A stretch of 64,000 bases of DNA from Capsaspora owczarzaki ATCC 30864 (taxonomy: Eukaryota > Opisthokonta > Filasterea), in contig NW_011887295.1 of the NCBI RefSeq assembly GCF_000151315.2, forward strand, positions 1,130,544 through 1,194,543. Direction: 5' to 3'. Below are positions 1 through 64,000 of this stretch, piece by piece. The notes beneath the pieces are model-generated. The model was not told the origin of the DNA. It worked only from the letters and a program-made list of their open reading frames with translations, and ran no database searches. The first letter of the stretch is position 1. Each line of letters opens with the position of its first letter. The translations under genes and the position numbers were made by a program.

Positions 1-3000
1 ATGTGAGTGATTCATCTTTGGTCGATTTTTCTTGCACCACAGAGTGACTGAGTATCTGTTTTATTATTTCGTCACATCCAGAAATCTGCTAAACCAACGC
101 AGACCCGACTTGGTTCGCAGCTTGGAAGTTCGAGTGGTGTTACTTGGTGATCCTGGTGCCGGGAAGTCATCGCTTGTTCACGGCATTGAGCAGCATGAGC
201 GCAATCCAGTGACGAGGTGGTTCGCTCGCAACAAGTCGTTCAAACCCACCTCCACCGACGGAATTAACATTTCCTCCGTCACTCTTCAAGAAAGAGACAA
301 AGAGCGCATGGTTCTGAATCTTTGGGACTTCTCTGGTCAAGAAGTGTACCTCGCTTCGCACCAGTTCTTCCTTGGCGAGCGCACCGTGTACTTGATTCTG
401 TTCGACGTTTGCGAAACCATATCGCGCAATTCGCGCCTGGCTTTCTGGCTACGCAGCTTGCACGCTCGAGTTCCGCACGCCGATGTCATTCTTGTCGGCA
501 CCCACATTGATGACAGTTTCTACATGCCGCTACGACAACAGGAGCAGCGAGAAAATCTTGAAGAACTTCTTCAGTTTTTCAAGGAAACCGACATCTCTTT
601 CAACCTTCACGCGACTGTTTACATTAACGCGAGTGCAGCTGCAGGCGCCCCGACCATGCCGGAGCTCAAAGCGGCAGTGCTCCAGGTCGGTCGAACCATG
701 CCATTCTACAACTCGGAGATCGACAGCCGCTACTTGCAGTTTCGAGATCAGCTGCGCGATCTAGCAAAACAGATGGAGGCTGACAAGAAGCCGCCGCTCT
801 TGCGATGGAGTGAAGTCGTCGATCTTGGCGAGAAGAATTGTCGGCTTTCTCGTCTCGGAGTTGACTTGTGCGTGCAACTGTTGCGTGATCAAGGCTGGGT
901 CGTTTTTCATCGCATGACTCACGCCGCTGATGCTACCTGGGCCAAAACTTTGGAGCGGACACGCGCCGAGAATGATGAACTCGTCATTATTGATCCAGAG
1001 TGGTTTACCACAACCGTGTTGACTGGTGTGATAACTCAGCGGCACAAGTGGGCGAAAAAGGGTATTTTGCCTCGTGCTGCTCTTCTTGCACATGTTTGGA
1101 CGAACTTGGATCCGGCTGTGTGTGATCAGCTCCTCGTTCTACTTCAACGATACGAACTCCTGTATCCGCTCGCTGACGCTGACGCAGGAACATCAGGTCC
1201 CCGCTACCTTGTACCATCGTTTCTGCCTGTTGGACAGCCTGACCGCAGGGCATGGTCCGCCAATCCTCGCAAAGACGAGCCACATGAGGCCACCCTCGTG
1301 ATGCGAACGGCCTTCCTGTACACTGGCTTTTTCTCGCGAGTCATTGCCCGGCTGAATCACCTTGAGCTCAACATGACTGCATGGCGCGATTGCGTGCTTG
1401 TGAGCAGAAACCATCATCGAGCGCTCGTTCAGATCCATCGTCGCACAGAAGAGGATGTGATTGATCTGGTTATTGTCGTGCGCGGTGCTTCTCCAGGCAA
1501 TTTGCTCGATGTGCTCTTTGGCGTTGTCGAAGATTTGACCACGTACTGGTACACGGGTATGACTTGGCAAACCTACCTGCGCTGCACGGAATGTGCTCGC
1601 GATGTCCAAGACGCCTGCCTGTTTGAACTTGAGCCTACAGTGCTTGCCGCCGTCCTTCCAAACAAGGAACTGAGTTGTGATCATTCGCAACGAACGCTGG
1701 ATCGTGGCCAGTGGCTCGCCTTCATTCAGCCACTTCTGCTGCGCACCTTGTCAAGCATCGCGGAGCCAACTGCGCTGCAGCGACAGGTACTCTCTGCATT
1801 TGGCGTCTCTCCATGTCCCGCAGTTGGGCCAATTCCGGTCGCGCCAATTGCACAGCCTGATTCATCGTCCTCCGCCATCCCAGTTCCAGCAATCGCTACC
1901 ACTATTCTTCGCGTTGGTATGGAAGCGCTTTCGCAAGCCACTAGCAACTTTGCGAACCGCATCGGGGGCGGCGGCTTTGGCAACGTTTACTCTGGTACTT
2001 GGAGTGGTGCAAAAGTTGCTGTCAAGCGTTTGGCGGCCGATTCAACGCAAGGCATCAAGCAATTCGAGGCTGAGCTCGAATCCCTCTCGCGCTTTCGTCA
2101 CCCGAATATTGTCACCATCATGTGCTATGCTCACGATGGCAACGACTGCTGCTTGGTGTACGAGCTAATGGCAAACGGTTCAGTGCGCGATCGTCTGGAC
2201 CGCAAGGATGGCTCGCCTTCTCTGAGTTGGCCACAACGCCAGAGAATCGCAACCGAGATTGCGAGTGCCATGTACTTTGTGCAGAATGCTATTCCATGTC
2301 AGCCGCTATTCCATTTGGATCTCAAGACGCACAATGTACTTCTGGACGCATACTACATTTCCAAGGTCGCCGACTTTGGTCTGATGCGCTTTCCGCCAGC
2401 TCAGATGGCCCCAGACGGCGACATCAAGACGACGACGATTCAAGGAACTCGCGAGTACCTGTGCCCACATTACCTGCAGACAGGCAAAGTTTCCATCAAA
2501 ACGGACGTTCACTCGTACGGCATGATCTTGCTGGAGCTGCTGACCGCGAGGAAGCCTGGTACTGAGCTTGCCGAAGCAGTGACACATGCGCTAAAACAGC
2601 ACGGTCGGCTTGATTCCGAGTTGGATGTGTCGATCATGTGGGATACTGAGCCGGACAAACTCGCTGCCACTGCAGTCGCTGAGCTTGCTATTACTTGCCT
2701 CGACCCCGATCGAGTCCGCCGACCAACCTTTGGCCAGATTCTGACAAAGATGGGTCTATTTGTCGAGAATCAGGGCCGCGCGCATGCTCGTGCTGCCATA
2801 CCTCGAAATCCCAGGTTGGAGCATCATTACAGCAGCATCAAAGAGCAAATGCAACCCCATCTGAACTCGAGTCTCATGAACTCTCGAATGACGTCGAACC
2901 AGCCGCAGGTTCCGCAAAATGATCCAGCAGTTTCACGACTGACTCATCAGCATAGCTCCATCAAGGAACAACTATCTCCATTTGCAAGCACGATTGTCGT

Positions 3001-3220
3001 GAGCGCCGCTAGCATGCAGTCGCCGCTCGGCTCCTGCGACGGATCGGAAGCGAGCCCGGAATGCTTGGTTTGTTTCAGCGCCCCAGCGACAGCCAAGCTG
3101 ATGCCTTGCTCTCACACTTGTGTATGCGTTCCGTGCGCTAATATGATGCTTGAGCGTAAAGACAAGTGCAAGCTGTGTCCCGCCATGATGGAGTCGTATT
3201 TGCAGGGTTCTTCCAACTAG
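1..3220 (+). CDS. ROCO protein kinase (Roc-COR-kinase) with C-terminal RING finger, 5' partial
   Basis: Seen: the gene enters from the left edge. An intron (GT at 3, AG at 42) precedes one long exon, 43-3220, of about 1060 codons. Counting from position 32, a Roc GTPase comes first: P-loop GDPGAGKSS at about 39-47, then DFSGQE and VGTHID. A COR region follows to about residue 400, containing IDPEWF. The kinase runs from about 640 to 930: GGGGFGNV loop, VAVK lysine, HLDLKTHN loop, ADFG. A C3HC4-type RING (CLVC, CSH, CVPC, CKLC) fills the last 50 residues. The kinase resembles the IRAK/plant receptor-like branch of the TKL group. Odd: HRD reads HLD, and the APE-type motif reads CPHY. ROCO proteins usually carry leucine-rich repeats upstream, here outside the window. 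Inference: a signalling GTPase-kinase that may also act as an E3 ligase. Confidence 0.9.
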
Positions 3221-3242
3221 ATGGTTGTTCCGTTAAGTTGCT

Positions 3243-4530
<1,288 letters not shown>

Positions 4531-4537
4531 GAGCAGA

Positions 4538-7316
4538 GGGCCTCGGACGCTGGCGTCGATGTCGGCGGTGGAACCAACGCGTCGTCCCGCGAGCTGCTCT
4601 TCACCGCCTGCAAGTCCGGCGACCTCAAGCTGCTGAAGGAATGCCTGGCCGTGTTCAAGCCCGCGCAGATCGTGACCATGCTGGACGACGACGGCTGGGG
4701 TCCGTTCCACTTTATTGGTAAAAAGAAAAAACAGAGTCCCATCCACGCAAAACAAAAAAAAAAAAAAAAAATCTCGTTGTGCTGCGAATCTTCAACTTTT
4801 TTGCATCGAGGGTTTGTATTTCCTTGATTTTGGTTTTGTTTGACTTACTCGGTCTCACTTGTCCGTGTGTGTGTGTGCGCACATACCACTCTCTTTGACG
4901 CAGCAATGAAGGGTCACCTCGAATTGGCCAAGGCGATGGTTGCGCACGGCGTTCCTGTGGACATTCGCGACAAGTATGGCACGACGCCAATGTACCGTGC
5001 TGTTGGTTTCGGTCATCCCGAAATGGTCTACTACCTGGTGGCCAATGGTGGCAATGTTCATCATCTCAATGACGCCGGCGACAAGTAAGCGCAGCCACAG
5101 GGGGTCGGGATGCCATTTTAACTTTGTGTGGAAGAATTCTCTCAATTCGTGTTGCTTTTGGCATGGAACAGCATGATCCACAACTCGGGATGGGCTGGCG
5201 GTGTCGAGTTGACTCGATTCTTCATTAGCAAGGGTGTGTCGCCGACCGCCAAGGACAAGGCCAATCATCTGGGCTTGATGGACATGGTAACGAGCTGCCT
5301 TATACTTACAATCTCCCATCACGGAAGTTGTTGAACTCGATCTCACTTTCACAACGCTTGTGTTTTGTTTCTTGTAGATCAAGACCATGCCAAATGTCTG
5401 CGGAGAGTTTTTCGACTCGCGCGTCAAAGTGCTCGACAAGTACTTGCTCGCAGTGCATTCCGAGTACGATTTTGATGGCATTGACGACCAGGACGATGAT
5501 GTCAAGGAGATTACCCCGCTTGAGATTATCGTGAAAAAGTCCAACCACGATCTCATTGGCCATCCTCTCATCCGCAAGCTGTGCCAGTGGAAGTGGGAAA
5601 CGTTCGCGCGCAGCTACTTTTTGCGCCAGTTCTTCTCCTACCTGTTTGCCTTGGCCTGCTTGACCTACAGTACGTGCGAGCAAAATGTGCTTGGCCATGT
5701 GGCGGGGGGCGGGGTTGCACGAACATTCTCTCATCCTTGTTCTTCGACATCTGCGCATTCCAGTTTGCATCTCCATCATTGCCTACCCAGGAACCGTCCT
5801 CTACATTTATGACGACCCGCAAACCTACGTTCGTGGTATTCTCGAAATCATTTTCGTCCTGTTCGTGTTTCTGCAGGTTTACAACGAGACGCAAGAGGTA
5901 GGACCATACTTTTGGCACTTCTAGCTGGAACTTTGAGTGACCTTCTTGCATGAATGAGCTCACTTCAAACGCTGCCACTGTCGCACTGTGTAACGTTGTG
6001 AATTTCACCTTGTGATCCAGTTCATTGACGCCGGTCGAGACATTGTGCGTGTGCCCAGCGGTCCCGCAGGCTGGATTCTGCGAATCATCTTCCCAAAGGC
6101 GGTCGACCCAGCCCTTGTGAATGCCGCTGCTGTTTCCATTCCGCGCTACTTCCGCGATCTTGGCAACGTTTTCGATCTCAGCACGTACTTGATGGTCATT
6201 GTTGATCTGGGCTTCCGCATCGCCAACATTGTGGCGTACAAGAACGGCGATCCCCCGAAGGTCGGTGCGCTGTACGAGTACAATGTTCTGGCCATCATTT
6301 CTGTTCTGTTCTGGACCAAGTTTTTGCGCATTGCCGCCCTGTTCAAATCCACTGGTCCCTTGATTGAGACCATCAAGCGCATGCTGATCGATTTGATCAT
6401 CTTTATGGCCATCTTCACCGTCTTCCTGATGGGCTTTTCCATCTCGTTCTTCCTGCTCCTGTCGCCCGAGGTTTCTCCTCCGATTGCCGCGGCTGGCACA
6501 CCCGACTATGAGAGCTTCCAGCAGTCGTTGCTGACAGTGTTTTTGGGTCTTGTTGGCCAGCTGAACACGGATCCCTTCCGCCTGGCAGACAAGTCCGTGG
6601 CCTACATTGGCTACGTTGTCTACATTATCATTTCCAACATTGCCTTGCTGAATTGTGAGTGACAAATTCGAGGCGTGTCGTTCCAAGATGCTTGATGCTT
6701 GTCGTTTTGCTGACTATGTTTGTTTGGTGTTGTTTGTTTTTGTTTGTTTGTTTTTGTTTGTTTGTTTTTTGCGTGCTTCTCGTGCTCGTTAGTGCTCATT
6801 GCCATGCTCAGCAACACGTATGCCACTGTCAAGTACGTGTCGGACTTGGAGTTTTTGCTCGTGCGTGCCCGTTACATTTTGGCCGTGCAAAAGTCTCTCG
6901 GCAAGGCTCGCGTGCGCAAGATCCGTAAGAAGCGCTTTGTGTGTCTTGAGAGTGCTGTTGGGCTGTTCGTTACAGAACGAGTTGTATGCTGACCCGTTGT
7001 GTTTCTGTTGTTTCTCCACAACACTCATTTTTTGGCAACAGTCGCCGCCGACTTGAAGAAGCGAAAGGCTCAGGCGCGCAGCGTGACCAAGGAGAACAAC
7101 ACGCCCGAGGCCGAGCTCACTACCACCGACAAGTACTCTGAGTGGATCAAGCTGAAGGAAACGGAAGAGCCTCGCGAAGTCAACTTGCAGCTGCTCCGTG
7201 ACGATCTGCAAAAGATGTCCAACCTGCAGTTCGAAGAGGTGCACGCCGCTTTCGACAAGCTGTCGGACACGATCAAGTTGTTAAACGAGCGCATCGATCT
7301 TTTGGTTGCCAAATAA
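4538..7316 (+). CDS. ankyrin-repeat TRP-family cation channel, tandem copy 1
   Basis: Seen: exons about 4538-4717, 4904-5084, 5172-5286, 5378-5669, 5764-5897, 6021-6654, 6793-6924 and 7042-7316, all GT-AG and in phase. The N-terminal part has ankyrin-like units (DGWGPFHFIAMKGHLELAK). Six hydrophobic segments follow, then a pore region near GLVGQLN and the S6 segment NIALLNLLIAMLSNTY, typical of TRPV/TRPC-like channels. A charged C-terminal tail may form a coiled coil. The start is unresolved: the first coding stretch opens after a stop and a likely acceptor (cag at 4535-4537), so an upstream exon carrying the ATG is needed. It is followed directly by a paralogue with the same exon pattern. 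Role by family: non-selective cation channel in the plasma or an internal membrane; gating unknown. Confidence 0.85.
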
Positions 7317-8212
7317 GCGACCGATCGACGACAGAATTGTTGCGAGTTGTTGTTGTTGTTTTTTGAAAGTTGGTGCGTTCTTTGTTCTTTGTTCTTTCAG
7401 TGCCCAACTTCAAGTTTGTGCTGAGATTCTGTGCTTGCTGCTTTTGCTGCATGTCACTGTTGCTTTTTGTCTGATACACATCTGTTATCGCCGACGAAGG
7501 ATGAGCACTCGTTCTCGGAATGTCTTCCAAGACCAAACACTGTGTCTCCCGCGCCCCCGTTGAAAAGACTGATTCAAATATTCAAATCACTTGTGGTGCT
7601 TTTTGGTTCTCGTTCGCGATGTTTTGGCTTTTGTTTCTTGAAGGACAGCCGCTAAAAACTCACTCCACTTTTTTTTTTTTTTCTCATGTCTTCGATCGAG
7701 CTGATTGAAGTGGTCAGTTTGTCCGCTTGGTTTGCTTCTGCTCCTCCCTCCAACTTTGCCATTGTTGCTGTTCGAGCACAAGGGGGCTGGTACTTGACTG
7801 TCGTGGTAGAGCGGCCCCCACTTCCGCTCGCCTTTGTGTGCAGCAGTCAAGGAGTCAGCGGGTTGCTGGGGGGAGTGTTGCCATGCGAATCGCTCCACCA
7901 ACCCTGACTCTTTCACACTTCCGCCCCTCGCGTCCTCTTCGTGGCAGCAGTGTGGAAGTGGGTGGGGTGGTCATGCAGAATGGAGACTTGTAATACACCC
8001 ACACGAGCGCCCCTCCAGACAGGGCGGCTAGGGGGGGGCAGAGAACAGCGTCGCTTGCGGTATCCAAACAACGCCTCAAAAATGCTTGTTTTGTTTATTT
8101 TTTTTTATTTGTTTGTATTTTCGTATGGCTCACTCGCATCTCTCCGTCCTCCTCCTCGTTGCTGGTTGCGTATCACTCTCTGAAGCACTCGCCGAGACTG
8201 TCGACAGTCGGC
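7317..8212. other. intergenic between the two TRP channel genes
   Basis: About 900 bases with no convincing coding stretch. It should hold the 3' UTR of copy 1 and the promoter of copy 2. A T13 tract lies near 7670. Confidence 0.6.
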
Positions 8213-10971
8213 ATGGAGGAGGCCGCTGCGGGCAGCCCGTTGGACAACGCGCTCTTTGCCGACTGCAAGGCTGGCAACCTGAAGATTCTCTTGGAGCAGC
8301 TGGCCGACCTCAAGCCGTCGGTTGCCGGATCCATCCTTGACTCGGATGGCTGGGGACCTTTCCACTACATTGGTAAGGTTAATCAGGGAGCCTGTACTGG
8401 GCTGTCTCAGTGTTGAGGTCGGATGTTTTCGCAGCGATTTGCGTTTTTTTCGCTTGTGTCTGTGATGGTTTTTTTGTGAAGGTTTTTTTTTTTCTTCTTC
8501 TTCTTTGTTATGGGATTTTTCTTGTGATGGTTTTTTTCTGCTTGTGATGGTATTTTGAACGCTCGTGATGGTGGTTGGTCGAATTTGAAATCTGTCAAAT
8601 TGGCGTGACACAAACGAAGAGGTGGCAAATTGATCAATCGAACGATCTTTTTTGTTGTGGACCATTCCGCCCAAACTCACGGTGCGTTCTTGTTTTTGTG
8701 CCACAGCCATGAAAGGCCACATCGAGCTGGCCAAGGCGATGCTCGCACACGGTGTGCCTGTCGATGTTCTCGATCGATTCGGTGCCACCCCAATGTACCG
8801 TGCGGTCGGGTTTGGCCAAGTCGCGATGGTTCACTTTTTGGCCGAAAACGGTGCCAATCCTCTCGCCGTCAATGAATCAGGCCACAAGTAAGTTCGAGTC
8901 CGGAGGGGGGTCCTTGTGTGCTGCTCAAAGCGTGTTGGAACATCTCGCTCACTTGGCTGCAAAAAAAAATCGACAGCATGCTTCACAACTCTGCGCGCAA
9001 TGGCAACTCGGAGCTGACTGAGTTTTTCATCAGCAAGGGCGTATCTCCAATCCACAGAGACAACGCAAGCCACACTCCACTGATGGATATGGTAATAAAA
9101 GCTGGCATTCTGCAGCCGAAACTGGAAAACCAGTCCGGTTCTTGTTCTTCTCACAATCTTGTCACTTTTTTTTTTCGCACTCGGCTAGGTCAAAAACACC
9201 CCCGAGGAGTGCGTCAAGTGGCTCGACACGCGAACCAAGGTGCTGGACAAGTACATGCTGATGGTGCACTCGGAGCACGACTTTGACGGCATCGACGATC
9301 TGGATGGTGCGACCGGCGACATGACCCCGTTGGAATTGATTGTCAAAAAGCGCAACCACGAGCTCATTAGCCACCGTCTCATCCGGAAGCTGTGCGACTG
9401 GAAGTGGAGAGTGTTTGCCCGTCGCTTCTTCTTGCGTCAGTTGCTCGGGTATCTGTACGCGCTGGGACTTTTGACCTACAGTACGTGACAAGCACCGAGC
9501 GCACGAAACGTTTTTTCGATGATTGCACTGAGCAACATATTTTTTTCTGATTGTTGCTCTTGTGCAGTTTGCTTGGCGGTTGTGGCCTTCCCTGGCACAG
9601 TTCTTTTCATCTACGACAGCTCCCAGGCGTACTTCCGCGCGGTCATCGAGATTCTGTTCCTCATTTTTGTGTTTTCGCAGCTCTTTGACGAAATTATGGA
9701 GGTAATGCCACAGTCCGAGTGCCAGAATGTGTTCAACCCTGCACTCACATCTCTGTGCGTCCCTACCCCCATCGCCTAGTTTATCAATTCTGGAAAAGAC
9801 ATTGTCCACGTACCCGCGGGTGCCGGCGGATGGCTGCTGCGCGTCTTCTTCCCGAAAGCCATCGACCCTGCGTTTGTGCATGCACGCTCCGTCTACGTGC
9901 CCCGCTATCTGCGCGATCTTGGCAACGTGTTTGATCTGACCACCTACTTTATGGTAGTGATTGACATGGGCATGCGCATTGCCAATATTGTCGCGTACGA
10001 ATCTGGCAACATCCCTCCAGTCTCGGTGCAGTACGAGTACAACGTCCTGGCCATGGTGGCAGTTCTGTACTGGACCAAGTTTTTGCGCATTGCCGCTCTG
10101 TTCAAGGTGACTGGTCCGCTTATCGAGACGATCAAGTACATGATGGTCGATTTGGTCATTTTCATGGCAATCTTCACCGTTTTTCTGATGGGCTTTTCCA
10201 TCGGGTTTTTCGTTCTTCTGTCGCCCAACTCTTCCGCGCCCATCGCAGCAGCGGGCACCCCAGATTACGAGAGCTTCCAACAATCGCTGCTCACCGGTCT
10301 CCTTGGCCTGTTTGGCGAGCTCAACCTGAATCCCTTCCGCGTCGCCGACAAGTCTGTGGCCTACCTCGGCTATGTCGTCTTTATTATCATTTCCAACATT
10401 GCCCTGCTCAACTGTATGTTAGCGTCGCCTCGTTGGACGTACCATCAGTTCCCACCACACTCACAAACATCTTTTTGGATTGCAGTGCTCATCGCCATGC
10501 TCAGCAACACGTACGCAACCATCAAGTACGTATCGGACAATGAGTTCTTGCTCGTCCGAGCCCGCTACATTCTGGCCGTCCAGAAAAACCTGGGCCGGAA
10601 GAATGTCCAAGAGCAACGTAAGAACAACCATTTTGTTTGACTTTCAAAAGCTCTGGTTGCTGACTTGTGACTTGTAACTCGACACACGCACAGTTGCGGC
10701 CGACTTGAAGCGCCGGGAAGCCCAGCACACGCAAGTGATTACTGAAAACAACACTCCTGAGGCTGAGTTCACCCACACGAACAAGTACTCTGACTGGACC
10801 AAGGTCAAGGAGACTCAGGAACAGCGCGAGGTCAACCTCCAGTTGCTCCGTGATGACATTTTCAAAATGTCCGGCAAGCAGTTCCAGGAGATGCATGAAG
10901 TCTTTGGCAAGATGGCCGCGTCCATCGAGCGCCTGGAAAAGCGTATGGCCAGGATGGAGACCCATGCATAA
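8213..10971 (+). CDS. ankyrin-repeat TRP-family cation channel, tandem copy 2
   Basis: Seen: exons 8213-8372, 8707-8887, 8977-9091, 9189-9480, 9568-9701, 9780-10413, 10486-10617 and 10694-10971. They sum to 642 codons with phases that fit, giving a 641-residue protein starting MEEAAAG. Ankyrin-like units (residues about 10-170) precede a six-segment channel domain with the S6 motif NIALLNLLIAMLSNTY. The polar tail ends in a heptad-like helix (ERLEKRMARME). Six consecutive internal exons have exactly the same length as in the upstream copy (181, 115, 292, 134, 634, 132), so the pair arose by tandem duplication of a whole intron-containing gene. This copy has a clear ATG and is the better model for correcting the first exon of copy 1. 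Confidence 0.9.
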
Positions 10972-11239
10972 ATCAAGTTGAAACGAGGAGAATCGTTTCC
11001 AAGCATTGATTATAAATAAGCCTGCTATTTTTAGTGCCTCTCAGTACCATTTGTCTCTGGTGAATGTCGTGTGGTGTTTGCTCTTGTACAAACGAAGAAA
11101 CAAATAAAAACCATGTCAGTTCAGATGAATTTGTGTGTGTGTGTGTGTGCGTGGTGGTGAATGCAACACCTGAAAATGCAATAATTCGTCTATTTGACAC
11201 ATGGACACAACACAACAAAAAACAGCTTTCCTAGCGCCA

Positions 11240-12774
11240 TCAAACTTTTGCTGGCTTGGCGGCGGGCTTCTTGTCTAGCAATGTAAAGTGTAGTGACCAG
11301 CGAGCGAGCATCAAACCCAGCAAGCAGCCAAATGCAATACCAACAATGACACCAGCCCACTCGGGGTGGCTGGTTCGGTAGTTGCCTATGAAAGAGAAAG
11401 AGAAGAGACAAAGGGGCGGGGAGGAAACGAGAAGAAACAAACGAGTTGAGTGTCAAAAAAGGGAATCAACCATTTTCGGCCAGACAATCAAAGCCCACGT
11501 ACTGCTGCAGCCCTCGAGAACAAAGTCCAGGTCTTGAGCGTAACTACTGAACTGGATAAAGTCTTGCTCAAAGGAGAAGGACGAGTTGACGCCGTTCACC
11601 ACTTCCCAGCCATCCTTCTGGAAGCGAATGAGCACGGGGTTTGCCTGGCTGGCATATGCCCACGTATCAGTCGTGAAGAAGACATTGTATACGACCGACG
11701 TCAAGTTGGTCGAGTGCCAGGTCGTCCATTGATCGGCGGGGATGTTGCGGACCCAGCTTTGACCTGAAAAAAAAAAACGTTTGAGTTTCACAAAGTGTCA
11801 GTTCGTGCTCAAGCATCTTTGGGTTGGCCTCCTTGCGAATGGCGAGTAACCAACACACGAGCTCATGGGCAAGTTAGAGACTCACCAGTGTAGGTGGTGT
11901 TGTACTGCGGTCCGAATCGGAGCATGGTGGACAAAAGCGGCAGTACGACCGTGTTGTTTGAGCTAAAGTAGGTGAAACCGAACGGGTTTCCAGCAGGACT
12001 TGCGTTACCAGAGATGGTGTTCTTGAGGCAGGTTGACCCCGCGATCAGCGTGGATGCTTCGTTCTGCACGGATGAGATGAGACAGTATCAAAAAAGCGGT
12101 GAGTGGGAAGGCAACACTGGCGTCAAAGACGCTCCCAAACGCCTCAGGGCGGGTTTGAAATCAGTATTCAAGGGTGTATTTGCTTTTGCCAAATGCGCCG
12201 AAATGAAGGCAGCCTCTCTTGTGGGTCTGGATGACAATCCATACCATGCAGAACAAGAGCCGAACCTTGCTTTTTTTTCTTTCTTTCTTTCTTTCTTTTT
12301 TTTTGAATGGATGGACGTAGAAAACCAGTTCCAGTTCGGCGATTTTTTTTTCTTGTCCGCCAACGCTGGTTGGTCTCGCTGTCTCCGCTTCAATATGCAA
12401 TCAGATGTATCTACAGGCTTGCTTCACGGAGAACCGGCCGCTGCCCCCTCTCTGTGCCGTGGATGAGAAAAACCAAAAACCGCCACTGATTTTTTTTTTT
12501 TTTTTTTTTTTTTTTGTTGGCTGGAACTGACATTGCCATAGATGAAGACGGTTGCCATTGGGAAGCGGTCGCCGTTGTAGCTGTCGATGCGGGCGAGCTG
12601 TGCGACGTGGTCGTATTGCTCCCGGTAGGTGATTGTCATATTGAGATGGCGGGTGCTGGTCTCGACCACGGCGCGGTAGCGGAGGGGCAGCGTGGGCATC
12701 GCTGGGTCGGCCTGGGCAATGCCAGAGCAGCAAAGAACCAGCAGCGCCAGCACTGCACTGAATGCGAGCTTCAT
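11240..12774 (-). CDS. LolA-like type I membrane glycoprotein
   Basis: Seen: exons (minus order) 12774-12532, 12063-11886, 11763-11503 and 11385-11240, summing to 276 codons. The protein begins with a signal peptide (MKLAFSAVLALLVLCCSG) and has many N-x-S/T sites. One C-terminal membrane span (GVIVGIAFGCLLGLMLA) is followed by a short lysine-rich tail. The middle contains VRNIPADQW and later an ITYREQ/ARIDSYNGD pattern. These recall the LolA-like extracellular or luminal modules of uncharacterised animal membrane proteins, a family call based on motif memory only. The first intron contains a T25 tract, so splicing predictions there need care. The gene converges on TRP copy 2, whose stop is 268 bases away. 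Exact function unknown. Confidence 0.65.
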
Positions 12775-13069
12775 GCAAACAAAAATAATAATAACAACAA
12801 CAAAAAAAAAAAAAGAATGAAATAGCAACGAGGACCATCTAGGTGTAGCATGTTTTGGAAAGGGGCATTATGGCATTGGATTCAAATTGTACAGAAGAAT
12901 TGAGCTCTGATACTTTGCTGGAGCTCGACAAGTCAATCAACCGCAAAGACCAGCTCAGTAAGACAGTAAGGAGGTATTGACATTTCGTGAATTGGATGGA
13001 AACAAGAGACACTCAAAGAGACAGCACTGGAAAATCTGAGCAAATTGCAGCTGCTCGTCTTCAAAAAAA

Positions 13070-14125
13070 TTACGGCTGGGTTGCCTTCACTGCCGCAAGA
13101 ATCTGATCATTGTCGACAAGCGTGCCGACGGGATGATCGTACTCGTTGAAGGCAAAGTGGATGGCGGAATCGGCGCCGGGACCGACGAGGTAGATGCCGC
13201 CGGTTTGGAGGCCGTCGCCTTGCAGATCGGCGTTGGGGTGATTCTTGTTTGCCTTGCGCCATTCGGAGATGGCAGTCCAGCTCAGAAAGTGGAGCAGGCC
13301 GACGCGTTGCAAGCCGCGCGCCTTGTACGCCGTCTGCTCGGGGTCAATGTAGACCTCCGCCGGGAACCGTTGCCCGTTGCCGGGTACGTTCTCGATGAAC
13401 TTTTCGGCAAAGTAGCGGTTGCCCGTGCCGACGAGGACAATCTTGACGCCTGCAGCATCGAGCTGTGGCTTGATTTCCAGAACGTGGCTGGCCTGCTCGT
13501 GGCAGAGACTGCAGCCAAAGCGGCGCAACAGAATGAGCAGGACGCGCTGGTCCTTCCACATATCGGCGAGGACGAGCTCCTTCTTGTCGGCGAGCTCGAG
13601 CACCTTGATGTTGTTGGAGGCCCATGGGTTGGGTGGAGCAGGCGCCGTCATTCTTGGATGGGTGGTTGACGCAGAGTTTGACTTGGAGGTGGATGAAGTG
13701 GACTGAGCCGACGACGAGTGGAAATTGGACCCTGTTGTCGTTGGAGGAGTTGAAGTGGGACGACCACCTGGGGATGGGTGATGAAGCGAGTGCTGAGACT
13801 GAGGCTGGTGGTGGTGGTGGTGGTACGAACGCTTGGTTGCTGCTGCTGCTGCTGGATGGGAAATCGGAGTGAATTGGCGGAAATCGGCAGCCGATTTGAC
13901 AACGTGAGCGCCACGCCATAGCGATGGCGTCATCGCAGATGATGGGCCCATGAGCATCATCATCGTTGTGGTGATGGTAGTGGTGATGGGTGGCGACGAT
14001 GATGGTGAGGAAGCGAGAGCACTCACTCGTCGTGTCGCTGCCATTGTTGCTGTTGCGATCGTCTCGCTCAAGCGGACCACCGTTGTCGATGATGCGAATC
14101 GCAATCGTGTTGTTGTTGTCAGCAT
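13070..14125 (-). CDS. PRXL2/AhpC-TSA-like thioredoxin-fold protein, probably mitochondrial
   Basis: Seen: a single exon of 351 codons plus stop. The N-terminal 150 residues are basic, Ser/Thr-rich and low in complexity (MLTTTTRLRFASS), as in a mitochondrial presequence, and include His runs. The domain starts near VLELADKKELVLADMW. It contains the redox motif FGCSLCHEQ (a CxxC where some relatives carry selenocysteine), then KIVLVGTGN, and YIDPEQTAYKARGL. This matches the PRXL2/FAM213-AAED1 branch of AhpC/TSA proteins. Expected role: reduction of peroxides or lipid carbonyls. The gene is head-to-head with the triple F-box gene; the two ATGs are 187 bases apart. Confidence 0.8.
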   Translation of the reverse strand: MLTTTTRLRFASSTTVVRLSETIATATMAATRRVSALASSPSSSPPITTTITTTMMMLMGPSSAMTPSLWRGAHVVKSAADFRQFTPISHPAAAAATKRSYHHHHHQPQSQHSLHHPSPGGRPTSTPPTTTGSNFHSSSAQSTSSTSKSNSASTTHPRMTAPAPPNPWASNNIKVLELADKKELVLADMWKDQRVLLILLRRFGCSLCHEQASHVLEIKPQLDAAGVKIVLVGTGNRYFAEKFIENVPGNGQRFPAEVYIDPEQTAYKARGLQRVGLLHFLSWTAISEWRKANKNHPNADLQGDGLQTGGIYLVGPGADSAIHFAFNEYDHPVGTLVDNDQILAAVKATQP

Positions 14126-14312
14126 TTGTCTCAGATTTCGAAACAAAAAATCTGGCGTCAAAATTCAGAAATCAAAAATCCAGCCAAACAGAATGGAAGA
14201 GTGGGCAAACTTCTCATTGAAAGTACTGTGTTGGATCAACCAAACAGCAAAGAGTTTATTCTAGTTCAAGTACACTCCACAAAACGAACCAAGCTGCTGC
14301 GCATCTCACAAA
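14126..14312. promoter_or_regulatory. short bidirectional promoter, PRXL2-like / F-box
   Basis: 187 bases separate the two divergent start codons. A TCTCAGATTT element sits at 14129-14138, and a related AATTCAGAAATC lies near 14162. The F-box start codon is the less certain of the two. Confidence 0.45.
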
Positions 14313-16569
14313 ATGTGGGAGGACGGTCAGTGAATGAAAAATCAATGGAAAATCAATGGAAAATCAATACAATTTTGTGGTTCCGCTTTTGACTCTGCCG
14401 ACGCTCTGCGTTGTGGGGGGCCCGATGTAGCACAAGCACAGTGTCAATGCTTCATTGTTAAAGTCGCTGGGTGCTTGAGGACCTCGCTTCGAGACGACAA
14501 TGGAGGGGGCTGGGGTGTTCGCTAAACTCAATAACTCACTCACTCACTCACTCAATCTCTGTTGCAATTGCAGAGGGAGACTACTTTGACACGCCGGCAT
14601 TCCCAGACTACCCCATGGTCTCTGAGGAGATTGTCTTTCACATATTCGTCCAGCTCGAGCCGCGCGACCTCTGCACACTCTGCCGCGTCAAGTAAAGTGG
14701 ATGATTGCATTTTTCGAAATCCACTCTTCGTATGATCTGTTTGCTTTTGCTTGGAGTTGGCTCACCGACGTGCTTGCGATATCACTTGTGGCTTTGGATG
14801 TGCCAATCGTCGTAGTTACGTGTGGAAGCGGCTAATGCTCGATCCGCGGCTGTGGAACAGACTCGGCCAGCGATACATTGCCGAAACCGCAGGTAACACG
14901 ACCCCCGACGACTTCCTCCTGTCACTCGGAATAAGAGACGTGAAGGGGGAGAGGTGGAGTTTGGCTCTTGCAGTCCACCAATGCGAGAGGGGAAGTGGGT
15001 GGATGATTCACGGGGCGGTTTGTACGAAGCACTCAGCGCTTTCGATTTGTGACTAATTTGTGATTTCATGCCCAATTCCCCTTTGCTTGACAGCCATGAT
15101 GCAGGAATACGACACAATGTACTCGCCGACAGATGCGCTTGAACGAGTACGCTCCATTTGCCGTTGCTCCCGACCAAAGTCGAGTTGGAACACTAATTGC
15201 GAGGGATTTGTTCTTGTTCTTGCTTGTTTCCGTGCCCAGGACATCACGCGTGGCCAGAAAATGATCAAAAGCATCAAGGCCTACGAACAAAAGCTGCGCG
15301 CAAGGCAACGGCTCACGATCATTGTGCCAACGAGCGTCCGCCAGCGTTTCTTCTTTCCGGACTTTCCGGACATTCGCACGTCGCTCGTGCTCAAGATTCT
15401 CTCCTACCTACCCCCAGACCAACTTAGCAAATGTCAACTCGTCTGTCGAACATGGCGAAAGTAGGAGGCTTGCTGTGCTGCTGGTCGTTCGCTTTTTGCT
15501 TTCGAATGTTGTATTTAATTTTTTTTGTCTGTTTGTTCTCGCAGATTTGCTCGCGATCAATCATTATGGCGAGCATTCCATGAGCGCGAGACTTGTCACT
15601 TGAATGCACTCAAATCGCAGTATGACCAGCTCTTTTCCCCGCCAGAGGAGCTAGAACGGGTGAGCTCTCCACTCTCGTCGCTGGCCGTGCTCTGTTCTCT
15701 GGCCTCACCTTGGTTATTGCTGGTGGATTCTTTTTGTGTGTATTCGTCGGAAACAGGCCATCAACGCGTCCAATCAAAAACTTCGCAGCTTCTCCAAGCG
15801 AATGAACATTGGACTTCGCGAGCAAATTGCCAAGGCTGAGAGTCAGCCGAGTGCTCGGCGTCTCGCGATCGCTTCGGGGGCGATTTTCCCGCGCTGTCCG
15901 CGGTTTTCCTCTAATCTTTTCTTGTATATACTATCATTCCTGTCGGCCGGGGACGTGGCGCGGTGCATGCGGGTCTGCTCGACATGGCGCGCCCTGGCCG
16001 AATCCAACTCGGAGCTCTGGGCCAGCGTCGCCCTGAACGAGACCGAGCTCCTGCGTCGACTCACTATTACCTACGAAAGCATGTACTCGCCACCGGAGAG
16101 CCTTGAGATTGCCATTCGCAGCAAGCAGAAACTGGTCGATTCCATTCGCAAGCTCAAGCGGCTGTTGGTATTGCGAAATAATGGTGAGTCTGCGAGAGGA
16201 GGCGAAGCGTGTTCTTGTCACTTGCTCGCTCTAACTCCATACGCACCGTTGTGGACCTTTGTAGCCCTCAATAAGCATTCGGCGTTTGTCCAACGCGAAG
16301 GAATAGCCATTTTACCGCGAGCGGGCGCCGCAGCTTTGCCATTGAGTCTTGGTGCGATTTCCGCACAGCCACGGAGTCGCGTTCGCACTCGAGCAGACTC
16401 GAGTCCTAGCGGGTACAACAGCTCTCAGCCGCTCTCTTCAAGCAGCACTGATGTTTCAGTCTCAGGTTTCTTTTCGCTGCTAAGTTCATCCAGCGAAGGG
16501 ATTGCGCCCCCACCCTCTCTCAGTCGAACGGATGGCTCTCGGAAGCCTTCCGCCCCGATATCAGAATAA
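14313..16569 (+). CDS. protein with three tandem F-box units
   Basis: Seen: exons about 14313-14325, 14574-14691, 14816-14892, 15094-15146, 15240-15460, 15545-15659, 15757-16183 and 16265-16569, with phases closing to 443 codons. Three F-box-like modules are visible: VSEEIVFHIFVQLEPRDLC, SLVLKILSYLPPDQLSKCQ and NLFLYILSFLSAGDVARCM. Each ends in a tryptophan-rich third helix. Each is followed by a matching linker: YDTMYSPTDALER, YDQLFSPPEELER, YESMYSPPESLEI. The protein is therefore an internal triplication. The C-terminus is Ser-rich and probably disordered. F-boxes bind SKP1 in SCF ubiquitin ligases; no known substrate-binding domain is present. The tiny first exon (MWED) is my inference. 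The last intron (81 bases) is a multiple of three with no stop, so it could be retained. Confidence 0.75.
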
Positions 16570-16873
16570 TCCAAATTTCAGCGAATGATCTTTGTTTATT
16601 TCGAAAGTGGTGTGCGTTGGTTGCCCGCACCGGCTCATTCGATGAATTGAAGGTCTCTTTTTCAATTGAATTTTATGTTTGAAACCTAGTTGACCATATT
16701 GTAACGCTAGGTAGCGTCAAACGCTGAGCGTGTCCAGATTGGTTTCTACGCTTTCAGAAACTCATGACAAAAAGAAAATGTTGACAAGACAGTACATCAA
16801 TCGTGCTATGTACAACTGCAAAAGATCCAACAAACGCTTGTCTCTCTCTCAAACCTGCATACAACGCCAACCG
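16570..16873. other. convergent intergenic region
   Basis: About 300 bases between the stops of the F-box and esterase genes; AT-rich, shared 3' UTR space. No coding or RNA feature seen. Confidence 0.6.
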
Positions 16874-18380
16874 TTACCAATTCATCACCACAGACATCTT
16901 GGCAATGGCAACCAGAGCCATCTTTCCATGACCACTGATGTTGGGGTGGCCGTTGCAGCCGTAGTCGGCCGGGCTCATGATGTTCTCCATGTCAATGTAG
17001 TACAGGTTGTCTCCAGTCTCGACGAGAGTGAGAACGTCGATGCAGATGGTGCCCGAAGCCATGGGTCCGCACACAAGGAACACGGGAAGTTTCGGCGCGT
17101 TGAAGACGTCGCGAATCTTGGCAATGTAATTCGTGTACGCTGCCGAACACGATGACAAGAAAACCAAGGGACAACAAGTGAGGTGTACGGCACTCCCTTC
17201 TGCCAAACGAGCTCGCTCCCCACGCGCTACTTGAGCGTACCTGCAAGGAATGAGCCATCCGGGGGCCGGTAAACTGGATCGCTGACGTCGTTCGTGCCAA
17301 GGTTGATCACCACGGCGTCCGGAGTGAAGCGAGTAAAGTTCCAAGTCGACGTCGGGTCGTTGGCCACCGACTGCAACAAGTAGGACGGCACCGTGCCGTT
17401 AGCAGAGTAGAAACCTTCCTCGCCATAGTTACTTTCAAAGGAAGACGGAGGAGCGGAAGGGGAGGGGGGAAATCGCAAATGTGAGGTTGAGCTCCGAATC
17501 TCAAAAACAAAGCCAGACAAAACAAACACTCCTTGACACCTACCGAATGACGCCTCGGCCACTCCATGCTTGAATGTACACATCGGCATTGAATTCTCGC
17601 GAGATGACTCCCTCATACGTCCTGTGTCGAGGATACGATTTGGGTTACGATCGTTGCAAACGCAAAATCCTCAAACGAGAGTCCACCAACAGCGCCCATC
17701 AAAACAATAATCCAACTCCAAAACGTAAAATCGAGATGCACGCACGCGTAAACGTCCTGGGTGTCGTACGACCACGGGCAAGGCGTGTTCCCGTCAATGC
17801 CGTATCCGCACGTAATGGAATCGCCATAGAAGACCAATTTGCGGGTGTTGACGGCCTTGTAGGGAAGCAGCTGGGGCTCGGAGTCGTCGAGGTCGTTCTG
17901 CAGCACAAAGCCAGTGAACGTGGCAATGCCGTCGGACGCCTCGGTGCGCTTCTGGATGCGGATGGCGTACGTCTGGGCGGGATTGAGCTGGTTGACGGCG
18001 AGGTACGCGACAGGGGAGGCGGTCGCCTGGGTGTTGATGCGCGACACGTTGAGGTTGTTGACAAGCACATTGTACTGGTTGCCAGAGTCTGCGAGGAGCA
18101 CGCTGAGCGACGTGACGCCGGTGACCTGGGTGCGGATCTCAATGCCGCTCCAGTCAAAGCGAACCGCGAGCGGGTTGCTGTCGTCCACAAAGCCCGAGAA
18201 CGAGACCGGCTGCGCAGCCACGCGCGTTGTCACGGATGAGCCAGCAGGAGTCGAGCGACGTCCATCGGCGGCATGGGTGAGGCGGGCGTCGTCGAATGCG
18301 GGAAGGGCGCTCACGGTCATAGCGCCAATTGCTGCGATGAGCGCAACGAGCGCAAGTCGCGACGCGATCTGACGCAGCAT
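16874..18380 (-). CDS. secreted SGNH/GDSL hydrolase, carbohydrate esterase-like
   Basis: Seen: exons (minus order) 18380-17746, 17621-17544, 17431-17241 and 17139-16874, giving 389 residues. A signal peptide (MLRQIASRLALVALIAAIGA) leads into an N-terminal beta-rich module (residues about 50-165). The catalytic fold then shows block I FYGDSITCGYG with the nucleophile Ser, block III NLGTNDV, and block V DYGCNGHPN with the Asp and His. This two-part layout matches carbohydrate esterase family 2-type deacetylases and related GDSL enzymes. Expected role: removal of acetyl groups from extracellular polysaccharide, acting in the secretory pathway or outside the cell. It is divergent from the SLF2-like gene over a 343-base interval. 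Confidence 0.85.
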
Positions 18381-18723
18381 GGATCAGCAGGAAGTAATCA
18401 GGATGAAAGTGGAAGGAAGAGTGACGACAACGATCAAGAATGAGCGAAGGATGGGGTTGGTGGTTGGGTGGGGGGGGGGGAAGGGACAGATCAAGACGAG
18501 ATTTCTGAGATTTGAAACCAAGAAATTCGTTCAAAATCCACAATAAAGCAGAGACTCTTTTCTGAAATTTGATCAAGCTCAACAGCATTCGAAATTGTCA
18601 TCCGTTCAGGGATTAAGTAGTAGATCTAGCTCAGAAACCGAAGAGAAGGGCAGTCCCGTTTTGCTCTTGAGCGCTCAGAACAGATTTCGGATTTGGATTT
18701 GTGCTGTAAAAAAGTTGCTCAGA
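18381..18723. promoter_or_regulatory. bidirectional promoter, esterase / SLF2-like
   Basis: 343 bases between divergent ATGs. It contains ATTTCTGAGATTT at 18501-18513 (reverse strand AAATCTCAGAAAT) and a weaker TTTTCTGAAATTT near 18558. The same core occurs in the other divergent promoters of this window. Confidence 0.45.
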
Positions 18724-21696
18724 ATGTCACACGAATTCAACAACGACGACGACGATGATGACGACGACGACCTGCCGACCTTCGAACATGCAATCCAGCA
18801 GCGACCGGTTGACAAAGGCGACGACGAAGACGAAGACGAAGACGATGAGGTCGACGAGGATGGAGAAGCGCAGATGGAGCAAGACGATGCTTCGTCCCAT
18901 GGTGGCGACAATGACGATGACGACGACGACAATCAAATGGACTGGCATCATCCCGCGGACGCGGAACAGGATGCTGCTGCGGCGGCAGAGAGCGAGGCGC
19001 CCGAGAAGAGTTGGCGGGAAACGGATGGATTTGGCGCCAATTCGAGTACCACAACTGCTGCTGGTGCTGATCCAGCGACGACGACGACGACAACGACGAC
19101 GACGACCGCAGCTGATGCTGATGCTGATGACTCAACAACTATCGCGAGCCATGCGGCGCCGATGGACGTTTCGGCAGATCACGACACAAGCACGACGCTC
19201 GTCCCAGCAATACCATCTGCTTCCTCAACCGGCGGCGATCAAGCAAGCCAACCGCTTCAAAACAGAAGACCTATCCGCGCTGCTACCACAAGAACGTCGA
19301 GCTCGATCGCAAGGGCCTCGTCCGGGTTGACCTCGGCCAGCAAAAGCCGAACACTGAGCCACTTGGACGAGTTGATCCGAGCCCGGCGCAAGAAGGAAGC
19401 TCAAGACAACATCCATGCAAGCATCGTCAAAGTTGAGCAAAGGATTGCTGCTCACAAGCAAGAGTCTCAGAAGGAGCTGGAACGGGCGAGCACCAAGCAA
19501 GAGGCGCCTCCGGCCATGCTTGGAGACCCGCTCGAGTTTGACGTCCTGCAAGACCCGAACAGCTCGATTGAGGGATCAAGCCAACCCCACACAGATTGCA
19601 CCGGACAGAACAGTGCAGAGTCCATGTCCGTGGACAGCACCGCGCGGGCACTCGAAACCGTCCGATCGTTAAACCCAAGCATGTTTATGCAGGCTGGCGC
19701 TTCCTCTGCGACGCAGGACCAGCAAGACAGCGACATCGCTGAAACAGCCAAGAGCAACTTGGCTCAGCATATCGAGATGAACGCGCAAACCACTTCTGGC
19801 CGAAACTCCACAAAGTACATGATTGAGAACATCTTCCACCCAGTCTACTTGGACGCGTTGATTCCGTTCACAGGCAAGAGCGACGGCGGTGCGCTCGATC
19901 AGCTCATCGTGGAAGCTATCCAGCTCGACGATTCCTCCTTGCTCATTGAAACCATCCGTAGCGGATGGGTTCAATCCCATCTCTTGACGCGCGAGCCGTC
20001 ACCGGGTCTGCTCTGCTGGTTGTTTGTAACGGGTAAGTTTGTCATTTTAGCGTCCGAGTATTTTTTTTTTTTGGGGGGGGGGCAGCGTTGTGCTAGTGGT
20101 GGCTCTCTCCGTTGGTTTTGTGTTGCTGTTCTTGTTGTTTTGTTTTTTGATTGTTTTGGGGTTTTTTGCTCACGCTGAAAATCGGCACCAGTCCTGCAGG
20201 ATCCCACTGGCTGCCTTTCGACCCCGTGCTTTCAAATTCTTCATGATCTGTTCAAACGGCCTCGAGTGGTAAGAACAAGAGACATTTTGAACTGTTGGTT
20301 TTGTTTGGTCTTTTGGTCTCGTTCCTCAATGCCCTTTCCACTCGCTTTGATTGGCGTAGAACTGGGTCCCAGATCGGCTATTTGTGTTGACGGCGTTGGC
20401 CAGCCTTGGTATCGACCGACATTCTCTATTTGAGCCAGCACAAACGAACGCACGCCTGTATCAATTCGTGGTCCCCGAGTTCGATTGGGAGAGCCGACCA
20501 GGCAAGCACCCAGCGTGTTCGCAGCAAAGCTTTAGCCAACAGAGTGCATCAGTGAGCGCCTTGCCCGTCGCACTATCTCGCTTCTTTCAACTGATGACTG
20601 CTGTCGTGCGGATGAACCGGTACGGTCATTCTCCGAGCGAAGGTTGGCAAGCGCGTCTGGTGAAAGTGACTTGTTTCTCATTCGTGGCTGGTTTGCACCT
20701 ATTGCCTGGTTTGTTTGGGTTTTGATTGCAGTTCGCCACAACCGTTTGACTATTTGGCGTTCATCCCCATCGCCATTAAATGCTCGCTTGATCCACGGTG
20801 CCATCAAGCCGTGCTCGATTGCTCTGAGCTCGTCGGCTCGATGCTTGCTCGCATTCCAAGTGAGGATTGGGAGCAGGCAACACCACAGCAAACGATTGTG
20901 CAGGGGCTGGAGGCGCTCCTTCCACATTCGTTCAGCCAAGTTCGCGCAGTCCGCGCCTTCCCGCTCACGCCTCGAGGCCTACAACTTCGTCGGATGGTTG
21001 CGACGCGCTTTTGTCACTCCATTTATCTAGACTTGCAGGCTGTCACGCTTGTGCGCGATGCCTCGCAAGATGTGCCGCCAACCCACCACCCAATCGTAAG
21101 CGCGCCAAAAACCTTTTGCGTTCTGTTTCATGCTCGGTGCAAGTTTGGCACTCATTTCCTTGCTGTGCTTTGCGTCTGCTTTATCATCATTCTGGCGGCT
21201 AGTTTGACGAATGTGGCGTTCAACGTCGCAACGTCTATGTGGCTTCACTCTTGGATAGTATTCAGCTTTCGCAGCACACCGACTTTCTACGGCTCAATTG
21301 CATGGTTTTGATGGTCACCTTTTGTGCTGGAGGCCCAGTTGTTAATCCCTTCGATGTGGTATGTCGCAATTTCGCAATGCTAACTGGTTTCTGCTGAAAC
21401 TCACGCGTACAAAAACATCATTCGTGTGTGTGCTTCATCTCAGGAGGATGTTCGACTTGTTCAACGTAGTTTGGAGCAGCTCGGAACTCGCATTCGGGAT
21501 GATCCGTTCAACTCATCCTGCACAACGGTGAGTGCACAAATGGTACCATGTCGATTCGGCGCTGCTCGAAGCTCACGTGTGTGATGACTTGCAGGTCCAA
21601 GAAGCGCTGGTTCGTGCGCAAACCATGCTTTATATGAGCCTTCCAGCCAAAGCGCGTGTGTCCGACCTTGACTATTTCCACCCCTCGAATAACTGA
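18724..21696 (+). CDS. SLF2/FAM178 (CANIN-domain)-like protein
   Basis: Seen: exons 18724-20032, 20192-20268, 20360-20619, 20732-21095, 21203-21358, 21444-21527 and 21595-21696, summing to 784 codons in phase. The first ~270 residues are disordered, with long Asp/Glu and Thr runs. The C-terminal half is helical. It carries segments that recall the CANIN region of human SLF2 in order: LLCWLFVTVLQDP, NWVPDRLFVLTALASLGID with SLFE, SFSQVRAVRAFPLTPRGLQL, and EDVRLVQRSLEQLGTRI. In vertebrates SLF2 links the SMC5/6 complex to damaged or viral DNA in the nucleus. The assignment is from remembered motif order, not a search. Its stop lies 9 to 164 bases from the convergent TAP42 stop, depending on the TAP42 C-terminus. 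Confidence 0.65.
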
Positions 21697-21704
21697 ATGA
21701 GTTT

Positions 21705-23297
21705 CTAAAATGTTGAATTGATTGTATTTAAGGAGGGAAATGCTGAGAATACACAACCGTCCCACCAAAAAGTTTGAACCCGACTATTGTACATCCGAGA
21801 ACACTCCAGCATGACTCGGAGTATTCTAAATCCAAGTGAAGTGCACAGTCGCCACCCACTTAAGACTTGTTGTAACGCTGTCAAACAGGAAAAGAGTTTG
21901 TCGTCGTAGTCAGTTGGCTTGTTGCAGCAGCGATCATGATCATGAAAGATTGTTGCAAGACGTGACACATACCGTCAGTAAACTCGTCCCAATCGCGAGC
22001 CTTGTATGTCGCCTTGTCGCTTTCTTCGTTGCTCTCCTCTTCGAGGATCTTTTGATCGATTTGGTTTTGCTTGGACTCCTCCTCATTGCTGGAGTTGGAA
22101 AAAGGCACACCAAAGACCAAAGCGCAATGTCAACTGATGCTCAAAACTGTGGGGGGACATTCAATGGTTCAACAGCTTACCCGCCACCTGTCAGGAAGTT
22201 GCCTCGCGCAATTTCAAGCTCCATAAACTGCTCCACGGACATTGTTGGTAGATTGGAGTAGCCATGCCCGAGAAGGTTTCTTCGGATCATTTCGCGCGTG
22301 ATTGTGAACGGTTTGAGGGGTTTCTGAAGAAACGAAAATGATGATGAACAAGGGTGCCAAACCAACGAAATAACCACCCAATCACAAACTCGCGCAAGCA
22401 CCAACTTACTCTTACGGCCGCCGATGCAGATGCTGCTGCATCCGAAGAGGATCCTCCGGCGTTTTGCCTGACTCGCGAGTCTTGATCTCCGGCTTGTGCT
22501 TTCGAGTTGATTGCAAACTGGATCAGCTGAGTCTCCTGCCGTGCAAACGCGAGCTGCTCGCATGCCTTCAAAATCCACAGCTCGACCAGCCCCAGCGTCA
22601 TGTCGCGCTCTGTGTCTTCGTCCAGCCCCGATGCGCCAGGAGCAGCGGCAGCAGCATCAGCGTCGGCGTCGGTCGTGTCGGGCAACTTGCCGGCGGCTGC
22701 CTTGGAGAGCGACGACGTTCCTGCCGTCCTCAGCAACAGCTCTGCAAACTTTGTCTTGGCTTCCTTCTCACGCTTGTACGTTGCAATCTTGGCGGCACGC
22801 TTGGCTTGAGCGTCTCCAGGGACGTCTGCGCCGCGCGACGCAAGCACTGCAATGTCCGAGTCCTTGAGCAGTCCCAGCAGCTCGCACGTCTCTAGGAATG
22901 TCACAAAGTGCTGTGACGCAGCGTCAATGATGCTCAGCCGTGCCTGCTGCGGCGACGAGCCCGAGCCAGCTGTCGCTGCAGGCACAGGCGCAGTAGTAGT
23001 GGCATTATTATTGGGGTTGGTTCGCAGGAGCGCGTCGGCCAGCATCGGCCGCACGACCAGCAGGCGCAAGTCGACCGTGTGGATGTCCTCGAGGTCCTCG
23101 TTGTCGCTGAAGAGTGCCATGCGGTCGAGCAGCGAGACGAGTCGCTTGAGCGTCGCAATGAGCTCGCTCAGCTTGCTCTGGTACCGCTCCGTGCGGCTCT
23201 CGTCCTCGAGCGACTCGAGAATCACATGCTGGGCATACGCGCTCAGAAACAGCCGCCCAGGCGTCTCGGTCGCCTGCACCTGAGCCGACGACGACAT
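21705..23297 (-). CDS. IGBP1: TAP42/IGBP1 (alpha4) PP2A-type phosphatase regulator
   Basis: Seen: exons (minus order) 23297-22410, 22323-22181, 22088-21973, and a last exon from 21877. The N-terminal helical domain includes the family's basic segment KRAAKIATYKREKEAK. The later PFTITREMIRRNLLGHGYSNLPTMSVEQF box and the C-terminal RDWDEF are typical of TAP42. The family binds PP2A, PP4 and PP6 catalytic subunits and protects them, downstream of TOR. Odd: after the third exon, the only acceptor I found puts the last exon in a frame that runs to 21705. The frame that would give a family-like ending (RYNKS, stop at 21860-21862) is out of phase by my splice model, so the C-terminus is unresolved. 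Divergent from DDRGK1. Confidence 0.85.
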
Positions 23298-23624
23298 TTT
23301 GTTTGTTTGGAACGACTGGAAAACGAGCCAAAGTTCTCAGAAAGGAACGAGAATCTCAGAATTGCGAGTGATAAGAAGAGTGAGTTTGGCATTATTCATA
23401 GTATTCATACAAACGAAAGAAGAGTACCGATCTCGTCCACCTTGACACGCACTCAAGCTCCGATGCAATGCAATGGAAATCGAGACACAGTCAACCGAGC
23501 TGTTTCCCCCTTTTTGTTTCCCCCCCCCCCTTTACATTGAATTGCTACTATCTTCTATCTTTCCTATTCTTCTATCATAGTACAAGTAGTTCAGTTCTCA
23601 TCTTCAGTTCGGTCTTTTGCTGCA
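23298..23624. promoter_or_regulatory. bidirectional promoter, IGBP1 / DDRGK1
   Basis: 327 bases between divergent ATGs, with two TCTCAGA copies: TTCTCAGAAA at 23334-23343 and TCTCAGAATT at 23354-23363. A C10 run lies near 23521-23530. Confidence 0.45.
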
Positions 23625-25138
23625 ATGCTGATCTACGTTTACACTGCATTGGCGATCGCAGTCGCAGTGCTGCTCTACATTGTCAAGCAGCGCCAACAGG
23701 CAGCGAAGCAAGACGCACCACAGCAACAGCAACAACAACAACAGCCGGAAGCTCAGCAAGCTCAGCAGGCTCAGCCAGGCCAAGCGCAAGGTCCGAGGAC
23801 GAGCGAAGGAGACCAAAAGCGAGACTGACTGACTTACCGACTGACTGACTGTCTGTCTGCCTGTCTGGATTGGATTCTTGGCACAGGACCAGGAGTCGTC
23901 GTTGGCGGCCGACGGGCTCAGCGCGATGGCGGCGACGTGCGCGGTCGCATTCGTGCAGCGCAGCAAGCCAACCAAGCCAACCAAGCCAACCAAGCTCAAG
24001 CACAGCCAGCTCAAGCAGCAGCGACGATGATGGCGATGACGCATCAGACAATGAAGATGCGGCTGGTCAAGGCAAGCACAAACGAACCAGGGGGGGGGGG
24101 AATATCGGTGAATTTGGCTGACTTTGCATTGGGAACGATCGTCTGGCCTGTTGTTGCGTTGTCCGGACGACAGCATTCCCATCGAACATTGGCAAGAAGA
24201 AGCTCGCAAAGTTGCAGGCCAAGGAGGAGCGACGACAGCAGAACGCTGTGAGTAACCTATCTAAACCCCTTTTTGAGCTTGAACGTTGTGCCTCGCGCTG
24301 ACAATCCATGCCGTGTTTTGCAAATTCAGTTTATGGAGGCCCAGCGAGAAGACAAGAAGCGTCGTGATGCCGCTATTGCCGAGGACCAAAAGCGCTTGGA
24401 TGAGGAGCAACGCATCAAGGATGAAGCTGAAGTACGAGGCTGTCTTTTGTTTTGTTTGGGCTCTGAAGATTGTTGGTTTTGCCTTGTGCCCAAACCAACG
24501 AGAACTCTCACCGATGAGCGCTGAAACTCTGTTTGCTGTGTGTTTTGCTCTGGTGATGCCTAGGCACAAATCGAACAAGCTCGCCTTGCCGAAATCGCTC
24601 GCAAGGAAGAGGAAGAATATCAACGCATGAAGGCCGAGTTCGCCGTCGAAGAAGAAGGCACAGATGCTGTTGAAAACGCTGGCAACGAGGAAAACCTGCT
24701 GGAAAAGTTTGTCGAGTATATCAAGGTGGGTTGATTGAGGGGGTTGGGTGGCATTCTACGGGTTGCATTTGCTCATAACTCGGTCACGTTTTTTTTGTGT
24801 TGTACTGTTGTAGAGCAAAAAGGTCGTGTATCTGGAAGATTTGGCTGCGCACTTCCAGCTCAAAACACCGGTAAGTGGTGCTGAAACCTGCTTCGTGCGT
24901 GTGTCGCGCCCCTCACTGTTAAATTTCCAAATTGGATCATTCTCAGGATGCCATCAATCGACTCAAGGCGGTTGAGCAAATGGGCGCTCTCACGGGCGTA
25001 CTGGACGATCGTGGCAAGTACATTTACATTTCTCGCGACGAACTCGGCGCAGTGGCCAAGTTCATTCGTCAACACGGTCGGGTCTCTATCAGCGAGCTTG
25101 CTGCAGCAAGTAACTCGCTTATCAACCTGAGCGCATAG
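23625..25138 (+). CDS. DDRGK1: DDRGK domain-containing protein 1 (UFMylation factor)
   Basis: Seen: exons 23625-23790, 23887-24065, 24174-24247, 24330-24431, 24564-24725, 24814-24870 and 24947-25138. The N-terminal membrane anchor ([19 protein letters not shown]) is followed by a Gln-rich stretch. A charged coiled coil ([19 protein letters not shown]) then leads to the PCI/winged-helix domain with the name motif [10 protein letters not shown], ending [21 protein letters not shown]1 (UFBP1) anchors the UFL1 ligase on the ER membrane. Odd: exon 2 begins in the frame giving [15 protein letters not shown], but its acidic end ([11 protein letters not shown]) and the fit to exon 3 need another frame. 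The switch falls in a 9-bp tandem repeat at about 23966-23993, which suggests a sequence indel or an undetected splice choice. Confidence 0.92.
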
Positions 25139-25236
25139 TTGCCAGCGCGTTTTTGGGTGCGATATTGATATTTGTAAATCAACAAAAAAAAAAGTCCAAG
25201 TGTATTTTTGCTACAAATCTCTTGGTTGACTTCAGT

Positions 25237-26460
25237 TTAGTTGCCTTGACTTGGTGGATACTGTTGCGACAAGCTCTGAATGAGAGATTTTGTTGAAAGG
25301 CGGGCAGCGCTCACTGCTTTGGGGCCGCACATCTCTGCGAGCGCAGTATTGAAAGTGGGACTGTCAAAAATGTCGCTCAGAGGTGTTCCTGCGTCGAGCA
25401 AACAGGCTTGTTGGCAGATACACTCGGCCGCACGTATTGTGTGCATGCCACAGTCGTAAGCTGAGTGTGCATAGCGGGAATCATCAGCAGAACGAGTCGG
25501 GTTAGCAAAACTTGGACGCAGCATTCAACAAGACAAAGACGCAGCGGTCGAAAGGCGTACAATTATGCTGCTGAGGACACGGCATTGCGCGAACAGGTAC
25601 TTTCGCAGCTTTACCAACGGGGCAGGATGGGCGAGACGGTCAGCATTGAAGAGCAAAAGCACATAGCCAATACATGCAACATCTTGAAGCCTCTCAAACG
25701 ACTTACAGATTCCAAGAACAGATCTCAGTATCCGCGCAAGTGATTTTGCCGATGACATGTTCGATCCTTCGGCAGAGTCGATGTGGAACAAGCGTTGGCT
25801 CGAGCAATCCACCACAAGCAAACTCCTGCAGTACAACAATTCATTGTGGTCAGCCGTTGGTTGGCAATCCAATTCAACAAGCACAAACGCATTCTCCTAG
25901 CGCTCCTTGGTGTTGTTGATCGTACCAATGTGATCCTCCGGCAGCTTCGACGTTGCGATTGTTATTCACTGGCAGCAGAACGAGCTCCCGCGATGGAGCG
26001 TCCAGCGACGCCAGTATTCCCGCCGCCTGGTCGGGATCCATGTTTGCCAACAAGAAGGCAACGTCTGGGCCAACAAGCAGAATTCTCGATGCGAGGTCCG
26101 GTGACGCTTGACCGCTGCAGGCTGAGCTTGCGCTTGGGAGGACTTGAAATTCGAGGTATCTGAGTTCCAGCCACACAAGAAACGCAAGGCCGGCAAGTCC
26201 AGCATGGATTGCATTAGAATATCATCCGCAACATACATGTATTTCGATGCTGATATGTTTTCGTTTGAGCATCGTATTCGCGTTGAAAAAAGCGAAACTA
26301 CCGGTGCTCGAATTTCCGCAACCCTTTTGGCTTACTCGAATGCAAAGCCAATGAGACGGTCGTTGAGCCACTCTCCAGCGCTCAGCAGATCCAGGTCGCT
26401 CCTCAGCAGCAGCGTGTTGTGATAGGACAGGATTGCCGGACTGTCTGAATCAGACATCAT
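25237..26460 (-). CDS. SENP8: SENP8/DEN1 (NEDD8-specific protease)
   Basis: Seen: exons (minus order) 26460-26336, 26159-25926, 25825-25707, 25608-25561 and 25460-25237, closing to 250 codons. Conserved blocks: GEWLNDRLIGFAFEYL at the N-terminus, VNNNRNVEAAGGSHW (catalytic His), LLVVDCSSQRLFHID (Asp region) and NSYDCGMHTI (catalytic Cys). It is a C48 cysteine protease of the Ulp family. SENP8 matures NEDD8 and removes it from non-cullin targets. The 48-base fourth exon (ending PQQHN) is needed to join the loop before the catalytic Cys. The start could be either of two adjacent ATGs (26460 or 26457). Convergent with DDRGK1 (98 bases) and divergent from PEP carboxylase. Confidence 0.9.
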
Positions 26461-26689
26461 GTTCACAAATAAAGAAAGAAAACAACAAAAAAAAAACAGA
26501 CTGGCTACCAAATACAGTAAAAAAGAGCTGTTTTTCTCTCCAATTTTCTCAGATTCATCCACTTTCAATCATTCCTGTCATTTATTGTTTTGCACCACTC
26601 GTCATTCTATTACTCTTCCATTTTCCTCCCCTTTCTTTTGCTATTGGATGCCTGTTCATTGATCCAAGCTCTCAAAACTGTTTCAACCA
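26461..26689. promoter_or_regulatory. bidirectional promoter, SENP8 / PEP carboxylase
   Basis: 229 bases between divergent ATGs, AT-rich, with TTTTCTCAGATTC around 26544-26556, the same TCTCAGA core as in the neighbouring divergent promoters. Confidence 0.45.
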
Positions 26690-29191
26690 ATGTTTCGCCT
26701 CGCTGGACTCGCAACAAGCGTCAGCTGCAAACGCGGCCTGACCTTCACCACGATTGCTGCTGCTGCTCGATCTGACAAGAGCTCAATGCGCCTGTTTGCG
26801 CACAGTAGTACTGCGACCCAGACCCAAGCCCAGACCCATCCCCAAGCCCATCATACCCAGAATGATGACAACTTCCAGGACAAGAGCGCTCCACTGCGCG
26901 CAGACATCAAGCTGCTTGGCCGGGCGCTGGGCGACACCATCCGTGCGCGCGACGGACAGGCAACCCTCGACCGTGTGGAAGAGCTCCGCGCGCTGTCCAA
27001 GGCCTGGCGCCGCAACGGGACGGGCGAGTCGTTTGACGCGCTGGTTGCCGCGGTGCACCGGTTGGACGCGACTCAGATGCACAGCGTCGCGCGCGCGTTC
27101 TCGCACTTCCTGGCGCTTGCAAACACTGCAGAGCAGCACCATCGAGAGCGCAGGCGGCGATCAGCGCGCATCCAAGAGGCCGCCGCTCATGCACCGCCCC
27201 CCAATCCGCTCAGCACTCCGACGGGTTTCGGCGCATCTGCTCCGGCGAAAGCACTCGAGGGCGCACAACCGGGAATGCTGAACAGCACTACTGCTGCAGG
27301 TGTGCTGCGTGAGCTCACACAGGGGAGCGCACCCGGATTCGACCAGCCAGCACCAGTCGTCGTCGACGCTAACGCAGTTTTTGAGACCCTGTGCGACTCG
27401 ACCGTGGAGCTCGTCTTCACTGCGCATCCAACGCAAGTCCATCGTCGAACAACGCAGCGCATTTTCGTGTCGGTTGCGGCGGCGTTGGCGCAGCGTGATC
27501 GCACAGAACTGCCCGAGGAAATCGCCGCTGCCGAGGACGATCTGCGCAGGCAAGTCGCACTCTTGTGGACGTCAGACGAAGTGCGACGCGAAAAGCCCAC
27601 TCCCGTCGATGAAGCCATTGCTGGATTGCATGTGGCCGAGCAGGTCTTGTGGGAGGCAGTGCCACGCTACTTGCGCTCGCTTTCGCTGCGCATGGAACAA
27701 CTCCTCGGGCGGCCGCTTCCTCATCACCTTTCGCTGTTCAAATTCGGCTCTTGGCTTGGCAGCGATCGCGATGGCAATGCGTTTGTCACGCCCGACGTGA
27801 CACGAGATGTCATTCTCCGCGGCCGATGGATGGCTGCAGAGCTCTTCTACCACGATGTGGATGCCCTCTACTATGAGCTTTCCGTCACCTCATGCAACGA
27901 GGCGCTGCAGCGGCATATCGGCAAGCAGACTGTCGCCGAGCCGTATCGCGAGGTTTTGCGCGTTCTGCGCGAAAAGCTGCGTTTGACGCGTGATCTTGCT
28001 CGACAACAGCTGCAGAGCCTTGGACAATCGTCCATCCTCACCCACGGAGGCGCTTACAGCCCACACCCCGCTGAGACGGCGACGCAAGCAGGCTCTTTGC
28101 CGGCATCCAGCAGCAGTCGTTCCGATGCATCACCATCGCTCGTTACATGCTCGAATGATATTCTGGAGCCATTGGAATTGTGCTACTCATCGCTAGTGGA
28201 CGTCGGACTGGCAAATGTAGCGCAGGGACGCCTGCTGGATACCCTGCGGCGTGTGCGAGTCTTTGGCTCGGCTTTGTTCCACTGGGACATTCGCCAAGAA
28301 TCGACCCAGCATGCCAAGGCTCTCGATGCCATCACCAGGTACTTGCGGCTGCCCGTCTCGTACGGCAAAATGACGGAGGCAGAGCGCGTTGCATTCCTGA
28401 CTGCTGAACTCGAGTCTTCCCGTCCCCTCATCCCGTTCGCCTTCACACGCGATCCAGCCATTCTTGCTTGGCTTCGTGAGCAGTTTCCGGAAGACGCCAA
28501 CATGATTGTGGATGTCATTGATACCTTCCAGATGATTTCCGAGCAGCATCCAGAGGTCCTGAACGCCTATGTCATCTCGATGACCCGCGATCCCTCCGAT
28601 GTGCTTGCCGTTTACCTGCTTCAAAAGGCCGCCAACGTTCGCGTGCCATGTCGCGTCGTTCCCTTGTTCGAAACCGTCAATGACCTTGACAACTGTGTCG
28701 GTGTCATGCGGCGTCTGTTGGACAATCGTGCGTATCGTCGCATTGTCAATGGGTTCCAGGAGATTATGATTGGCTACTCGGATTCTGCCAAGAGTGCAGG
28801 TCGTGTGGCTGCCAACTGGGCCATCTTCAAAGCCCAGCAAGGTTTGGTCACGCTGTTTGAAGATGCGAACGTCCGGCTCCGTCTCTTCCACGGCCGGTAT
28901 GTTTCGATGGGTCTTGTTTGAGTTTGTAGAGGCTGTGGGCGTTGTTTGCTGGTGTTGGGAAGGCGGGAGGGGACGGGGGAAAGGGCGGATGTGGCTTTGA
29001 ATCTTGTCGAGCTCACGTTGTTGTTTTTTGACTGTTTGGTTCTTTTTAGCGGTGGATCCGTCTCGCGCGGCGGGTCTGAGGGTCGCGCGGCATTTTATTC
29101 GATTTTGGCGCAACCTGCTGGTTCAGTCAACAAGTATATTCGTATTACTGAGCAAGGAGAGGTTGGTGCAACTTTTGGCCAAATGTTTGTT

Positions 29192-29234
<43 letters not shown>

Positions 29235-30118
29235 TTCGTGCTTGTTGAGCCCTACTCAAATTCTCGTCCCTTTTGTCTTTGTTGTACCCCGCTCGCTAGG
29301 TCATTCACAAGCGCTTTGCCGACCCTGCTGTCGCCAACACGACGTTCGACACTTATGCTGCTGCGGTTGTGGCTTCGGAATACCGCGCTGCTGCTCCGCC
29401 ATCGGCCGAGTTTACAAAATTGATGGACAAGCTTGGAGCGTGGTCGGCAGCCGCGTACTTGCAAGTTGTAAACAACCCAGACTTTGTGGCATACTTTCGC
29501 GCTGCCACGCCCGAGCCCGAAATTGGCAGTCTGCTCAAGATTGGCAGCCGCCCCTCACGTCGCAAGCAGACCATTTCGAGCATTGACTCGTTGCGCGCCA
29601 TTCCCTGGGTGTTTGCATGGACCCAGTCGCGCTTCCACTTGACTGTCTGGCTTGGCTTGCCCGAAGCGCTTGAACGAGCAATCAATGAGGGGCAGTTGCC
29701 CTTGCTGCAGCAAATGTATGCGCAGTGGCCGTTCTTCCAGAGCACCATGGATCTGATTGCGATGGTTTTGATCAAGACCGAGGTCCGCATTGCCTCCCGA
29801 TACGAAGAACTACTCGTCCATGACCCCAAACTTTGCGCACTGGGTGCCCACCTCCGCGAGCGGCTGCAGACCACGAAAGCACTACTTGCAAGGGTGACGG
29901 GAGAGGGCGCGTTGCAGGAAAAGAACATTGTCTTGCAGACGGCGTTGTCCGTCCGCAACCCCTACGTCGATCCGCTCAACTTGTTGCAGGCAGAGCTGCT
30001 TCACCGGCTTCGCTCGAACGACGAGCCAAGTGCAGGAAGCTCCTCTGCTGATCAGCTGCGTGACACTCTCTCCATTACCATTCATGGCATTGCTGCAGGC
30101 ATGCAAAACACTGGTTGA
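26690..30118 (+). CDS. PPC: phosphoenolpyruvate carboxylase
   Basis: Seen: exons 26690-28896, 29050-29161 and 29300-30118, summing to 1046 codons. Hallmarks: VFTAHPTQVHRRT (catalytic His region), FGSWLGSDRDGNAFVTPDV, RVFGSALFHWDIRQES, IGYSDSAKSAGR, FHGRGGSVSRGG assembled across the first intron, ITEQGE, and the invariant C-terminus AAGMQNTG. The reaction is PEP + bicarbonate to oxaloacetate + phosphate, anaplerotic. The core starts only after about 60 residues. The N-terminus (MFRLAGLATSVSCKRGLTF) is basic and Ser/Thr/Ala-rich like a mitochondrial presequence, unusual for an enzyme that is generally cytosolic. The second intron has a weak donor (gttggt) and a long GTT repeat at about 29190-29231. 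The enzyme is absent from animals. Confidence 0.95.
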
Positions 30119-30564
30119 TGGAAGCCAACAAATTGTGGCGCTGAGCTGTGTTTTTGTTTTGTTTTTTCAAACAATAGAATTTAAATCGCTTTTTGATGAA
30201 ATATCAGTGAGAAATCAGTGGAGAGTTGTTTGAATTTTGGTGATTTTCGCGAGCACAGAACCCCGAAGGGGTGTTGTGCTTTAACATCAGTCGAACAGTG
30301 CATTGAGGGGGTAGAGAGCGGCGTCACAGATGCGTTTTCGGCTTCAGATTTACATGTTGTCAAATGCGGATTTGCAGTCGATCTCACCGCCCCCTTTGAA
30401 CAAAGTCAAAACTCAGCACTGTCAGGAACTGGATCCGACTTGCTTTGCCTAAAAGGCCGGTAACGTCTTATAATAGACAGAATGAACACTGAGCATCAAA
30501 ACCAAAAGCGCAGGACCACCAGGACGACAAGAAGCGCGTTGTGTAGAACCACCAAGCTACTAGG
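30119..30564. other. convergent intergenic region with a 27-bp dispersed repeat copy
   Basis: Between the PEP carboxylase and importin stops. Positions 30289-30315 carry a sequence that recurs, with a single-base length difference in a G run, at 41245-41270. A small hairpin (ccccgaagggg) lies at 30261-30271. No coding feature seen. Confidence 0.6.
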
Positions 30565-32001
30565 CTATTGCGGTTGGGGCGGAGCAGGAGATTCGACCGG
30601 GTCGTTGTTCTTCAAATGAAGACGCGCCAGCTGAGTGGCCATCTCGGAGACACCGTCTGTGGAATGACGCGTCAATCCTGTGACGGCAATGTGGTAGTTG
30701 TTCGCCTTCAACTGAGTCAGCAAGTCACGGGAGACTGCGGCGGCGGGGACGGACAGCATCCTGTTGACGGCAATGAGAATCGTGCGAACCAGGTTGGCGC
30801 TCGTGCACGAGAGCATGTCGCACAACGGCAAAAACACACCAGCTTCAATGAGCTGGTCAAGTTGCGTGGCGGAGCCGCCAGCGCATGCATTGGCTAGCGC
30901 CCATGCGGCTTCCTTGCGCGTGTTGGGGGCGCCATTGCGTAGAAGGTTGAGGATGAGCGGAACAAGATTGGCAGCGAAAACAGCCTCAATTTGCTCGGTA
31001 GTGCCGGCAGTAATGTTGGAGATGGCCAAGCACGCGTACGCCTGAATGTCTTCGTGATTGCCCTGCAGGAGAGCAGGGAGATGTACGAGGACGTTGGTGT
31101 CAAGGACAAGCTGCGTGACCTGGTTGTCACCCGCCAAAATCTGGCCAATGAGGCGCAGGGCAGGCAGAACAACGGCAGAGTTTTGAAAGAGAAGCAGCTG
31201 CACGACGCGTTCGACGAAGCCAGTGCGCAGGAACTGGTTGACAGAGTCGGCCAGGAAGAACAACGTGTAGCACGTGTCGGACAGAGTCTGCTCGTCCCGA
31301 ACGTAGAGCAGGATCAGCAAGAGCTCGACTACGCCAGGAAGCAGCTCGAGGCGTGGCGGAGGCTTTTTGCGGCAGAGGTTGGACAGGGCCCAGACGGCGG
31401 TGCGCATCACCCCCATGTGGCAACTATGGCGAATGAGGGCGAAGAGGGGAGCCGCGACTCCGGCCTTGAGGACGAGGTCGCGCAGCTGTAGGGAAGCGGC
31501 AGCAATGTTGCCAAGCGCCCAGACAGCTTGCTCGGCGATATTCGCATCCCGGTTGCTGACCAGAGCCACGAGACGCGGAATGGCGCCATGCTGAACTATG
31601 CGGTCTACAAACTCGCTGGCACCAACTGCAATGTTAGTCAGAGCCCAGCAGGCCTCAAACTGCAAGATGGGGTTCTCGGCGCGGTCGAGGAACGCGACCA
31701 AAGTGGGAATCACGGCACCGTTTTCGATGGCGACGACCGCCTCGAGCGGTGGCTTCTTCTCCTTGGAAAGAATCTCGCGCACTTTGATCGTGCAGTCGAA
31801 CTGCACGCTTGGATCGTCACTCAGCATGCCGCTCACAAGCTGAGGAAGCTGGTTCATATTCTCTGAGATCTCCTCCAAAGAATTCACGTCGGTCACCTTC
31901 TTGGCGTAGTAGGCCACTATGACGTTGTCAGATTGCTGGCGGTTTTCCGTCGGGTGAGAAGAGTTGGCCTGGCCCTGCGCCGGTGGTGAAGAAGCAGACA
32001 T
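30565..32001 (-). CDS. importin-alpha-like armadillo-repeat protein lacking an obvious IBB
   Basis: Seen: a single exon of 478 residues starting MSASSPPAQG (ATG at 32001). Armadillo repeats carry the importin-alpha signatures ACWALTNIAVG, AVWALGNIAA, AVWALSNLC, LAISNITAG and AAWALANACAGG. These Trp/Asn ladders form the groove that binds nuclear localisation signals. Family members are usually 500-540 residues with an Arg/Lys-rich importin-beta-binding N-terminus. Here the first 50 residues are polar without a basic cluster, so binding of importin beta is doubtful. It could be a divergent adaptor or have a separate role. An upstream in-frame extension exists but starts from a non-ATG codon. 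Confidence 0.85.
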   Translation of the reverse strand: MSASSPPAQGQANSSHPTENRQQSDNVIVAYYAKKVTDVNSLEEISENMNQLPQLVSGMLSDDPSVQFDCTIKVREILSKEKKPPLEAVVAIENGAVIPTLVAFLDRAENPILQFEACWALTNIAVGASEFVDRIVQHGAIPRLVALVSNRDANIAEQAVWALGNIAAASLQLRDLVLKAGVAAPLFALIRHSCHMGVMRTAVWALSNLCRKKPPPRLELLPGVVELLLILLYVRDEQTLSDTCYTLFFLADSVNQFLRTGFVERVVQLLLFQNSAVVLPALRLIGQILAGDNQVTQLVLDTNVLVHLPALLQGNHEDIQAYACLAISNITAGTTEQIEAVFAANLVPLILNLLRNGAPNTRKEAAWALANACAGGSATQLDQLIEAGVFLPLCDMLSCTSANLVRTILIAVNRMLSVPAAAVSRDLLTQLKANNYHIAVTGLTRHSTDGVSEMATQLARLHLKNNDPVESPAPPQPQ

Positions 32002-32079
32002 GATGAATTGTTTCCTGTTTGACGAGCAAATGTCCATACAACAAGACAAGCAGCAGATCGCAAGGCCAGACAAAGTCAA

Positions 32080-32412
32080 CAGTGAGACAGTAAGATAGTG
32101 ATATAGCAGGGCAAGGAGGAAGGGCTAGGGGATGAGGGAGATCACGGGGGAAGCGCGCTGCTCTCTCGCTCTCTGTCGCTCACTCGTGGTGTGTCGTTCA
32201 ACCCGCTTCACAACCCGACACTTGCAAGCGTCATGTGCAACATGGCTTCACTTGTGATGTGTGTATGTGGGCCCGGCGTCGAAGAACTCTGTGAGGCTCC
32301 GACTTTACATGACAAAAAAACCAAGAAACAAACCCACTCAGCTCACAACACAACAGCTCGAATGCACTGAGCGTGTGAGCGCGAGTTCACTGCAGCAAGT
32401 CAAGGAAGAGGC

Positions 32413-32488
<76 letters not shown>

Positions 32489-32668
32489 AAACACAGAGTG
32501 ACTGAGAATCAGAGAACGAGGTCGACGGACGTACAAGAAAAACAAAAACAACAAGACTGATCGAGATGAGCTGTTTATGTTACAAGAAGCGAGAGTGGTT
32601 TGTTGGAGCGATGGTTTCCCTCAACAACAATCAATCATGAAGAGAGCGCTGCAAATAAAAATAAATAA
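32080..32668. repeat. intergenic region with (GA)n microsatellite and MITE target copy
   Basis: The 5' flank of the importin-like gene. A GA-dinucleotide tract fills about 32411-32485. The last eight bases, ATAAATAA (32661-32668), are the left target-site copy of the neighbouring MITE. Confidence 0.85.
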
Positions 32669-33381
32669 GGGGCCGTTTTTTTAAAAAGGTAGAGTGAACC
32701 CCCCAAAATATGTCGTTCATATCCACCACCGTGTCCTACGTCGCTTTCCGCCGCTGGTGCTCTGATTGTGTGGTTTACACCATGCCATCAGTGTGCTCGA
32801 GGGTCGGGGGCGCAGCGGAAGTGCGTTGGGCGGCGGGGCGGAGCGAGAAAAGGAGCGGTTTGTGTCGCGGTGTGATTTCTCAGCCAAGCTTTTCCCAGCC
32901 CTCAATCTGTGCCACTGCTACATTCTGTTGCGGGTTCATCTTGTCAAACAATAATCGGGCCGCAGTAGAGGGCGATTAGCCCCAGCACACTTGGTTACAA
33001 AAAAAAAAAAAAAAAAAAAAAAAAACAACTCTTGCATGTCCAAACCGAGTGCTGAACTGTTTTATGCACTCTCTCAGCTTCCGGCTCCTCCTGCCCCTAC
33101 CAGCCATTGTCCCGATCTCCGATCTAAAGAATTATTTGATGTGGTGTGGCAGCCCGCTGACACTGATTTGCTGCGACGAGGTTGCGTTGACCGTCACACC
33201 TTCTCGCGGCCGTACAGTCGCCGGCGGGACAGCGGCGTGTGGTCTGATGCACCGAGTGGCATAGACACATGGTCTACTCTCTCGGGCGGGGGTTGCAGGG
33301 CAGGGGAAAACAATTGCAGAGCTCAGCGACGCGATGGGAGTGAAAGACATGGCGATTCTACCTTTTTAAAAAAACAGCCCC
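32669..33381. mobile_element. 713-bp MITE with 27-bp TIRs and perfect 8-bp TSD
   Basis: Seen: the left end GGGGCCGTTTTTTTAAAAAG and following bases (32669-32695) are inverted at 33355-33381 with about two mismatches. Weaker inverted similarity continues some 25 bases further in. Both ends abut the same octamer ATAAATAA (32661-32668 and 33382-33389), a target-site duplication. No transposase is encoded; a possible 89-codon frame inside looks non-protein-like. An 8-bp duplication fits hAT, Merlin or P-type transposases. The GGGG-start ends do not match the usual hAT CAGGG, so I leave the superfamily open. The perfect duplication suggests recent insertion. Confidence 0.88.
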
Positions 33382-33811
33382 ATAAATAAAAAAGTGGCTG
33401 AAAGAGCAAAATCGGTTCCTGCTTTCAGTCAGCAATTGTCAAGTCAAAGTACCAACTTTGCTCGCGCGCTCAAGAAAACAGGTGAACGCGCTGCCCACTC
33501 CTCCTGCTCAAAGTTGTGTAATAATTCGTATATTCCACGATTGCATTAGATCTGAGTGTTGCACTGCGATTGTCAAGCCAAAGATGCAGAGTGTTTGGCG
33601 AACACAAGTTTGGTCCGCTTGATTCCGAGCGTCGCGGCGCGCACAACTCCGGTTTTTGGTGTAGTGTGTTGTCTAATCATATGTTGTATTGGTTTGTTGT
33701 TGGATAGAGCGTTTGTGGTGTGTGTGTGTCGTATCACACGATGAAGAGCAGAAAATAGAAAACCAGCAACTAAAAAAACGCAGACAGAAAAAAAAAATCA
33801 AGACGAACATT
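33382..33811. other. short spacer between MITE and CACTA element
   Basis: 430 bases with the right MITE target copy at its start. A GT-rich stretch lies near 33715. No gene seen. Confidence 0.6.
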
Positions 33812-33867
33812 CACAGTGGAAAATTTTTTCCGAATTTCGGAACGACCGAATTTTTTCAAAAATTCGG
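33812..33867 (+). repeat. left TIR and subterminal CCGAATTT repeats
   Basis: CACAGTGG at the very end is followed by an A/T stretch, then CCGAATTTCGG, CCGAATTTTTT and an inverted AAATTCGG within 56 bases. The ordered copies mirror those at the opposite end. Confidence 0.85.
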
Positions 33868-34253
33868 TGTTTTTCAACTTGCGAATGCTTGGGTTTGGCT
33901 TGTTTCTTTCAATCGGAGTATGCAATATATGTTGTTTGCAGTGCATATTTGTGGAAAATGGACGGCGGGGACTGTCCTGGAACGCGAAACGATGAGGAGG
34001 GGAATTGGCTGGCGGTCCATTGCGATTGGCACTCCTCCTTGCTACTGCTCCCCAGGCCATGTCAACGCGCGCCTTTGCATGTCCAGTGACGTGATACAGT
34101 TGTCACGCGTTGTTTCTGATGCGGGGGCGGTCGGGGACGGTCGCACAGACGCAGGAAAGCGCTGTTGACACAACTTCGCAGCCACCACTCAATGACAGCA
34201 CCAGTGCACCAATTCTTCACTCAGGATATCTCTCATTCTAGCTACAAATACAA

Positions 34254-37200
34254 TTAACACAAATCACGCATATTCAAATGCCACAGAATCATGATGAATT
34301 GCGGTTTAGTTGGAGGGTTTGGGTCGTTTTGCGGACAAGATCGAGCACGCTCGTCGACCTGGTCCGCTTCGTTCACGCGCTGCAAACTCTGCTGTTGGAT
34401 CACCTTCTTTAGCCGTCGATTGGCATTGTACTGCTCGTTCACTTGCTTGAACTGGCTGTTGGTCAATTCGTGACAGTACCCGCTGCATGTAAAGCTGTCG
34501 AGAGCTACGATCTCGTGTCCGAAGCGAGGGCGGAGTGGCTGGTACAGTGGGTTCTTGCCGTACACATGTTCGGATGGACGGTAGTAACTTGCAACCTCAA
34601 CCCAGATTGATTGGTCGATACGCCAAAACCTGGCTGGCTTGACAACCACGTCCCCAAACTGAAGAACTGTTGCTTCGGATACCTTGGCGAGCGAAACGGG
34701 TCGCGATCCCCACACAGACATGGTCAGTGTCTGGAACGCTTGAGCCTTCTCCTTGAATTCCGCCATCCGCTTGGAGACCGAGGCTTCCGTGTAGACCGAG
34801 CCAGAAGGAGCGTCGTGCTCGTGATTGGCCAGCTTCGCCACGACGGCTTCCATCGTTTCTTCAGGGACACGCAAGCGCGTCAGCACCCCAAACTTGCGAC
34901 CTGGAGCGTAGGAAACCACAGGGTTGACCTGCAGTGCGATTCTGGCCACCAGTCTGGGAACAATTTCGTCGTGAGTACCGGGGCGGATAAGGCGGCCGTA
35001 TTGGTTGATCGCGCGCTCGAACGGAAATGTCGAGACATGTGCAGGCGGGCCATGTTGCTGGCAAGCCCGGGCAAGATGAGACAGATGGTGGGTAGTGATG
35101 GGCACGTTGCAGTTCCCAAACGTCTCACTGATGATTCCGATGGTATTGGAAGTCAGTTTGTTGAGCGAGTCAAGCGTCGTGGGGTCGACCTTAACCACCT
35201 TGGACATGGCGATCCGCGTCATTTCTGAAAAGTTCCACCAGATAGCTTGCTTTCTCTCATCCACCAAACCCAGGAAGATGTGCTTGCCGCAGACCAGGAC
35301 AAAATTGAGCATCTCCTCGGCAGTGTACGACTTGTGGTGTGCAGAGCAAAGTCGAGGCTTTCGCATGACAAAGGCAGGCCATACAGTGATGGCCAAGCGC
35401 AGGTCTACTTCAAGAATCTTGACCGTGTCGTTGCCAAGCAGCGCAGCCCTCTTGTTCCTAAGCACGGATCCTTTGCCCGTGTGAACGAAGGGTTTCATCG
35501 ATTCTAGAGTCAGGCTGAGTAAACGCTTGCCACTGCAGAGCATAAAGCTGTGCAATGTGTCAAGCGAGCAAAAGCTGGTCTCGATGGAGCATGTGTTGGG
35601 AGGCGTAATGTAGGGCAGCTTTCCCACGAAAGAATAGTTGAAATTGGTGAACTGGTTTGCTGACAAGTGGGTGCGGTCGGAAGCTGCAGCTTTTGACCAG
35701 TCGCGGTGCTTCCGGCAGTTGCAGGCAAGGGCCGACATTGGGCAATAGCAGCAACCGTTGTAGGCAGTGGGAGCCACGAGTGACAGCACTTTGGCTCGCG
35801 CTGGACTGTCAGCCGTGAGTAGGTGCAGCTCAGCCTTCACAATCACGTCCCTTTGGAGCAATGCGTTGTAAACAACCACCCCATCCTTAGAGAGCGTCTT
35901 GAGCTCTTGCAGCATGGGCCTTGAATATGGCATTAGACTTTTCGGCTCCTTCCCCTACGCCACCACCAAGAAGACCATCTTAGTAACATCCACCTCCAGC
36001 ATGAGCATAACGTTGCTTGCCAGCAGCGTACCTGCAGAAAAGAGACAGGCCAGATGAATCGATGTGCTATTGCTGTGTTCATGTTGAGGGGCCTGAAACA
36101 CAAGACATGCATCTTGGCGGAAGAGGTGTAATATGGGTCAAATCTAAACCAGCAGAGTTGGTGAGTCTATAGTCCTTTCTCGGTCAATTCCCGCCATCAT
36201 GGTCTTTCAAGCGCTTTACCCGTCATAGAAGAAAGCAAGGCTGATGTTCCAAGGAGACTCTGACAGGAACGTGCGACGACTTGGTGTACGGAAATGCAGC
36301 CCTTCCAGCGGGTGGCTGAAGCTGCGCAATGAGTCAAGCTTGTCGTTGTGCCTGGTGATGATTGACGGCCAATCGTCGGTCAAGGCTCTTTGAACTTGTT
36401 GCGGATCGCTGAAGTCGATGCCGAACCTGTCGACGAGGCCCTTGACTTGATTTTCATCCGCGAACATGTTTCTCAAACGCGGAATAAGCGGCATGTACGG
36501 GTAGATGGTCTCACGTGAGAAACGGGCAGGGCAATTGGTGTTGGTGCATCGATGCGCGAGAAGCTGGTTCACAGGACCACGAAAGCAACCGGAGTAGGTG
36601 CATTGTGAACACTTCGCTCCGAATGCACCACATTGGCTACACACGTTTTCGGATACCAGCACTTCCTTCAAACTGAGTGAGTGTGCACAGCCAACGCGGT
36701 ACCACTTGATCTGGTCGCTATCAGTGTACAGGTTTTTCATGCGTNNNNNNNNNNNNNNNNNNNNNNNNNNNNNNNNNNNNNNNNNNNNNNNNNNNNNNNN
36801 NNNNNNNNNNNNNNNNNNNNNNNNNNNNNNNNNNNNNNNNNNNNAATTGTTCTTGTCGACAGGTGACGCTGGCGGGAGAAGATTGACGAGTCTGAGAGCC
36901 TTCGTAAATCGATGGATGGTCGGAGGAACAACTGGAACATTCGAAAGTTAGAGAGCAATCCCTCGCCAGCCACCAATTCGACGTGCTTACCTTGAATCAC
37001 AGGATAACTCTCTTGACATTGGTCTAAGAACGCGCCCGCAGACGCAATTGGGTCGACATTTGTACGCTGTTGAACGTCCGAAAGAAACGTCTGGAACAAA
37101 GAGACCAATCTCGTCGAATGATCATCCAAGATTGCTTTAATCTCGGAGCAGTACTTGTGGATACCCGTGAGAAGTTGAGTGAAGATGTCTTTCGTGACCT

Positions 37201-37945
37201 TGCCTTTGATTTTGATGTCATTGAGGAATTGGAGAAGCTGCAGATACGCAGCAGCTGTGCGAGTCGCTCTAGGTGTCGGTCCTTTGTTTTTGGCCGCTCC
37301 TGGTTCGGCCGCTCCTGGTGCTGCAGTCGCCTCCTCTGACGTCTCGCTCGGGTCATTGACTGTGGCATTGTTCGGGGTATCGTCCGCTTCGTCAGTCGCT
37401 TCGACGTCCAATTCGAAGTCGCTTTCGTATTCGTCGTCATCAGCTCCCAGAGGAGCTTGAGGAGCGTCACCGTGGTCAGCGACGTGGACATCGCCGAAGC
37501 CATCATCGTAGTCGTCACCATGGTCATCCACTGCCATGGCAGCTGGCTCAGACGTGTGCAGTGGCGGAGTAGGGGGAGTAGAATCCACCGCCATTGGAAC
37601 AGTTTGCTCCTCTCGAAAGTGCGTCTCAAAGCGTTGTCGCATTTCGGGATACGCCTGGATGACATCAGCAACGGTTGCATACGAGCATTGAGTCGCGTGT
37701 CTGTAGAAACTTGACGGCGAAAGTTTCTCGAAATTGCCGTTGCCGAAAGACCATTGCTTGATGGCGAACTTGGTGCAGTTCAGACAAGGGCAGACTCCTG
37801 ACAGCGGCAGGTTGTGGATTTGATGATGAAGCTTTCTGTCAGCATCCGACATCCAAGCTTGTGGTGAACTGCATGGATTCGTTTGAAAGGCGGCTGCGCA
37901 CATGGTGCAGATGCACCGCTGAAATGAACCCCAATCTTCTGACAT
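34254..37945 (-). CDS. Tnp2-like CACTA transposase, interrupted by assembly gap
   Basis: Seen (minus order): exon 37945-36991 encodes paired Cys motifs (CICTMC, CPCLNC), an acidic middle and a helical segment. A second exon runs from about 36937 into the N gap (36844-36745). The next part, 36744-36220, carries another Cys-rich knuckle (CSQCGAFGAKCSQC) and YMPLIPRLRNMF, then ISLAFFYDG, as in Tnp2 proteins. A downstream part ending at 34254 contains LTADSPARAKVLS and NGCCYCP, a Tnp2 hallmark. Odd: an in-frame TAG (35955-35957) lies between VVA and GKEPKS in the reading that best matches the family. So either one more splice is missed or this copy is damaged. Role by family: DDE transposase acting on the element's ends. 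Confidence 0.75.
36745..36844. other. 100-base assembly gap
   Basis: Exactly 100 N, the conventional placeholder for a gap of unknown size, inside the transposase gene. A true gap of a different length would alter the reading frame across it. Confidence 0.99.
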
Positions 37946-39432
37946 AAAAACAAAAGTGAGCTCAAATCGGTCACTTCCCTTACTTGTACTGCCGGCAGTC
38001 TTGCGGCACTCGGTCCTCGCTGCACATCAATGCGTGTCAAAAATCATTCAAATGTAATACAAGTGAGCGCTGACGTCAAGCGTGCGATGTGCGCCGAAAA
38101 ACGAGCGTTGATCGGTTGTTGCGTTGTTTGTCGCGATGGGTGTCACTTCCGCGAGCCTGATACCGGCCTGTGACAAAGATTGTGAAGGGTGGTGATGAGA
38201 GTATTCATTGTCGTGTGGTTATACTCAAGTGATGTCGCAGCAGTTCCAGTCCAGTGGCAATAACAGCACGGAAACATAGTGTTCGAAGAACGCCTGCGGC
38301 CGGCTTCATTTTTCGCGAATGTTCGCTTCAAAATGGCAGAAACCGCGCCCCACACACCAGAATACAATATGGCGTTAGGACGACCGCTCATTCTAGTATC
38401 ATTCAAAGCAGCGAGCGGGGCAAAAGGGGCCAATGCAGCGACAGGACAGGCGATAACACGAAACGAGTGAGCTTGTTCTCACCGTTTGCGTGTCTTTTCG
38501 CGGTGTTTCGTGCTCCTTTTCTCGACTTGTAGTATTCTGAGATATAATGACATATTGTCCAATCGAGATACGCGCGATTGGAGCAGGATGAGAAAGTGTA
38601 GTTTCATGCCTGCGATCGAATCCCATTTCGCCCATCGTTGACTTCGAGCTGTCTAGACCAAGCGTCTTGAAGGTTTTTCTTTCTTTTTGCAACTGGGTTC
38701 GAACCTGTTTGGTTGCGCTTTCTGTTTTTTATTTTTTTTATTTTCAATGTTCATTTTTTATTGTATTTATTTTTTAATTTAATTTAATTTAATTTTATTT
38801 TGTACTGGCACTGCTTCAGTCTACCATTTATTTATTATTTTATTTATTATTTTTTTTTGTGCTACATCGAGTGCAGATCGAGATGGCCAGCAGTGACATT
38901 TGTGAGTGTGCCACAACAAAAAGAAAAAGATAAAAAAAAACAAAAGCAAAGAAGAAGGCGAACACTGCCGTCGCGCGGCTTGTGGTGCTTGTCTGTCATT
39001 GAGCTTTACCTCTCTCTGACTGTGCAGCAGCCAACGCACGCAAGCGATGCTGATGTCAGGAGGACAAGAGGATGGAGGTAAAAAAAATAAAAGAAAAAAA
39101 AAATAAAAAGGCGCGAAAAAAAAAAAGAAAAAAAAAGATGACGAAAGATGCGGTCGTCTGCTGCCTGCAGATCGATGCCGACTGCGCGGATGCGTGGAAA
39201 ACACTCATCTCACATGGATACACAAGAACGACACGAGAGAGATGTGAAGGAACTGCAGAAGCGCGATAGAAAGGGGAGAAAATGCAAATTTTAAATCAGG
39301 TAGGGCGTGAATTGGCGGGAAAATGCATTTTTCAAAAGTTCGCGCCCAAAATCACATGATCTTCTTCTTGTCTCGCACTCCCGCCCTCTCCGTGGAATAT
39401 GATCATAAGTAGCCCCTTTTGTCCAGCACATA

Positions 39433-40771
39433 ATGGATACCCAAAAATTCGCCCTTGAGTCGGCGCAGCGGGCGACGGTTGAGTTGGATCAAGTCAAACA
39501 GGCCCTCCGTGCTGCAGAGGATAGGCACGCGGCCATCATTTCAGAAAACAACAATCTCATATCACAGCTTCGCGCACAAGTCGTAGAATTGCAATCCCAA
39601 ACAATGCGGCTGCAATCTGAGTTGTTGTCTCGGTCCCGGCAGGTGAGCTCGAGCAAGTACGCACAGCAGTCGTGTATGATGGGATCTAGTGTGATGTTTG
39701 TCAATTTACTAAGCTGGCTTGAGTGAGTATAGGGAGGTTAAATGGGTCAGAGAGGTCCGGGGAATGTTTGGCGATCTTCATGCTCGGTATCCGAAGTGGT
39801 TTTTACCAAAGCATCTACGGCAAGCACTCAAAAGCGCCCAAACCAAAACACAAGAGCAGCTTTCCGCCGGTACAACCGACACCGATGAGGGAGTAGAGCT
39901 CTGGTTCCAAAACAGGTTGTTGGCACTCGTCACATCGCACAAGCATCATGAAGTCAATGATGTACTCTACAAGGTACGCGTGTTGTTCGATCGGCGAAAG
40001 CACTACAACCGAAATGCTAAGTTTGAGCTGATGTTTGATAGGTGTATGACTCGGCGCGTGGGCTGAACAATAGTGCTAAAAAGCGCGCAGCAGCTCGAAC
40101 GCCAGATGCACAAGAATCAGTCATGGTGGAAACACAGCAGGTTGCCGATTCAATTGCCATGTCACAGCCCCTCCCCGACATCGACCTTTCAGCTGGCGCC
40201 ACTGACGACATCAATTTCCACACTGAACCCAGTAGCGACGACGACAACAACAACAGCAGCGACGACAGCAACAACAACAGCGACGACAGCAACAACAGCA
40301 GCGACGACAGCAACAACAACAACAACGTCAGTTCGAGCGAAAGCCTGCTCACAAACTCCAACTTGGCGGCGGCAGACGAGAGCGAGGACGATGACGCGCA
40401 TCCTGCTTCGTCGGATAGTGGACTCGCTGCAGCATCCAGCGACAGCGAAAGCCACGAGGCAAACGATCGTGTAACAAGCGCTGAAATCGATGATCAAGAT
40501 GATTCGCGTCAGGACAACAACTGCACCGGTGGCTTGGTGAGAAGGCGATCCAACCGCGATTATCGGCCGGCCCACAACGTGTCTCGTTCAAGCAAACGCG
40601 TAAGTGACTGCTCGTCAGATGCTCAGATGCAGTGCACGGGACAGAACAGTGACTAAAGTGTGATTTCTACTTGAACAGATGCGATTCTGCACGGAAGGCG
40701 AGCAAAGTGGCCCTCGGCGACATCAGACGCGTGCCCAGCGTGCTGCCAGTCGAGCCCTCCAAGGCCAGTAA
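39433..40771 (+). CDS. second gene of the CACTA element, coiled-coil/acidic protein
   Basis: Seen: exons 39433-39642, about 39728-39973, 40042-40599 and 40679-40771. The N-terminus is a coiled coil (ESAQRATVELDQVKQALRAA). A middle domain contains WFQNRLLALVTSHKHHEV and VLFDRRKHYNRNAKFEL. A long Asp/Asn/Ser run follows, and the C-terminus is basic (RRHQTRAQRAAS). I recognise no database family. By position it corresponds to the TnpA-type accessory protein of CACTA elements, which binds subterminal repeats; that role is inference. The second exon start is the weakest part of the model. Confidence 0.6.
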
Positions 40772-40978
40772 AAAGCACCAGGAGGTGCAGGCGGGGGCGA
40801 TCTGAGATTTTTGTAAATTTGTGCAAATATGGAAACCAATAATAAAATAAATTTTATTAAAAATTAAAAACAAAATATTTTTAATAATATAAAAGGAGAC
40901 GAAGAAAGCAATTTCTGACCAATCAGACGTCGAGCTATCGCCATAATCTCGCTCTGCTGAGGCACCGAATTTTGACCG

Positions 40979-41054
40979 ACAAAATGATAAATTCGGTTTT
41001 TCCGAATTTTGACCGAATTTTGCTCCGAAATCCGAAAAAAATTTTTCCACTGTG
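40979..41054 (-). repeat. right TIR and subterminal CCGAATTT repeats
   Basis: The inverted terminal repeat ends CCACTGTG at 41054. Inward lie CCGAATTTTGACCGAATTTT and an AAATTCGG copy, the same words as at the left end. Confidence 0.85.
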
Positions 41055-41651
41055 ATATTGCCTCCTCACCCCACAACAAGCAAAACACAAACCAGAATGC
41101 GCATACATCACACAGTTCGCTTTGGGCGTGAAGGGAGTGAGTAGGTTGGGCGAGGGAGCGCGAGGGAGCAAACAGGCTGGGCGCCATTGGTCACCCTGAG
41201 GCTCTTTTTTTTTGTGAAAGAACGTGGGTAACTCGAGTCGACAAAGTCGAACAGTGCATTGAGGGGTAGAATGTGACACAGGAGCACTCTTGGGGGCGAG
41301 CCAAAAACGGGGGGGGGGCTGCGGCAATCCCCGGATTCGGCTTTGCCAGCCATCCACAACCCAAGTCGACCGACATTCCCCTGCCACAGCATCTACAAAC
41401 AATTACAACACAAAGCATCACTCAATTATTGCAACCATGGGAGGCTGGAAGTGCTTGGACCGTGCATCTTGATGGTTGTGCGATATGTGCTGACTATCTT
41501 GGTTGATTGATACAACCTCGCCTGCACACTTCCGTTCCACATGCCTATCTTCTTCAGGTACATCAAATCAATACACATCCTTCCCAACCATTTTTCAATC
41601 GGTCCACTCTTTCCATCCGATTGTCTGATTGATTCACTCAGAAGCCAAGAC
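41055..41651. other. intergenic region upstream of the HIG1 gene
   Basis: About 600 bases; contains the second copy of the dispersed repeat (41245-41270) and a G9 run near 41312. It should hold the promoter of the HIG1-domain gene. No other feature seen. Confidence 0.55.
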
Positions 41652-42179
41652 ATGTCCACGCCCGTTCCGCCGCCACAGCCAGCACAGCCTCGGGCCGCCC
41701 GCCCGCCGCAACTGGTCATGGACAACACGCCATGGGATCCCAACTCATCCTCACAGTCGCGTGTTTGGGAAAGCGCCAGCGCCAAAATCTATCGCAAGTC
41801 GATGGAAAACCCTTTCGTTCCACTTGGTAAAGCCAGGCAGTCGACGACGCATGTGTTTTGCCTATGCGAGGTCTTCTGATTTGTATGGCATTCTGGTGTT
41901 TGTATGTGTGTCTGTGTGGCAGGCATGGCCATGACGACGATTGTGCTCGGCATCGGGATGTACTCGTTCAAGACGGGCAACGCCAAGCTCGGCCAGAACA
42001 TGATGCGCCTGCGCGTGTTTGCACAAGGTGCGACGATCGCAGCACTGACGGGCGGTGTCATGATGCAGATGGCAAAGGCACAGCAGGCACAGCAGGCACA
42101 GCAGGCACAGGTAGAGGCAGAAGCGGCTGCAGCAGCATTGCCAGCACCGACCTCTGCAACCGAGCCAGCCAAGCCATGA
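41652..42179 (+). CDS. HIG1-domain mitochondrial inner-membrane protein (RCF1/HIGD-like)
   Basis: Seen: exons 41652-41826 and 41923-42179, 143 residues. After a Pro-rich N-terminus, the family signature ENPFVPLGMAMTTIVL opens the HIG1 domain. It continues as YSFKTGNAKLGQNMMRLRV and GATIAALTGGV, with two membrane spans and the conserved RxRV-type turn. The C-terminus is an Ala/Gln-rich run ([10 protein letters not shown]). RCF1/HIGD proteins help assemble and regulate respiratory complexes III and IV in the mitochondrial inner membrane. It converges on the SAPS gene, whose stop is 184 bases away. Confidence 0.9.
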
Positions 42180-42363
42180 GCACTTGCTTTCGGGTGTTGT
42201 TTTGGTGGGTTATTGTTGTTGTTTCAAGGATGCAAAACAATCTACAGCCATGTCGATTTTGGTGGCGGCGAGTGATGTTGTATTTTTTGAAAGCAGGTGT
42301 GTTTTGAAAGATTGGGCAACAGCAAATCCGATTTACATTTTACATCAAGTCATCCAAGATAGG

Positions 42364-45300
42364 CTATGATGCATCATCATCACTATCGTCGTTCGCTGCC
42401 GCGCCAGAGCCGGTCCTGCTCACAACAAACAATCCCAAAAAAGGCACACAGTTAGCGCCAAAAAACAAGGCGTACAAAATGCATGTCCAGCCGAAAAAAA
42501 AAAGACTCACGAAGCAGCGGCCGCCTTCTTCTTCTTCTTCTTCTTGTTCTTGCTCTTGGCAGCTGTGGCACCTGCATCACCCGAATCGTGATTGACAACT
42601 GGTGCGGCAGACGTGGTGTTGGCAACTGCAGCTGTGGTCTTTTCCGGAGCTGCAGCAGTGGATGCGGCCGGCGTAGCTTTCGGCGAAGTTGGTGTAGCCT
42701 TGGGCGAGTTTGGAGTCGACTTGGGCGAGGCTGGAGCGGCCTTGGGCGATGCTGGAGTGGCTTTGGGCGAGGAACCCGAAGCAGCGTTTCCCGCCTTCTT
42801 CTTGCCACCGGCGCTCGGCGAGGAGTTGGAGTTGGCAGTGTGCGCAGGAGCCGCTGCGCTCACGGGTTTGGCAACGATCGCATCAAAACCGAGATACAGC
42901 GCGAAAGGAGAGCCAACATCCAGCAGTGTGCTGGCGGTCTGAGTTGACACGTCGGCAGAGGCCAAGCCTTCGACGCTGGGAAGCTTTCCGCTGGGTGTGA
43001 CGAATGTTCTTCGTGGCAACTCGGGGCCGCAATATGGTGTGGGCATACTTGGGCTCTTGATGAGCTTCAGCGCCGCCGCAGTGCTGATCACGCTTCGTTG
43101 CTGTCGCAAAGTGTCCTCGCTGTGTGTCCACACACAAACACAAGACGCCAAAGAAGCACATGAGACACACAATCAACAACACAAAATCCAATTAAACCAG
43201 CCCAATAGCAAAAAAACAAACATTCGTACATTAACTGCGGCATGAACTGATTCCACTCGGGGTGATGATGCAACATGCCAGCAATGTAATCCGAGCGACC
43301 CGATTGCGCAGTGAGCCGCATAAAGTTGAGCATGAGCAGAATGATGCCGCGCACACTAGTGTCCTTGCTCTCCGTCTTGTAGTGCTGAATCACGCGCGTG
43401 ACAAACTTGGTGTTGCTGAGCAAAGCACGGAGGGTGGGCTCGTAGTTGAGTGCCAGCGTGGCGACAAAAAGCCGGAAGAAGATCGCGTGGTAGACGGTGT
43501 TGTGGCGGTGTTCGAGCAGGAGATTGAGCAGCTGTTTCCAAGTGGTGGCGGGAATGGCGATCAGCAGCTGCTCGGCGTGCGGCGGCAATGGGGCTGGGCC
43601 CTTGTTTGCCGTGGCAGGCGCCTCAATAGCGGTGACCATGTCGCACAGTAGACGGGTGAGGTTGAGACGAAGCATGGTGAAGGGCGCGACAGGCGCTGGG
43701 AAGGTCGCTGGAGCTGGAGCGGCGGCGCCTGATTCAGGAACTGTTGCAGCCTTTGCGGGGCGATCGAGTTTGCGCGAGTGATGCGACACAGCACTGACAA
43801 TGTAGGATCAGGCAGACACATGGCAAAATGCCATTGACGTCAGAATGGCCAAAAAAAAGAAAACCCGAAGAAAAATGAACAAAAAGTTGACAACTCCGAA
43901 CTCGGTCTGGACAAACTTACGCATGAACATCCTGGCTTCGCTCGGACATGAGCTTGAGCTTTTCGCAGACGTTCGGAACAATCCGAGCAAAGGTTGTCAC
44001 TGCTGCAGCGCGCTGGCTGGCGAGACTGAACGCCGACATGACCGGCTTCGATCCCAAAGGTGTTGCCGGCTCACTTTGGCTATGTTCATAGTAGAAGGAG
44101 CATCATACGTTGAGGTCACAGCCACAGAAACAAAGTTATCGATCAAAGCAAAAAAAAAAAAAAGAAGCCACGCCAACACTCCAGAGCAATGAAAAACGCG
44201 GTACCTAAACTGGAAAAGGGTGGAGAGAATCTCGGCAGCTGCAGCACTTTGCTCATAGGTCTTCAGACTCGGACCAGTCACAGTCTATCCAAAGTTCAGT
44301 GAGCACACAACGGACAGCAGAGCGATTTTGCTGAGTTCGCGTCAACTCCACACTTCCCCGTGCTTACCTGTCCGAGACTGCCGCAAAAGGACTCGAGGCG
44401 AGACGAGTCAAGAAACAGTGAACGCGCGAGAGGATGGCCGGCAAGTGCTTGGAGAGTGTGGTTGAAGCCAGTGGCGACAGTGGCCGCGTTCTCGCCATTG
44501 ATGGCTTGCGCGACAATGGTGAGGAAGCCGGTCGCTCGAAGGGCATCCGTAAACTTTCGGACTTGGGTTGGGCGGCCTTTCGCCTCAAAAATGGCGACGA
44601 TGGCTTCGGAAATGGGAGACTGGTGCAGGTTGTTGGACATGTCTCGCACGAGCTCGTGGAAAGTGTCCAGCGCGAAGAACGCATCCAACGTCTCCTCTGG
44701 CTTGTACTTGAGCAACGCCTGCAAGATGGCAGTAAAGTGGTAGAGACTACCCTTGGATTTCGGCTGCAATGTGTCGAACAGGCCAGCGACGATGGGCTCC
44801 AGCTGCGCATCGACAAAGCGCTTGACCTCGGCTTCGCGATCGACCATGCGAAGCAAGTTGGTGACTTGATATCCCCGACGCGTTGCAATGTCGTTCGAAT
44901 GGTTGCGATCAGCCGCTGCTCCGCTTGCATCGGTGTCCATCCGCGACACAAAGCCCATCAGCACGGCAGTGGCACCCGGCATCAGCATAAAGTCGCACAC
45001 GGTCGCCGTGAAGCGCTTGATGGGACTCTTGAGGTCGAGGAACGCCGTGCACAAATCCACAGCAGTCGATCGCTGCTGCTGCTGCTGCTGCTGCAATGTT
45101 GCTGCAGCATCGTCCTGCAACAGCAGCAGCGGGTCGCGCACGCTCATTGCCTGGATGGCTGTGATCAGGCGTCCAAGCGGCTCGGTCTCGTCGTAGCTCG
45201 GATCCTCCTCCTCCTCTGGCACGGGCTCTGGCCCAAGCTCTGCCTCTGGCTCGGCGTCCGAGAAGTCCGCATCCTCCATCGCGAACGCGGTCCGCTTCGG

Positions 45301-45687
45301 CCTGTGCTTGAGCCGCCCGTTGTCCCCAGCCTCATTGTCGTCGTCCTCATCCGAATCCGAGTCCGAGTTGGAGTCGTCCTGGTCGACCTCGCCGCCATCA
45401 TCATCGTCATCATCATCGTCGTCGTCAGCAATGCGAGCATGGAGCACCCTGCGCATCTTGGTCATGGCGCTGCCGCCGCCGCTGCTGGACTTGCCGTTCG
45501 TCTTCGCCATTCTGCTGATCGGCGTGCTCGCGACTGAGCGGTTGGGATTGAAGCCCAGCGCTCGCTCCAGCGCCAGCGGATCGTCGTCAAACCCATCGTC
45601 GCCAGTCACATCCATTGCTTCTGCAGCGTAGTCGAGGTCGCCAGGCACCCGCGTCGCAGGCGGCATTGCTTCGTCCACGTCCGACAT
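42364..45687 (-). CDS. SAPS-domain protein phosphatase 6 regulatory subunit-like
   Basis: Seen: exons (minus order) 45687-44368, 44284-44205, 44079-43921, 43793-43230, 43119-42511 and 42415-42364, closing to 928 codons. The N-terminus is acidic with long Asp runs and a Gln run. Residues about 165-680 are all-helical with SAPS-like segments: RGYQVTNLLRMVDREAEVK, YHFTAILQALLKYKPEETL, YHAIFFRLFVATLALNYEP and VRGIILLMLNFMRLT. The C-terminus has a Ser-Pro-Lys-Ala repeat (SPKATPASPKAAP) and a Lys run. SAPS proteins tether and direct the PP6/Sit4 catalytic subunit. The fit to SAPS is by pattern only, moderate. The last acceptor has two in-frame choices three bases apart. Confidence 0.6.
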
Positions 45688-45915
45688 GTGCGCGTTCAAA
45701 GAACAAGAAAACGAAAAAAAAAAAAAAATTCGACTAAGCTTGCATTCGCTTGCGTTTTCGCGTTTGCTAAGTGCTGCTGTGGTTGAAGTTCCAGTCAGAC
45801 AATGCCGGTTGAGCTGGGAATAGAGCGTGTGGGACTACACTGTTCAGGGTGTCGAAGGAGGCAGAGTATACAATTGTACAAAAAACAAAAAAAATAACAA
45901 ATTCAAAAGCGTGGT

Positions 45916-48900
45916 TCAACCGCGTCCCGATGCATCCACAATCCCACGCAAGGCTGCAGGACGCACAAATGCTTGCATGCGAGCAGCCCGAGCCATTTCT
46001 TCTTTCGCAGTCGTGGTGGCGTAGCGAGAGCGCTCGAGTGCAGCAATAACTTTCATTCTGCTAATCAGCTCCGATGCCTCGCCTTTGGTGATTGGGCGAG
46101 GGAAGATTGTGTCGACGCTGGGATGATACTCGCTGAGCATGTCCATTTGTTTGTCCGTCACAGGCTCTTTGCGCCAAGTGCCATTGGTGTTCAGGAGCGC
46201 CTGGATGTCGGGAAACGCATCCCGCAGATAGATTTTGGCTTCCTTTTTCGCAAGAGCCAATGACGGCTGCGGCTCGCCGACCTCTTCCACTGGAGGCTTG
46301 CGTCGGCGGTCTGTAAAGCGCATTTGCGTGTGAAACAAGCCTGGTCATCGCAATGACAAGGGACCCCCCCCCCCAAAAAAAAAAACAACAAAAAAACAAA
46401 AAAACAAATTAGATAAAGGCAAAAACAAAACAAAACCACACGTCCTGAACGCGAGCCGCACAATCAAAGACCTGTACCTAGTCCGTCTTGCTGAATCATG
46501 AGATAGCCCTTCAATGGAACGGGACGATACCACTTGCCCAAAGAATAGGCAAACCAGCCGTCCATTCGACCACGAAGTTGGCGAGTTGCATCGTACTCTT
46601 CTGATTCGGACAAGGAAACGTTGCCAACGACCTCGCCAATGAGGAGCTTGAACGCTGCCAACCGTGCATCACCCGGGTCGCAGAGTGCCGCCAGCTGATC
46701 GACAGACGTGGCGAGCATGGCAGGCATTCCCTGTGCTGCAAGATCGTTGACCAGTTTGGCCGCTTCGGTAATGTTTCCACCTGGTGGAGCAAAGAGAATC
46801 GAAAACAACCACAAGGCAATCGTGAGTGAAAAAAAATGCAGCGTTGTCTGAGAAGGCAAACTGTTTGCTCACTTACCGTGCGCATCAAAGCTAGAGTCCA
46901 AGCCAACCAAACTTGGAACTACCATCAGCGAATGCTTGCTGAGTTGGTCAACCACATCGATGACAAGGCAGTCGTCCTTGCTCTCGTGCCTTCGCAAGCC
47001 CCGCCCGACCATCTGAGTGAATAAATTGGCGCTCAGTGTTGGTCGCGCGAGGATGAGGCAGTCGATGCATGGGATGTCGGTGCCTTCGGTGAAGATTCCT
47101 GCATCCGAAACAAGAAAGAAAAGAAAATGAGTGTCCACAAAACAAATAAAGTAGAACATTAAGGCGAACAGATCGATAAGGAACAGCAACAACAGACTCA
47201 TCTCACCGCAGTTGACCAGCACGGGTAGCTTCTGCTCCTTGAACAGCCGCACACTTTCGGCTCGATACTCGGCAGTGTGCTGGCTGTGCACAGCGCGCGC
47301 CTCAACGCCCTTCTGCACGAACGCCTTCGCCAGGGATTCAGTGTGGTCGATGCTGATCGCGAAAACTAGAGTGGACTTTCGCACTCCTGTCGCACAAGGT
47401 GAACCTAGTGAGTTTCGACAAGAGAAACAAACGGCAAATCTCGATTCAACTTGAGAGAGGACATACCATGCACACCAGCGAGGTAAGCGTTGACAATGAG
47501 CTCGTTTCGTGCTTCGACGTTAATTTCCGCTGCCAGGTCACTCTCGACAAATTCTTTCCCTCGAAGTCGAACAGCGTTCAGATTGACACTTGTTGAGATG
47601 CGACTCGAGCGAATGGGAACTAGCCTGTGTTGTCCAAATACGAAATTGCAAAACAAACACAAGTCGGTTGAACGAGGCCCAACAAGAATTGCGCTTTCAC
47701 AGCCGAGAAACATACCACTTTTCATCCCACATCTCCTGAATGGTGCGATTGTACACGACCTTGTCAAACACATCCTTGAGATCGCGGTCATTGCGTTGGA
47801 CAGTCGCCGAGCAGCCCCAAACGACAATGTGCGAGTCGGGAGACAGGGCGTTCATGTTCTGAAGCACCCGAATGTACGTGTCGGCAGCCGCATGGTGTGC
47901 TTCATCCACAATAATCAACTTGAATTCGTTTGGATCGAATCGCAAGATGCGTTCCGACTCATCCCGTCCCAGCGTGCAGACGCTTGCGACCACAACGTCA
48001 CAGTCTGGCGGTGCTGAAAACCCAGCCTTCTCCAATCCAACTTTCTGAGGCGTGCCACACAAGCGGATGGGTAGAGCGAGCGGAGCATACAGGTGAGAGG
48101 TCCACAAGCAGACAGAAAAAATGAAAACACACACAAACAAAAGAGCAAACACAATATTCACGAAAGAACCGAATCGGGCTTCAGAAAGCAAAAGAAGCCT
48201 TACCGCATGGGGATTGAACTTGTGAACTTGGTGCATGGCTTGCACAAGGAGCTCCTCGCGATGGGCAAGCACGAGCGTTTTGAAGGCCGATGGTTTGGGC
48301 TGCGGAAGCTGCTTGATCAAGTTGGCAAACACGACCGTCTTGCCAGACCCAACGGGAAGCGAGACAATCATCCGCCGATTCCCATCGGCTACATGCTGCA
48401 GGCACTTGTCAATGCACTCAATCTGATAAGGCCGAAGCGGGGGCGACTCGACCTTGTGAGAACGATCCAGTGGCCCCAAGGTTTTGACCGTGCCGCTTTG
48501 TCGCCCGCCTCTTGTCTGCTTGACAACGACGTTGAACTTTTCATTGTCCTTGGGTGTCAGCAGCGCGTCAGGATGCTCGGGATGGGCATCATCAGCAGCA
48601 GCAGCAGCGGCAGCGGCAGCTCGCTTGGTCCGTTTCGCCTTCTTGACAGGCTCTGGCGTAGCACTGTCCGATGGAATGGTCGTCGACGCTGTCTCGGCAT
48701 GAGCATGCTGCTTTCCATCAGAGGGTGTGTCTCCAGCAGGCAGCGTTGCGACGCTCAATGACGTTGAGAGTTGGTCTGGCTTGGCGGGCGCGCTCGACAT
48801 TGCCCGGGCAGTGTGAGCCTGTGCCCCCAGCAGGCCAAAGCCGCTGTAACTTGTGGCACTATGCCGGCTGCGTTGTTCCAGGGCGGCTCCATGCATGAAA

Positions 48901-49103
48901 AAGGCGCCATGCGAGCGTCGTCTTGGCGGCCAACTCGACGCGTGTCGCCGACAGACAGTGAGATGCGGTGACGTGCTCCCTCCCGTCAAGCCACCTTGGA
49001 GCAGACTGTGCGGCAAGCTGCATGCCAATCCCATCACTGCGGGCAGCGCGGACTGAGCGTGACGCCACGGCAGAGTGGACTTGCGCGCAATCGCTCCAAG
49101 CAT
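45916..49103 (-). CDS. IRC3-like DEAH-box SF2 helicase, probably mitochondrial
   Basis: Seen: exons (minus order) 49103-48204, 48044-47716, 47624-47467, 47386-47207, 47098-46877, 46780-46478 and 46310-45916, closing to 829 codons. The N-terminus is basic and Ser/Ala-rich (MLGAIARKSTLPWRHAQS), presequence-like. Helicase motifs run in order: LRPYQ (Q-like), PVGSGKT (I), VLAHREELL (Ia), IIVDEAHH (II), GCSAT (III), FTEGTDIPCID (V) and QMVGRGLRR (VI). Yeast Irc3 is a mitochondrial DNA branch-migration helicase of this SF2 group; orthology is inferred. The C-terminal 230 residues have no recognised domain. It lies downstream of and on the same strand as the SAPS gene, with separate promoters likely. 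Confidence 0.85.
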
Positions 49104-51897
49104 GTCTTGGCGCCAAAAATCGGAGAAGAGCCAAGTCTGAGCTACACCGACAAGCAACAGAAAAAAAAAAAGAGCAAAAAGCCTGACTGCACAAATTACA
49201 AGTTGGATTTGGATAAGAGGGATTCTATTGATTGATTGATTGATAGATTGGAGAGTTGACCGTTGCTTTCACAAGTTTCAGAGTCAAAGACTCCAATGGT
49301 TTCAAACGAGGAGGGTTTTGGTTTGATTACCTTCACCAACCTGATCAACATCATGTGCTTCATGCTCGGAGGCTTTGTGCACTGTTTATGGTTTGGACTC
49401 GGTGGCGAAACAGGAGTTGGATGAGTCAGGGCACGAAAACTTGAAAACAGTCGGTGGCTTCATCGCACAACGAGCTCAATGACTCACTTACTGGCTAACT
49501 CAGTGACGAACAAAGATCGAGAATGAAATGAAATGGCACCATGTTCGACGACAACATACACAAACAGAACAAACCACACCTTGTTGAGCATTCGACGCTT
49601 CGGTTTGTTTCTCGCCGCCAAAACGCAGCTCGCTCTGTTGGAGCACCGACGTCCAAGCTGGGTGAAACTCATTGTGCAACGTAGAGCACAACCCCCCGCA
49701 GACTCGATGTTCCACTCGCCAGTACATGTCAAAAACATTCATTTGAAAAACTGCGTGTTTTGTTGTTTTGTTGTTTTTGATGTTTTGACAGGCATGTCAA
49801 ATTTCGCATTGCAATGCAACCTTTCAAACCGCTGCGCTTCGCTTCGCTTTGGCGTCGGCAGCCGTGCCCCGTTTCCCCCCCCCTGAGAATGCTTGAAGAC
49901 GCAGTTTACAGCATTGCATATCTGCGCTGCCAACCCACTTGCCTTCTTTGTGCTGACTTTGGCTGGTATGCGCTGCGCCGCCCCTTTTTTGTTGCGGGTT
50001 TTTGTGTGTTTTGCCCCAATCAAAAACAGCCTCGCCTCTCGTTCAATGACGCCTTCTGGATGCGCCTGCGAAACGAGACTGCAAACCATTACATAAATCT
50101 GCTCTGGTAAGCGCTCCGCACCCGATGCTCGAAAAACCCGAGTATGCCGAAACAGAAAGCTCGGTCAGCACTTTTTTTGGCTTCCTGTCATTTTTTTTTT
50201 TTTTTTCGGTTTGTCAGTGGTAAGCGGGAAAAACAAAAAGGCGCACGCTGCTAGTCGCTCCATTCTCGCACATCCTTGCGCACCCCTACATCCCCCTTGT
50301 GACTGTGGAGTACACTGGTCTGCTTGGCGCGTGAGGCAGGGCGGGGGCGGCGCGGGGCGGGGCTGAACGAGCGGCTTTTTGGCAAGTCAGCACGAGGTCG
50401 TTTTGCTCTCCAGCCGAGAATGCAGCGCGCGGCCAGAGCAGTGGACAGAGCGAGAGGAGCGAGACAGAGGCGCCAGGCAGTGGTTGGACCGAGATAAAGA
50501 GCCATCCTGGAGGGCTCCCACACGGGTTCCGAACGCGCGTCAGTCAAAGCCAAACGCCAAGACTTTGTGCGCTTGCTGCAGATTGGTTTGGCAGGTTTTT
50601 TGGTTTTTTGATGTTGGAGCGTTTCGAGTGCTTTTACTCTGGGGGGCTATGGCTTGTCTCGCGCCTTGTCGGCTTGTCACCTCGTCAAGTCGCGCGAGCG
50701 TGTGTGTGTGGGGTTCTCGGAGTGTATTTGGGCGTCACTGCTGTCGACTCCTGCGAGGACCCCACGACTCTGATTTTTGCTTGTCGAGATGGATTGCTGT
50801 TCTCGTGCTTCTCGCCTCCCTGCGCTACGTCCGACGTTGCCGCTCGCGTTTTGTTTGTTGCTGGCGTACCTCCTTTTTTGACATCATTGACGAACACTCT
50901 GCCGATGCATCACTCTGGCCAGATGCCTTGACAACGAAAGTGTGCGCTTTTGAAAGCAAAACAAGAAGGATCTTATTTCGCTGCGCCCTTTTTCACACTC
51001 CTTCTCTCACTTCCTGCCTCTGTTCAAAAAGCTGGCGGAACTCTCCACACAACACTCACAACACGAGGGGGAGAAGGCGGCTGCGGCGGCTGTGAAACCG
51101 ACGCGCGTGGGTGTTCCAGCGTTTTCGGGGCTCACTGCGGTCAGATCTTTCGGGCGGTTTTTTGAGCTGCTTCGACTTTGTTGTTGTTGTTGTGCGATGT
51201 GGTTTTTTTCTCCCCCAATTAACCAAAGTGATCACCTCTTGATGTGTTTCATCTTGATTTTCTGGCGGGCGTGAGAGAGTGCGAGTATGACACTTCCTGC
51301 AGGGAATGGTGTCATCTCCGTTCTCCAAGGCTTTTTTCGTTCTCCTGTTCGCCTTGCTGTCGTTCTATTTTACTTTTAAATGTGCAATGAGGGGCTGATG
51401 TGCATTTGTTGTTGGTGTTGCTATTGGCTGTCAATTCGCTTTTGACAAGCAACGAAAAATCGTTAAAAAAACAAAAAAACAACAACAAAAAAAAATCCCG
51501 CCCTTCAAACCCCGATTTGGAGTTTGACAGGTCGCCGAAGCCATCCGCCTATTTCGGCTTCGCTTCCAAAAGCGGTCTTGTCTCACTCATCATTTTTTTC
51601 ATCACCGCTTTGCTCTTTAGCGCTCTTTGTGGTCTGCTCTGCTCCTTCCATTGCGGTCGTGACTTCTTCAACAAGGCTCTTTCCTTCTTCTCTTCTCTCT
51701 CTCTTTTGTTCTCGCGCTCTACCTCGCCCTCTCGTGCTACCTCGCCCTCCCTTTTTTTTCTGTTCGTCATTTTCCGACCCTCGCCTTTTTATTTTATTTC
51801 CCCTCCTCTTTCTCCTCGCTCCTTCGACCCTTTTGACCGCAACATTACCGCAGGAACCAACCGCTGCCTATACTCACCCCTTAACAAAAAAAAAACC
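49104..51897. other. 2.8-kb non-coding region upstream of the epimerase gene
   Basis: No protein-like frame found on either strand. The right end (about 51550-51890) is strongly pyrimidine-rich and runs into the epimerase ATG, so it is probably a long 5' leader or holds a leader intron. A GATT repeat lies near 49228-49243. This is the largest gene-free stretch in the window. Confidence 0.5.
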
Positions 51898-53232
51898 ATG
51901 TCCAAGCAGCTCCTGAACATTATGAACTCTAGCCTTCTGACGCCGGTGCCGTCCATCCCCACGACACCACTGTCGCCCTCGCCCTCGGCGGCCATGCTCG
52001 CGTGCGGCGCCTCGTACCCCAACGTTGCTGCACGCATTGCCGAGCGTCCGACCGCCACTCGCGTGCTGTCCATTTTCGGCACCCGCCCCGAGGTGATCAA
52101 GTTCTACCCCGTGCTCAAGGAGATGGACAAGCGCTCTGAGAGCATCCTCTCCATCACCTGCGTCACGGGCCAGCACCGCCAGATGATTGACCCGCTGCTC
52201 TCGCTCTTTGACATTGCCACGGACGTCGACCTCAACCTGATGACCCAGGGCCAGACGCTCTCCAACCTGTCTGCGCGCCTCTTCCTGGCGCTCGCGCCCG
52301 TCTTTGAGGCTGTGCGCCCGCACCTCGTGCTCGTCCAGGGCGACACGACCACCGCCATGATTGCCGCCATGTGCGCCTTCTACTACCGCGTGCCTGTGGG
52401 CCACATTGAGGCTGGTCTGCGCACCAACGACCGCTACAACCCCTTCCCGGAGGAGGTCAACCGCCGCATTGTCTCGGTCGTTGGCAACCTGCACTTTGCG
52501 CCTTCGTCCTACGCCGCCGACGCCCTGCGCGCCGAGCGCATCGACATGAACACGGTCTTTGTCACGGGCAACCCCGTCATTGACGCCATCATGCTGATTC
52601 GCGAGAAGGTGCCCTCGGCAGCGGCCCGCCAGCTGCTCGACCGCGTCGAGGCTGCCGACGCCGCCACCAACGCCGTCCTGCCCGCCGGCCAGAAGGCCCG
52701 TCACATTCTGCTCACTGCCCACCGCCGCGAAAACCACGGCGAGGGCATTGCGGCCATCTGCCGCGCCGTCAAGCGCATTATCGCCCAGCACAAGGACGTC
52801 CACATCTGGTACCCCGTCCATCTCAACCCCGCCGTGTGCGTGCCCGTCCGCCAGGAGCTGGGCAAGATGGAACGCGTCCATCTGCTCGACCCGCTCGAGT
52901 ACGACGTCTTTGTCCACTTCCTCGACCGCATGTACATGGTCATGACCGACTCTGGCGGCATCCAGGAGGAGGTCACCGCGCTTGCCAAGCCCACCATTGT
53001 CCTTCGCGAGACCACCGAGCGCCCCGAAGGTGTCGATGCCGGTGTTACCAAGCTGGTTGGCATCAATGACGACACCATCGTCAAGGAAGCCACCCTGCTG
53101 TTGACGGACGACCAGACCTTTGCCGCCATGTCGCGCAAGTGCTTCCCGTTCGGCGACGGCACTGCCGCCCAGCAGATTGTCGACATTTTGCTCACCTCGC
53201 TATCGACCAACAAGCTGAGCATTGGCGCATAA
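51898..53232 (+). CDS. non-hydrolysing UDP-GlcNAc 2-epimerase, bacterial WecB type
   Basis: Seen: one exon, 444 residues, starting MSKQLLNIMN. After a 55-residue Ser/Pro/Ala leader the enzyme core shows every WecB hallmark: FGTRPEVIKFYPV, TGQHRQM, VQGDTTTAM, GHIEAGLRTN, NPFPEEVNRR, VTGNPVIDA, TAHRRENHGEG, MTDSGGIQEE and ETTERPEGVDAG. The residues known from the E. coli enzyme are kept (Arg of GTRPE, Asp of GDTTT, Glu of EAGLRT and PEE, His of HRRE). Reaction: UDP-GlcNAc to UDP-ManNAc, cytosolic. Codons end mostly in C or G, as in the next gene, so it is well adapted to the host. I start at 51898, because upstream sequence in the same frame is low-complexity leader. Bacterial origin with later amelioration is likely. 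Confidence 0.95.
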   Translation: MSKQLLNIMNSSLLTPVPSIPTTPLSPSPSAAMLACGASYPNVAARIAERPTATRVLSIFGTRPEVIKFYPVLKEMDKRSESILSITCVTGQHRQMIDPLLSLFDIATDVDLNLMTQGQTLSNLSARLFLALAPVFEAVRPHLVLVQGDTTTAMIAAMCAFYYRVPVGHIEAGLRTNDRYNPFPEEVNRRIVSVVGNLHFAPSSYAADALRAERIDMNTVFVTGNPVIDAIMLIREKVPSAAARQLLDRVEAADAATNAVLPAGQKARHILLTAHRRENHGEGIAAICRAVKRIIAQHKDVHIWYPVHLNPAVCVPVRQELGKMERVHLLDPLEYDVFVHFLDRMYMVMTDSGGIQEEVTALAKPTIVLRETTERPEGVDAGVTKLVGINDDTIVKEATLLLTDDQTFAAMSRKCFPFGDGTAAQQIVDILLTSLSTNKLSIGA

Positions 53233-54523
53233 GGCTTTGATCTCCCCCGCCCGCCCGCTGCTGCGTTGTCACGCATGTGGGTTTGGTGTTTTTTTTTTTT
53301 TTTTCTACTTTTCACCTTTTTTTTTTCTTTCCTTTTGTGTCTTCTTTGTTTTTCTTTTCCTTTTTTCCGCCTTGGTATCCACGTACCTCGGCTACGTCCC
53401 TGTTTTCCATTTGCCCGTTTGTGGGCCAATCATTGTTACGATGTAAAAAAAACAAGACAGCGAAAAACCCGCCGTGACTCACCACACCTTCCACGTTGTG
53501 CGATGGTGACCACCAACTGGTTTTTTTTGGCCTGGTGATCAAAGCCAACGTTGCTTGGGTGTGGGTGAGTGAGTGAGTGTGTGTGTGTTTGCGTGTCTGT
53601 GTCAATGTGTGTTTGTCTCTTGTTAGTTTTCCCCCTTTTTCTTATTCACCGACTGTGGTGTCTGTAGCTTTGTTTGTTTCTGGTTATTAAATGAGCTTTG
53701 CAACGAGATCCATCCATCCATCCATCCATCCAACCATCGAACCATCGGCATTAAAAACTCGCACTTCTTTTTATCTGTTTGTTTTTTTGCGGGTCAGCTG
53801 CACACTTTAACACCCAAAAAATATAACACCCGCTCCAAAACAACAACAACAACAAAAAGAAAAAGCAACAAAGCGATCGATCTGGTCGTCAAGCACTGAA
53901 CTTCTGCAGCGAGTTGTCTCTCTGGATCTCGAGTCTGGTTTCTTCCAAAGTCGGTGGTATTGTGTTGTTCATGCAGATTTGATTTTTCGTTGTCGATTTC
54001 CTCGGCGATTCAGTCTCTCTGCTGCTGTTGCTGCTTTGACTTGTCGCGTGCAGGTTGTCAAGTTCGCTTCACACACGAAAAAAAGTTGTCAGTTTCATTT
54101 AGGCTTTTTTCCGCGGGGTTTTTGCTTTTTCAACCCCCCCACGACGCCGACGCAATCCGCTCCACCCCTCGCTTGTGGGTCTGCGTTCGCGTCAAACTGC
54201 CTTCTCTTCCTATGCACGCATTTGCCCCCCCCCCCTGACTCACGGACTGGAAACGCAAAACGGCGACCGTGCCCGCCGCTCCCTTTACTTTTTTCCATTT
54301 TTTTTTTTCGCCCTCACTCTCCCCTTGTTTCACCTTTATTTTTTGTCATTTCGTTTTTTTGATCTCGATTGGACTCTAAAACGAGAGACTTGTCCAAACG
54401 CAGAGGGGAAAACGTGGATTACTCGCTCGGCGTTCCGGTTTCATCCAACACTGAGTGACTTTGCGTTTGGGTTCACTTTTTTTTTTTTTTGGGTTTTGCT
54501 GCCTTTTCCATTGGCTTTCGTTC

Positions 54524-54569
<46 letters not shown>

Positions 54570-55011
54570 CGCAGCGTCAAGGTCTCTCACTCGCTCTCTC
54601 ACTCTCGCTCTCACTCTCTCTCCTTCGTTCGTCCCTCTGTGTGGCTTCCAACACACAGCCGCGGCTCCCCCCCCCTCCAAAAGTCTCATCCACGCCGTTC
54701 GCATGCCAGTTTTCAACTCACCCTCACTCAACTCAACTCAACTCTGCCCTTCGACTGTTTCACTGACTTTGGCATTTGTAACAATGACCACTACAGATCA
54801 AGTTGTCATCGAGCTGATCTGTGCTTGTTAGAAGCTGGCGATCAAGTCTCGCGCAAAGCACTCCGTTTCCTCAGTCTCAGTCTCTGGCCCGCCGCCTTCC
54901 GCTCGTGCTCCTGCTCCTGCTCGTGCTCCTGCTCCTGCTCCTCCTGCTCCTCCTGCTTCCTCACTCCTCCTGCTTGCTCGAGCAACCATCCATCGCATCG
55001 ACACAATCAAC
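53233..55011. other. 1.8-kb intergenic region, T-rich
   Basis: 3' UTR of the epimerase and leader of the transporter. It includes a CCAT repeat near 53708-53731 and a long T tract near 54524-54569. A TCC/TGC repeat lies just before the transporter ATG. No gene or RNA feature seen. Confidence 0.55.
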
Positions 55012-56112
55012 ATGGTGCAAGAGGCAAACCACCCGCCGCTCGTCCGCGCAGGCGCAGCGCTCTTCTACGCCACCACGTCGCTCGCCATCATTTTTGTCAA
55101 CAAGATTGTGCTGACAACGTACGGGTTTCCATCGTTTAGCTTCCTGGCGCTTGGGCAATACATTAGCACGGTCGTCTCGATTGGCATTGCCAAGCAGCTC
55201 GGCTACGTCTCCTTCCCGTCATTCTCGTTCGCCGTCGTGCGGCAAACACATCCGCTTCCGCTCGTCTTCTTGGTCAACACGGTCACTGGCCTGGGTGGCA
55301 CAAAGATGATCAATCTCGCCATGTTCACCGTGCTCCGTCGCTTTACCATCTTCTTGGCCATGATTGCCGAGTACTACGTCCTGGGCAAGCAGTCCACCTC
55401 GATGGTCAAGATGAGCGTCTTTTTGCTCATCTTTGGCGCCTTGGTTGCCGCCGGCAACGACTTGGTCTTTGACGCGCTCGGATACACGCTCATCATGGTC
55501 AACAATCTGTGCTCGGCACTCAACTGCGTCTTTATCAAGCAAAAGCTCGACTCCAAGTCGCTCGGCACCTTCGGCCTGCTGTACTACAACAACCTGATCT
55601 CGCTCCCCATCCTCATCGCCACCCTGTACTTTGTCGACGGCCACCAGATTGGCCCCGTCCTCAACTTCCCTGGCTGGCGCGACCCCACCTTTGTCCTGCT
55701 CTTCCTGCTCGCGTCGCTCATGGGCTGCATCCTCAACGTCTCCATTGTCGTCTGCACCAAGATCAACTCGGCCCTGACGACCATCATCACCGGCTGCCTC
55801 AAGAACATTGTCACCACCTACGTCGGCATGTTCCTCGGCGGCGACTATGTCTTCTCCATGGCCAACTTTGTCGGCTTGAACATTAGCATCTCGGGCTCGC
55901 TGCTCTACTCGTACCTCGAGTACCAAACCGCCACGTCCAAGCCCTCCATCGTCCAATCGCCCCCGCCGCTCCCCGTGAGCATCAAGGCCTCAGAGTTCCC
56001 GCACGACAACAGCAGCAGCAGCAGCAGCAGCAGCACGCTTCATCATGTGCCTCATGCGCACGCCCACGAGGGTGGTCAGCATGCAAACAATTGGGTGACT
56101 GCCTCCAAGTAG
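55012..56112 (+). CDS. SLC35D-type nucleotide-sugar transporter
   Basis: Seen: one exon, 366 residues, about ten hydrophobic segments. Segments closely follow the UDP-GlcNAc/UDP-GlcA transporter group: SLAIIFVNKIVLTTYGFP, FPSFSFAVVRQTHPLPLVF, NLAMFTVLRRFTI, FIKQKLDSKSLGTFGLLYY, CTKINSALTTIITGCLKN, and MFLGGDYVFSMANFVGLNIS. The KQKLDSK and NSALTT motifs are diagnostic of SLC35D1/D2. Expected role: exchange of UDP-sugars (GlcNAc, GlcA, GalNAc, perhaps ManNAc) for UMP across ER or Golgi membranes. The C-terminal tail has Ser and His runs. It lies between a UDP-GlcNAc epimerase and a glycosyltransferase on the same strand. A GTT repeat follows the stop. Confidence 0.93.
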   Translation: MVQEANHPPLVRAGAALFYATTSLAIIFVNKIVLTTYGFPSFSFLALGQYISTVVSIGIAKQLGYVSFPSFSFAVVRQTHPLPLVFLVNTVTGLGGTKMINLAMFTVLRRFTIFLAMIAEYYVLGKQSTSMVKMSVFLLIFGALVAAGNDLVFDALGYTLIMVNNLCSALNCVFIKQKLDSKSLGTFGLLYYNNLISLPILIATLYFVDGHQIGPVLNFPGWRDPTFVLLFLLASLMGCILNVSIVVCTKINSALTTIITGCLKNIVTTYVGMFLGGDYVFSMANFVGLNISISGSLLYSYLEYQTATSKPSIVQSPPPLPVSIKASEFPHDNSSSSSSSSTLHHVPHAHAHEGGQHANNWVTASK

Positions 56113-56128
56113 TCCGCTTTCTTCTGCT

Positions 56129-56131
<3 letters not shown>

Positions 56132-56180
<49 letters not shown>

Positions 56181-56188
56181 GGTTGTTG
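56132..56188. repeat. (GTT)n microsatellite
   Basis: About 17 GTT triplets just after the transporter stop codon; probably in its 3' UTR. Confidence 0.95.
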
Positions 56189-56353
56189 TCCCTCGTTGTA
56201 TCCAAAAAAAGTCGTTGGTTGTCGCATTGGATTGAGTTTGTTTTTGCTTGTCACACTTAATGGAACACAGTATTAAGCCCCACACACGCAGTACAGTACA
56301 TACAGTACCAATTCAAGTCAGTCTCCCTTTTGTCATCGTTGACGAGTCATACA

Positions 56354-59300
56354 ATGCGGTGGCGGTCGAATCGCCGGGCCGCATTGGCCGGACTCGGACT
56401 GATTCTGTTCCTGCTATTTCTGATTGGGCCTCCAGGAGGACAGGACACTGTTACTCAACGGACACTGTCGCCCCACAATGTCAACTTTGTTGCTGAGGGC
56501 GTCGGCCAACTGGACCGAGACAACGGCGACCGCTCGAGCAGTCCCGCCGAGCTGCTTGCTCAAATCCAAAGTCTACAAGTGCAGCTGCAGGCCAGCCGGG
56601 ACGAACACGAGCAGCTGCAGCTGCAGCTTCGCAGTGCACAGTCGAATCGCCGTCGCGAGGAAGCGCTTCAGCCCCCGCTGTTGCCACCCGGTTCAGAGCC
56701 TCAAGTGCCGGCCCTTCCGTCCGACAGTGCATCTTGCGACCATTCCTGCCGCTTGTGGGACGAGTTGCCAGAGTACATTCCCGCGCCTGTAAGGCGCTTC
56801 GGCTGCTCGACCGCCTTGATGAGTTTGACGTGACGTGTCAAATCGGTTGTTCGACTGACTCTTTGTTGTCTGTCCTTCCTTCTGCTTGCTATCAAATTCT
56901 TAAACACATTAGGTGGTGATCAACGAGGCTGGACGCACAGAATCCAACTTGAGGCACAACAACAACAATAACAACAACAACAACCTCCTCGTCTCAAGGT
57001 TTGTGGATCGCGAGCCCGTCTCCAGCCCACGATGCAACCTCGTCGTCGCTGTTATAATGGAAAGCAACAACATGACGTACGAATGCTTCAGTCCCGAGAG
57101 CGAGCTGTACGCACTGCATCCAAAGACCTGGCTGGCACAAGTCTCGGCGCGCGTGCCGGACTTGCTCATCGTCGAGTCCGTGTGGCTTCAGCCCTGGACG
57201 AGTCGTGCATTTGAGCGTTCTTCGGGCAGATCGGCCGTTGCGTTGCGCGAGCTACTGGCATGGTGTCGAGCACGAGGAATCCCCACCATCTTTTGGAACA
57301 AGGAGGATCCTCCAAACTTTGACCGGTTTGGTCTGCGCAACCGCTTGATTCGCAGCTTTGACTTTATCTTCACGACAGAGGTCGCCCTTGTGACGCGCTA
57401 CCAGGAGCTCGTGGGGCACAAGCGCGTGGCGGTTCTCCCGTTCGCCGCACAACCCTGGCGACACACCCCGATCGGCCGCAAGCGCGACACTGTCGCCCCT
57501 CTGTCAGAGTTTGTGTTTGCCGGAAGCTTTGCCTTCACCTCCAAGTACTTTGACCGGAGCAAGCATCTGGCCATGCTGCTGGATTCGGCCGTCAAGTACG
57601 GCACAGTGACCATTTTCGATCGCTACGTGACCGCGGCCATGTATCCCAGCTACATTAAGCCGTTTCCAAAGCGATTTCGTCGGTACCTGCGCTCGGCCGT
57701 CACGTACAAGTCCATGATGGATTTGTATCGCCAGTACAATGTGATGATCAACGTCAACTCGATTCACAACTCGGCGTCCATGTTTTCGAGGCGCGCGCTC
57801 GAAGCCTTGATGAGCGGTACTCCCGTGCTCTCCAACGCTTCGCCGGCCCTTCAAGCCATGCTCGACTCGAATGGAATTGCGATTGCCCACACCTCTGAGC
57901 AGGCAGACTACTGGGCAGACCTCCTCGCCACCTGTGCACTCGAGCGCGAGCAGATGGCGGTTCGTGCCAGGCGACGACTGTTGCAGCGGCACACATACCG
58001 GCATCGGTTTGACAGCATACTTGAGGTCATTCTTGCACACGTCAAGGAGGCACCTTTTCGGACGGCGCTCGCGTCAGCGCGCAACGAATTCCAGCCGTTG
58101 CAGTTTGCCAATCCTCCGTTGGGCGACAGCACGATTGTTCGTCAGAGGATTGACCAGGTGTGCTCCCCAATGCCTCGTCGCGTTAGTATTGTTTACGTCC
58201 TGCAACCATCCGAAAATCTTCTGGCGGCGTTGGAGCGCCAAACTCGACAGCGAGCCGAGTTTGCGCTCTTGCAAACGCAACGACAGGCCGAGGAGCAACA
58301 GCAGCCACAGCCACAGCCACAGCCACAGCCACAGCCGCTCGATGGATCTGCAGAAGAGGAGGACGACGAGTCAGACAGCAGCGCTCCCATGGACGATGAG
58401 ACTGAGCTTTCTGCGCGGCAAGCGCCCGCATTCGGCAACCGAGCAGAGGGGTCCGAGTGGAGCTGGGCCAACACGGACTGTGACGTGGGCCAGGTTGTGA
58501 GGGTGCTGAACATGGTGGGCACGTTTACCTACGATGACTTTGAGCTGGTCTTTGCCGACTCGGTGCCAGGCCTCGTCGAGTGCAACATGCGCGAAATTAT
58601 CGCCTGGCTTGTGGCGGAGTATCCTGGACTCGTAGGCCGCGTGCGCTTCGTCTCTACTGCGACAGGAGAGCGTTCAGCTCGCACACGGGCGCTTCCGATG
58701 GGGGCCTGTTACAATATCCTGCTCCAGTCTGGCTCATTGACGGGCTCGCACGTCCTGTTTCTGAACGGCCGCCATTTCTACGGACCCAACTTTCTCACGG
58801 ATGCCATGCATGCCTTCACGCACACTGACGCGGAAATTGTCGGCAAGAGCGCGGCGTTTGCTCTTGCCTTCGAAGCAGGCAACCACACGCACACCCGCAG
58901 CGCTGCAGACGCTCTTGATTTAGATGCCGCAGGCGAGCAGGAAGCCGGCACTACCTCCACGCCGAGCTGGCCAACTGTCTTGCACCGGTATCAGCCGTCG
59001 CTTGAGTTTGAGTACGTTGACGTGATTGGCGCGCCTTATTCGGCGGTGATTGCGCGCACAGCGCTAGACCGACTCGGCCGCAACGATTGGGCAAGTAGTT
59101 CTCTCGGAAGCGTCGCATTGCCTCGTGGTCCGTTCAATCCGGTACATGGACAGTGGCGGGCTCGCGGTGTCAGCGAACGCAACAACATGGTGCCCGGTGC
59201 TGACGACGTGCGCCGCCAGGGTGCGCTCGATGCATTGGGGGAGTGGCTGATTGCTGCGCAAGCCGCTGGAGTCACAATGTACTCGGCTGACCGTTTCAAC

Positions 59301-59402
59301 TATGTCGCGACGGTCTCGACCACCACTCCCGACGGCGTTGTGCACCACCCAGAGCTGCGCTTTTCCGACACCACCATTCGACCCAACGTTGTGCTTGTCT
59401 GA
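56354..59402 (+). CDS. type II membrane glycosyltransferase, CgeB-like plus GT2-like domains
   Basis: Seen: exons 56354-56788 and 56913-59402, 974 residues. A single N-terminal signal anchor (ALAGLGLILFLLFLIG) and a coiled-coil stem suggest a Golgi enzyme. Domain 1 (about residues 165-530) has FWNKEDPPNFDRF, FDFIFTTEVALVTRYQ, AVLPFAAQPWRHTPI and SASMFSRRALEALMSGTPV, as in bacterial CgeB/Glyco_trans_1 enzymes. A Pro-Gln repeat linker follows. Domain 2 (about 560-950) resembles the GT2 module that often follows in bacteria (GACYNILLQ, FYGPNFLTDAMHAF, AEIVGKSAAF). Odd: the expected acidic metal-binding cluster before FYGPN reads NGRH, so the GT-A part may be inactive. Donor and acceptor are unknown. 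An Asn run (N9) lies just after the intron. Confidence 0.75.
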
Positions 59403-59762
59403 GCAATTCAATGTTTTGGGGTTTTCATTTTTCATTTTCGCTTTTGTATTTTAAGCTTTCAGCTGTCTGTGTTCGTTCCAGAGCTTGTCCATGTTCTAAA
59501 ACAAATAGTAATCGGTTTTTATCTACCTACTGGTGCATGACTGTGTGCTCCTCAAGCCCGCGTCACGCAGAAGTGATTGCTGATTGACGGTGGGAAAATT
59601 GGCTACAAAGCCTTGGGAGTTTGAGTTCAGTCCATTCGTGTTTCAATTTGCCATTGTTCTGGACCCCCTTCTTTCCTCCCAGCGCTTTCTTCCCCCCCCC
59701 CGCTTTTTTTGCTCAGTTCTTGCCTCTCTATAAACGTTGCGCCGTCTCCCCCATTTCGGCAA
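59403..59762. other. intergenic, promoter of the GOST-like gene
   Basis: 360 bases between the glycosyltransferase stop and the next ATG; C9 and T-rich tracts near 59693-59710. No coding feature seen. Confidence 0.55.
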
Positions 59763-62578
59763 ATGGGTGCGTCGGCACTGCAGCTGAAGCGTTTGCTGCT
59801 GCTTGCCGTAGTGCTATTCCAGACCTGGACTGCGGTTCCTCGGACGGTGGAGGCTCGCGTGTACACGAGCGACCTGACCCTCCGCCAGCCCAACCAGTTC
59901 TTCCAGATCCTCGACGACAACGACCTCTTTGGCTTCTACGCTGGCGGCGAGGCGACCGCCACCGTGGTCTGCGTACGTCAGTCCCATTGGGTCTTCCTCC
60001 GTTTTTTTCTTTTCCCACGGTCCTTTCGCACTCGCGTCCCGACTCCCCTTCCTGCTCCTCTCTGCTCCCGCTGTCCCACCTTCAGTTGTCCCCCCCACCT
60101 CCTCCTCACTTCTCCTTTGCTCGCTCTGTCCAAGTTCGACGTCCTTGGCGCTTCTCTCTCTTGTCGTTCGTCGCCCGATTTTGTTTCTGTGTCTTTTGTT
60201 TGAGCTTTTTTTTCTCATCGTTTTTTCTCACGATTTGAGTTTTGATCTTTTTTTTTTTTTTTTTTTTTTGTTCTTCGACGCTTTTAGTTCTGCATTGATT
60301 GCTGAGTTTTCAATGTGTTTTCAATGTGTGTTCTTACTGTGCTTTTGTTGTTGTTGTTGTTGTTGATCATTGCCTGGACGTTGGACAGAATGCACCGCCA
60401 ACCGACTTGTCATTGCTGCTCTGCACTGGTGATCAGAACAAGGCTGTAAGATTTTTATGACCCCTCCCCCTTTCCCCACCCCCATTGGCCGCGTTTGGGA
60501 CTCGCTGTTTTGTGCTTCTTTCTGCACTGCAATTTTGTGGACATTATTCTCGCCAGGGTTTTCGTTTTGCTATGTGACACCCCGTTCGTTTCTGTACATC
60601 CAACCCAATTTAACTGCCGCTACCCCTTTTATGCAACGCAAATGCAGATGATGGACTATGCTGGCGCAGGCATTGCTTGCAACTACCCAATTTACAACCC
60701 AAACCGAACCCGCATCACTGGGTTGCATTACAGCTGTAATCAGGCTCGGATGTTCAGCGACGCCGACTCTGGCGTGTTCCAGGCTCACATAGTAGTCGAT
60801 GAGGATGGCTTTTTCGGCGTGTCCATCCTCAATTGCCGTGCCTTTCCCGACATCCAGCCAAAGTGCCATGTGAGACGCACCACCTCTCGCCTTTGTTCTT
60901 GCACACAACGCCCTTTGCCTGTGTGTGCGTGTGTGCACTCTGTGTGCACTCTCTGATTGCTCACTTCACCCCTCATGTTGACGCACGCCACCAACCATAG
61001 ATCACCGCCACTCTTCTCAATCCGGGTGAGGTTCATCTCTCCAGCGACGAAACATACATACCTCGCATCACTGAAATCCAGACCGCCGCGTGGATTGTCA
61101 TGTTGGCGCTCTACTTTTACAACTGGTGGGCGTTGAAACCTGTGAGTATGCGACCGGCGCGCGCTCCGAACGCCACTTGTGCCAAACACGCAAACGGTTG
61201 TGTTCACTCACATGCATTGCTCTTGTGCTGCCATCCAGTTTTCCACCGCACTCCATCAAATTCTGGTGCTCCTACCACTGCATCGGTTTGTGCTGTCGAC
61301 CTTGGAGCTTCATCAGTACCAGCTCATTGTTGCGGACGGATTTGAGGACTCGACCAATCAGGCTGTTCGTGAGCTCATCTCCATCCTGACCAACACTGTC
61401 CTCATGCTCCTGTTGCTTCTCCTCTCCGAGGGCTGGTGTTTGCTGGGAGACAGAATCTCCCGCTCCAAGAAGTCTGTTTTTGCCTGTGAGTGGTGTTGGT
61501 CGGTACATTTGTGGTTTGAGTTTTGGGTTTCTAATACTGATCCGGTCGGTTGCAGTGATTGTGATTGTTTTTGCCCTTTCATCTATCGGCCTTACTTGGT
61601 TGCACGAGTATTTCCTGGTAAGTTTTGATCTGTGGAAGTCGATGTGTTTGAAAAATGCCCGCACTCACCAACCACCAATACTCGTTTTTGTGTGTTTTGG
61701 TTGTGCAGGGAGTGGTCATTGCCATGTTGCTCATCTGCATCTTCATCTCCCTCAAGAGTGCCACAAACAACATTGAGATTTTGCGACTGCAAGCGGCGAC
61801 GGTCGAAAACTATCTGATCCAGCGACAGATTCGTCCCGTCTTGTACATTGGACCGGTGGAGGCACTGCACGCCAAGCTGCGGTTTGCTCTCTACTTTCGC
61901 ATTGGCTTTGTCACATTGGCAATCTTTTACGCCGGCGTTGAACTTGCAGGCTCCTTCCTGATGTATTATCGCTGGATTGACGCGCTGCTGCACTGCCTCC
62001 TGGCAATCTTGATTGGCATTGCCATTCTGTACCACTTTCGTCTGCGGGACTTTTCTCCCTACGAGCGAATCATACTCCGGGTCCCGTACACGTCAACCGT
62101 GGATGTCACCACGTCCAAGGCGGTTTGCGACAAGGTCGCCGCGATTCAGCTCCCAGCTCCTTCGGCAGGCGAGTATCTGCTCGCCGTTGCCGTTCCGGTG
62201 TCAGCGTTGCCTGCTGGTCACGGCAATCGTGGTTCGATGGACTCGATCGCTGGACCCGGGCCATTGGTAGTTTCGCAGGCAACCATTCTACCGCCCTCTC
62301 ATGCTGTTGTTAGCCTGGAGAATGACGACTACAGCAGCAGTGTCGACGCTCGACCACGATCGCATCTCCCCACCATTTTCCGGCTTCGTCGGCGGCAACG
62401 ACGTGGACGGGAGCAGTCAACTGAACTGCAGGAAATCCCGCTCTCGCCAAATCCAGTCCGGTCGGAGGCGCCTGCCAGCCAAGACTTGCCGGCGAGCCCT
62501 GACACGCTTGCCAGCGTCGACGGTGACTCTGGCCAAGTGCGCGTCTCGATCCAATCCACCGGCAACCCTTCCAGTTAA
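59763..62578 (+). CDS. GOST-like seven-transmembrane protein with luminal N-terminal domain
   Basis: Seen: exons 59763-59972, 60389-60445, 60648-60869, 61001-61141, 61239-61485, 61556-61617 and 61709-62578, closing to 603 codons. A signal peptide (LKRLLLLAVVLFQTWTAV) leads to a Cys-containing luminal domain with GFYAGGEATATVVC and HYSCNQARMF. Seven hydrophobic segments begin at IQTAAWIVMLALYFYNWW. The third contains LLLLLLSEGWCLLG, a pattern seen in GPR180/TMEM145/GOST proteins. The C-terminal 170 residues are polar and probably cytosolic. GOST proteins are implicated in Golgi-plasma membrane trafficking. The family call is tentative, but the signal-luminal-7TM layout is clear. Intron 1 contains long T tracts. 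Confidence 0.6.
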
Positions 62579-63497
62579 TCGTACCCTTACCGAAGCAAAT
62601 TTGCAATTTTTCGGAGGGGTTTTTTTCTTAAGATTGTTATTTTCCCTGTTGATGCGTTATCGTTTTTAAATTATATTCTTGTTGATAGAAAGCTTGCAGC
62701 AACCCTTTTTTGAGTTTCTCAGTCTTTTTTCATTTCTTATTTTCCGTCTCAGACACTTTGACAATGTCCTTTTTCCGTATGTTGTTGATTTCGCTTTTGC
62801 TTTTGTCCTTCTTGCAATCCGGACAAGGCCGCGAGATTTCTCTGATCTGAACATTGAACTACAACGTACTTTTGTTTCTTTATTGTTTTTCAATATGAAG
62901 AAGTACAATTGAGATTGGAGATGAATGGCTGTTGGCGCATTGGGTTTTTGGCGCGATCTTTGTTTTTTTCCCATNNNNNNNNNNNNNNNNNNNNNNNNNN
63001 NNNNNNNNNNNNNNNNNNNNNNNNNNNNNNNNNNNNNNNNNNNNNNNNNNNNNNNNNNNNNNNNNNNNNNNNNNCAGATCTGGCAAATTTTGATTTTTTT
63101 GATTTTTTTTTCGCGAGATTGTTCGTTGCTCAGTGCAAGTGTTGAAACTGTTTGAGCAGCGATTGCAGTGTGCGCGCTGGGGTCGTACTTGGGAGCATGT
63201 AACAGACACGCAAAGGACACTCAGCGGCCAGTCATCGCTCAATCCGGACAAATCGCTCAGATGAGAAAAAAAATACGAAAAAATGTTTCAAAAAAAAAAA
63301 GGAAAAAAAAAAAAAGAAGCAGCGCAAAGATCTGCACATCAAAGCAGCAGTCGGACGGGGGGGGGGGGGGGGTCCTCGAGCTAGACTCCAACATCCATGG
63401 CAATCCAAGCACCCCGGGCACAGGAACCACAGTCACGCGCGCGGTCGGCACGAGCACACAAAAAGCGAAAATTGAAAAAAAAATAGTCGAAGGCAAG

Positions 63498-63531
<34 letters not shown>

Positions 63532-64000
63532 AAAGAAAAAAAAAAGGATTCCATTGCCATCTTGTGCTCTTCCAACAAGCAGCTTTGGCTTTGGATGAGA
63601 GGCAGAGGTTGAGGATTGTGTGAAGGGGAAGGAAAAGAGACAAAGCAAGGTTTGGAGGAAGAGGAGAAAAAAAAAAAAAAAAAAAAAACGAATCACATAC
63701 ATCTGCCATTGTTGCTGGTTTTTTGGTTTTTAAGGAGTGAAGGGTTCCAAACTCGGTCGAGTTGATCAACAACAAACTGGAACGGCAAAAATCAGATCTA
63801 CCCCTTTCATGCAGTGGTGCCGTTTGATGGATACTGCACCAGAGCGCAATACCTTCGAGGGCGGAGGCGGGGGGGGGGGAAGCGAATGAGAGTTTTCTGC
63901 TCCCGGATTTTCAAAAAGAAGAAACCAAACAAGCAACCGAAGTGCCAATCGAGTCACGAAATGACATTAAGCCAAAATAGATCACGTCTATTAAGAATAC
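62579..64000. other. right-hand non-coding region
   Basis: 1.4 kb with no protein-like frame. It contains T- and A-rich tracts, a G14 run near 63358-63371, poly-A stretches near 63501-63545 and 63667-63687, and the second N gap. Confidence 0.55.
62975..63074. other. 100-base assembly gap
   Basis: Exactly 100 N, a placeholder gap in non-coding sequence. Confidence 0.99.

Follow-up and report, generated by a model that had tools for sequence, protein, structure and literature searches.

A WecB epimerase, an SLC35/TPT carrier and an anchored CgeB-GT2 glycosyltransferase in one gene block: a possible bacterial-derived UDP-ManNAc/UDP-ManNAcA route to Golgi glycosylation

Three genes on the forward (+) strand, between positions 51898 and 59402 of the window (the whole stretch of 64,000 nucleotides that was analysed), are real genes for a WecB-type epimerase, a carrier of the SLC35/TPT family and a CgeB-GT2 glycosyltransferase. 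We see an even chance that this block belongs to a pathway of bacterial descent that supplies glycosylation in the Golgi by way of UDP-ManNAc and UDP-ManNAcA. An earlier note had called them three adjacent same-strand genes, and the reading frames confirm this (51898-53232, 55012-56112, and 56354-56788 joined to 56913-59402). That note also read them as a route in which UDP-ManNAc is made in the cytosol, imported into the Golgi and used there. The WecB type, the bacterial relatives and the anchor of the transferase speak for this reading, which had to be revised in its end point, in the role given to the GT2 half and in its single route of import.

The first gene (51898..53232, + strand) is a single exon that encodes 444 residues from the first ATG of the open frame, and its product has no N-terminal membrane anchor by hydropathy. 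The translation scored 412.1 bits against the WecB model TIGR00236, above the equivalog cut-off of 210.15, and 58.3 bits against the NeuC model TIGR03568, short of its cut-off of 235.9; the family model thus bears out the earlier claim of a non-hydrolysing WecB. Two further WecB genes were found in the genome, one on contig C8 that is 90% identical to gene 1 and one on C5 whose product carries a membrane anchor (hydropathy). They scored 412.9 and 390.1 bits with the WecB model, and 61.6 and 62.8 bits with the NeuC model, so that all three copies pass the first cut-off and fail the second. These three are the only PF02350 genes found in the genome; none is a hydrolysing GNE/NeuC epimerase, and no match to NeuB was found in what is an incomplete assembly. 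A hydrolysing GNE/sialic-acid route was rejected on these grounds, with the same proviso about the assembly. In the epimerase tree the C5 copy forms a long branch, and a single clade of all three host proteins was not rejected (p-AU 0.824, seven rows having been dropped before the test). By its family, gene 1 would synthesize UDP-ManNAc without release of UDP.

The epimerases might instead use a modified sugar, such as a 6-deoxy-L-hexosamine or a 2,3-diacetamido sugar, in place of UDP-GlcNAc. PF02350 does include such enzymes, and among the 26 matches of gene 1 in a search of PDB sequences, CapG and UDP-2,3-diacetamido-GlcA epimerases scored 93-108 bits. A precedent is Mg536, a giant-virus enzyme annotated as a UDP-GlcNAc 2-epimerase and assigned to 6-deoxy-L-hexosamines in PMC9614988. 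However, UDP-GlcNAc 2-epimerases head the PDB matches, each of the top eight bearing that name and scoring 336-346 bits, and in a quick tree the WecB group stands apart from six divergent bacterial rows (SH-aLRT 100). We therefore regard the use of a modified sugar as very improbable.

The second gene (55012..56112, + strand) is also a single exon, encoding 366 residues that match PF03151 (TPT) at 48.6 bits over a cut-off of 30. The nucleotide-sugar transporter proposed for the middle of the block is thereby supported at the level of the family; we take it to be SLC35D-like. Both PDB sequences that it matched are GDP-mannose transporters, with a solved one matched at E 1e-17. Gene 2 has two paralogs (58% and 48%).

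The third gene has two exons. Exon 1 (56354..56788, + strand), delimited from its reading frame, splice site and hydropathy, encodes a short basic stub, a signal anchor and, by eye, a glutamine-rich stem, and the hydrophobic segment spans residues 9-27. The predicted intron (56789..56912, + strand) is of the GT..AG type in phase 0, and the joined frame stays open over 974 residues, compared with 829 for the reading frame of exon 2 alone. Exon 2 (56913..59402, + strand) encodes a CgeB half, which matches PF13524 at 56.0 bits (cut-off 25), and after it a half of GT2 descent that lacks the DDDD metal site. The earlier note had recognized the CgeB half and missed the exon with the anchor, the true start being at 56354. 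Used alone, the C-terminal half matched no Pfam family at E<=1, including PF00535, and has no acidic DxD or DDDD motif; its GT2 nature is assigned because of its bacterial relatives. The metal site is lost in all four copies found in the genome, which read LNGRHF, LDPSRHY, PNVRHY and LDPVQF at these positions, and therefore catalysis by gene 3 probably falls to the CgeB half alone. The two-half architecture claimed for a CgeB/GT2 transferase holds, with the metal site of its second half gone. The four host proteins form one clade (SH-aLRT 100), and all four have a single hydrophobic segment near the N-terminus (hydropathy), in the layout of type II Golgi enzymes with a short N-terminal stub and one anchor. 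The signal anchor of gene 3 supports its prediction as a Golgi enzyme.

Bacterial relatives were found for both gene 1 and gene 3, in support of the earlier view that these two are of bacterial architecture. For the transferase, the best 80 of 467 confirmed bacterial loci were analysed with flanks of about 3 kb, a sample that includes close strains and has no matched control. Within their best segments these relatives are 30-38% identical to the host protein; the motifs FWNKEDP and RRxxE do not vary across 58 bacterial rows and the protein of gene 3. All four D of the metal site are kept in 31 of the 80, and 14 rows have no D, a count that includes L094, which has no letters there and was omitted from the CgeB-GT2 tree. 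Among neighbors other than glycosyltransferases, nucleotide-sugar dehydrogenases are the commonest in this sample (flanks of 31 of the 80 loci). A PF02350 epimerase lies in the flanks of 12, with 40-54% identity in 11 and 31% in the divergent L067; this provides independent bacterial linkage for the proposed partnership of glycosyltransferase and epimerase, again without a matched control. Epimerase and dehydrogenase occur together in 7 of the 80, and the examined flanks of the other 5 epimerase-positive loci gave no dehydrogenase match. Bacterial glycan clusters often contain epimerase- and dehydrogenase-type genes. In six loci (L045, L058, L059, L068, L078 and L106) the order on one strand is wecB, wecC, CgeB-GT2, and their dehydrogenases scored 582-674 bits against a WecC cut-off of 459, which was passed by 7 of the 10 neighbor dehydrogenases scanned. 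L032 and L066, the rows from bacteria that lie closest to the host clade, show neither an epimerase nor a dehydrogenase in the flanks covered, which for L066 end 13 bases upstream. These tallies cover 266 of 304 neighboring frames, 38 that were mostly short or overlapping having been omitted by eye; an L102 epimerase match with an internal stop was left out of the Pfam count, and one L045 reference was trimmed to its matched part.

The genome also contains the N-terminal half of a WecC-like gene, at positions 1-571 of contig C13, far from the trio, where the contig end cuts the gene after its first 190 residues. The fragment scored 149.0 and 133.7 bits with models of UDP-ManNAc dehydrogenases, as against 80.4 for TviB and 78.7 for TuaD; the WecC cut-off of 459 bits applies to full length, and the 149 bits were reached over 190 residues. 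PMC4794789 describes Glu117, Arg152 and Pro155 of the Staphylococcus aureus enzyme as group-specific. When these residue numbers were placed by our own mapping from motif spacing, the fragment proved to have all three equivalents, as do six bacterial WecC-type rows. The host UGDH has Lys, Phe and Glu at the three positions. The central domain PF00984 was found in the genome only in UGDH, and the fragment stops short of the catalytic part, where a WecC would have its GGHC motif. Bacterial contamination was considered as its source and judged unlikely, though less firmly for the contig tip, given its codon use and a host-like contig on which ten matches to protein kinases are listed (none closer to the fragment than 49 kb). 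Codon use correlates at 0.83-0.88 with gene 1, the C8 copy and UGDH, at 0.75 with gene 2 and at 0.63 with gene 3; the values for five bacterial dehydrogenases are 0.17-0.70, so that this control overlaps. Because this fragment is present and dehydrogenases are the leading bacterial neighbors, UDP-ManNAc, which the earlier note expected from WecB and took for the end point, is probably an intermediate toward UDP-ManNAcA.

Direct observation covers the genes with their family assignments, the open frame across the splice, the anchors seen in hydropathy plots, the missing metal site, the three diagnostic positions of the WecC fragment and the gene linkage in bacteria. From these a pathway can be proposed. 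In the cytosol, the anchor-free WecB proteins (gene 1 and the C8 copy) would convert UDP-GlcNAc to UDP-ManNAc, and the C13 dehydrogenase, judged from half a gene, would oxidize this to UDP-ManNAcA. A carrier of the SLC35 type, either gene 2 or a paralog, may bring the nucleotide sugar into the Golgi, where the four anchored CgeB-GT2 proteins, including gene 3, would transfer ManNAcA or ManNAc to glycans with their CgeB halves, the GT2 half being presumably a non-catalytic remnant. The anchored C5 WecB would probably make UDP-ManNAc in the lumen. Because of this second, membrane-anchored enzyme, import by the TPT-family carrier, as first claimed, is perhaps not the sole lumenal supply.

If gene 2 imports UDP-ManNAc itself and gene 3 uses it, as the earlier note had it, the C13 fragment would belong to another pathway or be non-functional. 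The clear WecB type, the absence of a dehydrogenase from the trio and the 5 of 12 epimerase-positive loci without a dehydrogenase match (among the best 80 of 467) all favor this simpler route. We nevertheless consider it unlikely, given a WecC-like fragment with class-diagnostic residues on a host contig of the same genome, and bacterial loci in which dehydrogenases outnumber epimerases by 31 to 12. The genes might also be real and form no pathway, with gene 2 a housekeeping UDP-GlcNAc/UDP-GlcA carrier, gene 3 drawing on an ordinary donor (UDP-GlcNAc, for example) and WecB serving some unrelated need. Adjoining eukaryotic genes are mostly unrelated; gene 2 begins 1.8 kb beyond gene 1, which leaves room for separate promoters. 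The remaining copies found (two of WecB, three of CgeB-GT2 and two of the SLC35D-like carrier) lie scattered (C1, C5, C6, C8 and C10), their coordinates giving no second trio, and a WecB lies beside a CgeB-GT2 in only one of three cases. Against chance stand the linkage of both bacterial-type families in bacteria (no matched control) and the expectation under random placement over 27.46 Mb, computed from 3 WecB, 4 CgeB-GT2 and 3 SLC35D-like genes (lower bounds), of 0.0066 WecB/CgeB-GT2 pairs and 8e-6 trios within 7.5 kb; both figures are post hoc, the families having been chosen once the trio had been noticed. Chance adjacency thus appears fairly unlikely to us, and the route through UDP-ManNAcA remains the preferred reading.

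The broader proposal is that this protist makes surface or secreted glycans with ManNAcA or ManNAc by means of WecB and WecC of bacterial origin, a Golgi CgeB-GT2 family and an anchored WecB that makes UDP-ManNAc in the lumen; we advance it tentatively, at somewhat less than an even chance. If it is true, UDP-ManNAc and UDP-ManNAcA would join the eukaryotic nucleotide sugars, ManNAc-type sugars would be reached without the hydrolysing GNE, and a multi-gene bacterial glycan pathway would have been given signal anchors for the secretory route. Analysis of sugar nucleotides and glycans would test the pathway directly. Searches of the open-licence full-text literature found no report of a eukaryotic UDP-ManNAc/UDP-ManNAcA pathway of this kind and no paper naming the donor of any CgeB-GT2 enzyme. 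A reading as a defence system was dropped, PADLOC giving no match for genes 1 and 3, as was a GT26 enzyme (WecG/TagA) as the user of ManNAcA, since a search of the genome found none. A Stealth phosphotransferase was also considered as a user of UDP-ManNAc; the one match in the genome, on C1, has LNR-like repeats in frame, and we take it to be GNPTAB-like.

Among known systems, the Klosneuvirinae and Megavirus offer a viral parallel: PMC9614988 reports WecB-like genes in giant viruses, including, in a virus that infects eukaryotes, an epimerase beside a dehydrogenase for UDP-sugars. Given that report, a viral route for the host genes is conceivable. Those genes differ in being viral, and narrow scans of viral contigs with short peptide patterns (A1, P0002 and P0001) found no relative, P0002 and P0001 being patterns that reach close relatives only; phage sequences gave 19 records for gene 1, all below 60% identity, and none for exon 2 of gene 3. 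Gene 2 shares the TPT family with SLC35D and the Vrg4-type GDP-mannose transporters, but reads GCLKN in place of GALNK, which we take to be the GDP-mannose transporter motif. Animal GNE and bacterial NeuC share PF02350 with the host WecB proteins and differ in their hydrolysing class, whose cut-off no host copy reaches. The bacterial two-domain CgeB-GT2 enzymes resemble gene 3 in sequence and in its two common motifs; the signal anchor is particular to the host, whereas loss of DDDD is found in many bacterial members too. Bacterial WecB-WecC pairs, which lead from UDP-GlcNAc through UDP-ManNAc to UDP-ManNAcA in enterobacterial common antigen and capsule, differ in that the host genes are eukaryotic, with no GT26 partner, one WecB anchored and WecC partial, and are matched by the host in its WecB scores and in a WecC-like half with all three diagnostic residues.

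The window belongs to contig C4 in an assembly of 29 contigs and 27.46 Mb, and all three genes of the trio are on its plus strand. Gene 1 (51898-53232), a single exon of 444 aa, is assigned as a WecB-type epimerase by the family model and by PDB sequence matches, and gene 2 (55012-56112, 366 aa) is a TPT/SLC35 carrier by family match. Gene 3 is a CgeB-GT2 glycosyltransferase, in which a PF13524 half precedes a GT2-derived half. The earlier note had described this gene from what is now exon 2 (56913-59402) and missed exon 1 (56354-56788), recognized from its ORF and a predicted splice. The predicted intron of 124 bases has GT..AG ends, and the exons join in phase into a predicted product of 974 aa that begins with a short basic stub and then a hydrophobic segment (residues 9-27 by hydropathy). 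Elsewhere in the window, two similar plus-strand ORFs (6012-6650 and 9798-10583, with the stretches IFPKAVDP and FFPKAIDP) are probably tandem paralogs, and another plus-strand ORF (26813-28828) resembles phosphoenolpyruvate carboxylase (PF00311, E 1.4e-148).

Each component has relatives elsewhere in the host genome. Three WecB genes were found (C4, C5 and C8), all passing the WecB cut-off. The C8 copy is 90% identical to gene 1, and these two are recent duplicates of each other. The C5 copy (C5:439366-440412, minus strand; L001:1399-2910) is 41% identical to gene 1 and forms a long branch in the WecB tree, and a topology test did not reject a shared origin of all three. Hydropathy reveals an N-terminal hydrophobic anchor at residues 14-32 in the C5 protein and none in the C4 or C8 copies; because its open frame covers 525 aa as against 504 aa counted from the first ATG, its start is bounded by the upstream stop. 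The anchored protein would be a UDP-GlcNAc 2-epimerase placed in the ER/Golgi lumen. Six PF13524 matches were found, and three besides gene 3, on C1, C5 and C6, share its two-half architecture. Hydropathy places a hydrophobic segment close to the N-terminal end of the frame in all four of these host copies. In a quick tree they form a single clade (SH-aLRT 100) to which no bacterial group is resolved as sister, a pattern that fits a single acquisition followed by duplication. The remaining two matches are both on C10; one is a different GT4 protein, and one we take to be PIG-A-like. Three close carriers, called SLC35D-like and including gene 2 itself, were also found; the GT4 gene (C10:219601-223374) and one such carrier gene (C10:236736-237617) are separated by about 13 kb that contains other genes.

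In the route that these families suggest, cytosolic WecB would convert UDP-GlcNAc to UDP-ManNAc, a WecC-like enzyme would oxidize this to UDP-ManNAcA, an SLC35 carrier would import the nucleotide sugar, and the CgeB half of an anchored enzyme would transfer it; the anchored WecB would make UDP-ManNAc within the lumen from imported UDP-GlcNAc. We infer every catalytic step from family membership, and the weakest links are the second half of WecC, the substrate of the carrier and the sugar donor that the CgeB half uses.

The candidate for the oxidation step is one of two PF03721 genes in the host, the other being an ordinary UDP-Glc dehydrogenase (UGDH) on C1. It is an N-terminal half of 190 residues cut off by the contig end (C13:1-571, minus strand; L113), and a search of the host assembly found the central dehydrogenase domain in UGDH alone. 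On two UDP-ManNAc dehydrogenase models the scores of this fragment are 149.0 and 133.7 bits; TviB gives 80.4, TuaD 78.7 and a general NDP-sugar dehydrogenase model 175.7. According to PMC4794789, Glu117, Arg152 and Pro155 are specific to UDP-ManNAc dehydrogenases, while other groups mostly have Lys or Arg, Phe and Glu. With these positions mapped by motif spacing instead of from the published alignment, the fragment has Glu, Arg and Pro, as do six bacterial dehydrogenases encoded beside CgeB-GT2 genes, and host UGDH has Lys, Phe and Glu. Codon use speaks in favour of a host origin, with correlations of 0.88, 0.85, 0.83, 0.75 and 0.63 to five host genes and 0.17-0.70 to five bacterial dehydrogenases, ranges that overlap. 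Ten protein-kinase matches are listed on C13, the closest 49 kb from the fragment.

For the bacterial CgeB-GT2 genes, one genome scan confirmed 467 loci, of which the best 80 were surveyed over flanks of about 3 kb and sometimes less; the resulting linkage figures are counts without a matched control. Within these 80 loci, a PF02350 epimerase was flanking in 12, a nucleotide-sugar dehydrogenase in 31, and both in seven. Eleven of the 12 epimerases are 40-54% identical, some being fragments at a locus end, and the twelfth (L067, 31%) falls outside the WecB group in the tree. The C13 fragment outscored UGDH in 22/22 loci where both gave an N-terminal match; UGDH was the sole match in three loci and, over its full length, the higher-scoring one in L034. 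Among ten dehydrogenases compared with NCBIfam, seven exceeded the WecC cut-off and the other three scored 402-427 against 459. In L045, L058, L059, L068, L078 and L106, which span three phyla by record titles and tree, wecB and wecC lie directly together upstream of CgeB-GT2 on the same strand, and all six dehydrogenases are above that cut-off. When 266 of 304 neighbouring ORFs were scanned in batches of 87, 98 and 81, PF00984 was the top non-glycosyltransferase family in each (10/87, 7/98 and 9/81), and PF02350 occurred 4, 4 and 1 times. DUF6270 (PF19786) also recurs there (8/266).

A Pfam search of the C-terminal half of gene 3 matched no family; PF00535 was present in five of seven bacterial relatives scanned (L045, L043, L078, L032 and L069) and absent in L058 and L104. 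When the four host copies were aligned with 80 bacterial rows, they showed LNGRHF, LDPSRHY, PNVRHY and LDPVQF at the metal site, and the bacterial rows have four D in 31/80 and none in 14/80, the latter including L094, which has no letters there. Loss of the metal site is common to the host and many bacterial members; one of these, L058, reads CESRHY, and wecB and wecC adjoin its CgeB-GT2 gene.

The trio might be chance neighbours instead of a pathway, which we consider rather unlikely; random placement within 7.5 kb would give an expected 0.0066 WecB/CgeB-GT2 pairs and 8e-6 trios, as calculated post hoc. It is highly improbable that the host epimerases use a modified sugar instead of UDP-GlcNAc. 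In slight favour of that idea, PMC9614988 describes a Megavirus enzyme annotated as a UDP-GlcNAc 2-epimerase and assigned to 6-deoxy-L-hexosamines, a case that calls for caution with any substrate read from family alone. As for the proposed UDP-ManNAc route, no eukaryotic UDP-ManNAc or UDP-ManNAcA pathway was recognized in searches of open-licence full-text literature. Among known systems, a WecB-like protein together with a UDP-Glc dehydrogenase has been reported in Klosneuvirinae giant viruses (PMC9614988).
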